Source of the DNA: Nitrososphaerota archaeon
Lineage (GTDB): Archaea > Thermoproteota > Nitrososphaeria > Nitrososphaerales > Nitrosopumilaceae
NCBI GenBank assembly: GCA_027315065.1
Contig: DAHUYT010000015.1
Location: 1-44,314 of the forward strand
Direction of reading: 5' to 3'
Length of the DNA: 44,314 bases
Part shown: one piece after another, positions 1 to 44,314 of the stretch
Numbering within the stretch: position 1 is the first letter of the stretch
Layout of the letters: the number at the start of each line of letters is the position of its first letter
Made by a program: the position numbers and the translations under genes
The notes under the pieces: generated by a model
Databases searched by the model: none
The model's input: the letters and a program-made list of their open reading frames with translations, nothing else
What the model was told of the DNA's origin: nothing

Positions 1-936
1 GATGTTTCTTGCAACAGTTATTCCTTCATTTTCTGCAAATATTCCTGCCTTTGGTACTGCTATCTTGTCTGTTACCATTATTTGATTCACGTCACCTATT
101 GCATAGACATTTTCAAATTTTGTCTTGCATGTTCTGTTCACTTCGATAAACTTGCCTGGCTGCGCAAGCCCGCAATCAACTGCAACAAGAGGCACCTTGT
201 GAGGAGGAACTGTAACCAACAAATCAAAGTCTGCTTCTCCAGACTCAAATTTGAGTTTGTTTTGCTCCACTGATATAGTCTTGTGGTTTCCATGGAACTC
301 GATATTCTTTGATTTTAAAATCTGCAAGATTTCCTCGCTTACCTTAGGACCTCCGGCTGGAAGTGTGATAGGAGTGGGGCTGTAAAAGTCAATTTGAGTG
401 GAATTACTAGCCCCGGTCTCTTCAAGAACTGATCTTATCAAAAGTGCTGCCTCATACGGCGCTGGGGGACATTTGTATGGCAAGCCCGTAATTGCCATAG
501 ATATCTTGCCTGATTTTATACGATGTATTGCATCTCGAATCTTTGGAACGTCATTTAGGTCATACAATACCAAGCTGTTTTCTTTTAGTCCTGGAATCTG
601 CTCCGGCGCTAGTTCAACACCCAGTGCAATTATCAGATAATCATAGTGCAGTCTGCGATAGCTTGTTCTTACAATTTTGTTCTCAAGATCTATCTTGACT
701 GCTTCTTCATTGATAAATTCAATTCCCTTTTTTGTAACAGTTTCCAGTTGTCTCTTTGAGGTCTCAAATTCTCTCAAACCTGAAATTATCCAAAGTTTGA
801 CTAGGTCCATCATGAACCAGTCCTTTTTGTCAACTATTGTAATTCTGGTATCCTGAGTAAGGTTCTCACGTAGCTCGTTAGCAGCAGCAAGCCCGCCAAA
901 TCCTCCACCCAAAATTACTATGTTTGTTGGTCTTAT
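1..936 (-). CDS. NAD(P)/FAD-dependent oxidoreductase, SQR/FCSD-like (3' end beyond window)
   Basis: The reverse strand is open from about base 960 to base 1 and encodes a two-dinucleotide-binding-domain flavoprotein. The N-terminus has the FAD-binding Rossmann motif VILGGGFGGLAAANEL. A segment GLPYKCPPAPYEAA follows mid-protein, and near the window edge YAIGDVNQIMVTDK is the second FAD-contact region. These features fit the sulfide:quinone oxidoreductase / flavocytochrome c sulfide dehydrogenase-like group; whether sulfide is the substrate cannot be told. The gene follows the SDR gene on the same strand and probably shares its transcript. Its start is a problem: between an in-frame stop overlapping the SDR tail and the Rossmann motif there is no ATG or GTG. 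The ATG at 956-954 is in a frame that stops after seven codons. I set the start at an ATA codon (936); a TTG at 912 would delete the strand before the glycine motif. Confidence 0.8.
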   Translation of the reverse strand, partial: MRPTNIVILGGGFGGLAAANELRENLTQDTRITIVDKKDWFMMDLVKLWIISGLREFETSKRQLETVTKKGIEFINEEAVKIDLENKIVRTSYRRLHYDYLIIALGVELAPEQIPGLKENSLVLYDLNDVPKIRDAIHRIKSGKISMAITGLPYKCPPAPYEAALLIRSVLEETGASNSTQIDFYSPTPITLPAGGPKVSEEILQILKSKNIEFHGNHKTISVEQNKLKFESGEADFDLLVTVPPHKVPLVAVDCGLAQPGKFIEVNRTCKTKFENVYAIGDVNQIMVTDKIAVPKAGIFAENEGITVARNI

Positions 937-952
937 GCCAGAACGCCACTCT

Positions 953-1708
953 TCATCTTTCTTGAGTTGTTGGTCTTACGGTTATCTCGTTTACGTTCAT
1001 GTGTGATGGTGATTCTATGGCAAACAGTATAGAATTTGCAATGTCCTCTGACTTGAGGGCCTGCATGGTCTTTACAGATTTTACAAATGTTTCAAGTGAT
1101 TTATCAGTAATTGTGTTTGTAAGTTCGGTATCCACTACTCCAGGCTCTATTGTTGTAACTCGAATGTTATTTCGTGCTGAAAGTTCTTGTCGCAGCCCTT
1201 CACTAAATGCCCTGACTGCATATTTTGTTGCGCAATATACACTTCCTGCAGGGAAGACTACTCTTCCTGCGATTGATGAAATATTTACAATGTGACCAGA
1301 ATTTTGTTTTATCATGTGAGGAATTGTAGCAGCAGTACAATACAAGACGCCCTTGATGTTTACATCAACCATTTGTTCCCATTCATCAACTTTGAGATTC
1401 TTCACAAAGCTCAATGGCATGAGGCCTGCGTTATTGACAAGAATGTCTACTCTGCCCCATTTTTTTATTGCAGCATCAATTAGATTATCGCAATCACCGC
1501 GTTTTGTAACATCACAAGATATAGTGATACATTCGCCCCCAACTTTTTCAATTTCTTTTTGCAGTTGTTCTAGTCTGTCCTTTCTTCGTGCACCAACAAC
1601 AACTTTGGCTCCTGCCTCTGCTATTGATAATGCAGTGGCATAACCAATTCCACTACTTGCACCAGTCACTACAGCAACTTGACCTTTTATTGTCATGCTA
1701 AAAATCAT
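953..1708 (-). CDS. Short-chain dehydrogenase/reductase (SDR family)
   Basis: This is a classical SDR of 251 residues, the usual size. TGASSGIG (residues 15-22) is the cofactor-binding motif, NNAG (92-95) stabilises the central sheet, the catalytic Ser lies in NISS (about 144) and the catalytic pair is Y158-x3-K162. An Arg pair after the second strand (GARRKD) suggests NADP(H) preference, which is an inference. The substrate is unknown; the closest general type is the YdfG-like serine/3-hydroxy acid dehydrogenase group. An alternative start at Met5 is possible, but a TATA-like stretch near 1733 fits a leaderless start at 1708. The stop overlaps the upstream end of the following flavoprotein frame, so the two are probably co-transcribed. 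Confidence 0.9.
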   Translation of the reverse strand: MIFSMTIKGQVAVVTGASSGIGYATALSIAEAGAKVVVGARRKDRLEQLQKEIEKVGGECITISCDVTKRGDCDNLIDAAIKKWGRVDILVNNAGLMPLSFVKNLKVDEWEQMVDVNIKGVLYCTAATIPHMIKQNSGHIVNISSIAGRVVFPAGSVYCATKYAVRAFSEGLRQELSARNNIRVTTIEPGVVDTELTNTITDKSLETFVKSVKTMQALKSEDIANSILFAIESPSHMNVNEITVRPTTQER

Positions 1709-1894
1709 TTTTCATCAATGCGTATTACACAAATAAGTCTTGTCAATTAATTCCAATGTGTTCTTTCCAGTAATAAAAATTAACTTTGTTTCAAGTTCTG
1801 CTGCAAGCTTGGCTTTATGACTAATGTCATTTTTTGAATATGTGATAGAACCTTGTTTCTTAACACTAATTTAGGATCAAATATGATTCAAACC

Positions 1895-2122
1895 ATGGAA
1901 CAATTTGATTGTGCGTATTGTGGAGAAAAGCAAGATCTTCCGTTTCAGTGTAATTATTGTAACGATAAGTTTTGTGCAGAACACAGATTGCCAGAAGACC
2001 ATAGGTGTGTTAAGCTACATCAGATAAGAACAAGAAGATTTGGAGAAAACAAGGTTCAGAGAAGAAAAGGGATTGGAAGACAGGGATTCATAAAACGGGT
2101 ATTTGGCAAGTTTAGTCAGTAG
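1895..2122 (+). CDS. AN1-type zinc finger protein
   Basis: A small basic protein whose N-terminal half is one AN1 zinc finger. The ligands are C-x2-C-x9-C-x2-C-x4-C-x2-H-x5-H-x-C (CAYC, CNYC, CAEH, H and C in DHRC), all present. The C-terminal half is rich in Arg and Lys and may contact nucleic acid or ribosomes. In eukaryotes AN1 fingers occur in stress and proteasome-linked proteins; the archaeal role is not established. The frame is open from 1853, but a TATA-like CTAATTTAGG at about 1866-1875 lies 26 bases before the ATG at 1895, so I prefer that start (75 residues). It ends tail-to-tail with the next gene, overlapping by 7 bases. Confidence 0.85.
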   Translation: MEQFDCAYCGEKQDLPFQCNYCNDKFCAEHRLPEDHRCVKLHQIRTRRFGENKVQRRKGIGRQGFIKRVFGKFSQ

Positions 2123-2388
2123 AGAGTTTTTCGTGGATTAAGTTTTGATAGTTTTGCTTGATAAAACAGAGCAATTGCCAAAGCTAGTAACACTCCTGCA
2201 GTAAGCCAGTTAGCCACTTGCATGATAAGATAGGCTACTCCGAATCCAACACACATTAGTGCCTGAGTTAGTAGCTTTATCCAGTTTGGTACTTTGGCTG
2301 CCCTGCTAATTATTTCTATGACAAGCATGCCTACAACAGGATATAGTATAATTTCAAAATAAACATCAAGATTCATCCCATTATCCAT
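2116..2388 (-). CDS. Small membrane protein, unknown function
   Basis: Ninety residues with three hydrophobic spans at about 10-28, 40-56 and 60-76, and a basic C-terminal tail (KLSKLNPRKTLY). I do not recognise the family and assign no function. It lies just downstream of the GINS gene on the same strand, so it may share that transcript. It converges on the AN1 gene with a 7-base overlap of the two 3' ends. Confidence 0.65.
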   Translation of the reverse strand: MDNGMNLDVYFEIILYPVVGMLVIEIISRAAKVPNWIKLLTQALMCVGFGVAYLIMQVANWLTAGVLLALAIALFYQAKLSKLNPRKTLY

Positions 2389-2416
2389 GTAGGATTACAA
2401 CCATATTGTCTAATTT

Positions 2417-2974
2417 TTAGTCTTCCCAACTTATCTTTACTGCTACCTTTTTGGTAATCAGGGCGCGTGCATTCTCAAACGGCAAGGTTGCTACATCCTC
2501 AGCTTCAAATGGACCATATGTTTGAAGATCCGTTCCTACAATCTGGTCTATTGGTTTGAGAAATCTTACGACAATAGTTCTAGACCGATGATTTCTTGCC
2601 ACAGTCTCAAGAAGTTTTAATCTTCCATTTAGTGTCGCAGATAGAATGGTCTCCTTTCTCTGTCTTAGCTCATCTTCAGAATCAAGAATGAATCTTTCTT
2701 CATCAAGAAGATTTGAATAATCAATCTCTTCCAAACCTGTTGCTTTCTCAATTCTTATTTTTAAAAGAAGTGATGTCATTTCGGTTATCATTTTTACAAG
2801 CGAGTCTTTGATCTTGGATTCAGTTCCGTCATAGTCCTGGTTTTTTAGTTTTCCAAGAAATTCTGCAATGTTGCTATACAATTTAGAGTCTAGCTCTTGT
2901 ACAGAATCATTTTCTACTTCCCTGACAAGTAAGGCATACAATGAATTTGCGTCAATTTTTTTTGTTTCTGACAT
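2417..2974 (-). CDS. GINS complex subunit (Gins51/Sld5-like)
   Basis: GINS is part of the archaeal Cdc45(GAN)-MCM-GINS replicative helicase. The protein has a helical N-terminal A domain (about 1-125) and a small C-terminal B domain (about 130-185). The sequence VRFLKPIDQIVGTD, followed by YGPF, LPFENARALI and KKVAVKI, is the typical B-domain strand pattern. The A-then-B order is that of Sld5/Psf1, hence Gins51 rather than Gins23. At 185 residues the size is usual. The gene is divergent from glnA with a 35-base gap. Its location about 11 kb from the proposed origin fits the replication-gene grouping seen in the window. Confidence 0.85.
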   Translation of the reverse strand: MSETKKIDANSLYALLVREVENDSVQELDSKLYSNIAEFLGKLKNQDYDGTESKIKDSLVKMITEMTSLLLKIRIEKATGLEEIDYSNLLDEERFILDSEDELRQRKETILSATLNGRLKLLETVARNHRSRTIVVRFLKPIDQIVGTDLQTYGPFEAEDVATLPFENARALITKKVAVKISWED

Positions 2975-3009
2975 TTACACACCCAACAATGCTTAAATCA
3001 TAGACTCCT

Positions 3010-4494
3010 TTGTGTTATGATCAAGGTGCAAAATTGCCATATAAAGTGATTGGTGGAGAGCCAGTATCAGTTTCTTATTCGGCTGATGAAGTTTTTGCAA
3101 AGATAAAAAACGAACAGATAAAATTCATTGATTTACAATTTACGGGTCTTAGAGGAAGATTTCATCATACAACAATTTCAGCTAGCTTGTTTACTCCTCA
3201 ACAGATGCAAGACGGCTTACCAAAGCTGGATGGTTCCTCAATTGTAGGATTTGCTTCTATTCAAGACTCTGATATGATACTAAAGCCAGACCCCAATACA
3301 TTTGCAATAATTCCTTGGATGAAAAATTCCAAAACAGCCAGATTGATATGCGATATATATTGGGGTTGGGGGAAGGGCAGGCTGGAAGCTGACCCAAGAG
3401 GCATAACGCAAAAGGCAGAAAAGCATCTCCTTACACAGGGTTTTGATACAAGCTATTGGGGTCCAGAGGTAGAGTTCTTTGTTTTTGACAGAATTCAGTG
3501 GGATGTGTTAACGCCATACAAGGGTCAATCATATTCAATAGAATCAAAGGAAGCTCCATGGAACCAGGAAGGAAAAGGATATCCAATGGCGCTAAAGAAG
3601 GGATATTATCCTAGCACTCCTGCTGACACTTTAACAGAATATAGAAATGATTGTGTGGAGTGCTTGAACGAGTATTTTGGAGTTTTATGTGATAATCACC
3701 ATCATGAGGTTGCAACTGCTGGGCAATGTGAGATTGACATAAGATATGATACTATGACTAATGCTGCAGACGGTGCACAGACTTACAAGTATGTTGTAAG
3801 AAACATTGCCACAAAATATGATAAGGTTGCAACAATGATGCCAAAGCCAATTTCTATGGATGCGGGTTCTGGAATGCACACCAATGTAAGTTTATGGAAA
3901 GATGGCAAGAATATGTTCTATGATAAAGATGACAAAGAAGAGATAAGTCAAGTTGCAAGGTACTATTGCGGTGGAATCATGAATCATGCAAGGGCGTTGT
4001 CTGCAATTGTTGCGCCCACAACAAATTCCTATCATAGATTGGTTCCAGGATATGAGGCACCTGTGTATATTGCATGGAGCGCAAGTAATAGATCTGCAAT
4101 AATTAGAATTCCAGCTCATTTCAAGGGAGAAAAATATGCAAAGATTAAGAGATTAGAGTTCAGGGCTCCTGATCCGTCTTCAAATCCATATCTTGTATTT
4201 GCAGCCGTACTTGCTGCAGGACTTGATGGAATTAAAAAGAAGATAGACCCAGGCGATCCAGTTAATGAAGATATTTACAAGATGACCAAAGTTCAGCGCA
4301 ATACAAAGGGAATCAAGGATTTGCCTGCAAGCTTAGGAGAAGCACTTGATGAACTTGAAAGTGACAGGGCATTTCTCAGCCCAATATTTTCAAGTGATAC
4401 TATTGATAAAATAATTGAGATAGAAAGGGCAGATGATCATGAGATCTCAATAAGACCTCATCCTCACGAGTTTTATCTTTATTTTGATATCTAA
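3010..4494 (+). CDS. glnA: Glutamine synthetase, type I
   Basis: Makes glutamine from glutamate, ammonia and ATP, the main ammonia-assimilation step. Family signatures are present in order: the beta-grasp N-domain, the metal-binding GPEVEFFVFD, the ATP/metal region DAGSGMHTNVSLW, the glutamate-binding NSYHRLVPGYEAPVYIAWSA with NRSAIIRIP, and RLEFRAPDPSSNPYL. Length (about 490) is that of GSI. A Tyr (EDIYKM) lies roughly where enterobacterial GlnA is adenylylated, but no adenylyltransferase is seen here. The start is uncertain: TTG at 3010 is the longest form, while TTG at 3034 has an AAGGTG Shine-Dalgarno-like site five bases upstream and lies about 38 bases after the TTAAAT box near 2996. 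I favour 3034 slightly. The stop codon overlaps that of the converging gene by four bases. Confidence 0.95.
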   Translation: MCYDQGAKLPYKVIGGEPVSVSYSADEVFAKIKNEQIKFIDLQFTGLRGRFHHTTISASLFTPQQMQDGLPKLDGSSIVGFASIQDSDMILKPDPNTFAIIPWMKNSKTARLICDIYWGWGKGRLEADPRGITQKAEKHLLTQGFDTSYWGPEVEFFVFDRIQWDVLTPYKGQSYSIESKEAPWNQEGKGYPMALKKGYYPSTPADTLTEYRNDCVECLNEYFGVLCDNHHHEVATAGQCEIDIRYDTMTNAADGAQTYKYVVRNIATKYDKVATMMPKPISMDAGSGMHTNVSLWKDGKNMFYDKDDKEEISQVARYYCGGIMNHARALSAIVAPTTNSYHRLVPGYEAPVYIAWSASNRSAIIRIPAHFKGEKYAKIKRLEFRAPDPSSNPYLVFAAVLAAGLDGIKKKIDPGDPVNEDIYKMTKVQRNTKGIKDLPASLGEALDELESDRAFLSPIFSSDTIDKIIEIERADDHEISIRPHPHEFYLYFDI

Positions 4495-4766
4495 ATTTGG
4501 CCTATTGCGGCGTATACTAAAAACAGTGCTATTGCCATAATAGTCAGGCCAATGATAAGATAGGCTCTCCTATGACGTTCACCAGATCCTGCCTTGTAAA
4601 GAGAGACGGCGCCTGCCAGACCTACAAAGAGAACTAGCGTTCCTACTATGACTGGGTCCCAAGCACTGTGAGTGATAACAGGATAAAAAGCCCCAGAGAG
4701 CAGCGCAAAGAAAACCGCCAGATAGACGTATTTTGCACCAGCAAAGATTTTGTTGTCTAGCTGCAT
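4491..4766 (-). CDS. Small three-span membrane protein, unknown function
   Basis: Ninety-one residues with hydrophobic spans at about 13-33, 38-58 and 69-89, separated by a short Lys/Arg-rich loop (KAGSGERHRRA) that should face the cytoplasm. No catalytic motif and no family recognised. It lies immediately upstream of the thermosome gene on the same strand (51-base gap) and converges on glnA, with a 4-base overlap of the stop codons (CTAA). Confidence 0.6.
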   Translation of the reverse strand: MQLDNKIFAGAKYVYLAVFFALLSGAFYPVITHSAWDPVIVGTLVLFVGLAGAVSLYKAGSGERHRRAYLIIGLTIMAIALFLVYAAIGQI

Positions 4767-4817
4767 AGGATTGCCTATCTAGAATAGTCAAATAAACCTT
4801 TGAGAAGAAAAAGTTCT

Positions 4818-6503
4818 CTATTCCATGCCCATAGGTGGCATACCCATACCGCCCATTCCTTCCATACCACCCATACCGCCCATTCCTCCCATACCACCGC
4901 CTGGAGGTCCAGAAGTTTTGGTTACTGAAATCACATCATCAATTCTTAAAATCATGCATGCCGCCTCTGTTGCAGATGAAATTATTTGGTTTTTAACTGC
5001 CAGCGGTTCGAAGATATCTGTAGCATGCATGCTTGTTACCTGGCCTTTCATAACATCAATGCCAGTCCACTTGTTTCCTTTCAATTGCTTTGATCTCAAG
5101 GAGGCAAGGGTATCAATTGGATCCATTCCTGCATTCTCGGCAAGCGTGATTGGAATTACTTCAAGAGAATCAGCAAATTTTTCCACTGCTAACTGCTCTC
5201 TTCCTTCAAGTGATTTTGCCCATTCTCGAAGTTTTGTTGCAGCATAAGTTTCTGGAGCACCCCCGCCAGCTACTATCATTGGGTTTTCCATTACATCTTT
5301 TACAACCATTAATGCGTCATGGACAGACCTTTCAACTTCATCAACAACTCTTTGTGAGCCTCCTCTTACAAGAAAAGTTACTGCCTTGGGATGTTTGCAT
5401 CCTTCAACAAAGACCCATCTGTCACTCTCAATCTTTCTCTCTTCTACTAGTTCAGCAGAACCAAGATCCTTTTCAAATAAATCATCAAGATTTGTAATCA
5501 TTCTTGCACCAGTTGCCTTGGCAAGTTTTGTCATGTCACTTTCTTTTACTCTTCTAACAGTAAGAACTCCTGCTTTTGCAAGATAGTGTTGCGCCATGTC
5601 ATCTATACCCTTTTGACAGAACAGAACATTGGCACCAGATGCAACTACCTTGTCAACCATATTCTTGATCATTTTACCCTCTTCATCAAGAAATGACTTC
5701 ATCTGCTGAGGGTTCTGTATGTTTATCTTGGCATCAAATTCCGTCTTGTCAATCTCAAGCGCGTTGTTTATTATGGCAATCTTTGCCTTTTCAATCTTCT
5801 TTGGCATTCCGCTGTGAACAACTTCCTTGTCAAGTATGATTCCTTTGGTAAGACTGGAATCTTTGATCGAGCCACCGGCCTTCTTTTCTACTTTGATGTC
5901 ATCAATATCCACTTGGTATCCGTCCTCGGTCTTTTCTGCAACTGCTATTACTGCCTTTACTATCATATCTGCCAAGTTTGCAGAGTCTCTTCTGACAAGT
6001 TTTGTCTGCATTGATGTCCTTGCTATTCTCTCAAGAACCTCTTTATCGGTAGGAGAAACCTTGTCTGCTATCTTTTCCAAAAGATCTTTTGCTTTCTGGG
6101 CAGCCTTTCTGTAACCATCAACTATTATCGTTGGATGAACATCCTGCAAAACGAGAGATTCAGCATTTTCTAAAAGTGCGCCCGCAAGTATTACGGCAGA
6201 GGTTGTTCCATCTCCTACCTCATTATCTGTTGCTTTGGAGATCTCAACTAGCATTTTTGCTGCCGGATGCTGGACGTCAATTTCCTTTAGAATAGTAGCA
6301 CCGTCGTTTGTAATTGTAACATCGCCAAGCGAATCTACAAGCATCTTGTCCATTCCACGTGGGCCAAGGCTGGTATGAATAATTTCTGCAATCAGTTTTG
6401 CTGCAGTAATGTTATTTTTCTGGGCATCACGACCCTTAGTCTGTGTTGCACCGTCTTTTAGTATAACAACTGGAATTCCCCCCGATGAGGCTTGAATTGA
6501 CAT
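4818..6503 (-). CDS. thsA: Thermosome subunit (group II chaperonin)
   Basis: Subunit of the archaeal CCT-like double-ring chaperonin that folds proteins in an ATP-dependent cycle. At 561 residues it is full length. ATP-site motifs are visible: [11 protein letters not shown] (about 45-55), NDGATIL (66-72), the catalytic GDGTTS (97-102) and GGGAPE in the C-terminal equatorial half. The C-terminus is the flexible Gly/Met tail with repeated GGM units, typical of chaperonin chains lining the cavity. The gene is divergent from glyA. On its own strand an A/T-rich box (ATAATAA-like, about 6526-6540) lies at a spacing suitable for a short-leader transcript. Only this one subunit is in the window, so whether the ring is homo- or hetero-oligomeric cannot be said. 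Confidence 0.97.
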
Positions 6504-6593
6504 ATTTTAGCTGAGATCGATTTTCCCTTATTATTTCTTTATGTAGACCAAAACTCTTGGCCTGTTGAACAAATTTGATAGTGCAGAACGATG

Positions 6594-6603
6594 TTTTAAA
6601 TTA
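6594..6603 (+). promoter_or_regulatory. TATA-like box for glyA
   Basis: TTTTAAATTA is centred 26 bases before the ATG at 6625. This is the spacing expected if transcription starts at the start codon (leaderless mRNA). It argues against the longer TTG-initiated frame from 6565, because the box would then lie inside the gene. Confidence 0.6.
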
Positions 6604-6624
6604 GGAAAACTGATCGAACAACGT

Positions 6625-7947
6625 ATGTCTCGTTCCTCATCACGTGTTGCTTATAATGAAATACTGTCGATGCTCAAGACACATAACCAATGGTTTGCAG
6701 ATTCAATTCCATTAATTGCAAGTGAAAACATTCCAAGCCCGGCAGTTAGGGAAGCAACTATTTCTGACTTTGCAAATAGATATGCAGAAGGTTGGCCTGG
6801 TGAACGTGTCTATGCTGGATGTACCTACATAGACAAAGTAGAGTTCAAGTGCATGGAACTTGCCCAGAAGTTATTCAAGGCAGAGTTTGTGGATGTAAGG
6901 CCAATTTCTGGGGTTGTTGCTAACTTGGTGATCTATTCCGCATTTACTAATCCAGGAGATATAATGCTTGCACCATCTATTCCATCTGGTGGTCATATAT
7001 CACACGGTAAGAAGGAACATGCAGGTACTGCAGGACTTGTTCATGGACTAGATATTGAGTTTTATCCATTTGATGTAGAAGAGATGACAATTGATGTGGA
7101 CAAGACAAAGCAGAAGATACAAGAACTTGAAAAAGCAGGTAAGACCCCAAAGCTTGCGATGTTTGGGGGCTCGGTCTTTTTATTCCCACATCCAGTAAAG
7201 GAACTTGCTGATTTTCTCAAAAGTTACAATATGTTCATAAATTATGATGGAGCTCATGTTGCAGGATTAATTGCAGGCGGTCAGTTCCAAGATCCTCTCA
7301 GGGAGGGCGCGGATGCAATGACTATGAGCACCCATAAGACCTTGTTTGGTCCTCAGGGAGGAATGATATGTTCGTTTAATAAGTATAGTGACGAGATCAA
7401 AAAGGCAACTTTTCCAGGTATGACAAGCAATCATCACTTGCATCACATGGCTGGAAAGGCCATTGCGTTTACAGAGATGCTAGAATTTGGTAAAAAATAT
7501 GCAACCCAAGTAGTCAAGAATGCAAAGGCCTTGGCAGAAGCTCTGAGCTCATCTGGTTTCATGGTGCTTGGAGAGAAACGGGGATTTACAAAATCACATC
7601 AAATTGTAGTAAACGTTCTCTCATTTGGAGATGGTGGTACTATCGAAGCTGATCTAGAAAAGGCAAACATCATCATAAACAGGCAGCTTATTCCGGGAGA
7701 CATCAAGGCAGGACGCAACTACTTCCACCCGGGTGGCATGCGACTTGGAGTTGCCGAACTAACAAGACTTGGTATGAGGGAATCTCAAATGAGGCAGGTT
7801 GCAGAATTTATCAAAAATGTAGTTGTAGATAAAAAAGATAAAAAGAAGATTGCGTTAGAGGTCAAGCGATTTAGAAAAAAGTTCCAGAAAGTCCACTATT
7901 GCTTTGAGAGCAAGATGGGTGGATATGACTATGTTAGGCTTCGTTAG
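6625..7947 (+). CDS. glyA: Serine hydroxymethyltransferase
   Basis: A PLP enzyme interconverting serine and glycine with transfer of a one-carbon unit to a folate or pterin carrier. The family core is clear: IPLIASENIPSP near the N-terminus, YAEGWPGERVYAGC, the substrate region YDGAHVAGLIAGG, and the PLP lysine in MSTHKTLFGPQGG. The frame is open from a TTG at 6565, but the ATG at 6625 gives 440 residues, close to the usual archaeal size, and has a correctly spaced TATA box; I use it. The C-terminal 40 residues are Lys-rich. The stop overlaps that of the PolD large-subunit gene by four bases (TTAG). Confidence 0.95.
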   Translation: MSRSSSRVAYNEILSMLKTHNQWFADSIPLIASENIPSPAVREATISDFANRYAEGWPGERVYAGCTYIDKVEFKCMELAQKLFKAEFVDVRPISGVVANLVIYSAFTNPGDIMLAPSIPSGGHISHGKKEHAGTAGLVHGLDIEFYPFDVEEMTIDVDKTKQKIQELEKAGKTPKLAMFGGSVFLFPHPVKELADFLKSYNMFINYDGAHVAGLIAGGQFQDPLREGADAMTMSTHKTLFGPQGGMICSFNKYSDEIKKATFPGMTSNHHLHHMAGKAIAFTEMLEFGKKYATQVVKNAKALAEALSSSGFMVLGEKRGFTKSHQIVVNVLSFGDGGTIEADLEKANIIINRQLIPGDIKAGRNYFHPGGMRLGVAELTRLGMRESQMRQVAEFIKNVVVDKKDKKKIALEVKRFRKKFQKVHYCFESKMGGYDYVRLR

Positions 7948-10900
7948 GCATAATCTGTAAGTAAGGCCTGATTACTATCTTCTTTGCCAAATACAAGTTC
8001 AAGCTCGTCCAGTAAAGAGAGCACCCTTCCTCTCAGGTATGGCTCAATCCTATACTTGCCAAGCATTCTTTTTGCAATCTTGAGATATTTTTGGACAGAC
8101 GGTCTTGTCATTGTTTGAATAAGTTTGTTTTCACATTCGAGACATTTCCCCATGAGAGGAATTCTTCTATAGCTTGCACCGCATGATGTACACCTAAATG
8201 ATTGGCCGGAATATGCTCTAAGGTTTCCCATTATGTCAGGCAAAAGATGAGTAGTCATTACCATAGAAATCACTTCACTTGGGTCTACTGCATTGATCAT
8301 ATCTGCAGTCCTAATTTGCATATCTAGTTTTTCAAGAACTGATCCAAGAGTAGAATATGCGCTGCGCGATTTTGATGTAGTAAGAGTGCTAGTGATATGT
8401 GTGAATCCATAGCCAAAGAATTGTTTTTCAGTCTCTAGCCTTGATTTTAGAATTTCAACGCCTTTGATCTCGCTTGCTTTTTCTTTTTGTAGTGTAGCCT
8501 CAAAAAATGATAAGGGATAGCTGTCTACTATCTCAAAGTTATGAGCTTGCCTTTGTACTTCTTGTGGTATTACGATTGGCTGCACAAGCAATGGTGCATC
8601 CATCAGCCCTCCAATCCTGTCAGACAGGAACAATCTTGAAAAGTTGAGCAGACTATCCATCAATAGCATGATCGAGTCTGCATCACCATCCGCATCCCTT
8701 CTTTTTGCAGAGTGCCACACAGCAGTACCAAGACAGACCTGGGTATTGGTATAGCCAATGATTCTTCCCACAATTCCAACAGAGGTGTGCGGCGCAAGTC
8801 CAATTATCAGATGACCTATCAGGTCATCGGTCTTTTTTGCATCGTAGTATGTTGGATGGGCAAATAATTTTACAAGTTCTCTGTCCAGATATTGGCAAAC
8901 TAGAACCAAGCTTTCTCCGCATTCTTTTGGAATTATGACGTCTTGAGTTTTCAGTTCAATTAACTGATCGGAATTTACAAGCGGGTTGCCCTCGGTATCA
9001 TATGTGTATCCAAGCTCTACGAGTTTCTCAGGTGTTGTGCCAATCCAAGATGGCTTGAAGTGTGAGAGTGGTGCGTTTGTTGCATCGAATCTGATTGTGC
9101 CGTCCTTGAATACATTAAGATTCAAGCTCTGTCGTATGAGCCCTTTTTCCAGTGGCTCTGGCACCCGGTCTTGGTTAATGAGTTCCTTTACTCCCTTAAA
9201 TGGCTCTTGGGCCCTAACGCCGGTTCTTTCTTGTGCAGAATAAAGCAGTTCCTTGAGTGGAAATGCACGATATGAGTGAGCAGATGCTCTAACTTTACAC
9301 TTGGGACAATGAGCCTCTTCTAGTTCATCGCGGCATTTTGGACAGACAAATGTTACGATAGTCTTGGCCTTGCACCGCTGGCATGTTATACTAATTGAAG
9401 GCTGGTTGCAGTTTTTGCACATTCTGTTATTGATGTTACAGTAAAAGTTGGGTTGTTTTACTGCCTTGAGAAGATCGCGGGATGCACCACCCTTGCTTCC
9501 AACCGGAAATAGTGTATGTACTGGAGGCTTCATCTTTCGAAGTGATGCCTTTTCAGGCCTGCCGACCCTTACGCCTACTGCCGTTGAAAACTTGGGCCTT
9601 ACCTTGATTCCTGATGAGATTGAAATTATTTCTGGGACTGACAGTGTCTTATCCAATTGAATTGGCTTTCTAAAAAGCAAGTAAGAGAAAATTTTTGCCT
9701 CATCGTCTTTTAGCATAATTGTATCGCCTGTCACCTCATGGGGCACGCCAAGTTTTTCCAAGATCTCTTTTACATCTTTTTGATAAACGACCAGATTTGA
9801 TTCTATCTTGTCTGGATTGAGGATCTTTTCTAGTTCTTCAGCTGTAATCTGATCCCAATAATACAGATAGTGTGGATGGAGCCCGATTCCAAAGTTAAGC
9901 GATATCCTGAATGTCTCTTCAAGGTCTGGAACCTTGTGCATATTGCTTAATAGATCAAGGTCGTCTGGCTCGTACTTGGCAATCTTTTCTTTTAGCTCCT
10001 CAACCCAGAACTCCTCAACATATCCAGTTGGGATAAGCTCTGCATTGTTCTCAAGAAAGTCGCCATAGCTTATGAGAATGTCTCCAAGATGTAGAATTTT
10101 TTCAATGTGTGGTTTTAGCTTAATTCCGTGGGAGGTATCCCTTATCTTGACTACATTTCCATTGTCTAGCCTGACAATTGGAGTATCAATTGAATCAACA
10201 AATGCAATAGTTGAGGCCTTTCCTGGGATGTCGAGCTTTATCTGAGTGCCAACTGCAATGACGTGATCTAAAATTTCTGCAACTACTGGATGGACCCCAA
10301 CTGATGCAAAGCCTGTGTTACATGCCCTTCCATATCGTAATCTGAACCCGCCAAGTTTTTTTGGCATTGAAAGAACAGACCTGCCAGTAATTACCTCTCT
10401 CATTCTATGGGCTGCTGCATCCTCGTCTCCGGTCTGGATTGCTCCCTTTAGATCCTTGAGCCACTCCCAGCCGTCTAGTTTGAATAGATCAATTAATTTT
10501 AGCAACTTACGAGACCTGCCAATGAGCCCATCGTTGAGTACACGAAGTGCCCCTCCCCGAACTCTGTTGGTGTTTATTCTTACCATGTTTCTGTGACTTA
10601 CGATCTCAACTGGGTCGGTATCTATGCCGTTAAGCTCCACAGGAATGTTGGAAATGGTGGCTACCACATCCTCATCTGGGACATGGAACTGAAAGCTTCC
10701 TACCTCTCTTTCATAGAGGCGCAGTTCCTCTACAAATCGCCCTGTCTCATCATCGTATGAGTTGGCTTGATACTTGCCAAGTCCGGCAATCTTGCGTACG
10801 TGGTCTGCAATAAGTATGGTGGATGCTGCTTCCGTACCCCCTGCAGAACGTATGGGTCCTGCAAATGAGATGGATAAATAGTCAGAGCCGTCTGCGTTCT

Positions 10901-11318
10901 TCTTTATCTTAATCTCGCTTATTCCCTGAAGAGGGGCTATTGTCACGCCTTCAGTCACTATTGCCAGTCCTACACGCACTGCAAGGTCAAGCTTCTCTTG
11001 CAGCTCTGTCTCAGGACCGGAATACTTGCCCTGAGCTATCTCTTCTGCAAGCTTGAGTGCCGCCAGCTCCTTTGTTGTTGTCTGGATGAGTTTTCTGAGA
11101 TTTTCTGTAACGTCAATGTCGTGCATTTTGGATACACGATCAGCTAGGTCAAACGCTATCTTGGGCTCTACCATTCCAGAGGAATCGGCAAGTGTAGCCT
11201 TTGCTGCAGCAGCTTTTTCAAAAATAGAAAAGACCTCGTTTGATAGCTTGCTGTAATAATCAAAATATGATTCTGGCATTGGGACTTCCTTGAGTCTCAA
11301 TGCAATATTTTCAGACAT
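7944..11318 (-). CDS. polC: DNA polymerase D large subunit (DP2)
   Basis: Catalytic subunit of the archaeal replicative polymerase PolD, which has an RNA-polymerase-like double-psi-barrel core. It is 1124 residues with no intein, although polC is a frequent intein host in other archaea. Visible features: an N-terminal helical region and FAGPIRSAGGTEAA (about 155), a Cys cluster binding zinc at about 630-677 (CKNC, CQRC, CPKC and CPKC pairs), the catalytic acidic motif RDADGDADSIM (about 875-885), and a C-terminal zinc module CTSCGASY...CLEC (about 1043-1062). The gene begins one base after the stop of the GGGP synthase gene, with an AAGGA Shine-Dalgarno-like site before its ATG, so the pair is an operon. 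Its partner DP1 lies 4 kb away across the origin region. Confidence 0.97.
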   Translation of the reverse strand: MSENIALRLKEVPMPESYFDYYSKLSNEVFSIFEKAAAAKATLADSSGMVEPKIAFDLADRVSKMHDIDVTENLRKLIQTTTKELAALKLAEEIAQGKYSGPETELQEKLDLAVRVGLAIVTEGVTIAPLQGISEIKIKKNADGSDYLSISFAGPIRSAGGTEAASTILIADHVRKIAGLGKYQANSYDDETGRFVEELRLYEREVGSFQFHVPDEDVVATISNIPVELNGIDTDPVEIVSHRNMVRINTNRVRGGALRVLNDGLIGRSRKLLKLIDLFKLDGWEWLKDLKGAIQTGDEDAAAHRMREVITGRSVLSMPKKLGGFRLRYGRACNTGFASVGVHPVVAEILDHVIAVGTQIKLDIPGKASTIAFVDSIDTPIVRLDNGNVVKIRDTSHGIKLKPHIEKILHLGDILISYGDFLENNAELIPTGYVEEFWVEELKEKIAKYEPDDLDLLSNMHKVPDLEETFRISLNFGIGLHPHYLYYWDQITAEELEKILNPDKIESNLVVYQKDVKEILEKLGVPHEVTGDTIMLKDDEAKIFSYLLFRKPIQLDKTLSVPEIISISSGIKVRPKFSTAVGVRVGRPEKASLRKMKPPVHTLFPVGSKGGASRDLLKAVKQPNFYCNINNRMCKNCNQPSISITCQRCKAKTIVTFVCPKCRDELEEAHCPKCKVRASAHSYRAFPLKELLYSAQERTGVRAQEPFKGVKELINQDRVPEPLEKGLIRQSLNLNVFKDGTIRFDATNAPLSHFKPSWIGTTPEKLVELGYTYDTEGNPLVNSDQLIELKTQDVIIPKECGESLVLVCQYLDRELVKLFAHPTYYDAKKTDDLIGHLIIGLAPHTSVGIVGRIIGYTNTQVCLGTAVWHSAKRRDADGDADSIMLLMDSLLNFSRLFLSDRIGGLMDAPLLVQPIVIPQEVQRQAHNFEIVDSYPLSFFEATLQKEKASEIKGVEILKSRLETEKQFFGYGFTHITSTLTTSKSRSAYSTLGSVLEKLDMQIRTADMINAVDPSEVISMVMTTHLLPDIMGNLRAYSGQSFRCTSCGASYRRIPLMGKCLECENKLIQTMTRPSVQKYLKIAKRMLGKYRIEPYLRGRVLSLLDELELVFGKEDSNQALLTDYA

Positions 11319-11319
11319 G

Positions 11320-12069
11320 TTATTTCCTTACGGACTGGATGGTTTTTACGATATCGGCTATTGTCTTGAAACTTCCGCCTTTTTCAATAAATGTGCCAAT
11401 TACTATGGCATCAGCACCTGCCTTTACGATCTCACCAGCAGTATAGGCGCTTCTAATTCCCCCCCCAACTATGAGAAATCCCTTAAAGAGTTTTCTAACA
11501 GCTGCTACCATCTCTGGCCTAACGTTTGATTTTGCGCCAGAGCCTGCTTCAAGATATACAAATCTCATACCCATGAATTGCGCGGACAGGGCATACATGG
11601 CTGCCAAGTTTGGCTTGTCAAATGGTATGGTTCTTGCAGAGCCGACGTGCCATGCCGTTGTGCCCTCACCAATTATGATGTAGGCTGTTGGTAGAGGTTC
11701 GAGGCCAAATCTAAGTACATTTGGGGCTCCCAGTGCCTGAGCTTGAGAGATGAAATATGGGTTATCAGAGTTCAGCAATGAGCTAAACAGTATGGCGTCT
11801 GCTCCAGGAACAACACCTGTAACATTTCCTGGAAATAGTATTACGGGAATCTTAACAGATTTTTTGATGTTTTTGACAGTTTCTGCCATGGCTATCTGAT
11901 CGGTTGCAGATGAGCCTCCAACTAGTATGATTGAAGCGCCATTTTTTTCTGCATTCTTGGCAAGATGTGCTGCAGAATTTTTTCCATCATTTTCAGAGTC
12001 AATTAATACGAAGAGTAAAGCCCCTTTTTTATTTCTGGAGGCTGTTAGGTATTGTTCTACACTTTGCAT
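11320..12069 (-). CDS. Geranylgeranylglyceryl phosphate synthase
   Basis: Catalyses the first committed step of archaeal membrane lipid synthesis, joining geranylgeranyl diphosphate to sn-glycerol-1-phosphate. It is a TIM-barrel protein of the PcrB/GGGPS family with 249 residues. Recognisable elements are the N-terminal LIDSENDG strand, the GGSSATDQ phosphate loop, YLEAGSGAKSNV and the C-terminal phosphate-binding GGGIRS followed by GADAIVIGTFIE. It is the first gene of a two-gene operon with PolD large subunit. An A/T-rich block GTTAAAAGTTTA (12091-12102) lies about 26 bases upstream and can serve as its TATA element, shared with the divergent gene. Confidence 0.93.
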   Translation of the reverse strand: MQSVEQYLTASRNKKGALLFVLIDSENDGKNSAAHLAKNAEKNGASIILVGGSSATDQIAMAETVKNIKKSVKIPVILFPGNVTGVVPGADAILFSSLLNSDNPYFISQAQALGAPNVLRFGLEPLPTAYIIIGEGTTAWHVGSARTIPFDKPNLAAMYALSAQFMGMRFVYLEAGSGAKSNVRPEMVAAVRKLFKGFLIVGGGIRSAYTAGEIVKAGADAIVIGTFIEKGGSFKTIADIVKTIQSVRK

Positions 12070-12090
12070 ATGACTGGTTGATAGCTATTC

Positions 12091-12104
12091 GTTAAAAGTT
12101 TAAT
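12091..12104. promoter_or_regulatory. Shared divergent TATA region
   Basis: GTTAAAAGTTTAAT lies between two divergent genes. On the minus strand it is centred about 27 bases before the ATG of GGGP synthase (12069). On the plus strand it sits 30-35 bases before a TTG at 12134. Both spacings fit archaeal TATA boxes for leaderless or nearly leaderless transcripts. Confidence 0.4.
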
Positions 12105-12496
12105 TGAACAAAGTTATACAGATATGTATAGCTTTGAGTACACTTCCAGAAGGTAATTTAAATAACATAATAAAACAAATTATAAAAAAATCATCATTTA
12201 CAGAGCGTCAAATTGAAATTATTTTAAAAAGACGGAACCTGTCAAACTCACAGTTTACCATAACTAAAGGGGCTTTCTATAGACAAGTTGGACAGTCTCG
12301 GGAGAAGTTCCAAGCGTTATGCTATTCCTGGATACTGTTCAGAGCACTAGGTATCATTCGTGAAGAGGATATGGATGTGATAAACCGTCTCTCAGAACAG
12401 GTTTCTGTGATTAAAAACAGTGATGTTTTTCCTGAACGTGAGGAACAAGTCATGACTGTGATACGAGAGTTGCTAGCACGAATGTGTAACCTGTGA
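12104..12496 (+). CDS. Conserved-looking HTH-like protein, unknown function
   Basis: Up to 130 residues, Lys/Arg-rich and predicted helical, with no transmembrane span. The segment FTERQIEIILKRRNLSNSQF followed by KGAFYRQVGQSREK looks like a small helix-turn-helix or winged-helix DNA-binding unit; I do not recognise a named family. The frame opens at TTG 12104. A TTG at 12134 (giving an N-terminus STLPEGNLNNII) fits the upstream A/T box better and removes an unlikely leader, giving about 120 residues. It is followed, in the same direction, by a membrane-anchored wHTH gene, and both lie beside the replication origin region. Confidence 0.6.
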   Translation: MNKVIQICIALSTLPEGNLNNIIKQIIKKSSFTERQIEIILKRRNLSNSQFTITKGAFYRQVGQSREKFQALCYSWILFRALGIIREEDMDVINRLSEQVSVIKNSDVFPEREEQVMTVIRELLARMCNL

Positions 12497-12617
12497 TGTT
12501 TTGTGCGTATGACGTGCCATATAGGAATAATTTGTGATAAAGATGTTTGTGATTGATGTGTATTGTGTAAAACTATTTTACTCAAACATGATAAATCACA
12601 TTAGTTTATGATGTGTA

Positions 12618-13181
12618 GTGATGTTAGTAGACATAGATGTAGGAATGATTTTGGGCGTGATAGCTTCGTTTGTGATTGGTATTGCATGTATAGCAGTATA
12701 CAATAAAATTAAACCACGTCTAGGTTCACATGGAAATGATCTAAAAATTTTGGTGGAACGTCTACAATATTATGAAAATTTGTTAATAGATATGAAAATT
12801 AAGTTAGATTCATTAGAACTGGCCAAGGAACCTGAAGAACTTGTACAGGCACAAATTCCAAAGCCAAAGGGGCAGAAACAAGAGCCGGCTATAGTCATGG
12901 AGGTAAAAGAAGAGAAACCCAAGGAGCGTACACACAACATGAGTTTTGGAAATGCGATAGAGTACGTGTTGCGATTAATCACAGAAAAACCCATGACATC
13001 ACGTGACATCCAAGTCACAATAGGAAGGACTCGGGAACACACATCACGTATGATGAAGAAGCTCTTTGAGGATGGTCTGGTTGAGCGAGACATGCGGACA
13101 AAGCCGTTTACTTACAAGATAACTGAAAAAGGGCTCATTAGAATAGGGTCGTTAAAGGCCCCAATGGTAGAAAGTCAGTAG
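12618..13181 (+). CDS. Membrane-anchored winged-helix regulator-like protein
   Basis: A 187-residue protein. Residues about 8-28 form one transmembrane span (MILGVIASFVIGIACIAVY). Residues 40-70 are a probable coiled coil, then comes a Lys/Glu/Pro-rich linker. The C-terminal 75 residues are a winged-helix domain: MTSRDIQVTIGRTREHTSRMMKKLFEDGLVERD and then TYKITEKGLIRIG, resembling MarR/ArsR-type wings. This is read as a one-pass membrane protein with a cytoplasmic DNA-binding domain; its target is unknown. GTG 12618 or the adjacent ATG 12621 can start it. Confidence 0.75.
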   Translation: MMLVDIDVGMILGVIASFVIGIACIAVYNKIKPRLGSHGNDLKILVERLQYYENLLIDMKIKLDSLELAKEPEELVQAQIPKPKGQKQEPAIVMEVKEEKPKERTHNMSFGNAIEYVLRLITEKPMTSRDIQVTIGRTREHTSRMMKKLFEDGLVERDMRTKPFTYKITEKGLIRIGSLKAPMVESQ

Positions 13182-13336
13182 GGTTTTATCCTAGTTTAAT
13201 CTGTCCTTGGGTTTAGTTTTAGAGGTTTTTGGTAGTTGTCAAGTTGTCAAATGAGTTTTTGGATCAAAAATAGAGAAAAATTAACATAAATTATTAATCT
13301 TATTTTATTATAAAATCTTAAATTATTGAACTTATA

Positions 13337-13501
13337 ATGAATAGTGTGTTAGATGTTGAACAGCTCATAAAGATAACTTCGGCAGGCACGATCTCAATCC
13401 CGAAGGATATTAGGAGATACCTTGATCTTCAGAAGGGGGATTATGTCAAGGTAATAGTTGAGGGGGATCGTTTGGTTGTCAAAAAGGCGATGATTTCCTA
13501 A
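13337..13501 (+). CDS. AbrB/SpoVT-type mini DNA-binding protein
   Basis: A 54-codon gene, short but clear. Residues 11-52 form a swapped-hairpin AbrB domain: IKITSAGTISIPKDIRRYLDL, then KGDYVKVIVEGDRLVVKK. Such proteins are transcription-state regulators or antitoxins; no toxin partner is adjacent, so a regulator is more likely. A TATA-like TTATTATAAAA around 13305-13315 lies 26 bases upstream of the ATG, supporting a leaderless start. Its stop codon overlaps the converging gene's stop by four bases (CTAA). Confidence 0.8.
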   Translation: MNSVLDVEQLIKITSAGTISIPKDIRRYLDLQKGDYVKVIVEGDRLVVKKAMIS

Positions 13502-13893
13502 GTCGCAGGCCGTTCTCTTTGGGTTAGTTTGAGTATTTGGTAGCTCCATTCCTTTCCGTTTCTCTCTCTTGCTACCCGTCCCTTAAGAGTAAACCTTGAG
13601 AGGTATGTGGATATCACGCTTAGTTTGATTGGCTCCTCATACTCGTCCTCATATTTTTCAAGGATCGCTGAGGAGGTAAACTTGCCCATTGGGAAGTGCT
13701 TGTCCACAATGTTCCATATTTTGGCCCCAACGGTATCAAGTTGTACTGATTCCTCTGGCTCCTCTATATTCATTAAATCCATTAATTCGAATATCTTTAG
13801 CATCTTTTCACGGGTAACGTTGCCCTCTAGGCTAAGGTTGTACTTGGCGCCTTCTGCGTCCTCTAGGTCTATTCGTATTCGTTTTCTGGTCAT
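13498..13893 (-). CDS. Winged-helix-like protein next to the origin, unknown function
   Basis: The protein has 131 residues. An N-terminal strand-rich part (RIRIDLEDAEGAKYNLSLEG) is followed by an acidic helix (MLKIFELMDLMN) and a C-terminal domain. The pattern KIWNIVDKHFPMGKFTSSAILEKYEDEYEEPIKLSVISTYLSRFTLKGRVARERNGKEWSYQI looks like a winged helix with a recognition helix and wing. I do not recognise a named family. It is transcribed away from the origin block, and its upstream region carries several GTTAAC-containing palindromes (13906-13966) that could be its own operators. It converges on the AbrB-like gene. Confidence 0.65.
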   Translation of the reverse strand: MTRKRIRIDLEDAEGAKYNLSLEGNVTREKMLKIFELMDLMNIEEPEESVQLDTVGAKIWNIVDKHFPMGKFTSSAILEKYEDEYEEPIKLSVISTYLSRFTLKGRVARERNGKEWSYQILKLTQRERPAT

Positions 13894-13905
13894 CGTGATC
13901 GATCA

Positions 13906-13966
13906 GGTTAACACATTAACACTTGAATAGATCATAGAAGAATTGTTAACAAGTAAGTTTGTTAAC
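13906..13966. promoter_or_regulatory. GTTAAC-type palindromic sites upstream of the wHTH gene
   Basis: GGTTAACA occurs at 13907-13914. The perfect 10-base palindrome TTGTTAACAA is at 13943-13952. TTGTTAACA recurs at 13959-13967, and TTGTTAAC again at 14180-14187 inside the origin block. The 16-base spacing of the two strong sites just upstream of a DNA-binding-protein gene suggests operator use. This is an inference from the repeat alone. Confidence 0.4.
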
Positions 13967-14046
13967 ATTCACTGCGTAACCCATGCGTAGCCGCTTTTTT
14001 CATCTTAACAGGCTTCCCAGGTTTTCATCTATGAATGGGCCAAAAC

Positions 14047-14073
14047 CACGCCTAGAGTGGAAATAAAGGGGTC
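14047..14073 (+). repeat. Origin recognition box-like repeat 1
   Basis: A 27-base unit with core AGAGTGGAAATAAAGGGG. It has the two parts of an archaeal ORB: the AGTGGAAA half bound by the Orc1/Cdc6 winged helix, and the downstream G-string. It is identical to the unit at 14109. Confidence 0.75.
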
Positions 14074-14108
14074 TATTTAGGTATATTAACAATGTTAAGG
14101 ACCGTCTT

Positions 14109-14135
14109 CACGCCTAGAGTGGAAATAAAGGGGTC
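14109..14135 (+). repeat. Origin recognition box-like repeat 2
   Basis: Identical over 27 bases to the unit at 14047, in the same orientation, 62 bases start to start (close to six helical turns). The flanking bases differ, so it is a functional-type repeat and not part of a longer duplication. Confidence 0.75.
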
Positions 14136-14215
14136 ATTTCGAGTTCTTTACTACTCCATTTTAACATCATCTTCACTAATTGTTAACTTGTCTCTATGAA
14201 TACCCACACACCAAT

Positions 14216-14228
14216 ATTTCCACTCTAG
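14216..14228 (-). repeat. Inverted ORB-like half site
   Basis: On the minus strand CTAGAGTGGAAAT repeats the 5' half of the two direct ORB-like units. Its G-string is replaced by the looser GGTGTGTGGG. It faces the other two, which gives the inverted arrangement often found around archaeal unwinding elements. Confidence 0.55.
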
Positions 14229-14366
14229 CTTTATTAAAAAATATTTTTTTAAGAAAATAAAAATAATTAATGATATACTAAATTTGAATTAGTTATTCTA
14301 TTCTAATCTAATTAGTATGGTAGAATCCATATGTGGATAGAGGAGAAATGATGGTGTGTGGGTTAA

Positions 14367-15578
14367 ATGGTAAAGGATGAGATCGATGAATTACTTGATG
14401 AAATGGTACAAAGTAAACCATTATTCAAAAATAGAGAGGCGGTACATTCTGACTACACACCAGAAAATATTTTACACCGTAAAAATGAAAAAGCAGCTGT
14501 AATCAAATCATTAAGTCCTTTAACAAAAAAATCCCGCCCATCAAACTTACTTGTTTATGGCAAAACAGGAACTGGTAAGACACTCATAGTAAAAGAAATG
14601 TTGAAAAGAATAACAAATCATAATGAACTAAAATCTTTTCCAATTAAATGGATTTATTCTAACGCAAAAGAAGAAACAACACTATACGGCCTTTTAGTTC
14701 ATTTTGGTAAGGAATTAGGGCTTAAAGGAAAAGAACTTCCTCCTACCGGATTATCGATAAGTAGTGTTTTTAATAAAATAATTCAATATATAAAAGATAA
14801 CAAACTAAAAACAATATTTGTAATAGATGAAATTGATTCTCTTGTAAAACCAGATTCTAAAAAACAAGAAAAAGACATATTCTATATGTTAACACGAGCA
14901 AATACTAGACTAGATAAAGACAGTTTCTTAACAATAATAGGAATTTCAAATGACCTAACATTCAAAGAAAGACTAGATCCTCGAGTTATCAGTAGTCTCA
15001 GCGAAGAAGAAATTGTTTTCACAAATTACACTGTAGAACAAATTAATGAGATTCTACAAGAAAGAGTAAAACTAGCATTATTTCCAGATATTATAGAGCC
15101 CGCAGCACTGAATCTCTGTGCAGCAATGTCAGGACAAGAACATGGTGACGCTAGACGTGCTATTGATCTTTTACGTGTAGCTGGAGAGATTGCTGAGCGG
15201 GAACAAGCAACCAAGATCATAGAAGAACATGTAAGAAGAGCCCAACAAAAAATGGAAGAAGATAAAGTAACTACTGCACTAACATCTTACCCACTTCATG
15301 AAAAATTACTTATGATCGCAGTAATGAGATCAAACGGTTCATCTACTGGCGAAATTTATCAAACTTACAAAAATCTATGTAAAAATATACGCCAAAAAGA
15401 AGTGACTCAAAGAAGAGCCACACAAATTCTGGGCGATATAGATCTTTCAGGAATGATCACTGGAAAGATAGTGCATCAAGGAATGCACGGCAGAACAAAA
15501 AAATATACCTTAACAATCCCCCCCGATACTGTAAAAAAGGCATTCAAAGAGGACTTGGCCTTGGAAGATCTTCTATAA
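14367..15578 (+). CDS. cdc6: Orc1/Cdc6 replication initiator
   Basis: An AAA+ initiator that binds origin ORB repeats and recruits MCM. It is 403 residues, usual size. The Walker A motif GKTGTGKT is at 65-72, Walker B FVIDEIDSL at about 151-159, and sensor-1 IGISNDLTF at about 190. The C-terminal winged helix (about 310-395) carries the recognition region EVTQRRATQILGDIDLSGMI. The gene immediately follows the ORB-like repeats and is strikingly A/T-rich compared with the PolD genes. No second cdc6 is in the window. Its stop abuts the stop of the convergent DP1 gene with no bases between. Confidence 0.96.
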   Translation: MVKDEIDELLDEMVQSKPLFKNREAVHSDYTPENILHRKNEKAAVIKSLSPLTKKSRPSNLLVYGKTGTGKTLIVKEMLKRITNHNELKSFPIKWIYSNAKEETTLYGLLVHFGKELGLKGKELPPTGLSISSVFNKIIQYIKDNKLKTIFVIDEIDSLVKPDSKKQEKDIFYMLTRANTRLDKDSFLTIIGISNDLTFKERLDPRVISSLSEEEIVFTNYTVEQINEILQERVKLALFPDIIEPAALNLCAAMSGQEHGDARRAIDLLRVAGEIAEREQATKIIEEHVRRAQQKMEEDKVTTALTSYPLHEKLLMIAVMRSNGSSTGEIYQTYKNLCKNIRQKEVTQRRATQILGDIDLSGMITGKIVHQGMHGRTKKYTLTIPPDTVKKAFKEDLALEDLL

Positions 15579-17009
15579 CTAATCTTCTTTCTCGGTAAAG
15601 TCTTTTGTAAAGACCTTCATTGTGGCCAAGTTTACGATAATAGCTATTCCAGGTGTTGGGACAATGCCACCACTTGCCTGATAACCAGTCTGGCTCTGCC
15701 AGGCTCCGGAATTGACTATCAGTGTTCCCTTGTACATGTCAAGATCAACTACATGAACATGACCAGAATGAAAGATATCGGGAACTTCATTTATCACCAT
15801 AAAGTCTTCAAGCTCAGGAGCAATTGGGGTACGTTTTCCATAGATCGGACTGAGATGTCGTGTCCTCAACAATGCCCGCATTGCTCTTGCTGGCTGTGCA
15901 TAGCTTAGACCTGGAGTAGTTCCTACTACATCATCAAGGCTCTGGCCATGAAACATCAATACCTTTACACCATTAAGATCCAAAAACGCAGGGTTTCCTA
16001 ACATGAAAAAATTCTCTCTATTCCACAAACTCATATTGTATTTTTCTGGTATGGCAGGCTGGGGAAGAGCCCTTCTACCCGGGTCATGGTTACCGGGAAT
16101 TATGAAGGTCTTGATATGTTTTGGAATCTTATCTAACATCTGAGCAGCCTTTTCCATCTGACCGTCTATATCCATGATAAGCAACTCTTTGTCTTGATTT
16201 GGAAATATTCCAACCCCATCAATTATATCTCCACATATCAAGAGAAACCGGACTTTTCTTGCCACTGGATCGGGGCTTGAAAGCCAAGAAATAAACTCAG
16301 TAAACTCTTTTTCCATAAAATATCTGCTACCTATGTGAATGTCTGATATCAGAACAGCATATGCATCAGTCTCTGAGCGATTTACTATGTGATCTGGGAC
16401 ATCTGGAACCAAAAGCTCCTTTATGATAAATCCGCCATTCTTGCCATTTGTAATACCTACCATTACGAATTGGTCCATTAAAAGCGAGTTTGCAGTGTCC
16501 TGTAACTCTTGATTAAACACTAGAACCTCTACAGAACCGGTAGGATCATCTATTACCAATTTGGTTACATTCCGGTCAATCTTTCTATCCATTAAAAGGC
16601 CTGCAACAAATATGTCCTCACCAAGCTTACCCTCTGTCACATTTTTAATTGGCGTCAGTTTTTTTGCCTGTGATCTCTGCATCATTATTTTAAGCAATTT
16701 CGAATATCTATCAGAAAAAAGGGCCATAAAACCATCTATCCCCTCTGCTGATGTGATCTTCTTTGTAGGATCAAATAATATTTCATGCCTATCCTCAATA
16801 CTGCCACTAACTTCTGATTCTACAAACATTTTGAGGTCGCTCTGGTTTATTAAAAACAAATTTTGCTTTGCCTTTTCACGAACGACCTGCTTAATTATAT
16901 TCTGTAGTTCCTTCACATCTATCTTTTCTAATATCTTAAAAGCATCAGGATGAATCTGAAAACCTTTACTCAAAGCATATGTTATTGCTGAGGATACCTC
17001 TTCTTTCAC
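15579..17009 (-). CDS. polB: DNA polymerase D small subunit (DP1), 3'-5' exonuclease
   Basis: Proofreading subunit of PolD. An N-terminal helical/linker part is followed by an OB fold (about 115-195) and a calcineurin-like phosphoesterase domain. All metal motifs are visible in order: SDIHIGS (about 221), GDIIDG (about 259), GNHDPGRR (about 304), FHGQSLDD (about 351) and GHVHVVD (about 415). Intact His and Asp ligands indicate an active Mre11-like nuclease, as in archaeal DP1. It starts at GTG, with an A/T-rich box (ATATATTA, about 17023-17032) upstream. Adjacency of cdc6 and DP1 is a known arrangement in several archaeal lineages. Confidence 0.96.
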   Translation of the reverse strand: MKEEVSSAITYALSKGFQIHPDAFKILEKIDVKELQNIIKQVVREKAKQNLFLINQSDLKMFVESEVSGSIEDRHEILFDPTKKITSAEGIDGFMALFSDRYSKLLKIMMQRSQAKKLTPIKNVTEGKLGEDIFVAGLLMDRKIDRNVTKLVIDDPTGSVEVLVFNQELQDTANSLLMDQFVMVGITNGKNGGFIIKELLVPDVPDHIVNRSETDAYAVLISDIHIGSRYFMEKEFTEFISWLSSPDPVARKVRFLLICGDIIDGVGIFPNQDKELLIMDIDGQMEKAAQMLDKIPKHIKTFIIPGNHDPGRRALPQPAIPEKYNMSLWNRENFFMLGNPAFLDLNGVKVLMFHGQSLDDVVGTTPGLSYAQPARAMRALLRTRHLSPIYGKRTPIAPELEDFMVINEVPDIFHSGHVHVVDLDMYKGTLIVNSGAWQSQTGYQASGGIVPTPGIAIIVNLATMKVFTKDFTEKED

Positions 17010-17084
17010 AAACTGTCATAATATATCTTTTAATTAAATCTGTTCTGACTGTCAACCCTCAAATAACTCCTCAAAACAAACTCG

Positions 17085-17624
17085 TTGTTGATAAAAAGAC
17101 GAGTCTTAATTTTTCTGATTTTCATGGCAATATTTTCAGCTGCGTATTCTATTGGCAGCGCAAGTAATCTATCAGAAAAAGATTCTCAATCATTTGTTAA
17201 AGAGTTTCAACATACTGTAAAAGGGATTGATGCAATAGGAATTTTTACTCATAACACATCTGTTGCATTACCCATGTTCCTACCAGGTTTTGGAATAGCA
17301 TGGGGTTCCTTTGCTGCATGGTCAACTGGACTGGCCTTCAGAGCTCTAGTATCCACCACACCGGCACTCGCAAAACTTCCACCTCTTGCTATAATATACC
17401 TCTCACCTTTTGGCATAATGGAGTTAATTGCATATTCCATTGGAATGTCAAGAAGCTTTCTTCTTATCAATACAATATTGAGGAGGGGACGTCTCATAGA
17501 GACACTACGCCCAACAGCAATCGAAATAGGAGTCGTGATTGTATTATTACTAGCAGCAGCATTCATTGAATATACAATGATCCAAGAATTTGGATCACCA
17601 TTAGTTCATCCTAAAATGCACTAA
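17085..17624 (+). CDS. SpoIIM/DUF95-like integral membrane protein
   Basis: A 179-residue membrane protein with hydrophobic spans at about 7-25, 60-85, 100-120 and 150-168. The pattern IFTHNTSVALPMFLPGFGIAWGSFAAWSTGLAFRAL followed by LSPFGIMELIAYSIGMSRSF matches the stage II sporulation protein M family (an Asn-containing helix, the Gly-rich segment and PhGxxE). Archaeal members are widespread; they are thought to act in membrane organisation, but no reaction is known. It starts at TTG 17085, divergent from DP1 with a 75-base gap. Confidence 0.75.
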   Translation: MLIKRRVLIFLIFMAIFSAAYSIGSASNLSEKDSQSFVKEFQHTVKGIDAIGIFTHNTSVALPMFLPGFGIAWGSFAAWSTGLAFRALVSTTPALAKLPPLAIIYLSPFGIMELIAYSIGMSRSFLLINTILRRGRLIETLRPTAIEIGVVIVLLLAAAFIEYTMIQEFGSPLVHPKMH

Positions 17625-18001
17625 ACTCGTTTTTATTAACCCAAAACAGTCAAAATAATACCTAGTCTTAAAATCCATAACGATGATAGCTGATTACTAG
17701 ACATGGAAAATGTTGCTGTAATTGGAAGGGGCTTGTAAAAAAATTAAAGGTGAAATTCTGTAGAAATATATACATTTTTGTAGAGATAGACAGCCCAAAC
17801 ATCATCATCCAGAATCAGCTCGACTCATACTTACAAAACTTTTCCAAATCTTGGAATTTGAGTAGCTGGACATGAAAAGAGTTAAGGTGAGAAGGAAATG
17901 AGAAAACAACTCATGGAACAGCAAATGAGTTAATGAATGAACTAGCTAAAAGAGATAATCAACCGGGAATTGCCTAATTGTTTGAAGAAATTAGACTCAT
18001 C
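17625..18001. other. Gene-poor stretch with possible gene scraps
   Basis: About 375 bases without a credible gene. At 17703 an ATG opens MENVAVIGRGL and then stops; this resembles the N-terminus of a Rossmann-fold protein cut short. Further on (about 17897-17977) a short frame reads HGTANELMNELAKRDNQPGIA and stops. Both may be remnants of deleted genes or chance. No tRNA, CRISPR or long repeat was seen. Confidence 0.3.
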
Positions 18002-18011
18002 TATTAAATAC
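18002..18011 (+). promoter_or_regulatory. TATA-like box for the triple-cupredoxin gene
   Basis: TATTAAATAC is centred 28 bases before the ATG at 18035. That choice removes a six-residue TTG-initiated extension and leaves a normal signal peptide at the N-terminus. Confidence 0.5.
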
Positions 18012-18034
18012 GAGTTTTGACTTTAGCTAATCAA

Positions 18035-19732
18035 ATGAAATCCAGCGTACTATCACTAATTGCAATTACAGGATTTCTAGTCATGCTGTGCCTTCCTTCT
18101 AATGCATATTCTGATTTTATATCTAATGACAAATATCTTATTGAAGCTACAGGGTTTGTAGCAGGGACACAAAGCATTTTTGATTCCACATTTGACATAC
18201 AACTAACTGCAGGCACTCAAAGTGGGAGCAGCATACTTTCTACACTAGATAATGGTCTTGTTACAATTAATGGTGATAACTATCTTAACTCTGGTAACTG
18301 GACAACCACCCTGTTACGAGATGGAAAATTCTTACTTCTTAAAGGAAATGCCCAAGATCAGGATGGCAATATAATACAAATTAATCTCTTTGGTCGCCAG
18401 ATACAAAGCAATCAAAATGGTGTAGTTTACAGCATTACTGGCAAGATAACAGGCTCAGAAACCTTCCACGTTATTTACAGTGCAAAAATAACTATTGCTG
18501 GGACATACACACCGCCCATAACTTCACCAACTTCACAAACAACATCACAACAGAATCAAACACAATCAAATATTGTAAGAATAAGTATAGTTGCTGGCGC
18601 ATCCAACCCAACCAATCAGCTCTTCTTTAATCCCTCAGTTGTTAGTATATCTCCTGGCACCACTATAATCTGGACAAATAATGACAACGTACCTCATAGA
18701 ATAATGAGTGGGGTGGCATCTGTCAATGGTGGTAATTCTTCAGCGCCAACATTTACTTCTGACGGAAAGATAGATAGTGGCATAATAGCTCCTGGAAAAT
18801 CTTTTCAACACACCATAACCAGCTTTGATCTCAAAACCTATCTTAGTTATGCAGAAGCAAAATACCTGAATCTACCACCAGATCAAACTACTGGTGATAT
18901 CACATTCTTTGATCCTAGTTATACTTGGATGATAGGAGTAATAAGTCCCACCTCTGTCTCGACTCTAGCACAAACAGTCCAAGTTAACATATTACCAGGA
19001 GCATCAACTGCCACAAATAATCAATACCTGTCCCCATCTTCTATACAAATTACACCCGGCTCTACAATTATTTGGGTAAATCAAGACTCTGTTGCACATA
19101 GGATCATGAGTGGTCAACAACAATCTATAACAACAGGTACTCGTGGGGCACCAGTCGTTGCAGCTCCGGTGTTTTCTTCTGATAGAATGATAGACACTGG
19201 CGTCATAGCTCCGGGGCAAAGTGTCAGGACCACAATAACCGGAACAGGCGTATTCTCTTTTTATGATCCTTCAAACACATGGCTAAATGGAAATATTCTC
19301 TCGATTTTACAAAAATCATCAACAATACCGCCAGTACAAGTAAGCATTCTACCTGACTCATCATTAGCTGGAGGATCTGCTTCTCTACACAATCAAAACT
19401 ATGTTAATGGATATTATTCTCCGGATCAAATCCAAATTGTACCAGGTACTACAATAATTTGGACTAACAACGACTCTATTGCTCATTCAATATGGAGTGG
19501 CACTGCTACCCATAATACAGTTAATCCGTATATTCCAAATGGTATAATAAAGAGCGGTTCAATTGCTCCTGGCCAAAGCTTCCAAGTAATCATTAACAGT
19601 ACTGGAATTACTAGATTCTATGATCCTTCATACACATGGATGAATGGTATCATTGTTTCAATTCCATCATCCACCCAGACTCATACCATAAATTCTGGAA
19701 CATATATGGGTCCCACGCCAAGTCTTCACTAG
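18035..19732 (+). CDS. Secreted protein with three cupredoxin-like domains
   Basis: An exported protein. After ATG 18035 comes a Lys, then a hydrophobic signal (VLSLIAITGFLVMLCLPSNAYS). An N-terminal beta-rich domain of about 150 residues is followed by a Thr/Gln/Ser linker and three plastocyanin-like repeats. Each repeat has a SPGTTIIWTNNDNVPHRIMSG-type strand pair and ends in F[FY]DPSxTW[ML]xG. In true blue-copper proteins the end motif is usually YYCxxHPWM. Here Cys is Asp and the His is Tyr or Asn in all three, while the first-strand His is kept, so a type 1 copper site is unlikely. Thaumarchaea encode many extracellular cupredoxins; this one may be structural. Start at TTG 18017 is possible but less likely. 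Confidence 0.8.
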   Translation: MKSSVLSLIAITGFLVMLCLPSNAYSDFISNDKYLIEATGFVAGTQSIFDSTFDIQLTAGTQSGSSILSTLDNGLVTINGDNYLNSGNWTTTLLRDGKFLLLKGNAQDQDGNIIQINLFGRQIQSNQNGVVYSITGKITGSETFHVIYSAKITIAGTYTPPITSPTSQTTSQQNQTQSNIVRISIVAGASNPTNQLFFNPSVVSISPGTTIIWTNNDNVPHRIMSGVASVNGGNSSAPTFTSDGKIDSGIIAPGKSFQHTITSFDLKTYLSYAEAKYLNLPPDQTTGDITFFDPSYTWMIGVISPTSVSTLAQTVQVNILPGASTATNNQYLSPSSIQITPGSTIIWVNQDSVAHRIMSGQQQSITTGTRGAPVVAAPVFSSDRMIDTGVIAPGQSVRTTITGTGVFSFYDPSNTWLNGNILSILQKSSTIPPVQVSILPDSSLAGGSASLHNQNYVNGYYSPDQIQIVPGTTIIWTNNDSIAHSIWSGTATHNTVNPYIPNGIIKSGSIAPGQSFQVIINSTGITRFYDPSYTWMNGIIVSIPSSTQTHTINSGTYMGPTPSLH

Positions 19733-19747
19733 AGGATAAAAGCGACC

Positions 19748-20449
19748 CTACTTGAAATTGATATATGATTCTAGTCTTGTCTGATCAAATACCATTACGG
19801 AAAGATCAGAGAACTGCTTTCCTTCCAAATCTTTCACCGTACCAACAAAACAAGTCTCTTTTTCGGTTGTGAGAAACTCAAAAACATATACCTTCATCCT
19901 CGAGGTATCAAATTCATGATTTTTCAAATAAACTGCAATCTCTGACTGCATAAAATGCTTAGATGGTTCCTTAGGCCATGGACGTGGCACTAGCACTACA
20001 CTTAATCCATCTATTAGCGCTTTTTGGAGTTCAAGTTTCTTCTCTTCAATACTTGTTGATACATGCATAGTTATGACTCTACTTTTATCTAATGGTACTT
20101 TTGCCTTTGATGCAGCAACCTGCACTGAACTTATGCCCGGAATCACATGCACATCCCCAAAAATCTCAATTAACCTATCAACAACCTCTGATTCGGAAAA
20201 GTTTACATCTCCCGTAAATGGCACAACACAAGTCTTGTTTCCAAGTGATTTTGAAACCCTTTGGTATGTCTCTTCCTGATCTTGCATGGTAATCTCATAT
20301 ACTTTTTTATTTTTGGTTAGTTCTTCAATTGTCTTGAGTGTATACTTGTAACCAATTATAACATCAGAATTTGTCACAATTTCCTTTACTATCTCTGTAA
20401 CATATTTTGGTGAACCAGGTCCCACTCCTACTGCAAAAACTTTTCCCAT
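19748..20449 (-). CDS. cbiE: Precorrin-6Y/cobalt-precorrin-7 C5-methyltransferase-like (CbiE)
   Basis: A tetrapyrrole methylase of cobalamin (B12) synthesis that uses SAM. VFAVGVGPGSPKYVTEIV at the N-terminus is the SAM/precorrin loop, GYKYTLK and PFTGDVNFSES follow, and VIPGISSVQVAASK is the second family motif. Size (about 233) is that of CbiE without the fused CbiT decarboxylase. The frame opens 8 codons earlier at 20473, but ATG 20449 has a TTATAT box (about 20470-20478) 26 bases upstream and starts right before the family N-terminus. Assignment among the related C-methyltransferases rests on the overall pattern. A second pathway enzyme, CbiH, is at 38025. Confidence 0.8.
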   Translation of the reverse strand: MGKVFAVGVGPGSPKYVTEIVKEIVTNSDVIIGYKYTLKTIEELTKNKKVYEITMQDQEETYQRVSKSLGNKTCVVPFTGDVNFSESEVVDRLIEIFGDVHVIPGISSVQVAASKAKVPLDKSRVITMHVSTSIEEKKLELQKALIDGLSVVLVPRPWPKEPSKHFMQSEIAVYLKNHEFDTSRMKVYVFEFLTTEKETCFVGTVKDLEGKQFSDLSVMVFDQTRLESYINFK

Positions 20450-20533
20450 TATGGTATCTTTTGTAATGTTCAATATAATTCACAATTTGAGAATCGCAAT
20501 TAGCTTTTATTTACCGATCCAAAATCTCTATCA

Positions 20534-21202
20534 TTGAATATCAGAATAATCTTAATCTCTCTCCTTTTACTAGTTAGTTTTGTTCCAAATTCACTTGCAA
20601 TATCCCAAAACTCCACGCTAGACTCTCAGGGAAACTATACAAATCCATCCCTTGGTATAACATTTCAGGCTCCGGAAGGCTGGACAGTACAGGAACCCAA
20701 AAAATCACAACCCAATGCGCCAGATATTGCTGTGATAGCTCCATATTCAAATGGACTTGCACTTACATCCTCGATTTCATTTATCGTTGAAAAGGCAAGC
20801 GGAACATCACTTGATGATTATGTCAAAAATAAAATCAATCAATTAGTCAGTGCTAACCAATCAAGTAACATAGTGCTTCTGTCAGAGCAAAACGGAACCG
20901 TAGGCGGTACTGCTGCCAAAATATTACTGTTTCAAGAAAATTTTATATCACAGAACAGCAACACCATGATAAAATTCAAACAGGCAGTCGTACTGGCAAA
21001 TGATGAATTTTATACAATAACTTATGCAAGTGAGGCAAAAAACTTTGACAACGATCTACTAAGCTATGGCCAGTTATTAGACTCTATCAAATTTGTAAGC
21101 AATGACACATCTTCCTGGCTTGATTATCTTTCCATTGGCATAGTAACTGGCGCACTAATTGTGGGGCTGGTCATGATTAAAAGAAAAAGAAAACCATTAT
21201 AA
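20534..21202 (+). CDS. Secreted, C-terminally anchored PsbP-like protein
   Basis: A 222-residue protein with an N-terminal signal (IILISLLLLVSFVPNSLA), an external domain, and one C-terminal span (YLSIGIVTGALIVGLVMI) followed by a KRKRK stop-transfer tail. The external domain begins YTNPSLGITFQAPEGWTVQEP and includes DDYVKNKINQL, GGTAAKILLF and a long final strand. This is the pattern of PsbP/DUF1795-like domains that recur among archaeal surface proteins. It starts at TTG 20534, with TTTTATTTA at 20505-20513 at leaderless spacing. It is divergent from cbiE. The ligand is unknown. Confidence 0.7.
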   Translation: MNIRIILISLLLLVSFVPNSLAISQNSTLDSQGNYTNPSLGITFQAPEGWTVQEPKKSQPNAPDIAVIAPYSNGLALTSSISFIVEKASGTSLDDYVKNKINQLVSANQSSNIVLLSEQNGTVGGTAAKILLFQENFISQNSNTMIKFKQAVVLANDEFYTITYASEAKNFDNDLLSYGQLLDSIKFVSNDTSSWLDYLSIGIVTGALIVGLVMIKRKRKPL

Positions 21203-21390
21203 AAAAATCGGTAACCTGCAAACATCCTTTCCTAAAACCCCAAAAAATCCATTTTTTCATTGTAATGGATAAAGTGTGCGGTTAGATTTAGGCCAATAAA
21301 TGGCTTGTGAAAAGGCTTCCGGCATTGTAATCATTCCGATCCTTTGTAAATGAGCGAAAGATAAAATACCGTATTGTAGAGAAGTAGAGC

Positions 21391-21711
21391 ATGAAGAAGG
21401 AGTACATTGTAGTAAGGATTGAGGGATCCCCCGATGGAGCGCCGTATGTAGTTATATCACTATCTTCGTCCAAAGATTTCAAAGAACAAAACAGTACTCC
21501 AATGTCACCATTTGGATCTGGCGTCATGGGATTTACCAACATGGACGATATGATAAAAGGCCTCAATAAAATGATGGCAGGAGGAATGGGAGGTATGGGA
21601 GGTGGAATTACCTCTATTAAACTGGATATGCATGAATACAAGGAACTAAACCTCTCAGTAGGTGACAAGGTGTATCTAGAGATAACAAGAGCCGAGTCTC
21701 TTGGAATCTAG
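21391..21711 (+). CDS. GGM-rich small protein, unknown function
   Basis: A 106-residue cytosolic protein with a strand-rich N-terminal part (EYIVVRIEGSPDGAPYVVISLSSS). The middle contains DDMIKGLNKMMAGG followed by GMGGMGGG, and the C-terminal part (LDMHEYKELNLSVGDKVYLEITRAE) reads as a small beta domain. I do not recognise a named family. The Gly/Met run is like the C-terminal tail of chaperonins such as the thermosome here. A box GATAAAATAC (21358-21367) lies 28 bases before the ATG. It lies 1 kb before hsp20 and converges on the ACT-domain gene. Confidence 0.65.
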   Translation: MKKEYIVVRIEGSPDGAPYVVISLSSSKDFKEQNSTPMSPFGSGVMGFTNMDDMIKGLNKMMAGGMGGMGGGITSIKLDMHEYKELNLSVGDKVYLEITRAESLGI

Positions 21712-21728
21712 GAATAGGCACTAGTTTT

Positions 21729-22388
21729 TTATCGAGAAATCTCTACACGTAATATCTCGTATGCTCTTGCAGCGTCCTTTTCATGTAATACTAGGACAAT
21801 ATCATCTTGGCCAAAAAAGGCATTAACAAGTTCAATCCCACTGTCATGAAGGATCTCTGATACGTACGACACCACATCTGATTCATTTTCAGATTGAGGA
21901 ATGTGAATGCTTATCTTTGCAAGTCCAGTTTGGGAAAAATTTTTGTGTGAAGAGAAGGACTCAAGCAATTCTCTTACACCACTAATGTCTTCAGTTAAGA
22001 ACCTAAATGAGTCTGTAAATCTGAAAAATTCGTAATCTGGATCAACTCGAGTAAATCCATCCATTAACACCATCGCATCCTCCATCGCAAAATCTTGTGA
22101 GGAAAATTTGATATCCATTATTCCATCTGTAAGTGAGAGTCTGGCATTCTTTAGTACAGGCTCGCTTTGTACATCATCCTTTTTCTCAAAAGAGTCTGCA
22201 TACCTCTTGACTGCCACCACAATTGTGTTAAGGTTTACAGGCCCGCCTATCTGAGCTTCCACCTCTTTTTGGATCTTTACGGCAAGTGCTGTATAGTTTA
22301 CTAGGTCCATCTTGACACAATCGTAAATTGATCTATTTTTGGTGATTATCTCCCGAACTGTGTCTGGAACCGAAAGACTAGTACGCAT
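21729..22388 (-). CDS. ACT-domain protein
   Basis: A 219-residue protein. The first 75 residues include a helical unit (VKMDLVNYTALAVKIQKEVEAQIGG followed by NLNTIVVAVKRYAD) that could bind nucleic acid. The last 75 residues (GLAKISIHIPQ, VVSYVSEILHDSGIELVNAFFGQDDIVLVLHEKDAARAYEIL) form an ACT domain with the usual beta-alpha-beta-beta-alpha-beta order, and the middle region may be a second, divergent copy. ACT domains bind small ligands such as amino acids. The gene is divergent from hsp20, with a CTAATATAG box about 26 bases upstream of its ATG. Confidence 0.7.
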   Translation of the reverse strand: MRTSLSVPDTVREIITKNRSIYDCVKMDLVNYTALAVKIQKEVEAQIGGPVNLNTIVVAVKRYADSFEKKDDVQSEPVLKNARLSLTDGIMDIKFSSQDFAMEDAMVLMDGFTRVDPDYEFFRFTDSFRFLTEDISGVRELLESFSSHKNFSQTGLAKISIHIPQSENESDVVSYVSEILHDSGIELVNAFFGQDDIVLVLHEKDAARAYEILRVEISR

Positions 22389-22427
22389 ACAAAAAGATTT
22401 ACTACTGTCAACTATATTAGTTTATGT

Positions 22428-22464
22428 AATAATTGAACATATTATTCTAATAAACTTTATATAA
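22428..22464. promoter_or_regulatory. hsp20 promoter: inverted repeat and TATA box
   Basis: TTTATATAA (22456-22464) is centred 25 bases before the hsp20 ATG. Nine bases upstream of it lies an inverted repeat AATAAT-7-ATTATT (22428-22446). The position directly before the TATA box suits a heat-shock activator or repressor, or an extended BRE; this is an inference. Confidence 0.5.
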
Positions 22465-22484
22465 TGTCATAACTATTACATGCT

Positions 22485-23000
22485 ATGAGGAATTATGACA
22501 TGATAGAATCGGATGAATTCGACATTCTCTTCCAAAGAATGATGCGACCTTTTAAAGGCCTAGACGAGATGTGGGACGAATTGAAAGGCTCTGCTAATGC
22601 GCAGACATTTGGTCCATACTACTATGGTTACTCTGTAACAGTAGGACCTGATGGCAAACCTGTAATAAAAGAATATGGAAACGTTAGGCCAAGTCTTCTT
22701 CCAACCGAAGAGGCAAGGGAGCCTCTTGCAGATGTAATCGTAGATGACAAAGAGAAGGTTCTGAAAGTTGTGGCCGAGATGCCCGGAGTTGAAAAGAAGG
22801 ACATTAAGATCGAAGTGGTCGGACGTACGATCCTAATCGATGCGAAACACGAAGAAAGAAAGTATCATACCAAAATACCCATCAAACACAAGGTAGATGA
22901 AAATTCTGTCAAGGCAACTTATGCCAACGGAATTCTCGAAGTAAAGTTCCAACTAAAGGAAGAGGAACGACTAAAGGGAAAAACTGTGGAGGTCGAATAA
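22485..23000 (+). CDS. Hsp20/alpha-crystallin small heat shock protein
   Basis: An ATP-independent holdase forming oligomers that keep unfolding proteins soluble. It has 171 residues: a variable N-terminal part (with FGPYYYGYSVTVGPDGKPVI), then an alpha-crystallin domain (about 85-165) containing ADVIVDDKEKVLKVVAEMPGVEKKDIKIEV, the KYHTKIPIKHKVDENSVKATYANGILEV core and a short C-terminal extension without a clear I-x-I motif. It is the first gene of a likely operon with Cdc48, 31 bases upstream of it. Confidence 0.92.
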   Translation: MRNYDMIESDEFDILFQRMMRPFKGLDEMWDELKGSANAQTFGPYYYGYSVTVGPDGKPVIKEYGNVRPSLLPTEEAREPLADVIVDDKEKVLKVVAEMPGVEKKDIKIEVVGRTILIDAKHEERKYHTKIPIKHKVDENSVKATYANGILEVKFQLKEEERLKGKTVEVE

Positions 23001-23018
23001 ACTCCCTTTATTTTTTAT

Positions 23019-23024
23019 GGTGAT
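23019..23024 (+). promoter_or_regulatory. Shine-Dalgarno site for the Cdc48 gene
   Basis: GGTGAT matches the archaeal 16S 3'-end complement (GGTGATC) and lies six bases before the ATG at 23031. It contrasts with the leaderless starts of first genes and supports hsp20-cdc48 co-transcription. Confidence 0.6.
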
Positions 23025-23030
23025 TAAATT

Positions 23031-25172
23031 ATGAGTGAAATTACATTAAAAGTTGCGGAGGCATCTCAACGACATGTAGGCAAAGGCATTGCCGTAATTG
23101 ATCCCAAAGTTGTTGAAGACAATAATTGGGAAACTGGTAATATCTTAGAACTAGTAGGAAATAGGAAAAGCCACACAAAGCTGTGGCCTGGTTCTGCTGA
23201 ACAATATGGGACTGGAATAATAAAGATAGATGGAATTACAAGACAAAACATTGGCGCCGGAATAGGCGAGAAAATTTCTGTAAAAAGAGTTGATGCACAG
23301 AAAGCCAAACAAGTAACAGTATCTCCAATTGAAAAACTCAGTGCCGAAGGCTTGCAAGAATATATGCAGGCAAACTACATTGGTCACGTACTAACTATTG
23401 GCGATACTCTTATAGTAACCACACAACTTGGTGGGAAAACCCAGCTTGTGATAACAAGTACTATGCCATCTGGAAAACCCATTGTGATCACAGAGGAAAC
23501 TGAATTCAAACTGGGATCAATGACTAAAGCCATTGATAACTCAGTACCTAGAATTACATATGATGACCTAGGAGGCCTCAAAAATGAGGTACAAAAGATA
23601 CGTGAAATGGTAGAACTTCCTATGCGACATCCGGAACTATTTGAGAAGATTGGAGTTGAGGCGCCAAAGGGCGTCCTGCTTTATGGACCCCCAGGCACTG
23701 GAAAGACGCTGCTAGCAAAGGCGGTGGCAGGTGAGACCAACTCTCACTTTATCTCAATCAGCGGTCCTGAAATAATAGGTAAATTTTATGGTGAGAGCGA
23801 GGAAAGACTACGTGAACTATTCAAACAGGCAGAAGAAAACACGCCAAGCATAATTTTCATAGATGAAGTTGATTCGATTGCTCCAAAGCGAGAGGAAGTA
23901 ACCGGAGAGGTAGAAAAAAGAGTGGTATCTCAGTTGTTGACATTAATGGACGGAATGAAATCGCGGGGAAAAGTTGTAGTAATTGCTGCCACCAACAGAC
24001 CGGATTCGATTGATCCTGCGCTTAGAAGACCTGGAAGATTTGATCGTGAAATTGAGATAGGAATACCAGATGCAACTGGAAGAAAAGATATACTTGATAT
24101 CCATACGCGAGGAATGCCACTTGAAGATAAAGTCAACTTGGAACAAATCGCAAGGGTGACACATGGATTTGTTGGAGCAGACCTTGAGATTCTTGCAAAA
24201 GAAGCCGCAATGAGGTCCTTGCGAAGAATATTACCTGATATTGATTTAGAGGAAGAAAAGATTCCTGCAGAAGTTTTACAAAAGATTGTGATTACTGAGA
24301 GCGATTTTAAAGATGCTCTAAAAGAAGTAAGGCCATCTGCACTAAGGGAAGTTCTAGTTCAAGTTCCTAATGTTACATGGGAGGATGTTGGCGGGCTGGA
24401 ATCATTAAAGGATGAACTTTACGAGGCAGTAGAATGGCCTTTGAAACACAAAGAGGCATTTGAATACACGGATGTTAAAACACCAAAAGGCATTCTGCTT
24501 TATGGACCCCCAGGCACTGGAAAGACGCTCATTGCAAAGGCAGTAGCACATACCGCAGAATCTAATTTCATAAGCATCAAGGGACCCGAATTACTCTCAA
24601 AATGGGTTGGAGAATCAGAAAAAGGCATACGTGAAATCTTCAGAAAAGCGCGCCAGGCTGCTCCGTGCATAATATTTCTCGATGAGATGGATTCTCTAGC
24701 ACCAAGCAGAAGCTCTGGCAGCTCAGACTCACATGTTACGGAAAGAATAGTCTCTCAGCTCTTGACAGAGATTGACGGTCTTGAAGAACTACACAATGTA
24801 TTAGTGATTGGGGCTACTAACAGAGTAGACTTGATAGACAGTGCATTGCTAAGGCCCGGTAGATTCGACAGGATATTGGAAGTGCCGTTACCAGACTCAA
24901 AAGGACGTGAACACATCTTTAAGATACACACCAAAAACAAGCCGCTTGTAAATGATGTGGACATTGCAAAACTTGTAGAGCTGGCTGATGGGTTCAGCGG
25001 TGCAGAAATTGAGAGTGTATGCAACAGAGCAGCCATGAGCGCAATAAGGAGATACGTCAACAAAGGAGAAAAATCTGTCAAATCGATAAAGATAACTCAG
25101 GAAGACCTTGAAAATGCAATTGAAAAATTACGACCAGGAAAGGTTACGCCGCGACAAGCTGTTACATTATAG
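23031..25172 (+). CDS. cdc48: Cdc48/VAT (p97) AAA+ ATPase
   Basis: A protein unfoldase that feeds substrates to the archaeal proteasome. The N-domain (about 1-180, double-psi barrel plus a second subdomain) is followed by two AAA+ rings. D1 has Walker A GPPGTGKT (about 219) and Walker [12 protein letters not shown]2 has Walker A at about 492 and [10 protein letters not shown]. Arginine fingers follow as RRPGRFDRE and LRPGRFDR. The second-region-of-homology asparagines ([10 protein letters not shown] and [10 protein letters not shown]) are intact, so both rings should be active. The C-terminus lacks the extended eukaryotic adaptor tail. Operon with hsp20, followed 12 bases later by the radical SAM gene. 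Confidence 0.96.
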
Positions 25173-25184
25173 CTTATATGATTA

Positions 25185-27320
25185 ATGGGGGTTATACCAA
25201 TAACGACAAAAGAAGCAGTCCTTTATCAGAAACTACCTGATGATAAGGTAAGATGTACAGCATGCGCTAGGTATTGCGAAATTGGAAAAAACCAGATAGG
25301 TCTTTGCGGTATAAGAGCAAACAACAACGGCAGACTCGATCTTTTGGCATATGGCAAAGTAATAACTGGTCATGTTGATCCAATCGAGAAAAAACCTGTA
25401 ATCCACTACAGACCGGGGTCTAGCATATTTTCTATTGCCACTACTGGCTGCAACTGGCTTTGTCAACCAAAAGGAACTAAAATCTTGTTGGCCGACGGTT
25501 CCAAGAAATCTATTGAAAGGATAACCCGTGGAGATAAGGTATGGTCATATAATGCTGAAGGTAATTTTGAAATAATTCCTAATGTTGTTACACATACTGG
25601 TTCAAGATTTGCAGAACTTTTGGAAGTGAGGTATGGAAGTAGAGGACACGGAAAGCTATACCTCACACGAGAGCATCCGGTATTTACAACCAATGGATGG
25701 AAAACCGCAGAAACATTGGAAACAGGTGATCAAATTCTCAAGGTTTGGTACCAAAATACCAAAGTTTGGAAGAGAAAAAGATTGAACTCAATTCAAGAAT
25801 CTGAATTCTCATGTAAGAATTGTGATCAAGTAATTGTAGGTATTGATGAATGGAATCGACATCGGGGAATCTGTTACTTGAAGGAATATGAAATGTCAAA
25901 AGAAATGCGAACAAAGCATAGCGTTAGAATGAAAACTAATAATCCGATGTACGATCCTATTATAGCAAAAAAAGCGCATGAAACAAGCAGAGCTAGATTC
26001 ATTGAAGATCCTTCTCATGGCTGGCACAAAAATGCCGACAGATTACAAAAATGGCTTCACAAACATCCATCAGAATCTCAAAAATTGCTCTATGATCTTC
26101 TTAATCGAATGAGCATAAAATATGAAAAAGAATATAGAATTAAATTAGAGAAATACACCGAAGACTCGAAAAGTTTCTACATAGCAGATGCTGCGATAAT
26201 AGAAGCCAAAATCGATATTGAAATTGATGGATGGTGGCACTATAATTCTGAAAAAATTCAACAATCTGATAAAATTAGAAACAAGGTCTTGGCTGCAAAT
26301 GGATGGAAAACCATACGGATTTCTGACAGACAAATATCCAGTCATCCTGATGAAGTTGAGACTCTTATTCTAGAATATGTTTCACCTTTAGTAAGAAAAA
26401 ACAAAAGAACTTGGATGGACGTTAAACAAGTAAAATCCACAGGCAAGACCACCCAAGTATTTAGTTTTGAATGTATTCCAAACCATAATTATGTAGGAGA
26501 TGACATATTGTTGCACAATTGCAAATATTGCCAGAACTATGATATCAGCCAGCGAAGAAAGATCGAGGGATCTGATATGACCCCAGAAGAGGTAGTAAGT
26601 TCAGCCATAAGATCAGGCTCTCAAGGAATTGCTTACACATACAATCAACCATCCATATTCATCGAGTTTGCAAGAGATTGCGGAGTTATTGCAAGAAAAA
26701 ACGGACTATTCAACATCTTTGTATCAAATGGATACGACACCCCAGAAACTGTAAAGATGATGGATGAGTTCCTTGATTGTATAACGATAGACTTTAAGGG
26801 AAACGCAGAACCGCAATTTACACGGAGATACATTGGAGTTCCAGATCCACAACCCATCTTTGATACTCTCAAGGAAATAAGAGACAAGACCAAGATTCAT
26901 GTGGAGATAACTGACTTGGTGGTTCCTCAAGTAGGTGATAACTTGGAACATGCAACTAAACTTTGCAAGTTTGTATATGATGAATTTGGACCTAACATGC
27001 CAATTCACTTTCTAAGATTTCATCCAGATTACAAAATGATGGAATTTGAATCGACGCCAATTAAAACACTTGAAAAACACTATGAAATAGCTAGAAAAGA
27101 GGGTCTCAACTACGCCTATCTAGGAAACGTTCCGGGACATCCTCTTGAACATACATACTGCCCAGAATGCAAAAAAATTGTGGTAAAAAGATATGGATTT
27201 GATATTCAAGGGTGGTATCTTGACGATAACAATAACTGTAAATTCTGTGGTAACAAAATACCAATAGAAGGAAAGCTAGCAGAAAACTACAGGCAAAACA
27301 GACTTCAATTTGTATTCTAG
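25185..27320 (+). CDS. AmmeMemoRadiSam-type radical SAM enzyme interrupted by an intein
   Basis: The host protein (358 residues after splicing) is a PflA-like radical SAM enzyme. The N-terminus holds a Cys-rich CTACARYCEIGKNQIGLCGIR (about 24-44). The mature [4Fe-4S] motif would read GCNWLCKYCQN. C-terminal elements include PSIFIEFARDCG, YDTPETVKMMDEFLD and a zinc-like CPECKK...CKFCGNK pair. In archaea such genes accompany Memo and AMMECR1-like partners; the reaction is not established. An in-frame 353-residue intein (25461-26519) splits the motif just before the second cluster Cys, so enzyme activity should need splicing. The gene follows cdc48 by 12 bases. Confidence 0.9.
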   Translation: MGVIPITTKEAVLYQKLPDDKVRCTACARYCEIGKNQIGLCGIRANNNGRLDLLAYGKVITGHVDPIEKKPVIHYRPGSSIFSIATTGCNWLCQPKGTKILLADGSKKSIERITRGDKVWSYNAEGNFEIIPNVVTHTGSRFAELLEVRYGSRGHGKLYLTREHPVFTTNGWKTAETLETGDQILKVWYQNTKVWKRKRLNSIQESEFSCKNCDQVIVGIDEWNRHRGICYLKEYEMSKEMRTKHSVRMKTNNPMYDPIIAKKAHETSRARFIEDPSHGWHKNADRLQKWLHKHPSESQKLLYDLLNRMSIKYEKEYRIKLEKYTEDSKSFYIADAAIIEAKIDIEIDGWWHYNSEKIQQSDKIRNKVLAANGWKTIRISDRQISSHPDEVETLILEYVSPLVRKNKRTWMDVKQVKSTGKTTQVFSFECIPNHNYVGDDILLHNCKYCQNYDISQRRKIEGSDMTPEEVVSSAIRSGSQGIAYTYNQPSIFIEFARDCGVIARKNGLFNIFVSNGYDTPETVKMMDEFLDCITIDFKGNAEPQFTRRYIGVPDPQPIFDTLKEIRDKTKIHVEITDLVVPQVGDNLEHATKLCKFVYDEFGPNMPIHFLRFHPDYKMMEFESTPIKTLEKHYEIARKEGLNYAYLGNVPGHPLEHTYCPECKKIVVKRYGFDIQGWYLDDNNNCKFCGNKIPIEGKLAENYRQNRLQFVF
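25461..26519 (+). mobile_element. Intein with C2HC finger and Vsr/DUF559-like nuclease
   Basis: Splicing blocks are complete. Block A begins at Cys1 (CQPKGTKILLADGSKKSIER), block B has T69-x2-H72 in LTREHPVFTTNGW, and block F is FSFECIPNHNYVGDDILLHN with the terminal His-Asn. It is followed by extein Cys (+1). The insert (about residues 105-300) has no LAGLIDADG or HNH motif. It holds a C2HC finger (C118, C121, H134, C138) and an NPMYD segment like NUMOD-type DNA-contact motifs. A nuclease-like domain follows: E222/E224, D243 (YIADAAI), IEIDGWWHY (D256, H260), D270 and RNKVLAANGWKTIRIS. This E-D-x-H-D layout resembles Vsr/DUF559 PD-(D/E)XK folds. Family placement is by eye. Confidence 0.85.
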
Positions 27321-27908
27321 ATTGCTACCGACCTAACAGGAGATCCTGTGGCATCCTTTAACTTGAGGGGCAACACTATCAACATAAAGTCAGTTCTTTG
27401 AATTTTGTCAAGATTGCAGAGATTTTCTAAAATCAAGATTCCACTTTTCAATAGTACATGGTACTTTGCCGCACTTGCTGAAAGCCCTGGGTTTTTGGTG
27501 AAATAATCTTTTCTTGCCAGATTTCTTGACCAGCCTGTACTAAAGACTACGGCTGAATTAGGGTGGTATCTTGCCATTTTTTGCTTCAAAACTGACTATA
27601 TCACTTCTAGTGATTGGCATGTCGGGACCCTTTCTTATATTGCACAAAATAGCACCAGTGATCAATCTGTTGAGAGGAATTCTGTCTATCTTGATTCCAT
27701 TTTCTATGAAATGATACGGTGCATCAAGGTGGGTTCCAGAGTGTGAGCTTAAAAAAATCAGCTCAAGATTATATCCGTCAGATTTTTTGTCTGCCCACAA
27801 AATGAATTGGGGACGAGGAGAACCTGGAAAACTTGGAAGCTTGTTTGAAATCTCAAGTGTAAGGTCAATTGGATCCACAATGTTAAGTTGGAATCGGTGA
27901 TAAATCAA
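27317..27908 (-). pseudogene. Cyclase/kynurenine formamidase-like gene, frameshifted and internally deleted
   Basis: The 5' part (27908-27558) encodes a cyclase-family protein with the metal-binding HSGTHLDAPYHF motif. It stops at a TAA directly after the codons for KIPP. Skipping one base (T at 27560) rejoins it with NSAVVFSTGWSRN in the next frame, which continues to 27317 and ends LIVLPLKLKDATGSPVRSVAI, the typical C-terminus. The second half also lacks the about 30 residues normally found between PGLSxxAA and the LLKSGI...EN strand (VGIDT...H region). Two lesions make a dead gene most likely. A +1 shift at CCC-TAA, or a sequencing indel, cannot be excluded. The 3' end overlaps the radical SAM stop by four bases. 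Confidence 0.75.
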
Positions 27909-27958
27909 TTTTGATGTTCATAACCAAAAGTTAAATATTGTGAATAGGGAATTATCTC

Positions 27959-28216
27959 ATGCCCACTACTTACATACTGATAAACTCTGATCTAGGCTCG
28001 GATGTCGAGATAATTCAGAAAATCAAGGAAATACTGAACAAAGAAAGCGGTATAAAATATGAAGTTCAGGGAGTCTATGGCGTTTATGATATTATAATCA
28101 AGATCACAGCTGATTCAATGGATCATTTGAGGGATATCATTACCAACAACATAAGAAAGATAGACAAAGTCTACTCCACCCTGACAATGATGGTAATAGA
28201 AGAGCAAGAAAAGTAG
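27959..28216 (+). CDS. Stand-alone Lrp/AsnC ligand-binding (RAM) domain protein
   Basis: Eighty-five residues forming one alpha-beta RAM domain without a DNA-binding part: TTYILINSDLGSDVEIIQKIKEI, then VQGVYGVYDIIIKITADSMDHLRDIITNNIRKIDKVYSTLTMMVIE. Such single-domain members assemble with full Lrp proteins or act as small-molecule sensors. A box GTTAAATATTG (27929-27939) lies 26 bases before the ATG, so the mRNA is probably leaderless. It ends directly against the aminotransferase stop. Confidence 0.88.
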   Translation: MPTTYILINSDLGSDVEIIQKIKEILNKESGIKYEVQGVYGVYDIIIKITADSMDHLRDIITNNIRKIDKVYSTLTMMVIEEQEK

Positions 28217-29365
28217 CTAATTTCTTCTTAATGCATCGATTACTTGTAAAATCTCTGATTCCGTGTTAAAAAAGTGTGGCGAAGCCCTAATTATTTTCTT
28301 GGAAAATATCTCTCGCACGGCAAGTATCATGTTTTCCTTTTCCAGTCTTTTGACTATTAACTCGGAATTCTGGTCTTTAATGGCAAACGAAACTATGCTT
28401 GTTCTTTTTCTATCTTCATGGGGACCAAACAAGATCACATCATGCATCTTTGATAATTCTTCGCGCATCAAGTTTGCAAGTTTAATATTTTGATTCCTTA
28501 TCTTTTCAATTCCTGTCTTGAGAAGAAAATTTACCGACGCCTCAAGCCCAGCAGCTCCTACCCAGTTACGGAATCCAGCCTGAAACCTTGCAGGCATTTC
28601 TTTGTAAATTATTTTGTTATCGTGAAAAATTGCAGATTCACCACCTATCTGTAATGGTTCTATCAATTCACATGATTCTTTTTTACAGAAGAATATTCCC
28701 ATACCCATTGGACCACATAGCCACTTTGAACCGTTAAAGGACATAAAATCACATTTTATCTTGTTTACATCAACATCGTTGATGCATCCAACTGTCTGCG
28801 CAGCGTCAATAAAATAAGGTATGCTCTTCTGTGCAAGATAATCGCCTATCTCCTCTACTGGAAGAATTGCTCCAGTGTTAAACAGGGCATGGCTTAGAAC
28901 AACAAGTTGGGTATTTTCATCAATCATCTTTTTTAACGAATCAAACTGGAAATATCCGGTTTCATCAATAGCTATCTCTCTTAACCCTATTTTCTGACCC
29001 GTCCTTACCCAAGGATAATAATTTGCAGGATGTTCATGACTTGAACCACGTGTTATGATATTAGAGGCTGACCTAAATTTCATACCACCAGCTACAAAGT
29101 TTATTCCGTCAGTTACGCTTTGTGTTAAGATCACTTCTTCCTGTTTACACTTGATTAATTGGGAAATTGCTTTACGTAGATTGCCAAGTCGCTCTTTCAC
29201 GTAATTATCTGATAACTCAGAATCAGGACCATACTCGTTATACTTTATCAGAAAATCATTCATTGCCTGTATGCTTGTATTTGGCATTCTAGCCGTAGAT
29301 GCGTTATTCAGGTAGATTCTTTCCATATGGGGAAATTCTTGTGAAAAATTGGAATTCAAGTTCAT
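28217..29365 (-). CDS. Class V aminotransferase (cysteine desulfurase-like)
   Basis: A PLP-dependent fold type I enzyme, 382 residues. It has YLNNASTARMP near the N-terminus, the TQSVTDGINFVAGG cofactor loop, RGSSHEHPANYYPW, the PLP-stacking region YFIDAAQTVGC, and the Schiff-base lysine in SFNGSKWLCGPMG. The overall pattern is close to the SufS/selenocysteine lyase/isopenicillin-N epimerase-like group. I do not see a canonical catalytic Cys loop near the C-terminus, so a desulfurase role is uncertain. The 5' end overlaps the open frame of the divergent gene, but not its preferred start. Confidence 0.85.
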   Translation of the reverse strand: MNLNSNFSQEFPHMERIYLNNASTARMPNTSIQAMNDFLIKYNEYGPDSELSDNYVKERLGNLRKAISQLIKCKQEEVILTQSVTDGINFVAGGMKFRSASNIITRGSSHEHPANYYPWVRTGQKIGLREIAIDETGYFQFDSLKKMIDENTQLVVLSHALFNTGAILPVEEIGDYLAQKSIPYFIDAAQTVGCINDVDVNKIKCDFMSFNGSKWLCGPMGMGIFFCKKESCELIEPLQIGGESAIFHDNKIIYKEMPARFQAGFRNWVGAAGLEASVNFLLKTGIEKIRNQNIKLANLMREELSKMHDVILFGPHEDRKRTSIVSFAIKDQNSELIVKRLEKENMILAVREIFSKKIIRASPHFFNTESEILQVIDALRRN

Positions 29366-29394
29366 TATTATATTACAATTTTGTATCTACTGTG

Positions 29395-30009
29395 TTGTTT
29401 AAAAATCATGATGATGAATCTAAGAATTTAATTCCAAAATTAGAAGACATTCTTTCACAAGTACAGATTAACTCTATTTTGTATTCTGATCCTTTTGTAA
29501 AAGCAGGTTTTATATCAAAACTTGTTGGTGAGGTAAAAACTAACGTACTGTACTTGGATCTTGATTTGTTATATAGTGGGTATGTTGCATCATGCACTAT
29601 TCCTTCACAAGACAATCTCACTTTGTATCAGCCTTCTAAAGATACAATTTGTGACATACTGATAGAAATACTGGTCAAGGCAAGTACATCCCAAGTACTG
29701 GTTGTAATAGATTCAATCAATGGTCTTTTCAACATGCTACATCACAAAAAAGATGTTGGAAAGGTGGTAGCTTCAATCATTGTGTTGCTTGCAAGCATTA
29801 CTCGCACCACCAAGTCCTATATTGTCATATCGAGCATGGCAAGATACAAGAAAGATGAGGGTTGGGTTTTGTCACCAACCGGAAAACGATTCATTGAGAC
29901 AAAAAATAGCAAGAAAATCCTGCTTGAACAAGTAAAAGAAGGAATTATTGTGAATCTCTTAGGTGATTCAAGTAAGCTACTGCTTCCAGCAAGCTCTATT
30001 CTGATCTAG
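29395..30009 (+). CDS. RecA-like protein with degenerate P-loop, unknown function
   Basis: About 204 residues from TTG 29395 (or GTG 29392). A box TTATTATATTA (about 29364-29374) lies 26 bases upstream. The longer frame from 29299 would overlap the aminotransferase gene and is unlikely. The order of strands and the Walker B-like VLVVIDSINGLFN, then a sensor-like YIVISSMARY, resemble RadA/RadB-type RecA folds. Where the P-loop should be, the sequence reads NSILYSDPFVKAGFISKLV, with no GxxxxGK[ST]. It is therefore read as a non-hydrolysing RecA-fold relative. The partner is unknown. Confidence 0.6.
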   Translation: MFKNHDDESKNLIPKLEDILSQVQINSILYSDPFVKAGFISKLVGEVKTNVLYLDLDLLYSGYVASCTIPSQDNLTLYQPSKDTICDILIEILVKASTSQVLVVIDSINGLFNMLHHKKDVGKVVASIIVLLASITRTTKSYIVISSMARYKKDEGWVLSPTGKRFIETKNSKKILLEQVKEGIIVNLLGDSSKLLLPASSILI

Positions 30010-30281
30010 TCCAGCCTCTTAATTATGTGATATCCAAACTGAGTTTTTACAATATCTGAAATCTGTCCCTTTTCTAAGGCAAATGCAGCTTTTTCAAATT
30101 CCTTTACCATGGAACCTCTCCCAAAAAGGCCCAGATCCCCACCTCTTTTCTTTGAAACATCGATTGAATATTGTTGGGCAAGATTTACAAAACTTTCCCC
30201 CTTTGATAATTTCGTTTTGATCTCTTGGGCAACACTCAATTTTTCTACCAATATATGTGAACAATGAATTTTGCTTACCAT
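30006..30281 (-). CDS. Parvulin-type peptidyl-prolyl isomerase
   Basis: Ninety-one residues consisting of one rotamase domain: IHCSHILVEKLSVAQEIKTKL, FVNLAQQYSIDVSKKRGGDLGLFGRGSMVKEFEKAAFAL, and the C-terminal VKTQFGYHIIKRLD. It accelerates cis-trans isomerisation at prolyl bonds. The catalytic His pair (HCSHI and YHII) is present. There is no signal peptide or anchor. Free-standing parvulins of this size are typical of thaumarchaea (for example CsPinA of Cenarchaeum and NmPin of Nitrosopumilus). TATA-like TTTTATAAT lies about 26 bases upstream on its strand (30301-30309). The stop overlaps that of the converging gene by four bases. Confidence 0.93.
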   Translation of the reverse strand: MVSKIHCSHILVEKLSVAQEIKTKLSKGESFVNLAQQYSIDVSKKRGGDLGLFGRGSMVKEFEKAAFALEKGQISDIVKTQFGYHIIKRLD

Positions 30282-30333
30282 ATTACAGATTGTGTTGACA
30301 AATTATAAAAAAACGTCGGTCCAAAAATAGGTC

Positions 30334-30357
30334 CTTATTCTAATTTTTTAGAATAAG
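30334..30357. promoter_or_regulatory. Perfect 10-bp hairpin between parvulin and ferredoxin
   Basis: CTTATTCTAA, TTTT, TTAGAATAAG: a perfect 10-base stem with a four-base loop, placed between two divergent genes. The stem is too A/T-rich for a strong RNA terminator and no gene ends here, so a regulator-binding dyad is more likely. Confidence 0.5.
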
Positions 30358-30374
30358 CCGATCGAATGCTAACA

Positions 30375-30404
30375 CCGTTATAAAATTTCTAAACGCCGTT
30401 ATAA
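30375..30404. repeat. Two CCGTTATAA direct repeats upstream of the ferredoxin promoter
   Basis: CCGTTATAA is at 30375-30383 and again at 30396-30404, exactly 21 bases apart (two helical turns), ending 20 bases before the TATA box at 30425. Spacing and position suit a dimeric or tandem regulator. Confidence 0.45.
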
Positions 30405-30424
30405 CATTGATTTTTTCAGCAAGT

Positions 30425-30434
30425 TATATTAAGA
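30425..30434 (+). promoter_or_regulatory. TATA-like box for the ferredoxin gene
   Basis: TTATATTAAG is centred 26 bases before ATG 30455. The longer frame from 30407 would place the box inside the gene, so the shorter start is used. Confidence 0.6.
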
Positions 30435-30454
30435 TCTATTTGCGAAATACATCC

Positions 30455-30754
30455 ATGCCAGTTGGAATTATTCCAGATATCGGCGAACAAATGTGCATAG
30501 GATGTGCACTCTGCGTAGAGATTTGTACATCACTAGGCCCAGACGTATTAAGAGTAAAACCAGTAGAAGGCTGGAAGAGAGGTAAAGCATTTGTATTTTA
30601 TCCAGAGAGATGCATCTCAGACGGTGCATGCATCGGCGTTTGCCCAACAAAGGCAATCTTCTGGATGAGACCAATGGACTTTACTCCAGGACAACCAGTA
30701 CCACTGTACAGAAACTCTGTATTCGTCAAAGGTTGGACTGAACTAGCCGAATAG
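30455..30754 (+). CDS. Ferredoxin-like protein, one CxxD-type cluster
   Basis: Ninety-nine residues with two iron-sulfur motifs. The first is C-x2-C-x2-C-x3-C (CIGCALCVEIC). The second reads C-x2-D-x2-C-x3-CP (CISDGACIGVCP), with Asp in the second ligand place. Such an Asp occurs in Pyrococcus furiosus ferredoxin and often allows a labile [3Fe-4S]/[4Fe-4S] cluster. A 20-residue insert (TSLGPDVLRVKPVEGWKRGKAF) separates them, and a 30-residue C-terminal tail follows. It is a soluble electron carrier or a subunit of an unseen oxidoreductase. Strong promoter-type sequences lie upstream. Confidence 0.88.
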   Translation: MPVGIIPDIGEQMCIGCALCVEICTSLGPDVLRVKPVEGWKRGKAFVFYPERCISDGACIGVCPTKAIFWMRPMDFTPGQPVPLYRNSVFVKGWTELAE

Positions 30755-30800
30755 GTTCAACATTAACTCCTTTTTATTATTCTTACCCTAACCTTCGGTT

Positions 30801-30811
30801 TCTAAATATAT
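30801..30811 (+). promoter_or_regulatory. TATA-like box for the phosphatase gene
   Basis: TCTAAATATAT is centred 28 bases before the ATG at 30834, which is preferred over the earlier in-frame start at 30810. Confidence 0.5.
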
Positions 30812-30833
30812 GGAATGTAATAATTCTCTAGCA

Positions 30834-31328
30834 ATGAGCAAACCCGGTAATCTCTGGAGAAAGATGCACGGTAAAATTACAAGGAAACCTACTAACTTTA
30901 GTTGGCTGCTAAACAACAAACTTGCAGGCAGTGGAATGCCAACTACACATTCAGAAATTGACTGGGTAGTAAAGCAGGGAGTCAAGTCAATAGTTACAAT
31001 GACGGAGGAGTCTTTGCCGGATTCGTGGGTAAAGGATGTAAAGTATCTGCATGTACCAACAGAAGATTTTTCTGCTCCTGATATGGAACAGATTGATCAA
31101 GCAGTAAAATTCATTCATGAAAGAATCCAAGATAATGAGCCCGTCATGGTTCACTGCGCAGCTGGAATAGGAAGAACTGGCACCATTCTTGCATGTTATC
31201 TTGTAAAGTATCACGAATCATCTGCAAGGGATGCCATAGAAAAAGTGCGAAAAGAAAGACCCGGTTCGATACAATCCGAATCTCAGGAATTAGCAATTAG
31301 CTTGTATTACAAGCATATTCACAACTAA
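30834..31328 (+). CDS. Dual-specificity/tyrosine phosphatase-like protein
   Basis: About 164 residues from ATG 30834. The signature VHCAAGIGRTGT holds the catalytic Cys and Arg of the HCx5R loop (Cys near residue 108), and the general-acid Asp is probably in VPTEDFSAPD. The N-terminal LLNNKLAGSGMP and VKQGVKSIVTMTEESLP are typical of compact archaeal dual-specificity phosphatases (PTP-loop superfamily). It could dephosphorylate proteins, nucleotides or phosphosugars. The frame is open from 30810, but the TATA box at 30801 supports the shorter form. Confidence 0.88.
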   Translation: MSKPGNLWRKMHGKITRKPTNFSWLLNNKLAGSGMPTTHSEIDWVVKQGVKSIVTMTEESLPDSWVKDVKYLHVPTEDFSAPDMEQIDQAVKFIHERIQDNEPVMVHCAAGIGRTGTILACYLVKYHESSARDAIEKVRKERPGSIQSESQELAISLYYKHIHN

Positions 31329-31491
31329 GTTCTATTATGTCTTTAATAGTTGAGATAACTCAGCTTCCATCCAAGTTATTTTGTAATAACTGTGTCTATG
31401 TCATATCTCATGGGTCATCAACATCAAATAATGTTACTAGTTTAAAAAAAGATATTTGCAGATTATCTCAACAGCGAGGAGGTAACAGGAC

Positions 31492-31647
31492 CTACTCTGG
31501 TATTGATGTAGTTACCATCTTTCCATTTTCAAGTTTGATGAAGAGGAATCTGTTGTCTTTGAAGATCAAGGTTATCTCGTTATCTCTTTCAGACTTGTCT
31601 TCAACTTCAAGCAATTCCTGTCCTCTAATACCATCGAATTTTGTCAT
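31492..31647 (-). CDS. Small protein (51 codons), unknown function
   Basis: A short reverse-strand frame (MTKFDGIRGQELLEVEDKSE at its N-terminus, then alternating strands LIFKDNRFLFIKLENGKM). Support is a GGATATAAAT box at about 31667-31676 placed 25 bases before the ATG, which itself overlaps the end of the upstream gene. The sequence is charged and not low-complexity. No family recognised. A competing plus-strand frame (31337-31660) is a shadow of this region. Confidence 0.5.
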   Translation of the reverse strand: MTKFDGIRGQELLEVEDKSERDNEITLIFKDNRFLFIKLENGKMVTTSIPE

Positions 31648-31676
31648 GACGTTACTCTAGTAATTCCATTTATATC

Positions 31677-32219
31677 CTATTTGATAATTTCAACTTCTAT
31701 TTCTTTAGAGTTAGTCTTGGCATCAAATTCTTCAGTATAGTCATGCTTGAACCAAGATACATAAACCTCCGCACTAACCTTGTGTTTTCCTGGACCAAGC
31801 TCAGATGCCTTAATATCTATTTTTTCGTCAAAATCAAGTAATAGTTGTTGTGCTTCCACTTGGTTCATTGGAATATGTGGTTCAAAGTTCTTGGATATCT
31901 GCACCCAGACCTTTTTTTCTGCCATCTGGGTAAGCTTTGGATTTCGTGTCCAGAAAAGGGCGGCCTTCTTGTACGTATCTAATGGTGTGCCTATCTCGCG
32001 TTTTCTTAATCCGCCGGAATAGAGTTTAACGCCATATTTGAGCTTGAATACATTATCATGTTTGTTGTATGCCCGTTCCCAGTTTTTTTCATTGAATGCT
32101 TCACGAAGTCCTCCAGTCACAGAGAATTTCACATTTATTGATATGTTATCATTTATGCCGAATTTATCAGCAGATTTTTCTAACAATACCTTATCTATTG
32201 TATTTTTTTCGTTTGTCAA
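31677..32219 (-). CDS. Conserved-looking soluble protein, unknown function
   Basis: 180 residues, acidic and basic mixed, with no signal peptide or span. The C-terminal 65 residues (DEKIDIKASELGPGKHKVSAEVYVSWFKH...KEIEVEIIK) look like a beta-sandwich, Ig-like strand pattern. The middle part has NWERAYNKHDNVFKLKYGVKLYSGGLRKREIG and WTRNPKLTQMAEKKVWVQISK. I do not recognise the family. It is divergent from rpoL, so the short gap serves both. Confidence 0.6.
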   Translation of the reverse strand: MTNEKNTIDKVLLEKSADKFGINDNISINVKFSVTGGLREAFNEKNWERAYNKHDNVFKLKYGVKLYSGGLRKREIGTPLDTYKKAALFWTRNPKLTQMAEKKVWVQISKNFEPHIPMNQVEAQQLLLDFDEKIDIKASELGPGKHKVSAEVYVSWFKHDYTEEFDAKTNSKEIEVEIIK

Positions 32220-32230
32220 CTCTTCGTAAT

Positions 32231-32240
32231 GATTTATATC
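32231..32240 (+). promoter_or_regulatory. TATA-like box for the rpo11-tfs operon
   Basis: GATTTATATC lies about 30 bases before the ATG at 32266 and supports that start over the TTG-type start at 32257. Confidence 0.45.
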
Positions 32241-32265
32241 CTCAATAAGTATTTTTTTGACTTAC

Positions 32266-32547
32266 ATGGATGTCCAGGTTAAAAAGTCTTCTACAAAAGA
32301 AGTTCTTCTAGATATAAGAAAATCTGACATTAGTACACTGTATATCGTTCAACATGAATTACTCAAGGATCCCACAGTGGAATTTGCTGGTGTAGTGCTA
32401 AAGCACCCACTAACCAAGGAATATGCAATGCGCGTAAACACATCCAAAGGCAACCCAATCAAGGAAATCGAAAAAGCCATCAAGGCTGCAATAAGCTACT
32501 CTGATGAGCTAAAAAAGGCAATTAATTCAAAAATTAAAGGTGCGTAG
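32266..32547 (+). CDS. rpoL: DNA-directed RNA polymerase subunit Rpo11 (RpoL)
   Basis: The small assembly subunit that pairs with Rpo3 in archaeal RNA polymerase (Rpb11 homologue). About 93 residues; the family core is STLYIVQHELLKDPTVEFAGVVLKHPLTKEYAMRVNTSKGNPIKEIEKAI, including the conserved LKHPL turn and the helix at the end. The frame opens at 32257, but ATG 32266 gives the usual N-terminus. The stop codon is immediately followed by the ATG of TFS, so the two are an operon. Confidence 0.93.
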   Translation: MDVQVKKSSTKEVLLDIRKSDISTLYIVQHELLKDPTVEFAGVVLKHPLTKEYAMRVNTSKGNPIKEIEKAIKAAISYSDELKKAINSKIKGA

Positions 32548-32862
32548 ATGAAATTTTGTCCCAAGTGTAATGCTAGGTTGAAGCTAGCTGACTCAGAATC
32601 TGAATTTGTATGTCCTAAATGTAATTATAGCGAGAGAGGTACCAAGGCAACAAAACAGGCAAAGATGGAGGACCGTTCTACAATCAATATACTTGATGAA
32701 AAAGAGAAAAAAGAGACATTACCTGTTATAAAAATTGAATGCATAAAATGTGGTAACAACGAAGCTGTATGGTGGATGCTTCAGACCAGAAGCGCAGATG
32801 AGCCTACGACCCAATTCTACCGTTGTGTAAGTTGCAGTTACACTTGGCGAAATTACGCATAA
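32548..32862 (+). CDS. tfs: Transcription factor S (TFS, RNA cleavage factor)
   Basis: A TFIIS/RpoM-like factor that stimulates transcript cleavage by stalled RNA polymerase. Two zinc ribbons are complete: N-terminal CPKC...CPKC and C-terminal CIKC...CVSC. The tip of the second carries the acidic dipeptide in RSADEPTTQFYRC, which reaches the polymerase active site. 104 residues, usual size. ATG 32548 abuts the Rpo11 stop; AAAGGTG (32536-32542) five bases before it is a good Shine-Dalgarno site. Confidence 0.95.
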   Translation: MKFCPKCNARLKLADSESEFVCPKCNYSERGTKATKQAKMEDRSTINILDEKEKKETLPVIKIECIKCGNNEAVWWMLQTRSADEPTTQFYRCVSCSYTWRNYA

Positions 32863-32897
32863 CCTTTAACTTGAACGTACTAGACATGTGAATAAGT

Positions 32898-33644
32898 TTG
32901 GTATTTTCTGCAAAGACCGGAGGTTCTGATGAATGGAAAGCAGTAATATCCGCTATTTCCACCTTGGTAGAAGAAGCAACCTTTGAGGCCACAGGTGAAG
33001 GAATTGCTTTCCGAGGAATGGATCCTTCTCATGTTGCATTGATTGATATTGCGTGGCCTAATTCTGCATTTGAAAAATATATTTGTGATGAAGATGTAAA
33101 GTTTGGTGTAAGAATTGACGAGTTTGCCAAGTTAATCAAGAGGGCTGATAAAAAAGATAACATAGAGATCAGCATTTCAGAGGAAAAATTACTGCTTGTT
33201 ACTATTGGCAAAAATAAGAAATACAAAATGAGACTGATAGAAAGTTCTGCAACAGATACCCCTTTGCCAAAAATTACCTATAATGCAAAGGTTGTTGTAA
33301 CTGCTACCGAATTTGATAAAATTCTAGGTGACATTCAGGTGGTTTCAGAATATCTTTCAATTACCGCCAGCTCTAACAAAGCAGAATTTTCTGGCAGGGG
33401 TGACTCAGGTGAGGCAGTGATTACACTAGAGAAGGGAATACCCGAGATGCCAGAAATTGAAGTCAAAGAAGACAGTACGGCAACTTATAGTCTTGACTAT
33501 CTTAACAGCATTGTAAAGGCGGTAGGATCTGTAGCTGGTACAGTTGTATGTGAATACTCTACCAAAATGCCACTACGACTAGAGTTTAAGGTTGCAAATG
33601 TAGGTAGAATTCATTTCTATTTGGCTCCAAGAGTTGAAAGTTAA
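32898..33644 (+). CDS. pcn: Sliding clamp PCNA
   Basis: DNA polymerase processivity clamp, 248 residues, two PCNA folds. Recognised elements: FRGMDPSHVALIDIAWP, KFGVRIDEFAKLIKRADKKDNIEI, the interdomain loop region PLPKITYNAKVVV, and the C-terminal TKMPLRLEFKVANVGRIHFYLAPRVE, which contributes to the PIP-box pocket. It starts at TTG 32898, with CTTTAAC (about 32869-32875) 26 bases upstream. A single clamp gene in the window suggests a homotrimer, as expected for thaumarchaea. It is probably a separate transcript from TFS. Confidence 0.95.
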   Translation: MVFSAKTGGSDEWKAVISAISTLVEEATFEATGEGIAFRGMDPSHVALIDIAWPNSAFEKYICDEDVKFGVRIDEFAKLIKRADKKDNIEISISEEKLLLVTIGKNKKYKMRLIESSATDTPLPKITYNAKVVVTATEFDKILGDIQVVSEYLSITASSNKAEFSGRGDSGEAVITLEKGIPEMPEIEVKEDSTATYSLDYLNSIVKAVGSVAGTVVCEYSTKMPLRLEFKVANVGRIHFYLAPRVES

Positions 33645-33654
33645 AAGAATTCTG

Positions 33655-34790
33655 TTACTTATCGGGGTTACCAACAAGCAAACTCGGTGCAATCTGCTCC
33701 ATATCTTTGAACTACTTCATTGCTTCACCTTGCACTGCGTCAGGGACAAACTGCATCCCTCTAGCCAGTATGTTTCTGGCTGCATTGATATCACGATCAA
33801 TGTGTAAACCACATCTATGACAAGTCACCATTCGGTTCTCTTCGAGGACTTTTGCCTCATATATCGAACACTTTGAGCTTGTTCCTTTCGGATTTACATA
33901 AATTACTGAAAAGCCGCTATGCCACTGAGATTTGTAATCACCCATCTTTTGCAGCTTGAATCTAGTCCATGAGTTTAGCCTAAATCTGAATCTCTTTCCC
34001 TGACCATTTCCCTTCCTATATAATTTTCTTATTCCTGTGAGATTCTTCATAAAGATCTGTTTACCTGTTGATGCAAGTCTTTTTGACTCTTGGTGCAGAA
34101 AGGTATTTTCTCTGTTTTTTTGATTCCTGCCATACTTTTGTTTTAGTTTTTGTTGTATTCTTGCATCATCTCTTGTAAAATGCGATAGTACTTCCCTATA
34201 CTTCATCTTCATCGATACAATTCTTGACATGTCAATAACAGTAATTTTTCCTGTATTATCAACACAGGTTGCATTCTCTAGATTCATATCTATTCCAATA
34301 TATCCAGTTGGTTTCCTTGTCTCAATCTCCTTTGAAAAAGATATAGAAAGTGTATCAGGTGTAAGGGATAGCATTGCCAAATTTCAGGTTAGGCTCTGAG
34401 AGAACTTTTGATGTATAATGATTAAATGGTATTACTACAGATTCTCGTGGTCTCGTTGGAATCTATATGTGGTTATAAAATATCTTGTAGATATAGGAAT
34501 CAATAATAAGAAAAACTTTCCAAACATATGGTTGTTTTGCAGATGGACTTGAGTACCTTTCTATATGCCTTGAGTAACGCGTGGGCCTTGAATACAGCCA
34601 TATTGATGTAACTTGTGTGGAATCCATTCTTGAATCTTGGATATAGCTTATTTCGGAGTGTAAGTTTTGATGTAATGTTTTTTTCTAATCCCACTCTTAT
34701 TGCCTCGTTTACCATGGATCTGAATTCTTCCATCAATTTGCTCAGATCCGTGCAATGATGGCTCTGTTTTACTGATTTTACTGCAAGCAA
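33655..34790 (-). pseudogene. Decayed TnpB (IS200/IS605 OrfB) gene
   Basis: Reading from 34790, an N-terminal fragment (EEFRSMVNEAIRVGLEKN) runs to 34500. The middle part continues in another frame (WKVFLIIDSYIYKIFYNHI, then an in-frame TAG, IPTRPRESVVIPFNHYTSKV, LSEPNLKFG). The main C-terminal fragment (34380-33712) is in a third reading. It keeps the first RuvC Asp (GIDMNLENAT) and last Asp (DRDINAARNILARG), but the RuvC-II Glu is Lys (IFMKNLTGIRKL) and one zinc Cys is Tyr (CSIYEAK). A TAG stop truncates it; the lost tail (FKDMEQIAPSLLVGNPDK) is still readable to 33655. No tnpA is nearby. It is an inactive relic lying just after the PCNA gene. Confidence 0.85.
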
Positions 34791-34886
34791 CCTACAAAAT
34801 TATGTCATCCACTATAAAAATATCCGGTTATAGTCATATCATCGAAGTCAACTTGTTAACAAACCACTAGATTGGCAGAAACGAGA

Positions 34887-35000
34887 TTAAGTTCCCAATC
34901 TGAACTCTTCAAAGTACACTTTGCCGTTATCTATTGTCTTCCTGATGTCAATTGGTTCTGCCAAAAACCTGCAATCTCTTGGTTGATGACCAAAAAGTAA
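34887..35000 (-). pseudogene. C-terminal scrap of an unknown gene
   Basis: A short open stretch on the reverse strand reads LFGHQPRDCRFLAEPIDIRK, then TIDNGKVYFEEFRLGT and a stop, preceded by a stop codon. It has the look of a protein C-terminus without its gene, between the TnpB relic and aspartate kinase. The family is not recognised. Confidence 0.35.
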
Positions 35001-35056
35001 TTAGTCTAAAAGATCGCTAAAAGCATTTTAAGGATATTATTCACAGGTATACAGGT

Positions 35057-36460
35057 TTGAAGCTAGTCCTAAAGTTTGGTGGAACGTCAATTGCTTCTGC
35101 AACAAACATTCGAAATGTGGCTGAATTAATAAAGTCACTCTCAAAGGAACATCAAATAGTTCCAGTCTTTTCAGCAATGAGCGGAATTACAGACGACCTG
35201 ATTAGAATAACAAATCATGTTAAAAACAGGAATAAGGAAGATGCCAATTCTTTGGTAAAAAAAATCATCAGGACTCACATGGATATTTCTAATCAATGTG
35301 TGAAAAACCCAAAAATCCGAAAGGATCTAGTGAATAAAATGAGATCTGATCTTGATGAGCTTGAGGAACTACTACATGGCATGTTACTTCTTGGGGAAGT
35401 AACTCCAAGATCTTCTGACTATTTGGTTTCCTTTGGAGAAAGATTATCAATTAATCTGGTTGCTTTTGCATTAAATGACATATCTGTTAAGGCAGTACCC
35501 TTGACAGGAAAAGACGCTGGAATTGTCACTGATTCAAATTTTGGTGAGGCAAAACCATTAATGGATACCACAAGACTACACATATCTAATAAAATTGAAA
35601 GTCTTTCCCAGAAAAAGGTGATACCAGTAATAGGAGGTTTTGCCGGTGCGGATCAGCATGGTAACATAACTACATTTGGTAGGGGAGGATCTGACTATAC
35701 TGCTACAATAATTGCATCTAGCATAAAGGCTGATGAAGTATGGTTAATGAGCGACGTGGATGGACTGATGACAACAGATCCAAAGATTGTTAAGAACGCC
35801 AAACTCATCAAAGAAGTGTCATATGCTGAAGCCATGGAAATGGCTCTATTTGGAGCAAAACAAATTCATCCAAGAGCTCTTGAACCCCTAGTTACAAAAA
35901 AAATTATACTAAGAATTCGAAATACATTTAACATCAAAAACCTCGGTACGCTTGTAACAGCAGACCCACAAGCTGACACCCAGAAAACAGTAAAGTGTGT
36001 AAGCGCAATAAGACATACGGGATTGATTGATGTAAGGGGAGGAAGCATGGTAGGCACCCCTGGTACTGCGGCCACGATATTTTCTACTCTTGCAAAAGTT
36101 GGAGTTAATGTAATGATGATCTCTCAGAGTCCATCAGAGTCAAGCATATCAATTATTGTAAAAAAGAATGATATGGACAAGGCTGTCAATGCACTTGAAA
36201 TGAATCTGCTTGGCAAAATAATTAAAAAAGTAGATGTTACTGTAGATGTCTCAATTATAGCACTAATTGGATCCGGAATGAGAGGAATAGTTGGTGTTGC
36301 ATCCAAGGTATTCACTGCAGTAGCAAAGAGGGGCGTAAACGTAATAATGATTGCACAAGGTTCATCCGAACTCAATATTGCCTTTGTTGTCAAGGATTCT
36401 GACTGCAATGCAGCAGTACAAGCGCTACACGATGAATTTGATCTGGCAAAAACTAACTAG
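35057..36460 (+). CDS. lysC: Aspartate kinase
   Basis: Phosphorylates aspartate, first step towards lysine, threonine and methionine. The kinase domain (about 1-300) starts KFGGTSI, followed by FSAMSGITDDLI, FGERLSI, GGFAGAD and FGRGGSDYTATIIA, then the DVDGLMTTDP segment. Two ACT domains (about 317-385 and 395-460) form the C-terminal regulatory part, suggesting feedback control by an amino acid. 467 residues, the size of monofunctional aspartokinase III. It starts at TTG 35057, with ATTTTAAGG (35025-35033) about 28 bases upstream. Confidence 0.94.
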   Translation: MKLVLKFGGTSIASATNIRNVAELIKSLSKEHQIVPVFSAMSGITDDLIRITNHVKNRNKEDANSLVKKIIRTHMDISNQCVKNPKIRKDLVNKMRSDLDELEELLHGMLLLGEVTPRSSDYLVSFGERLSINLVAFALNDISVKAVPLTGKDAGIVTDSNFGEAKPLMDTTRLHISNKIESLSQKKVIPVIGGFAGADQHGNITTFGRGGSDYTATIIASSIKADEVWLMSDVDGLMTTDPKIVKNAKLIKEVSYAEAMEMALFGAKQIHPRALEPLVTKKIILRIRNTFNIKNLGTLVTADPQADTQKTVKCVSAIRHTGLIDVRGGSMVGTPGTAATIFSTLAKVGVNVMMISQSPSESSISIIVKKNDMDKAVNALEMNLLGKIIKKVDVTVDVSIIALIGSGMRGIVGVASKVFTAVAKRGVNVIMIAQGSSELNIAFVVKDSDCNAAVQALHDEFDLAKTN

Positions 36461-36509
36461 ACCTATTTTACTAAAAGCATATTTATGCTAATCAGGCATT
36501 CATAGGATT

Positions 36510-37967
36510 GTGAATAGATTACTTGTTGCAGGAATTATTGCAGTTGTTGTAGGCGTCATATTTTCGATTCCTTTGTTATCTGATAATTTAGCCTCTGCGG
36601 GAACTGTTAAAAAAATACAATTTACTCAAACCTTAACATCATCCCAAGACCCTGGATTGGGACACAGTGACGAACAGCTTGCAATGATATTGTTGCCAAA
36701 TAATGGTACTCTCTACGATGGTACGTTAACATATACTGCAAGTGAACCAGTTCAGATTGTAATTTTTCATCAAATTGATAAAAGTAATTCAAAAGGTCAG
36801 CCAGTGTGGACTGTTGATAATAACACAATTTATGCCGAAACTATAATTAATTCAGATTCAAATGGTGGAACTCTTGATTTTGCAGGATCTGCAATTGGAC
36901 TTCATTCTACAAACTCATCTCAATTTACAGCAACAATAAGTGTTGATGGGTGGATAAGGGGTATAACACCAGAGTTTCTCCAAAATAATACTCGGATTAT
37001 TTCTGAAAACAATTTAAAATTATCCAGAGCAGAGATTCCTGTAAATATACCTCTACACAAGGGATTCTATAATGGAAAACCAGTTTACTATATCATAACT
37101 GATTCAAGCAATAGTATGGAAGCTAGTCAAATATCAGCTAAACAAAACTGGAAGGTACAACAATCTCCTCTTTTGGCTTACGCACCGCAAAAGTTGCTCA
37201 CCAAGATGTATGTATTTACAAATGGAATAAGTGGTAATGGAACCCAAGGATATCAAGATGAGGTGTTTTCAGATACGCCATCAGACGATAGCTATACGCC
37301 ATTAAGTTTGGTAGTACAAGTCACATGGAATCCAGGAAGAACCCCGCAAGTTCTAAACTCTACAAAAGATATTCTTGACGCAAATACAACAGGTACGCTT
37401 ACACTAACTACCACCGATAATGTAGTCAATACACCACAAATAGTTTGGCCAGGTGGTCAAATGACTGCCAGAAATAACACCGAATCGTCTGAACCATCCT
37501 ATGTTGGAGGCCAAGTGCTCAATATAGATACAGCAAGTAAGTTTGTTACCTTTATAGCTCATCGAGGATGGGGTCCAGATGGGAAAACAATTTATTACAT
37601 AATTACAAGCGGCACACCTGAAGGCCCTGCAAAAATGATGGGATTGATGAATACTCCCGCATTATCATCACTCACGTATGCTACCCGGGATCTTTACACT
37701 TTTGCTAATGGTATCAAAAGTAATGGAGTGTTTGGTTTTCAGGAAGGAATTTCTGGCACACAACTTGGTGATACCAAATATTCTCCCATCTGTAAAATAT
37801 TAATAGTAACATGGAAAGATCCCCAAAATGCTACATTGTTAGAAAACACAAACGACATTAACTTTGAAGAATCCAAAGGGACAGTCACTGTACAACCCGC
37901 ACTAGTGTTCAATAATAATTACATAACTGATTGCCCTATTATTGAGATTCCAAAAAGTGGCTCATGA
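36510..37967 (+). CDS. Secreted protein with a tandemly duplicated domain
   Basis: 485 residues with an N-terminal signal or anchor (LLVAGIIAVVVGVIFSIPLL). A first beta-rich domain (about 35-165) is followed by two copies of an about 150-residue unit. Both copies include G-x-x-YYIIT[DS]S, then a YxF[TA]NGI[SK][GS]NGxxGxQ motif, a [VI]xVTW segment, and xDI. The copies lie around residues 185-320 and 345-475. The unit resembles a domain common in thaumarchaeal surface proteins; I am not sure of its database name. No catalytic motif. It starts at GTG 36510, with ATATTTATGC about 27 bases upstream. Confidence 0.75.
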   Translation: MNRLLVAGIIAVVVGVIFSIPLLSDNLASAGTVKKIQFTQTLTSSQDPGLGHSDEQLAMILLPNNGTLYDGTLTYTASEPVQIVIFHQIDKSNSKGQPVWTVDNNTIYAETIINSDSNGGTLDFAGSAIGLHSTNSSQFTATISVDGWIRGITPEFLQNNTRIISENNLKLSRAEIPVNIPLHKGFYNGKPVYYIITDSSNSMEASQISAKQNWKVQQSPLLAYAPQKLLTKMYVFTNGISGNGTQGYQDEVFSDTPSDDSYTPLSLVVQVTWNPGRTPQVLNSTKDILDANTTGTLTLTTTDNVVNTPQIVWPGGQMTARNNTESSEPSYVGGQVLNIDTASKFVTFIAHRGWGPDGKTIYYIITSGTPEGPAKMMGLMNTPALSSLTYATRDLYTFANGIKSNGVFGFQEGISGTQLGDTKYSPICKILIVTWKDPQNATLLENTNDINFEESKGTVTVQPALVFNNNYITDCPIIEIPKSGS

Positions 37968-38024
37968 AAAGGGAGATAACAGTGCCAAAAGGGATAAATT
38001 TACTCTAAAAATTTCTTATTGTTG

Positions 38025-38807
38025 ATGACTGGTAAATTATACATTGTAGGCGTAGGACCAGGTCATCATGATCACATGACGTTTCGAGCCAAACAGGTAA
38101 TTGAAGAAAGTAATACAATTGTAGGATACGAAACATACGTAAATTTGGTAGAAGATCTCATTGAAGGGAAGGAAGTTCATAGATATGCTATGACACAGGA
38201 AGTTGAACGTGCCCATCAATGCATCGAACTTGCAAAGGAAGGCAAAATTGTTTCTCTGGTCTCAAGCGGGGATCCAGGAATTTACGGTATGGCTGGCTTG
38301 ATTTACGAAGTTCTCGCTGAAGAAGGCTGGGACAGAAAGACTGGTCTGTACGTTGAGATCGTTCCAGGAGTTTCATCTCTTAATTCATGCGCAGCATTAG
38401 TGGGCTCTCCACTTATGACTGATTTTGCGGTAGTTAGTATGAGTGACTTGCTTGTACCATGGGAGATTATAATGAAAAGGGTTGAAGCAGCAGCACAAGG
38501 AGATTTTGTAATTGTGATATATAATCCTGCAAGCAAGAAAAGGATTCACCAACTACAAGATACAAGAAAAATCTTGTTAAAATACAGAACACCAAACACT
38601 CCAGTAGCAATAGTCAAGGGGGCATATAGGGAATCACAAGAGGTTGTTCTAACTGATCTGGAAAACATGGAAAATCATAAAGATAAACTAGGAATGATTA
38701 CTACTGTGATAATAGGTAACTCTTCTACGTTCCGATACAAAGACATGATGGTTAATCCTCGTGGATATACATCAAAATACAATATAGTAGAACCCACGAT
38801 AAGCTGA
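38025..38807 (+). CDS. cbiH: Precorrin-3B/cobalt-precorrin C17-methyltransferase (CbiH/CobJ)
   Basis: A SAM-dependent tetrapyrrole methylase that causes ring contraction in cobalamin synthesis. It shows KLYIVGVGPGHHDHMT, VSSGDPGIYGMAGLIYEV, EIVPGVSSLNSCAALVGSPL, VIYNPASKKR, and the C-terminal MMVNPRGYTSKY characteristic of CbiH/CobJ. About 260 residues, usual size. The frame opens at TTG 38019, but ATG 38025 is at leaderless spacing from GATAAATTTA (37993-38002). It is followed after 7 bases by an LLM oxidoreductase, probably one transcript. CbiE lies 18 kb away. Confidence 0.92.
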   Translation: MTGKLYIVGVGPGHHDHMTFRAKQVIEESNTIVGYETYVNLVEDLIEGKEVHRYAMTQEVERAHQCIELAKEGKIVSLVSSGDPGIYGMAGLIYEVLAEEGWDRKTGLYVEIVPGVSSLNSCAALVGSPLMTDFAVVSMSDLLVPWEIIMKRVEAAAQGDFVIVIYNPASKKRIHQLQDTRKILLKYRTPNTPVAIVKGAYRESQEVVLTDLENMENHKDKLGMITTVIIGNSSTFRYKDMMVNPRGYTSKYNIVEPTIS

Positions 38808-38814
38808 AACTAAA

Positions 38815-39795
38815 ATGAGATCAATCCAGGTAGGTCTTACCTTACCACAGGGATGGCTAGATGAATTCCCTACAAAGAACTCTCATGAACAGTTCCTCTT
38901 TGCCAAAAATGTTGCATTAAAAGCTGAAAATCTTGGTTATGCTGCAGGATATGTTTATGATCATTTCATTCCGTATTATGGAAACAATCGCAATGGGCCA
39001 TTTTTTGAAGCCTATACTCTGCTTTCCGCTATTGCATCAGCTACGTCAAAATTGAGAATTGGTCAAGTGGTGACGTGTAATTCTTACAGACATCCATCTC
39101 TTCTGGCCAAAATAACGTCTACCATGGATGTAATTAGTAACGGCAGGCTTGAGTTTGGCATAGGTGCAGGGTGGTTTGAATATGAGTATAATTCCTATGG
39201 TTACAAGTTTTATAATGCCATAGCAAGAATAGAGCAGCTTGATGAATCACTAACAATCATCAAAAAAATGTGGCAACACGAGAGATCAAGTTTTAAAGGT
39301 AAATACTATTCTATTAAGAACGCAATTTGTAATCCAAAACCAATGCAGGATCCTCATCCTCCTGTAATGGTAGGCGGTGCCGGAAGCAAACTAATGGAGG
39401 TTGTGGCAAGACATGCCACTAGATATAATCATCCATTTGGCACTCCAGAAATATTAAAGGAAAAGATCGATCTACTAAAGGCAAAATGCAGTTTAATAAA
39501 GAGAGACTACAAAGAAATCGAAAACTCTGTTCTTTTACGGGTACTTGTCGGTAGGGACAATGATGACGTAAAGACAATTATTTCAGGACTAAAGAAGAAA
39601 AATGAGTCAATAGCAGATTTTCTCATTCGCTCCAAGGACAGTATTGCTCTAGGCACGCCAGAAGAGGTAGCTGAATACCTCAAACGCTATCAACAAATTG
39701 GCATTAATTACTTTATAGTCAATTTTGTGGGCCTGACAAAATCACTTGACATGCTTTCAACGTTTTCTAAAAGAGTTATTCCACTTCTCAAGTAG
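38815..39795 (+). CDS. LLM-class flavin/F420-dependent oxidoreductase
   Basis: A luciferase-like TIM-barrel protein of 326 residues. Family motifs: LGYAAGYVYDHFIPY, RIGQVVTCNSYRHPSLLAKITSTMDVISNGRLEFGIGAGWFEYEYNSYGY, PPVMVGGAGSKLMEVVARHATRYN, and IALGTPEEVAEYLKRYQQIGINYFI. F420 as cofactor is probable in archaea but is not visible from sequence. The substrate is unknown. It lies 7 bases after cbiH, and its 3' end overlaps tyrS by 8 bases. Confidence 0.88.
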   Translation: MRSIQVGLTLPQGWLDEFPTKNSHEQFLFAKNVALKAENLGYAAGYVYDHFIPYYGNNRNGPFFEAYTLLSAIASATSKLRIGQVVTCNSYRHPSLLAKITSTMDVISNGRLEFGIGAGWFEYEYNSYGYKFYNAIARIEQLDESLTIIKKMWQHERSSFKGKYYSIKNAICNPKPMQDPHPPVMVGGAGSKLMEVVARHATRYNHPFGTPEILKEKIDLLKAKCSLIKRDYKEIENSVLLRVLVGRDNDDVKTIISGLKKKNESIADFLIRSKDSIALGTPEEVAEYLKRYQQIGINYFIVNFVGLTKSLDMLSTFSKRVIPLLK

Positions 39796-40843
39796 TAGAT
39801 TTGATTGACTCGTAGAGCTCTGGCGACAAAACCATCTTCTCTCCTATTGGCCTGACTATATCAAATACATATTTTCCTGCACTAGTCTTCAAGTCGGAAG
39901 GATGTATCTTTTTTTCTGAAAAATCCTTTTCTAGCTGTTGATAACTAGTGTAGTTCACATTACCACCAAATCTCTCTGGTCTTTCTATAGTAATATCTTT
40001 GAATTGATGGAATATGACATACCTAAAAATTTCAAGGATGGGGTTTTTCTCAACGATTCCTTCAGGACACCAAGCTTTTTTAAATTTAGATCTAATTTCC
40101 TCCTCTGAATCATGAATAAATATTCCTGATGATGACTTTGATTTGCTCATTTTACTTGAGATTAATTGTAAATCCGAATCAGTTCCAGTCTCTGGTTCAC
40201 CTAGACCTGCAAGTATGTGGTGGTGAACTGCTACCGGTACTTTCCACCTCATCTTTGGGAAGATTTCTCGTACCAACATGTGTATTTTCCTTTGATCCAT
40301 TCCTGCATGTACTATGTCCAGATCCATTGAATGGATATCTACAGCTTGCATGGGTGGATAGAAAAGCTGGCCCAGCTCAATCTTGTCTTTGTCTGTACTT
40401 CTTCCCATTATTGTAAGTGAACGCATAGTTCTGTCAAGCGACATAGTTTTTGCAAATTTGACCAAATCCATCCAATAATCCTTTCTTGACTCGTAAAGCT
40501 CTGAACCTACAATAATTTCTACACCTGGACAGAATAGTTTGAAAGCATCAGCATAGTATTTAGAGACCATTCTGATTTTGTCCCAATCTCCTCCCAACTT
40601 GTTATTTATGTAAGTATGCCAGTCTGCCAAAAATACGGTACACTTTACTCCTGCTTTGATAAAGTCATTTATCTTGAACCCTGTTAGTATCAGGCTTCCA
40701 AGGTGTAAAAAGCCAGAAATTTCTAATCCAATGTAATGTTTGGGATGTGCATTTGTTTTAAACAGATTTACCAGTTCTTCTTGTGTAACTACTTCTTCAG
40801 TAGGATCCCTTGCAACAAGGTCAATTTTTTCTGTAATATCCAT
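39788..40843 (-). CDS. tyrS: Tyrosyl-tRNA synthetase
   Basis: A class I aminoacyl-tRNA synthetase, 351 residues, of the compact archaeal/eukaryal type without a C-terminal S4 domain. The HIGH-type motif is GFLHLGS (about 44-50), and the KMSKS motif is SKMSKSKSS (about 230). The Tyr/ATP pocket includes FLADWHTYINNKLGG and AVDIHSMDLDIVHAGMDQRKIHML. TrpRS is the nearest alternative, but the HAGMDQRKIH pattern and length favour TyrRS. Confidence 0.92.
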   Translation of the reverse strand: MDITEKIDLVARDPTEEVVTQEELVNLFKTNAHPKHYIGLEISGFLHLGSLILTGFKINDFIKAGVKCTVFLADWHTYINNKLGGDWDKIRMVSKYYADAFKLFCPGVEIIVGSELYESRKDYWMDLVKFAKTMSLDRTMRSLTIMGRSTDKDKIELGQLFYPPMQAVDIHSMDLDIVHAGMDQRKIHMLVREIFPKMRWKVPVAVHHHILAGLGEPETGTDSDLQLISSKMSKSKSSSGIFIHDSEEEIRSKFKKAWCPEGIVEKNPILEIFRYVIFHQFKDITIERPERFGGNVNYTSYQQLEKDFSEKKIHPSDLKTSAGKYVFDIVRPIGEKMVLSPELYESIKSTT

Positions 40844-40877
40844 TGCAAATCAAATCTTCCTTTGTGACCCTATAAAG

Positions 40878-41441
40878 TTACGCGTCAAGATCATCTAATT
40901 TCTTTCTTGGTCTTGTGCTAAGATATAGTGCATGTGAACTTATGATGACAGCAGCAAGAAACATCTTTGTTGCAAAGTTCAGATTCCACGGTCTGCTAGG
41001 ATCAGGATAAGCTATTGTTAAAGAGTCTATATCCGGTACCTTTCCATTTATAATTCCAGCTGTAATTTGTGCATTAAGAACAACAAAGTTGTAAATTACT
41101 TCGTATAAGCATATTGCTGCTAGCCCTGCTAACATCAATTGTACTAATGAAAGTTGCCAAGAAGGAACACTCACGGTCCTCTTCCACCCAATTCTTGTCA
41201 CACAGTACCAACCAATTATTGAAGAAAAGAATAACCACGAGGTTAGCTTGGCAAAATGAGTAGCAGGGAACTCAGTTTTTTCTAATATCTCACCCATCAC
41301 GTATGTTCCATTTTTTTGCCATTCTTCGGTCATCTCATAAATTCCATAGAAAGTTATGGATAGCATGATGAATCCACATACGTAGAAAATGTACAGAAAT
41401 ACTCTGTACCCTGCCTGATCCTTCTCCAAACCAACCTTCAT
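40878..41441 (-). CDS. Four-span membrane protein, unknown function
   Basis: 187 residues with hydrophobic spans at about 13-35 (FLYIFYVCGFIMLSITFYGIY), 66-84, 97-122 and 160-177. The loop between spans 3 and 4 is about 35 residues and probably outside. No signature residues recognised. The gene is upstream of tyrS on the same strand (34-base gap), possibly co-transcribed, and divergent from the DegT aminotransferase. Confidence 0.65.
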   Translation of the reverse strand: MKVGLEKDQAGYRVFLYIFYVCGFIMLSITFYGIYEMTEEWQKNGTYVMGEILEKTEFPATHFAKLTSWLFFSSIIGWYCVTRIGWKRTVSVPSWQLSLVQLMLAGLAAICLYEVIYNFVVLNAQITAGIINGKVPDIDSLTIAYPDPSRPWNLNFATKMFLAAVIISSHALYLSTRPRKKLDDLDA

Positions 41442-41533
41442 TAAACTACGATTGATCCAACCTGAAATATAAGAATTGGTTTTAATTCTATTCGGAAGTT
41501 TAATTATAGTATAAAGTTTGTTGGTACATATAA

Positions 41534-42622
41534 TTGAAAATTTCCATAAACGTTCCGGTAATAGAAAAGGAAGAAATCAATGAAGTACGAGATGTCTTAC
41601 TAGAAAAATCGTTAACAACTGCTGCATATTCTGGAGGCAAGAGAGTTCAGGAATTTGAAAAACTATTGTCATCATACACTGGATCAAGATATACAGTAGC
41701 AGTAAATTCAGGAACTGCGGCGCTGCAAGCAGCTCTTTATGCACTTGGCATAAAAAGTGGAGACGAAGTTTTGCTCCCGTCATTTACTTTTGTAGCCACC
41801 GCAAACTCTGTCATGTCAGTTGGGGCAAAACCAGTGTTTGTTGACGTGACTCCAGATAATTATACAATGGACCCTACTGACCTGAAGAAAAAGATTACAA
41901 AAAAATCAAAGGCGATAATGCCCGTCCATCTATACGGAAATTTTTCGTACATGGATGAGATTTCTGAGATAGCAAACAGACATAATATCAATGTAGTTGA
42001 AGATGCTGCACAGTCATTAGGAACGACATACAAGAACAAACAATCTGGAACATTCTCACAACTAGGATGCTTTAGCATGTACGCTGCAAAGGTAATGACA
42101 TCGGGAGAAGGTGGTGCAGTTGTTACAAATGACAAGACGATCTTTGAAAAATTACTTAAAATAAGAAATCATGGGATGTTGCATGGATATGATACTAGAA
42201 TTTTAGGGTTAAATCTCAGGCTTCCAGAAATATCTGCTGCCATAGCTAAGATCCAAATGAAAAAGCTTCCAAAGTTTCTCAAAAAAAGAGAGAAGAATGC
42301 AAAAATTCTAACAGAGCTTTTGGATGACATAAATTTCATCTTGCCGACAGAAAGAGCCGGTGTCAAAGTAAATTGGTATCTTTATACCGTTTCTACAAAG
42401 AATCGCGACAAGCTGTTAAAACAACTAAACGAAAAAGAAATTGGTGCAACTGCTTATTACTCAATTCCTGTACACAAAACTCCATTTTACAAAAGTAAAA
42501 CAAAATTACCAATGACTGAGTGGGCGGCTTCAACCGTTCTTAGCTTACCAGTACATCCTCTTGTTACAGAAAATGATCTTCATTACATTTCAAAAACCAT
42601 TCATCAATTGATTGAAAAATGA
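41534..42622 (+). CDS. DegT/DnrJ/EryC1/StrS-family sugar aminotransferase
   Basis: A PLP enzyme that aminates nucleotide-linked keto-sugars for surface glycans. 362 residues. Visible are AVNSGTAALQAALYALGIKSGDEVLLPSFTFVATANSVMSVGAKPVFVDV, EDAAQSLGTTYKNKQSGTFSQLGCFSMYAAKVMTSGEGGAVVTND with the PLP lysine in YAAK (about 186), and the C-terminal ATAYYSIPVHKTPFY. It starts at TTG 41534, with a TATAGTATAAAG-type box about 24 bases upstream. Its stop overlaps the ATG of the MtrA-like gene by 4 bases (ATGA). No other sugar genes are next to it. Confidence 0.92.
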   Translation: MKISINVPVIEKEEINEVRDVLLEKSLTTAAYSGGKRVQEFEKLLSSYTGSRYTVAVNSGTAALQAALYALGIKSGDEVLLPSFTFVATANSVMSVGAKPVFVDVTPDNYTMDPTDLKKKITKKSKAIMPVHLYGNFSYMDEISEIANRHNINVVEDAAQSLGTTYKNKQSGTFSQLGCFSMYAAKVMTSGEGGAVVTNDKTIFEKLLKIRNHGMLHGYDTRILGLNLRLPEISAAIAKIQMKKLPKFLKKREKNAKILTELLDDINFILPTERAGVKVNWYLYTVSTKNRDKLLKQLNEKEIGATAYYSIPVHKTPFYKSKTKLPMTEWAASTVLSLPVHPLVTENDLHYISKTIHQLIEK

Positions 42623-43098
42623 ATCCAATAATAGAGACGGCAGGAGAATTATGCAAAATACTGTTTCCAATTGAAGATAGGGTTTACTTTGGTAATTCCG
42701 AATCTAATGTAGCAGTATGCACTTTATCTAGCATGAAACTGCTAAGCGAAATTGTGAACTCTTCACTTATGACCAAAGTTAATATCGCTGGAAGATTACT
42801 TTCAGAAAATAAAGGAATTGATTTACTTGTTAGACATGTAATATCGAATAGAAAAATTTGTATTATTGTGTTGTGTGGTAAAGATACAGTAGGACACAGG
42901 CCAGGGCATTCGTTACTTTGTTTATATCAAAATGGAATAGACTGGGATGGAAAAATAATCGGTTCTCAAAGTCCAGATCCTGTTTTATCACTAACAAGTG
43001 GAGAAGTACTACGATTTCAAAATCAAGTAAGAATTATTGATAAGATGGGAGAAGTCGGAATCTTAAATCTCAGGCCAATAATTAGCAGCAAAAACTAA
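42619..43098 (+). CDS. MtrA-like (tetrahydromethanopterin S-methyltransferase subunit A) protein
   Basis: A 159-residue soluble protein resembling the cytoplasmic corrinoid domain of MtrA. Motifs are SNVAVCTLSSMKLL, AGRLLSENKGIDLLVRHVISNRKICIIVLCGKDTVGHRPGHSLLCLYQNGIDWDGKIIGS, and VLRFQNQVRIID. There is no C-terminal membrane anchor, unlike methanogen MtrA, and no other Mtr subunit is in the window. A cobamide-binding or methyl-transfer role is inferred from the family only. Translation is coupled to the DegT aminotransferase through an ATGA overlap. Cobalamin genes occur elsewhere in the window. Confidence 0.8.
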   Translation: MNPIIETAGELCKILFPIEDRVYFGNSESNVAVCTLSSMKLLSEIVNSSLMTKVNIAGRLLSENKGIDLLVRHVISNRKICIIVLCGKDTVGHRPGHSLLCLYQNGIDWDGKIIGSQSPDPVLSLTSGEVLRFQNQVRIIDKMGEVGILNLRPIISSKN

Positions 43099-43099
43099 T

Positions 43100-43432
43100 T
43101 CAATAACCATCAAGCTGTCTTTGTTTATTGACTTGGTGTTTCTTTTGATATTCCTCTAGTATGTCTTCAGGAGTCATGTTCAATTCCAATGACGCCTGAA
43201 CCAAAAAATGCCAGATGTCTATAAGCTCCTCTCTAGCCGCTGCTTCGTCAAACTCTGTTGGTTTTTTCCACCATTTCCAATTAGTTGTTCTCTGTAGCTC
43301 TACTGCCTCATGAATTATGGCAGTACACAACGAAGAAATTTTTCCTTGCGTGTCTTTTGGATAACGCTCTAGATTCATCATTCTTTCTAAATTCTTTTGT
43401 AGCACAAAAATTGTGTCTAGTTTATCTTCCAT
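43100..43432 (-). CDS. dUTPase/MazG-like all-alpha NTP pyrophosphohydrolase
   Basis: 110 residues, all helical. IIHEAVELQRTTNWKWWKKP and EELIDIWHFLVQASLELNM supply the ExxE and ExxD metal ligands of the dimeric dUTPase (type 2)/MazG superfamily; the KWWKKP segment after the first pair is characteristic of the dUTPase-2 type. It would hydrolyse dUTP to dUMP, sanitising the nucleotide pool. It converges on the MtrA-like gene with one base between. Confidence 0.88.
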   Translation of the reverse strand: MEDKLDTIFVLQKNLERMMNLERYPKDTQGKISSLCTAIIHEAVELQRTTNWKWWKKPTEFDEAAAREELIDIWHFLVQASLELNMTPEDILEEYQKKHQVNKQRQLDGY

Positions 43433-43486
43433 GTGATCTTTTTCTGTTTGATATCTATAACCTTTGTTAGAAATGGTTCTGCTAAC

Positions 43487-43505
43487 TTGTCGCGACCTGC
43501 GACAA
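43487..43505. repeat. Small hairpin upstream of the TnpB relic
   Basis: TTGTCGC, GACCT, GCGACAA forms a perfect 7-base stem with a 5-base loop, 56 bases before the first readable TnpB codon. IS200/IS605 ends carry subterminal hairpins, so this is a candidate left end. It could equally be a regulatory hairpin. Confidence 0.35.
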
Positions 43506-43560
43506 ATAATATAAACCTGGAAGTATTACCACAACAATCTATTATCCTGAACTGGGACCA

Positions 43561-44314
43561 ATGATGGAGACATTCAGGGATATGGTAAACCATTGTATCA
43601 GGATTGGTCTTGAGAATAACACATCAACACTAAAGAAACTGTCAATATTGTCATACCCCCAACTTTCCGATTACAAGGTTATGTCTTACTACAAACTTAC
43701 TGCAATCTCATCCGCATGTGGCAGACTGTCTCAGATGAAGCATTCAATTAAGAAAGGCAAGACTCCAAAATCACCATTCGTATCAAAACCATATATTGTT
43801 TCATGTTATGGATTCAAGATAAATGGCATGCTATTGTCATTCCCAGTAGGAAACAAGAGTTGGGTTCATATTCCACTCAACAATCACACACAGTATATCT
43901 TAAAAGACAAGTCATTGAAGGTGAGGTCTTTTGTAATTACACCAGAATCAAATCTCTCTGTATCAAGAGAGAAGTAAAAGAAATCAAGCCAGAATCAGTG
44001 ATTGGAATAGACAGGAATCTTAGAAATGTTACAATGTCTGACGGCATGGAACATGTATGTATAGGACTGAAAAATTGCTTTCAATCAAGGAGAACACTTC
44101 CCATGTTATGGCGTCATTCAAAAGATTTGATGTTAGGATAAAGAAACATTATCAGCAAAGACAGGTAGAGTACAAGGCTGCATGGGAAGGAGTTCTCGTA
44201 AGATACATAGATCCAAAACGCACAAGCCAACTCTGTCCAATATGCGGAGATAGACTCCAAGAGGACAGGTTTCACAGACGTAAATTATTGTGCATTAATT
44301 GTGGCAGATCAATG
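43561..44314 (+). pseudogene. Second decayed TnpB (IS605 OrfB) gene, cut by window end
   Basis: The first frame (to 43977) reads MMETFRDMVNHCIRIGLENN and on to VRSFVITPESNLSVSREK, then stops. The next part, EIKPESVIGIDRNLRNVTMSDGMEHVC with the first RuvC Asp, is in a different frame. The frame changes again near 44085 into ENTSHVMASFKRF...VEYKAAWEGVLVRYIDPKRTSQLCPICGDRL. The normal stretch of over 100 residues with the RuvC-II Glu is missing, so it is internally deleted. The zinc ribbon (CPIC, CINC) is intact to the edge. It is related to, but clearly different from, the relic at 33655-34790. Confidence 0.8.

Follow-up and report, generated by a model that had tools for sequence, protein, structure and literature searches.

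A probable oriC1-type replication origin beside a divergent cdc6 gene in a Nitrosotalea species

Positions 13894-14366 of a 44,314-nucleotide archaeal contig (hereafter the window) very probably form the chromosomal replication origin, of the oriC1 type, of a Nitrosotalea species, a soil ammonia-oxidising archaeon. The assignment is based on features established from the sequence, namely the boxes, their spacing and polarity, the A/T element, the uniqueness of the arrangement in the genome, its conservation and the sole adjacent cdc6 gene. Several ORBs match the archaeal motif, an A/T element is flanked by inverted ORBs, an orc1/cdc6 gene is adjacent and the box cluster is confined to one place in the genome, as is characteristic of oriC1-type origins. 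The initial annotation of the locus had called it oriC, and the call is upheld by the ORB-type boxes, the flanked A/T element, the single neighbouring cdc6, the absence of the box elsewhere and the conserved arrangement. Origins of this kind are already known; what is new here is a mosaic initiator gene, a layer of TTAAC words accompanied by a neighbour gene found class-wide, and an inverted core in a sister genus. With this locus the ammonia-oxidising archaea gain a well-supported origin, Nitrosopumilus maritimus being otherwise the only one of them named as mapped in the literature cited here.

The locus consists of two outer boxes in tandem, an inverted inner box, an A/T-rich element, a second inner box and cdc6, with ORB1, ORB2, ORB4 and cdc6 all pointing towards the right and ORB3 towards the left. 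ORB1 (14047-14073, plus strand) and ORB2 (14109-14135, plus strand) are exact copies of the 27-bp sequence CACGCCTAGAGTGGAAATAAAGGGGTC, with a start-to-start distance of 62 bp, just as had been annotated. The core of the repeat, AGAGTGGAAATAAAGGGG, occurs in 2 exact copies in the whole genome (1.74 Mb), and allowing up to 3 mismatches adds a single site genome-wide, the inverted one at 14209-14226. A genome-wide count of the core had been proposed in the initial annotation, with copies scattered through the genome taken as evidence against an origin, and no such scatter is seen. Repeat counts in the genome and the contig rule out chance as the source of the 27-bp repeats. The only other repeated 27-mers in the 44-kb contig belong to one longer repeat within the open reading frame at 23031-25172, whose copies, from 23676 and 24495 onward, agree perfectly over 35 bp or more and probably represent the paired ATPase domains of a tandem AAA protein.

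The general archaeal ORB motif used by Ori-Finder 2 is TCCA[CG]T[TG]GAAA[TC][GA]AAGGGGT (PMC4164010). Compared with this motif, TAGAGTGGAAATAAAGGGGT of the 27-bp repeats has mismatches at 2 of the first five positions only, and TGGAAATAAAGGGGT equals one of the allowed forms. The 5' half of the general motif reads TCCA whereas the Nitrosotalea box has TAGA, so that 2 of the 5 bases of the first half-site are changed; the ORB-like layout previously ascribed to the repeats thus agrees with the motif save for two bases at the start. The canonical TCCAGTGGAAA start is frequent in other families of the Nitrososphaeria and has been lost in the Nitrosopumilaceae.

The exact identity of the two outer boxes had been taken as a sign of strong selection. 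Since the ORB1 and ORB2 cores (22 bp compared) are identical in 17 of 50 distinct pairs from relatives, perfect identity is by itself unremarkable. The mean mismatch between ORB1 and ORB2 is 1.48 within a genome versus 2.38 when boxes are shuffled between genomes (minimum 2.02 in 2000 shuffles), although this shuffle ignores kinship and the within-genome likeness is indicative only. ORB1 and ORB2 therefore tend to change together, and their identity points to selection, to co-evolution of both boxes, or to both.

ORB3 occupies 14202-14228 on the minus strand, where it reads CTAGAGTGGAAATATTGGTGTGTGGGT, and its G-string is present as GGTGTGTGGGT. It forms an inverted repeat with ORB1 and ORB2 and is conserved in relatives. 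The initial annotation recognized the inverted orientation of this site but described it as a half site at 14216, when it is in fact a complete box; the fourth box was overlooked, so that besides the two repeats, correctly noted, the inventory comes to four boxes rather than two and a half. This fourth box, ORB4 (14338-14363, plus strand; TAGAGGAGAAATGATGGTGTGTGGGT), is weak and forms an inverted repeat with ORB3 (26 nt at 85%). ORB4 is likewise weak in Nitrosotalea generally, and the full TGGAAA core is kept at the same box in some relatives (loci L034 and L041). Between the inner boxes lies the presumed duplex unwinding element (14229-14337), which is 83% A/T and overlaps the contig's A/T maximum for any 109 bp, starting at 14214; the almost pure A/T stretch reported before cdc6 corresponds to this element. 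Its right-hand part, 14263-14337, is 97% identical to the nearest genome, G063.

The arrangement is conserved well beyond the window. With up to 3 mismatches allowed, 31 of 37 congeners carry the box pattern, each in a single cluster, G069 alone having a stray site as well, and a reversed-pattern control gave one match in all 37 congeners together. The spacing between ORB1 and ORB2 is 61 or 62 bp in all 98 family loci in which both boxes were parsed, these loci amounting to 50 distinct box pairs with some genomes represented twice. In other families of the class, a box tandem at about 60-62 bp is present in most loci examined, and in some (e.g. L201, L218 and L223) none was found by a simple scan. 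In several genera ORB4 and cdc6 are separated by a segment of approximately 100-200 bp that contains several GATC words and shows a recurring pattern (L013, L019, L021, L034, L035, L037, L038, L040, L045 and L047); this segment is absent from the window. In G049 an open frame appears to separate the origin from cdc6 (L048; contig C11, about 144.8-145.1 kb).

One variant of the arrangement bears on how the inner boxes are organized. In G005, a genome of the sister genus g6, the entire A/T core lies in inverted orientation between the inner boxes (contig C9, about 418.4-418.8 kb; L037 and L227). On its left side, the G005 sequence aligns forward with that of the relative L114 as far as the G-string of box 3; the stretch bounded by this G-string and that of the other inner box aligns instead as the reverse complement, at 90% over 164 columns. 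No other inverted core was present among 117 loci in which the core could be recognised, G005 accounting for two of them. It is possible that the inverted core is an assembly error instead of a real inversion. If real, the inversion supports the view that ORB3, the A/T element and ORB4 behave as one symmetric module, and it suggests that the symmetric geometry of the three is important and the orientation of the A/T element unimportant.

The cdc6 (orc1) gene lies at 14367-15578 on the plus strand and encodes a 403-residue protein with the Pfam domains Cdc6_lid and Cdc6_C, for which the nearest solved structures are Sulfolobus Cdc6-1 (2qby_A) and 2v1u_A. A protein search of the genome, which is 97.7% complete, gave no other Cdc6 match. 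The gene had been accepted at face value, and while it is clearly an Orc1/Cdc6 gene it is also the most unusual part of the locus. Its product is 68-70% identical to those of all congeners and of the sister genus, which are 83-100% identical among themselves. It deviates at 17 of 165 columns that are conserved at 98% or more, with the Walker A, Walker B and GISND motifs and the winged-helix motifs TQRR and HGRTKK all intact. The NCBIfam Orc1 equivalog model does not single the protein out because its congeners likewise score below the cut-off.

The divergence is confined to the gene, with an abrupt transition at each end. Synteny with G063 is extensive, with 36 of 37 tested open reading frames matching one G063 contig stretch in nearly the same order, and among the 36 matched frames cdc6 has the lowest identity (67.8%), the rest ranging from 78 to 97% and the neighbours being about 91%. 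At the DNA level, identity to G063 in 75-column steps is 83-97% over 14039-14337, falls to 53-81% through cdc6, and returns to 81-95% from about 15535 on. The gene for the small subunit of DNA polymerase D (DP1; 15579-17009, minus strand; Pfam DNA_pol_E_B and Metallophos), which is 92% identical to G063, served as a control for gene divergence. The proportion of synonymous differences (pS, Nei-Gojobori) relative to G063 is 0.79 for cdc6, whose synonymous sites are saturated, versus 0.34 for the winged-helix gene on the other side of the origin and 0.43 for DP1. In addition, the first 600 nt of cdc6 have a G+C content of 29% versus 31-48% in the relatives compared.

Phylogenies give the same contrast. 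In the DP1 and winged-helix trees the window groups with G063, G158 and G075 on branches of 0.04-0.05, whereas in the Cdc6 tree its branch is 0.93 long and falls within the clade formed by Nitrosotalea and g6 or at the base of that clade. Forcing the species-tree position on Cdc6 in a smaller set of sequences cost 12 log units (AU p 0.034), a result which long-branch effects reduce to moderate evidence. The cdc6 coding sequence has probably been replaced by a divergent allele with the boxes and the A/T element retained, a reading that stands separately from the assignment of the origin. Recombination would have ended at the borders of the gene, and the source would be an unsampled lineage related to the Nitrosotalea plus g6 clade; a search for a donor among GTDB genomes, viral contigs, phages and plasmids gave nothing closer. 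Under such a replacement the new initiator must be able to read the old boxes. Reviews describe cognate pairs of initiators and origins for haloarchaea and Sulfolobus, and the mosaic cdc6 would amount to a natural initiator-swap experiment on whether initiator and origin must evolve as such pairs.

Two other accounts of the divergent gene have to be weighed against replacement. The divergent cdc6 could be an assembly artefact in which two co-occurring strains were merged at stretches common to both, and in keeping with this the genome is a draft in 86 contigs and the drop in identity starts and stops at short conserved stretches. Such an artefact is nevertheless unlikely, as the contig would have to switch out and back inside 1.2 kb, the genome at its level of completeness has one intact cdc6 and lacks a second copy, and a strain with such a cdc6 would still be unsampled and unusual. 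Unusually fast evolution in place, with no replacement, would be consistent with the long terminal branch and its position in the Cdc6 tree, as well as with an identity to outgroups that is also lower than that of congeners (about 62% versus 72%). Faster protein evolution alone does not produce the synonymous saturation seen in cdc6 and absent from its neighbours, which disfavours this account as the whole story, and placement beside G063 is rejected by the AU test. Fast evolution in place is accordingly judged quite improbable, although the Cdc6 branch is long even if the gene came from outside, as the replacement reading holds.

Comparison with known origins places the locus in a familiar framework. 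N. maritimus, which belongs to the same family as the window organism, is reported to have a single chromosomal origin (Pelve et al. 2013, as cited in PMC4010727 and PMC5333045), and the Nitrosopumilus relatives compared have the box plan of the window. The window differs in that the 5' half of its boxes is TAGA, versus the general TCCA, and in its divergent type of cdc6. Sulfolobus oriC1, as described in PMC12141716 (Orc1-1, ORB1-3 and ucm), likewise has an inverted ORB pair around an A/T element beside the initiator gene; there, inverted ORB2 and ORB3 flank the duplex unwinding element and each is required. Sulfolobus is also the source of Cdc6-1, the closest structure noted above. In contrast to oriC1 as set out in that account, the window has two outer tandem boxes at a fixed 61-62 bp, and ucm lies inside the A/T element of Sulfolobus while the TTAAC array of the window lies outside it.

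Based on studied archaea, Cdc6 produced from the adjoining downstream gene would bind the tandem ORB1 and ORB2 and the inverted pair ORB3 and ORB4. Cdc6 at ORB3 and ORB4 would then open the intervening A/T stretch, on which MCM helicases would be loaded facing opposite directions, by analogy with Sulfolobus oriC1, and the origin would fire. ORB1 and ORB2 might add further Cdc6 or tune firing.

The boxes could instead be a mere operator of the cdc6 promoter, through which Cdc6 represses its own gene while replication starts elsewhere. The boxes are immediately upstream of cdc6, with ORB4 stopping 3 bp short of the start codon, and skew analysis of a complete congener, G008, gave no signal of the kind that would place an origin: in 40 samples of 20 kb covering 44% of that genome, the best two-arc split was no better than permutations for GC skew and only slightly better than permutations for AT skew, a result that weighs neither for nor against the origin. 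An operator would not account for the two outer boxes 230-320 bp upstream together with a flanked A/T element, and the genome is without another box cluster able to act as origin. In addition, N. maritimus has a single mapped origin and its relatives share the plan, and the boxes persist where an open reading frame (G049) or a segment of 100-200 bp (several genera) separates them from cdc6. A role as operator only is therefore very unlikely, while autoregulation of cdc6 in addition to origin function may occur. An origin derived from an integrated plasmid or virus can for practical purposes be set aside, for although archaeal plasmids and viruses encode Orc1/Cdc6, plasmid and viral Cdc6 matches are less than 35% identical, the layout is conserved across the class, and the site lies between DNA polymerase D genes in a region whose conserved synteny with G063 rules out a mobile-element origin.

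A second layer of short words is interleaved with the boxes. The stretch 13894-14200 contains 13 TTAAC/GTTAA words versus 0.64 expected from the contig, which is 20 times the contig density. Every other 307-bp stretch of the contig has 4 or fewer, and dinucleotide shuffles yield 1.35 words on average and never more than 7. The array recurs in relatives, the median number of words also being 13 in the 300 bp left of ORB3 in 118 related loci. Between ORB1 and ORB2, at 14086-14098, the words form the dyad TTAACAATGTTAA, the only TTAACANTGTTAA match in the genome, and most of the congeners in which the origin was assembled have a TTAACANTGTTAA dyad in the corresponding position. The pattern was considered as a unique mark of the origin in every congener and rejected, as many congeners have extra matches. 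These occur at about the rate of a reversed-pattern control, so that only the constant position at the origin is informative.

The origin is bordered on its other side by a gene, divergent from cdc6, for an unclassified winged-helix protein of 131 residues (13498-13893, minus strand). The gene was detected in 143 of 150 genomes of the class (39 of 42 genera), and among 30 more distant cdc6 loci it is located upstream of cdc6 in 24 and is divergently oriented in 23. No Pfam or NCBIfam model matches the protein above its cut-off. The PF03965 (BlaI/MecI) profile scores 16.5 bits on the window protein, below the curated cut-off of 22.6, and as Penicillinase_R the same family weakly matches 15 of 38 relatives (best 3.1e-6). 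An AlphaFold2 model has a confident C-terminal winged helix, mostly with pLDDT above 90, and a less certain N-terminal strand-strand-helix part. A Foldseek search with this model returned generic winged-helix repressors (best E 4e-3), MecI among the matches. The protein thus has the winged-helix fold in common with BlaI/MecI repressors but differs from them in its additional N-terminal part, its location at an origin and its sub-cut-off scores.

One hypothesis is that the 131-residue protein binds the TTAAC dyads. A broader and rather speculative proposal is that Nitrososphaeria origins serve two proteins, with Cdc6 on the ORBs and the 131-residue protein on interleaved TTAAC dyads, and that in the window recombination exchanged only the Cdc6 half, leaving the boxes, the array and the second protein in place. 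Against the pairing of the protein with the TTAAC words, some families that have the gene (f8 and f10) have few or no such words near the origin. Taken together, the TTAAC array and the winged-helix gene hint at an origin factor that may so far have gone unrecognised, similar in principle to the UBP/ucm pair of Sulfolobus. The origin region lies between the genes for the two subunits of DNA polymerase D, at 7944-11318 and 15579-17009, each on the minus strand.
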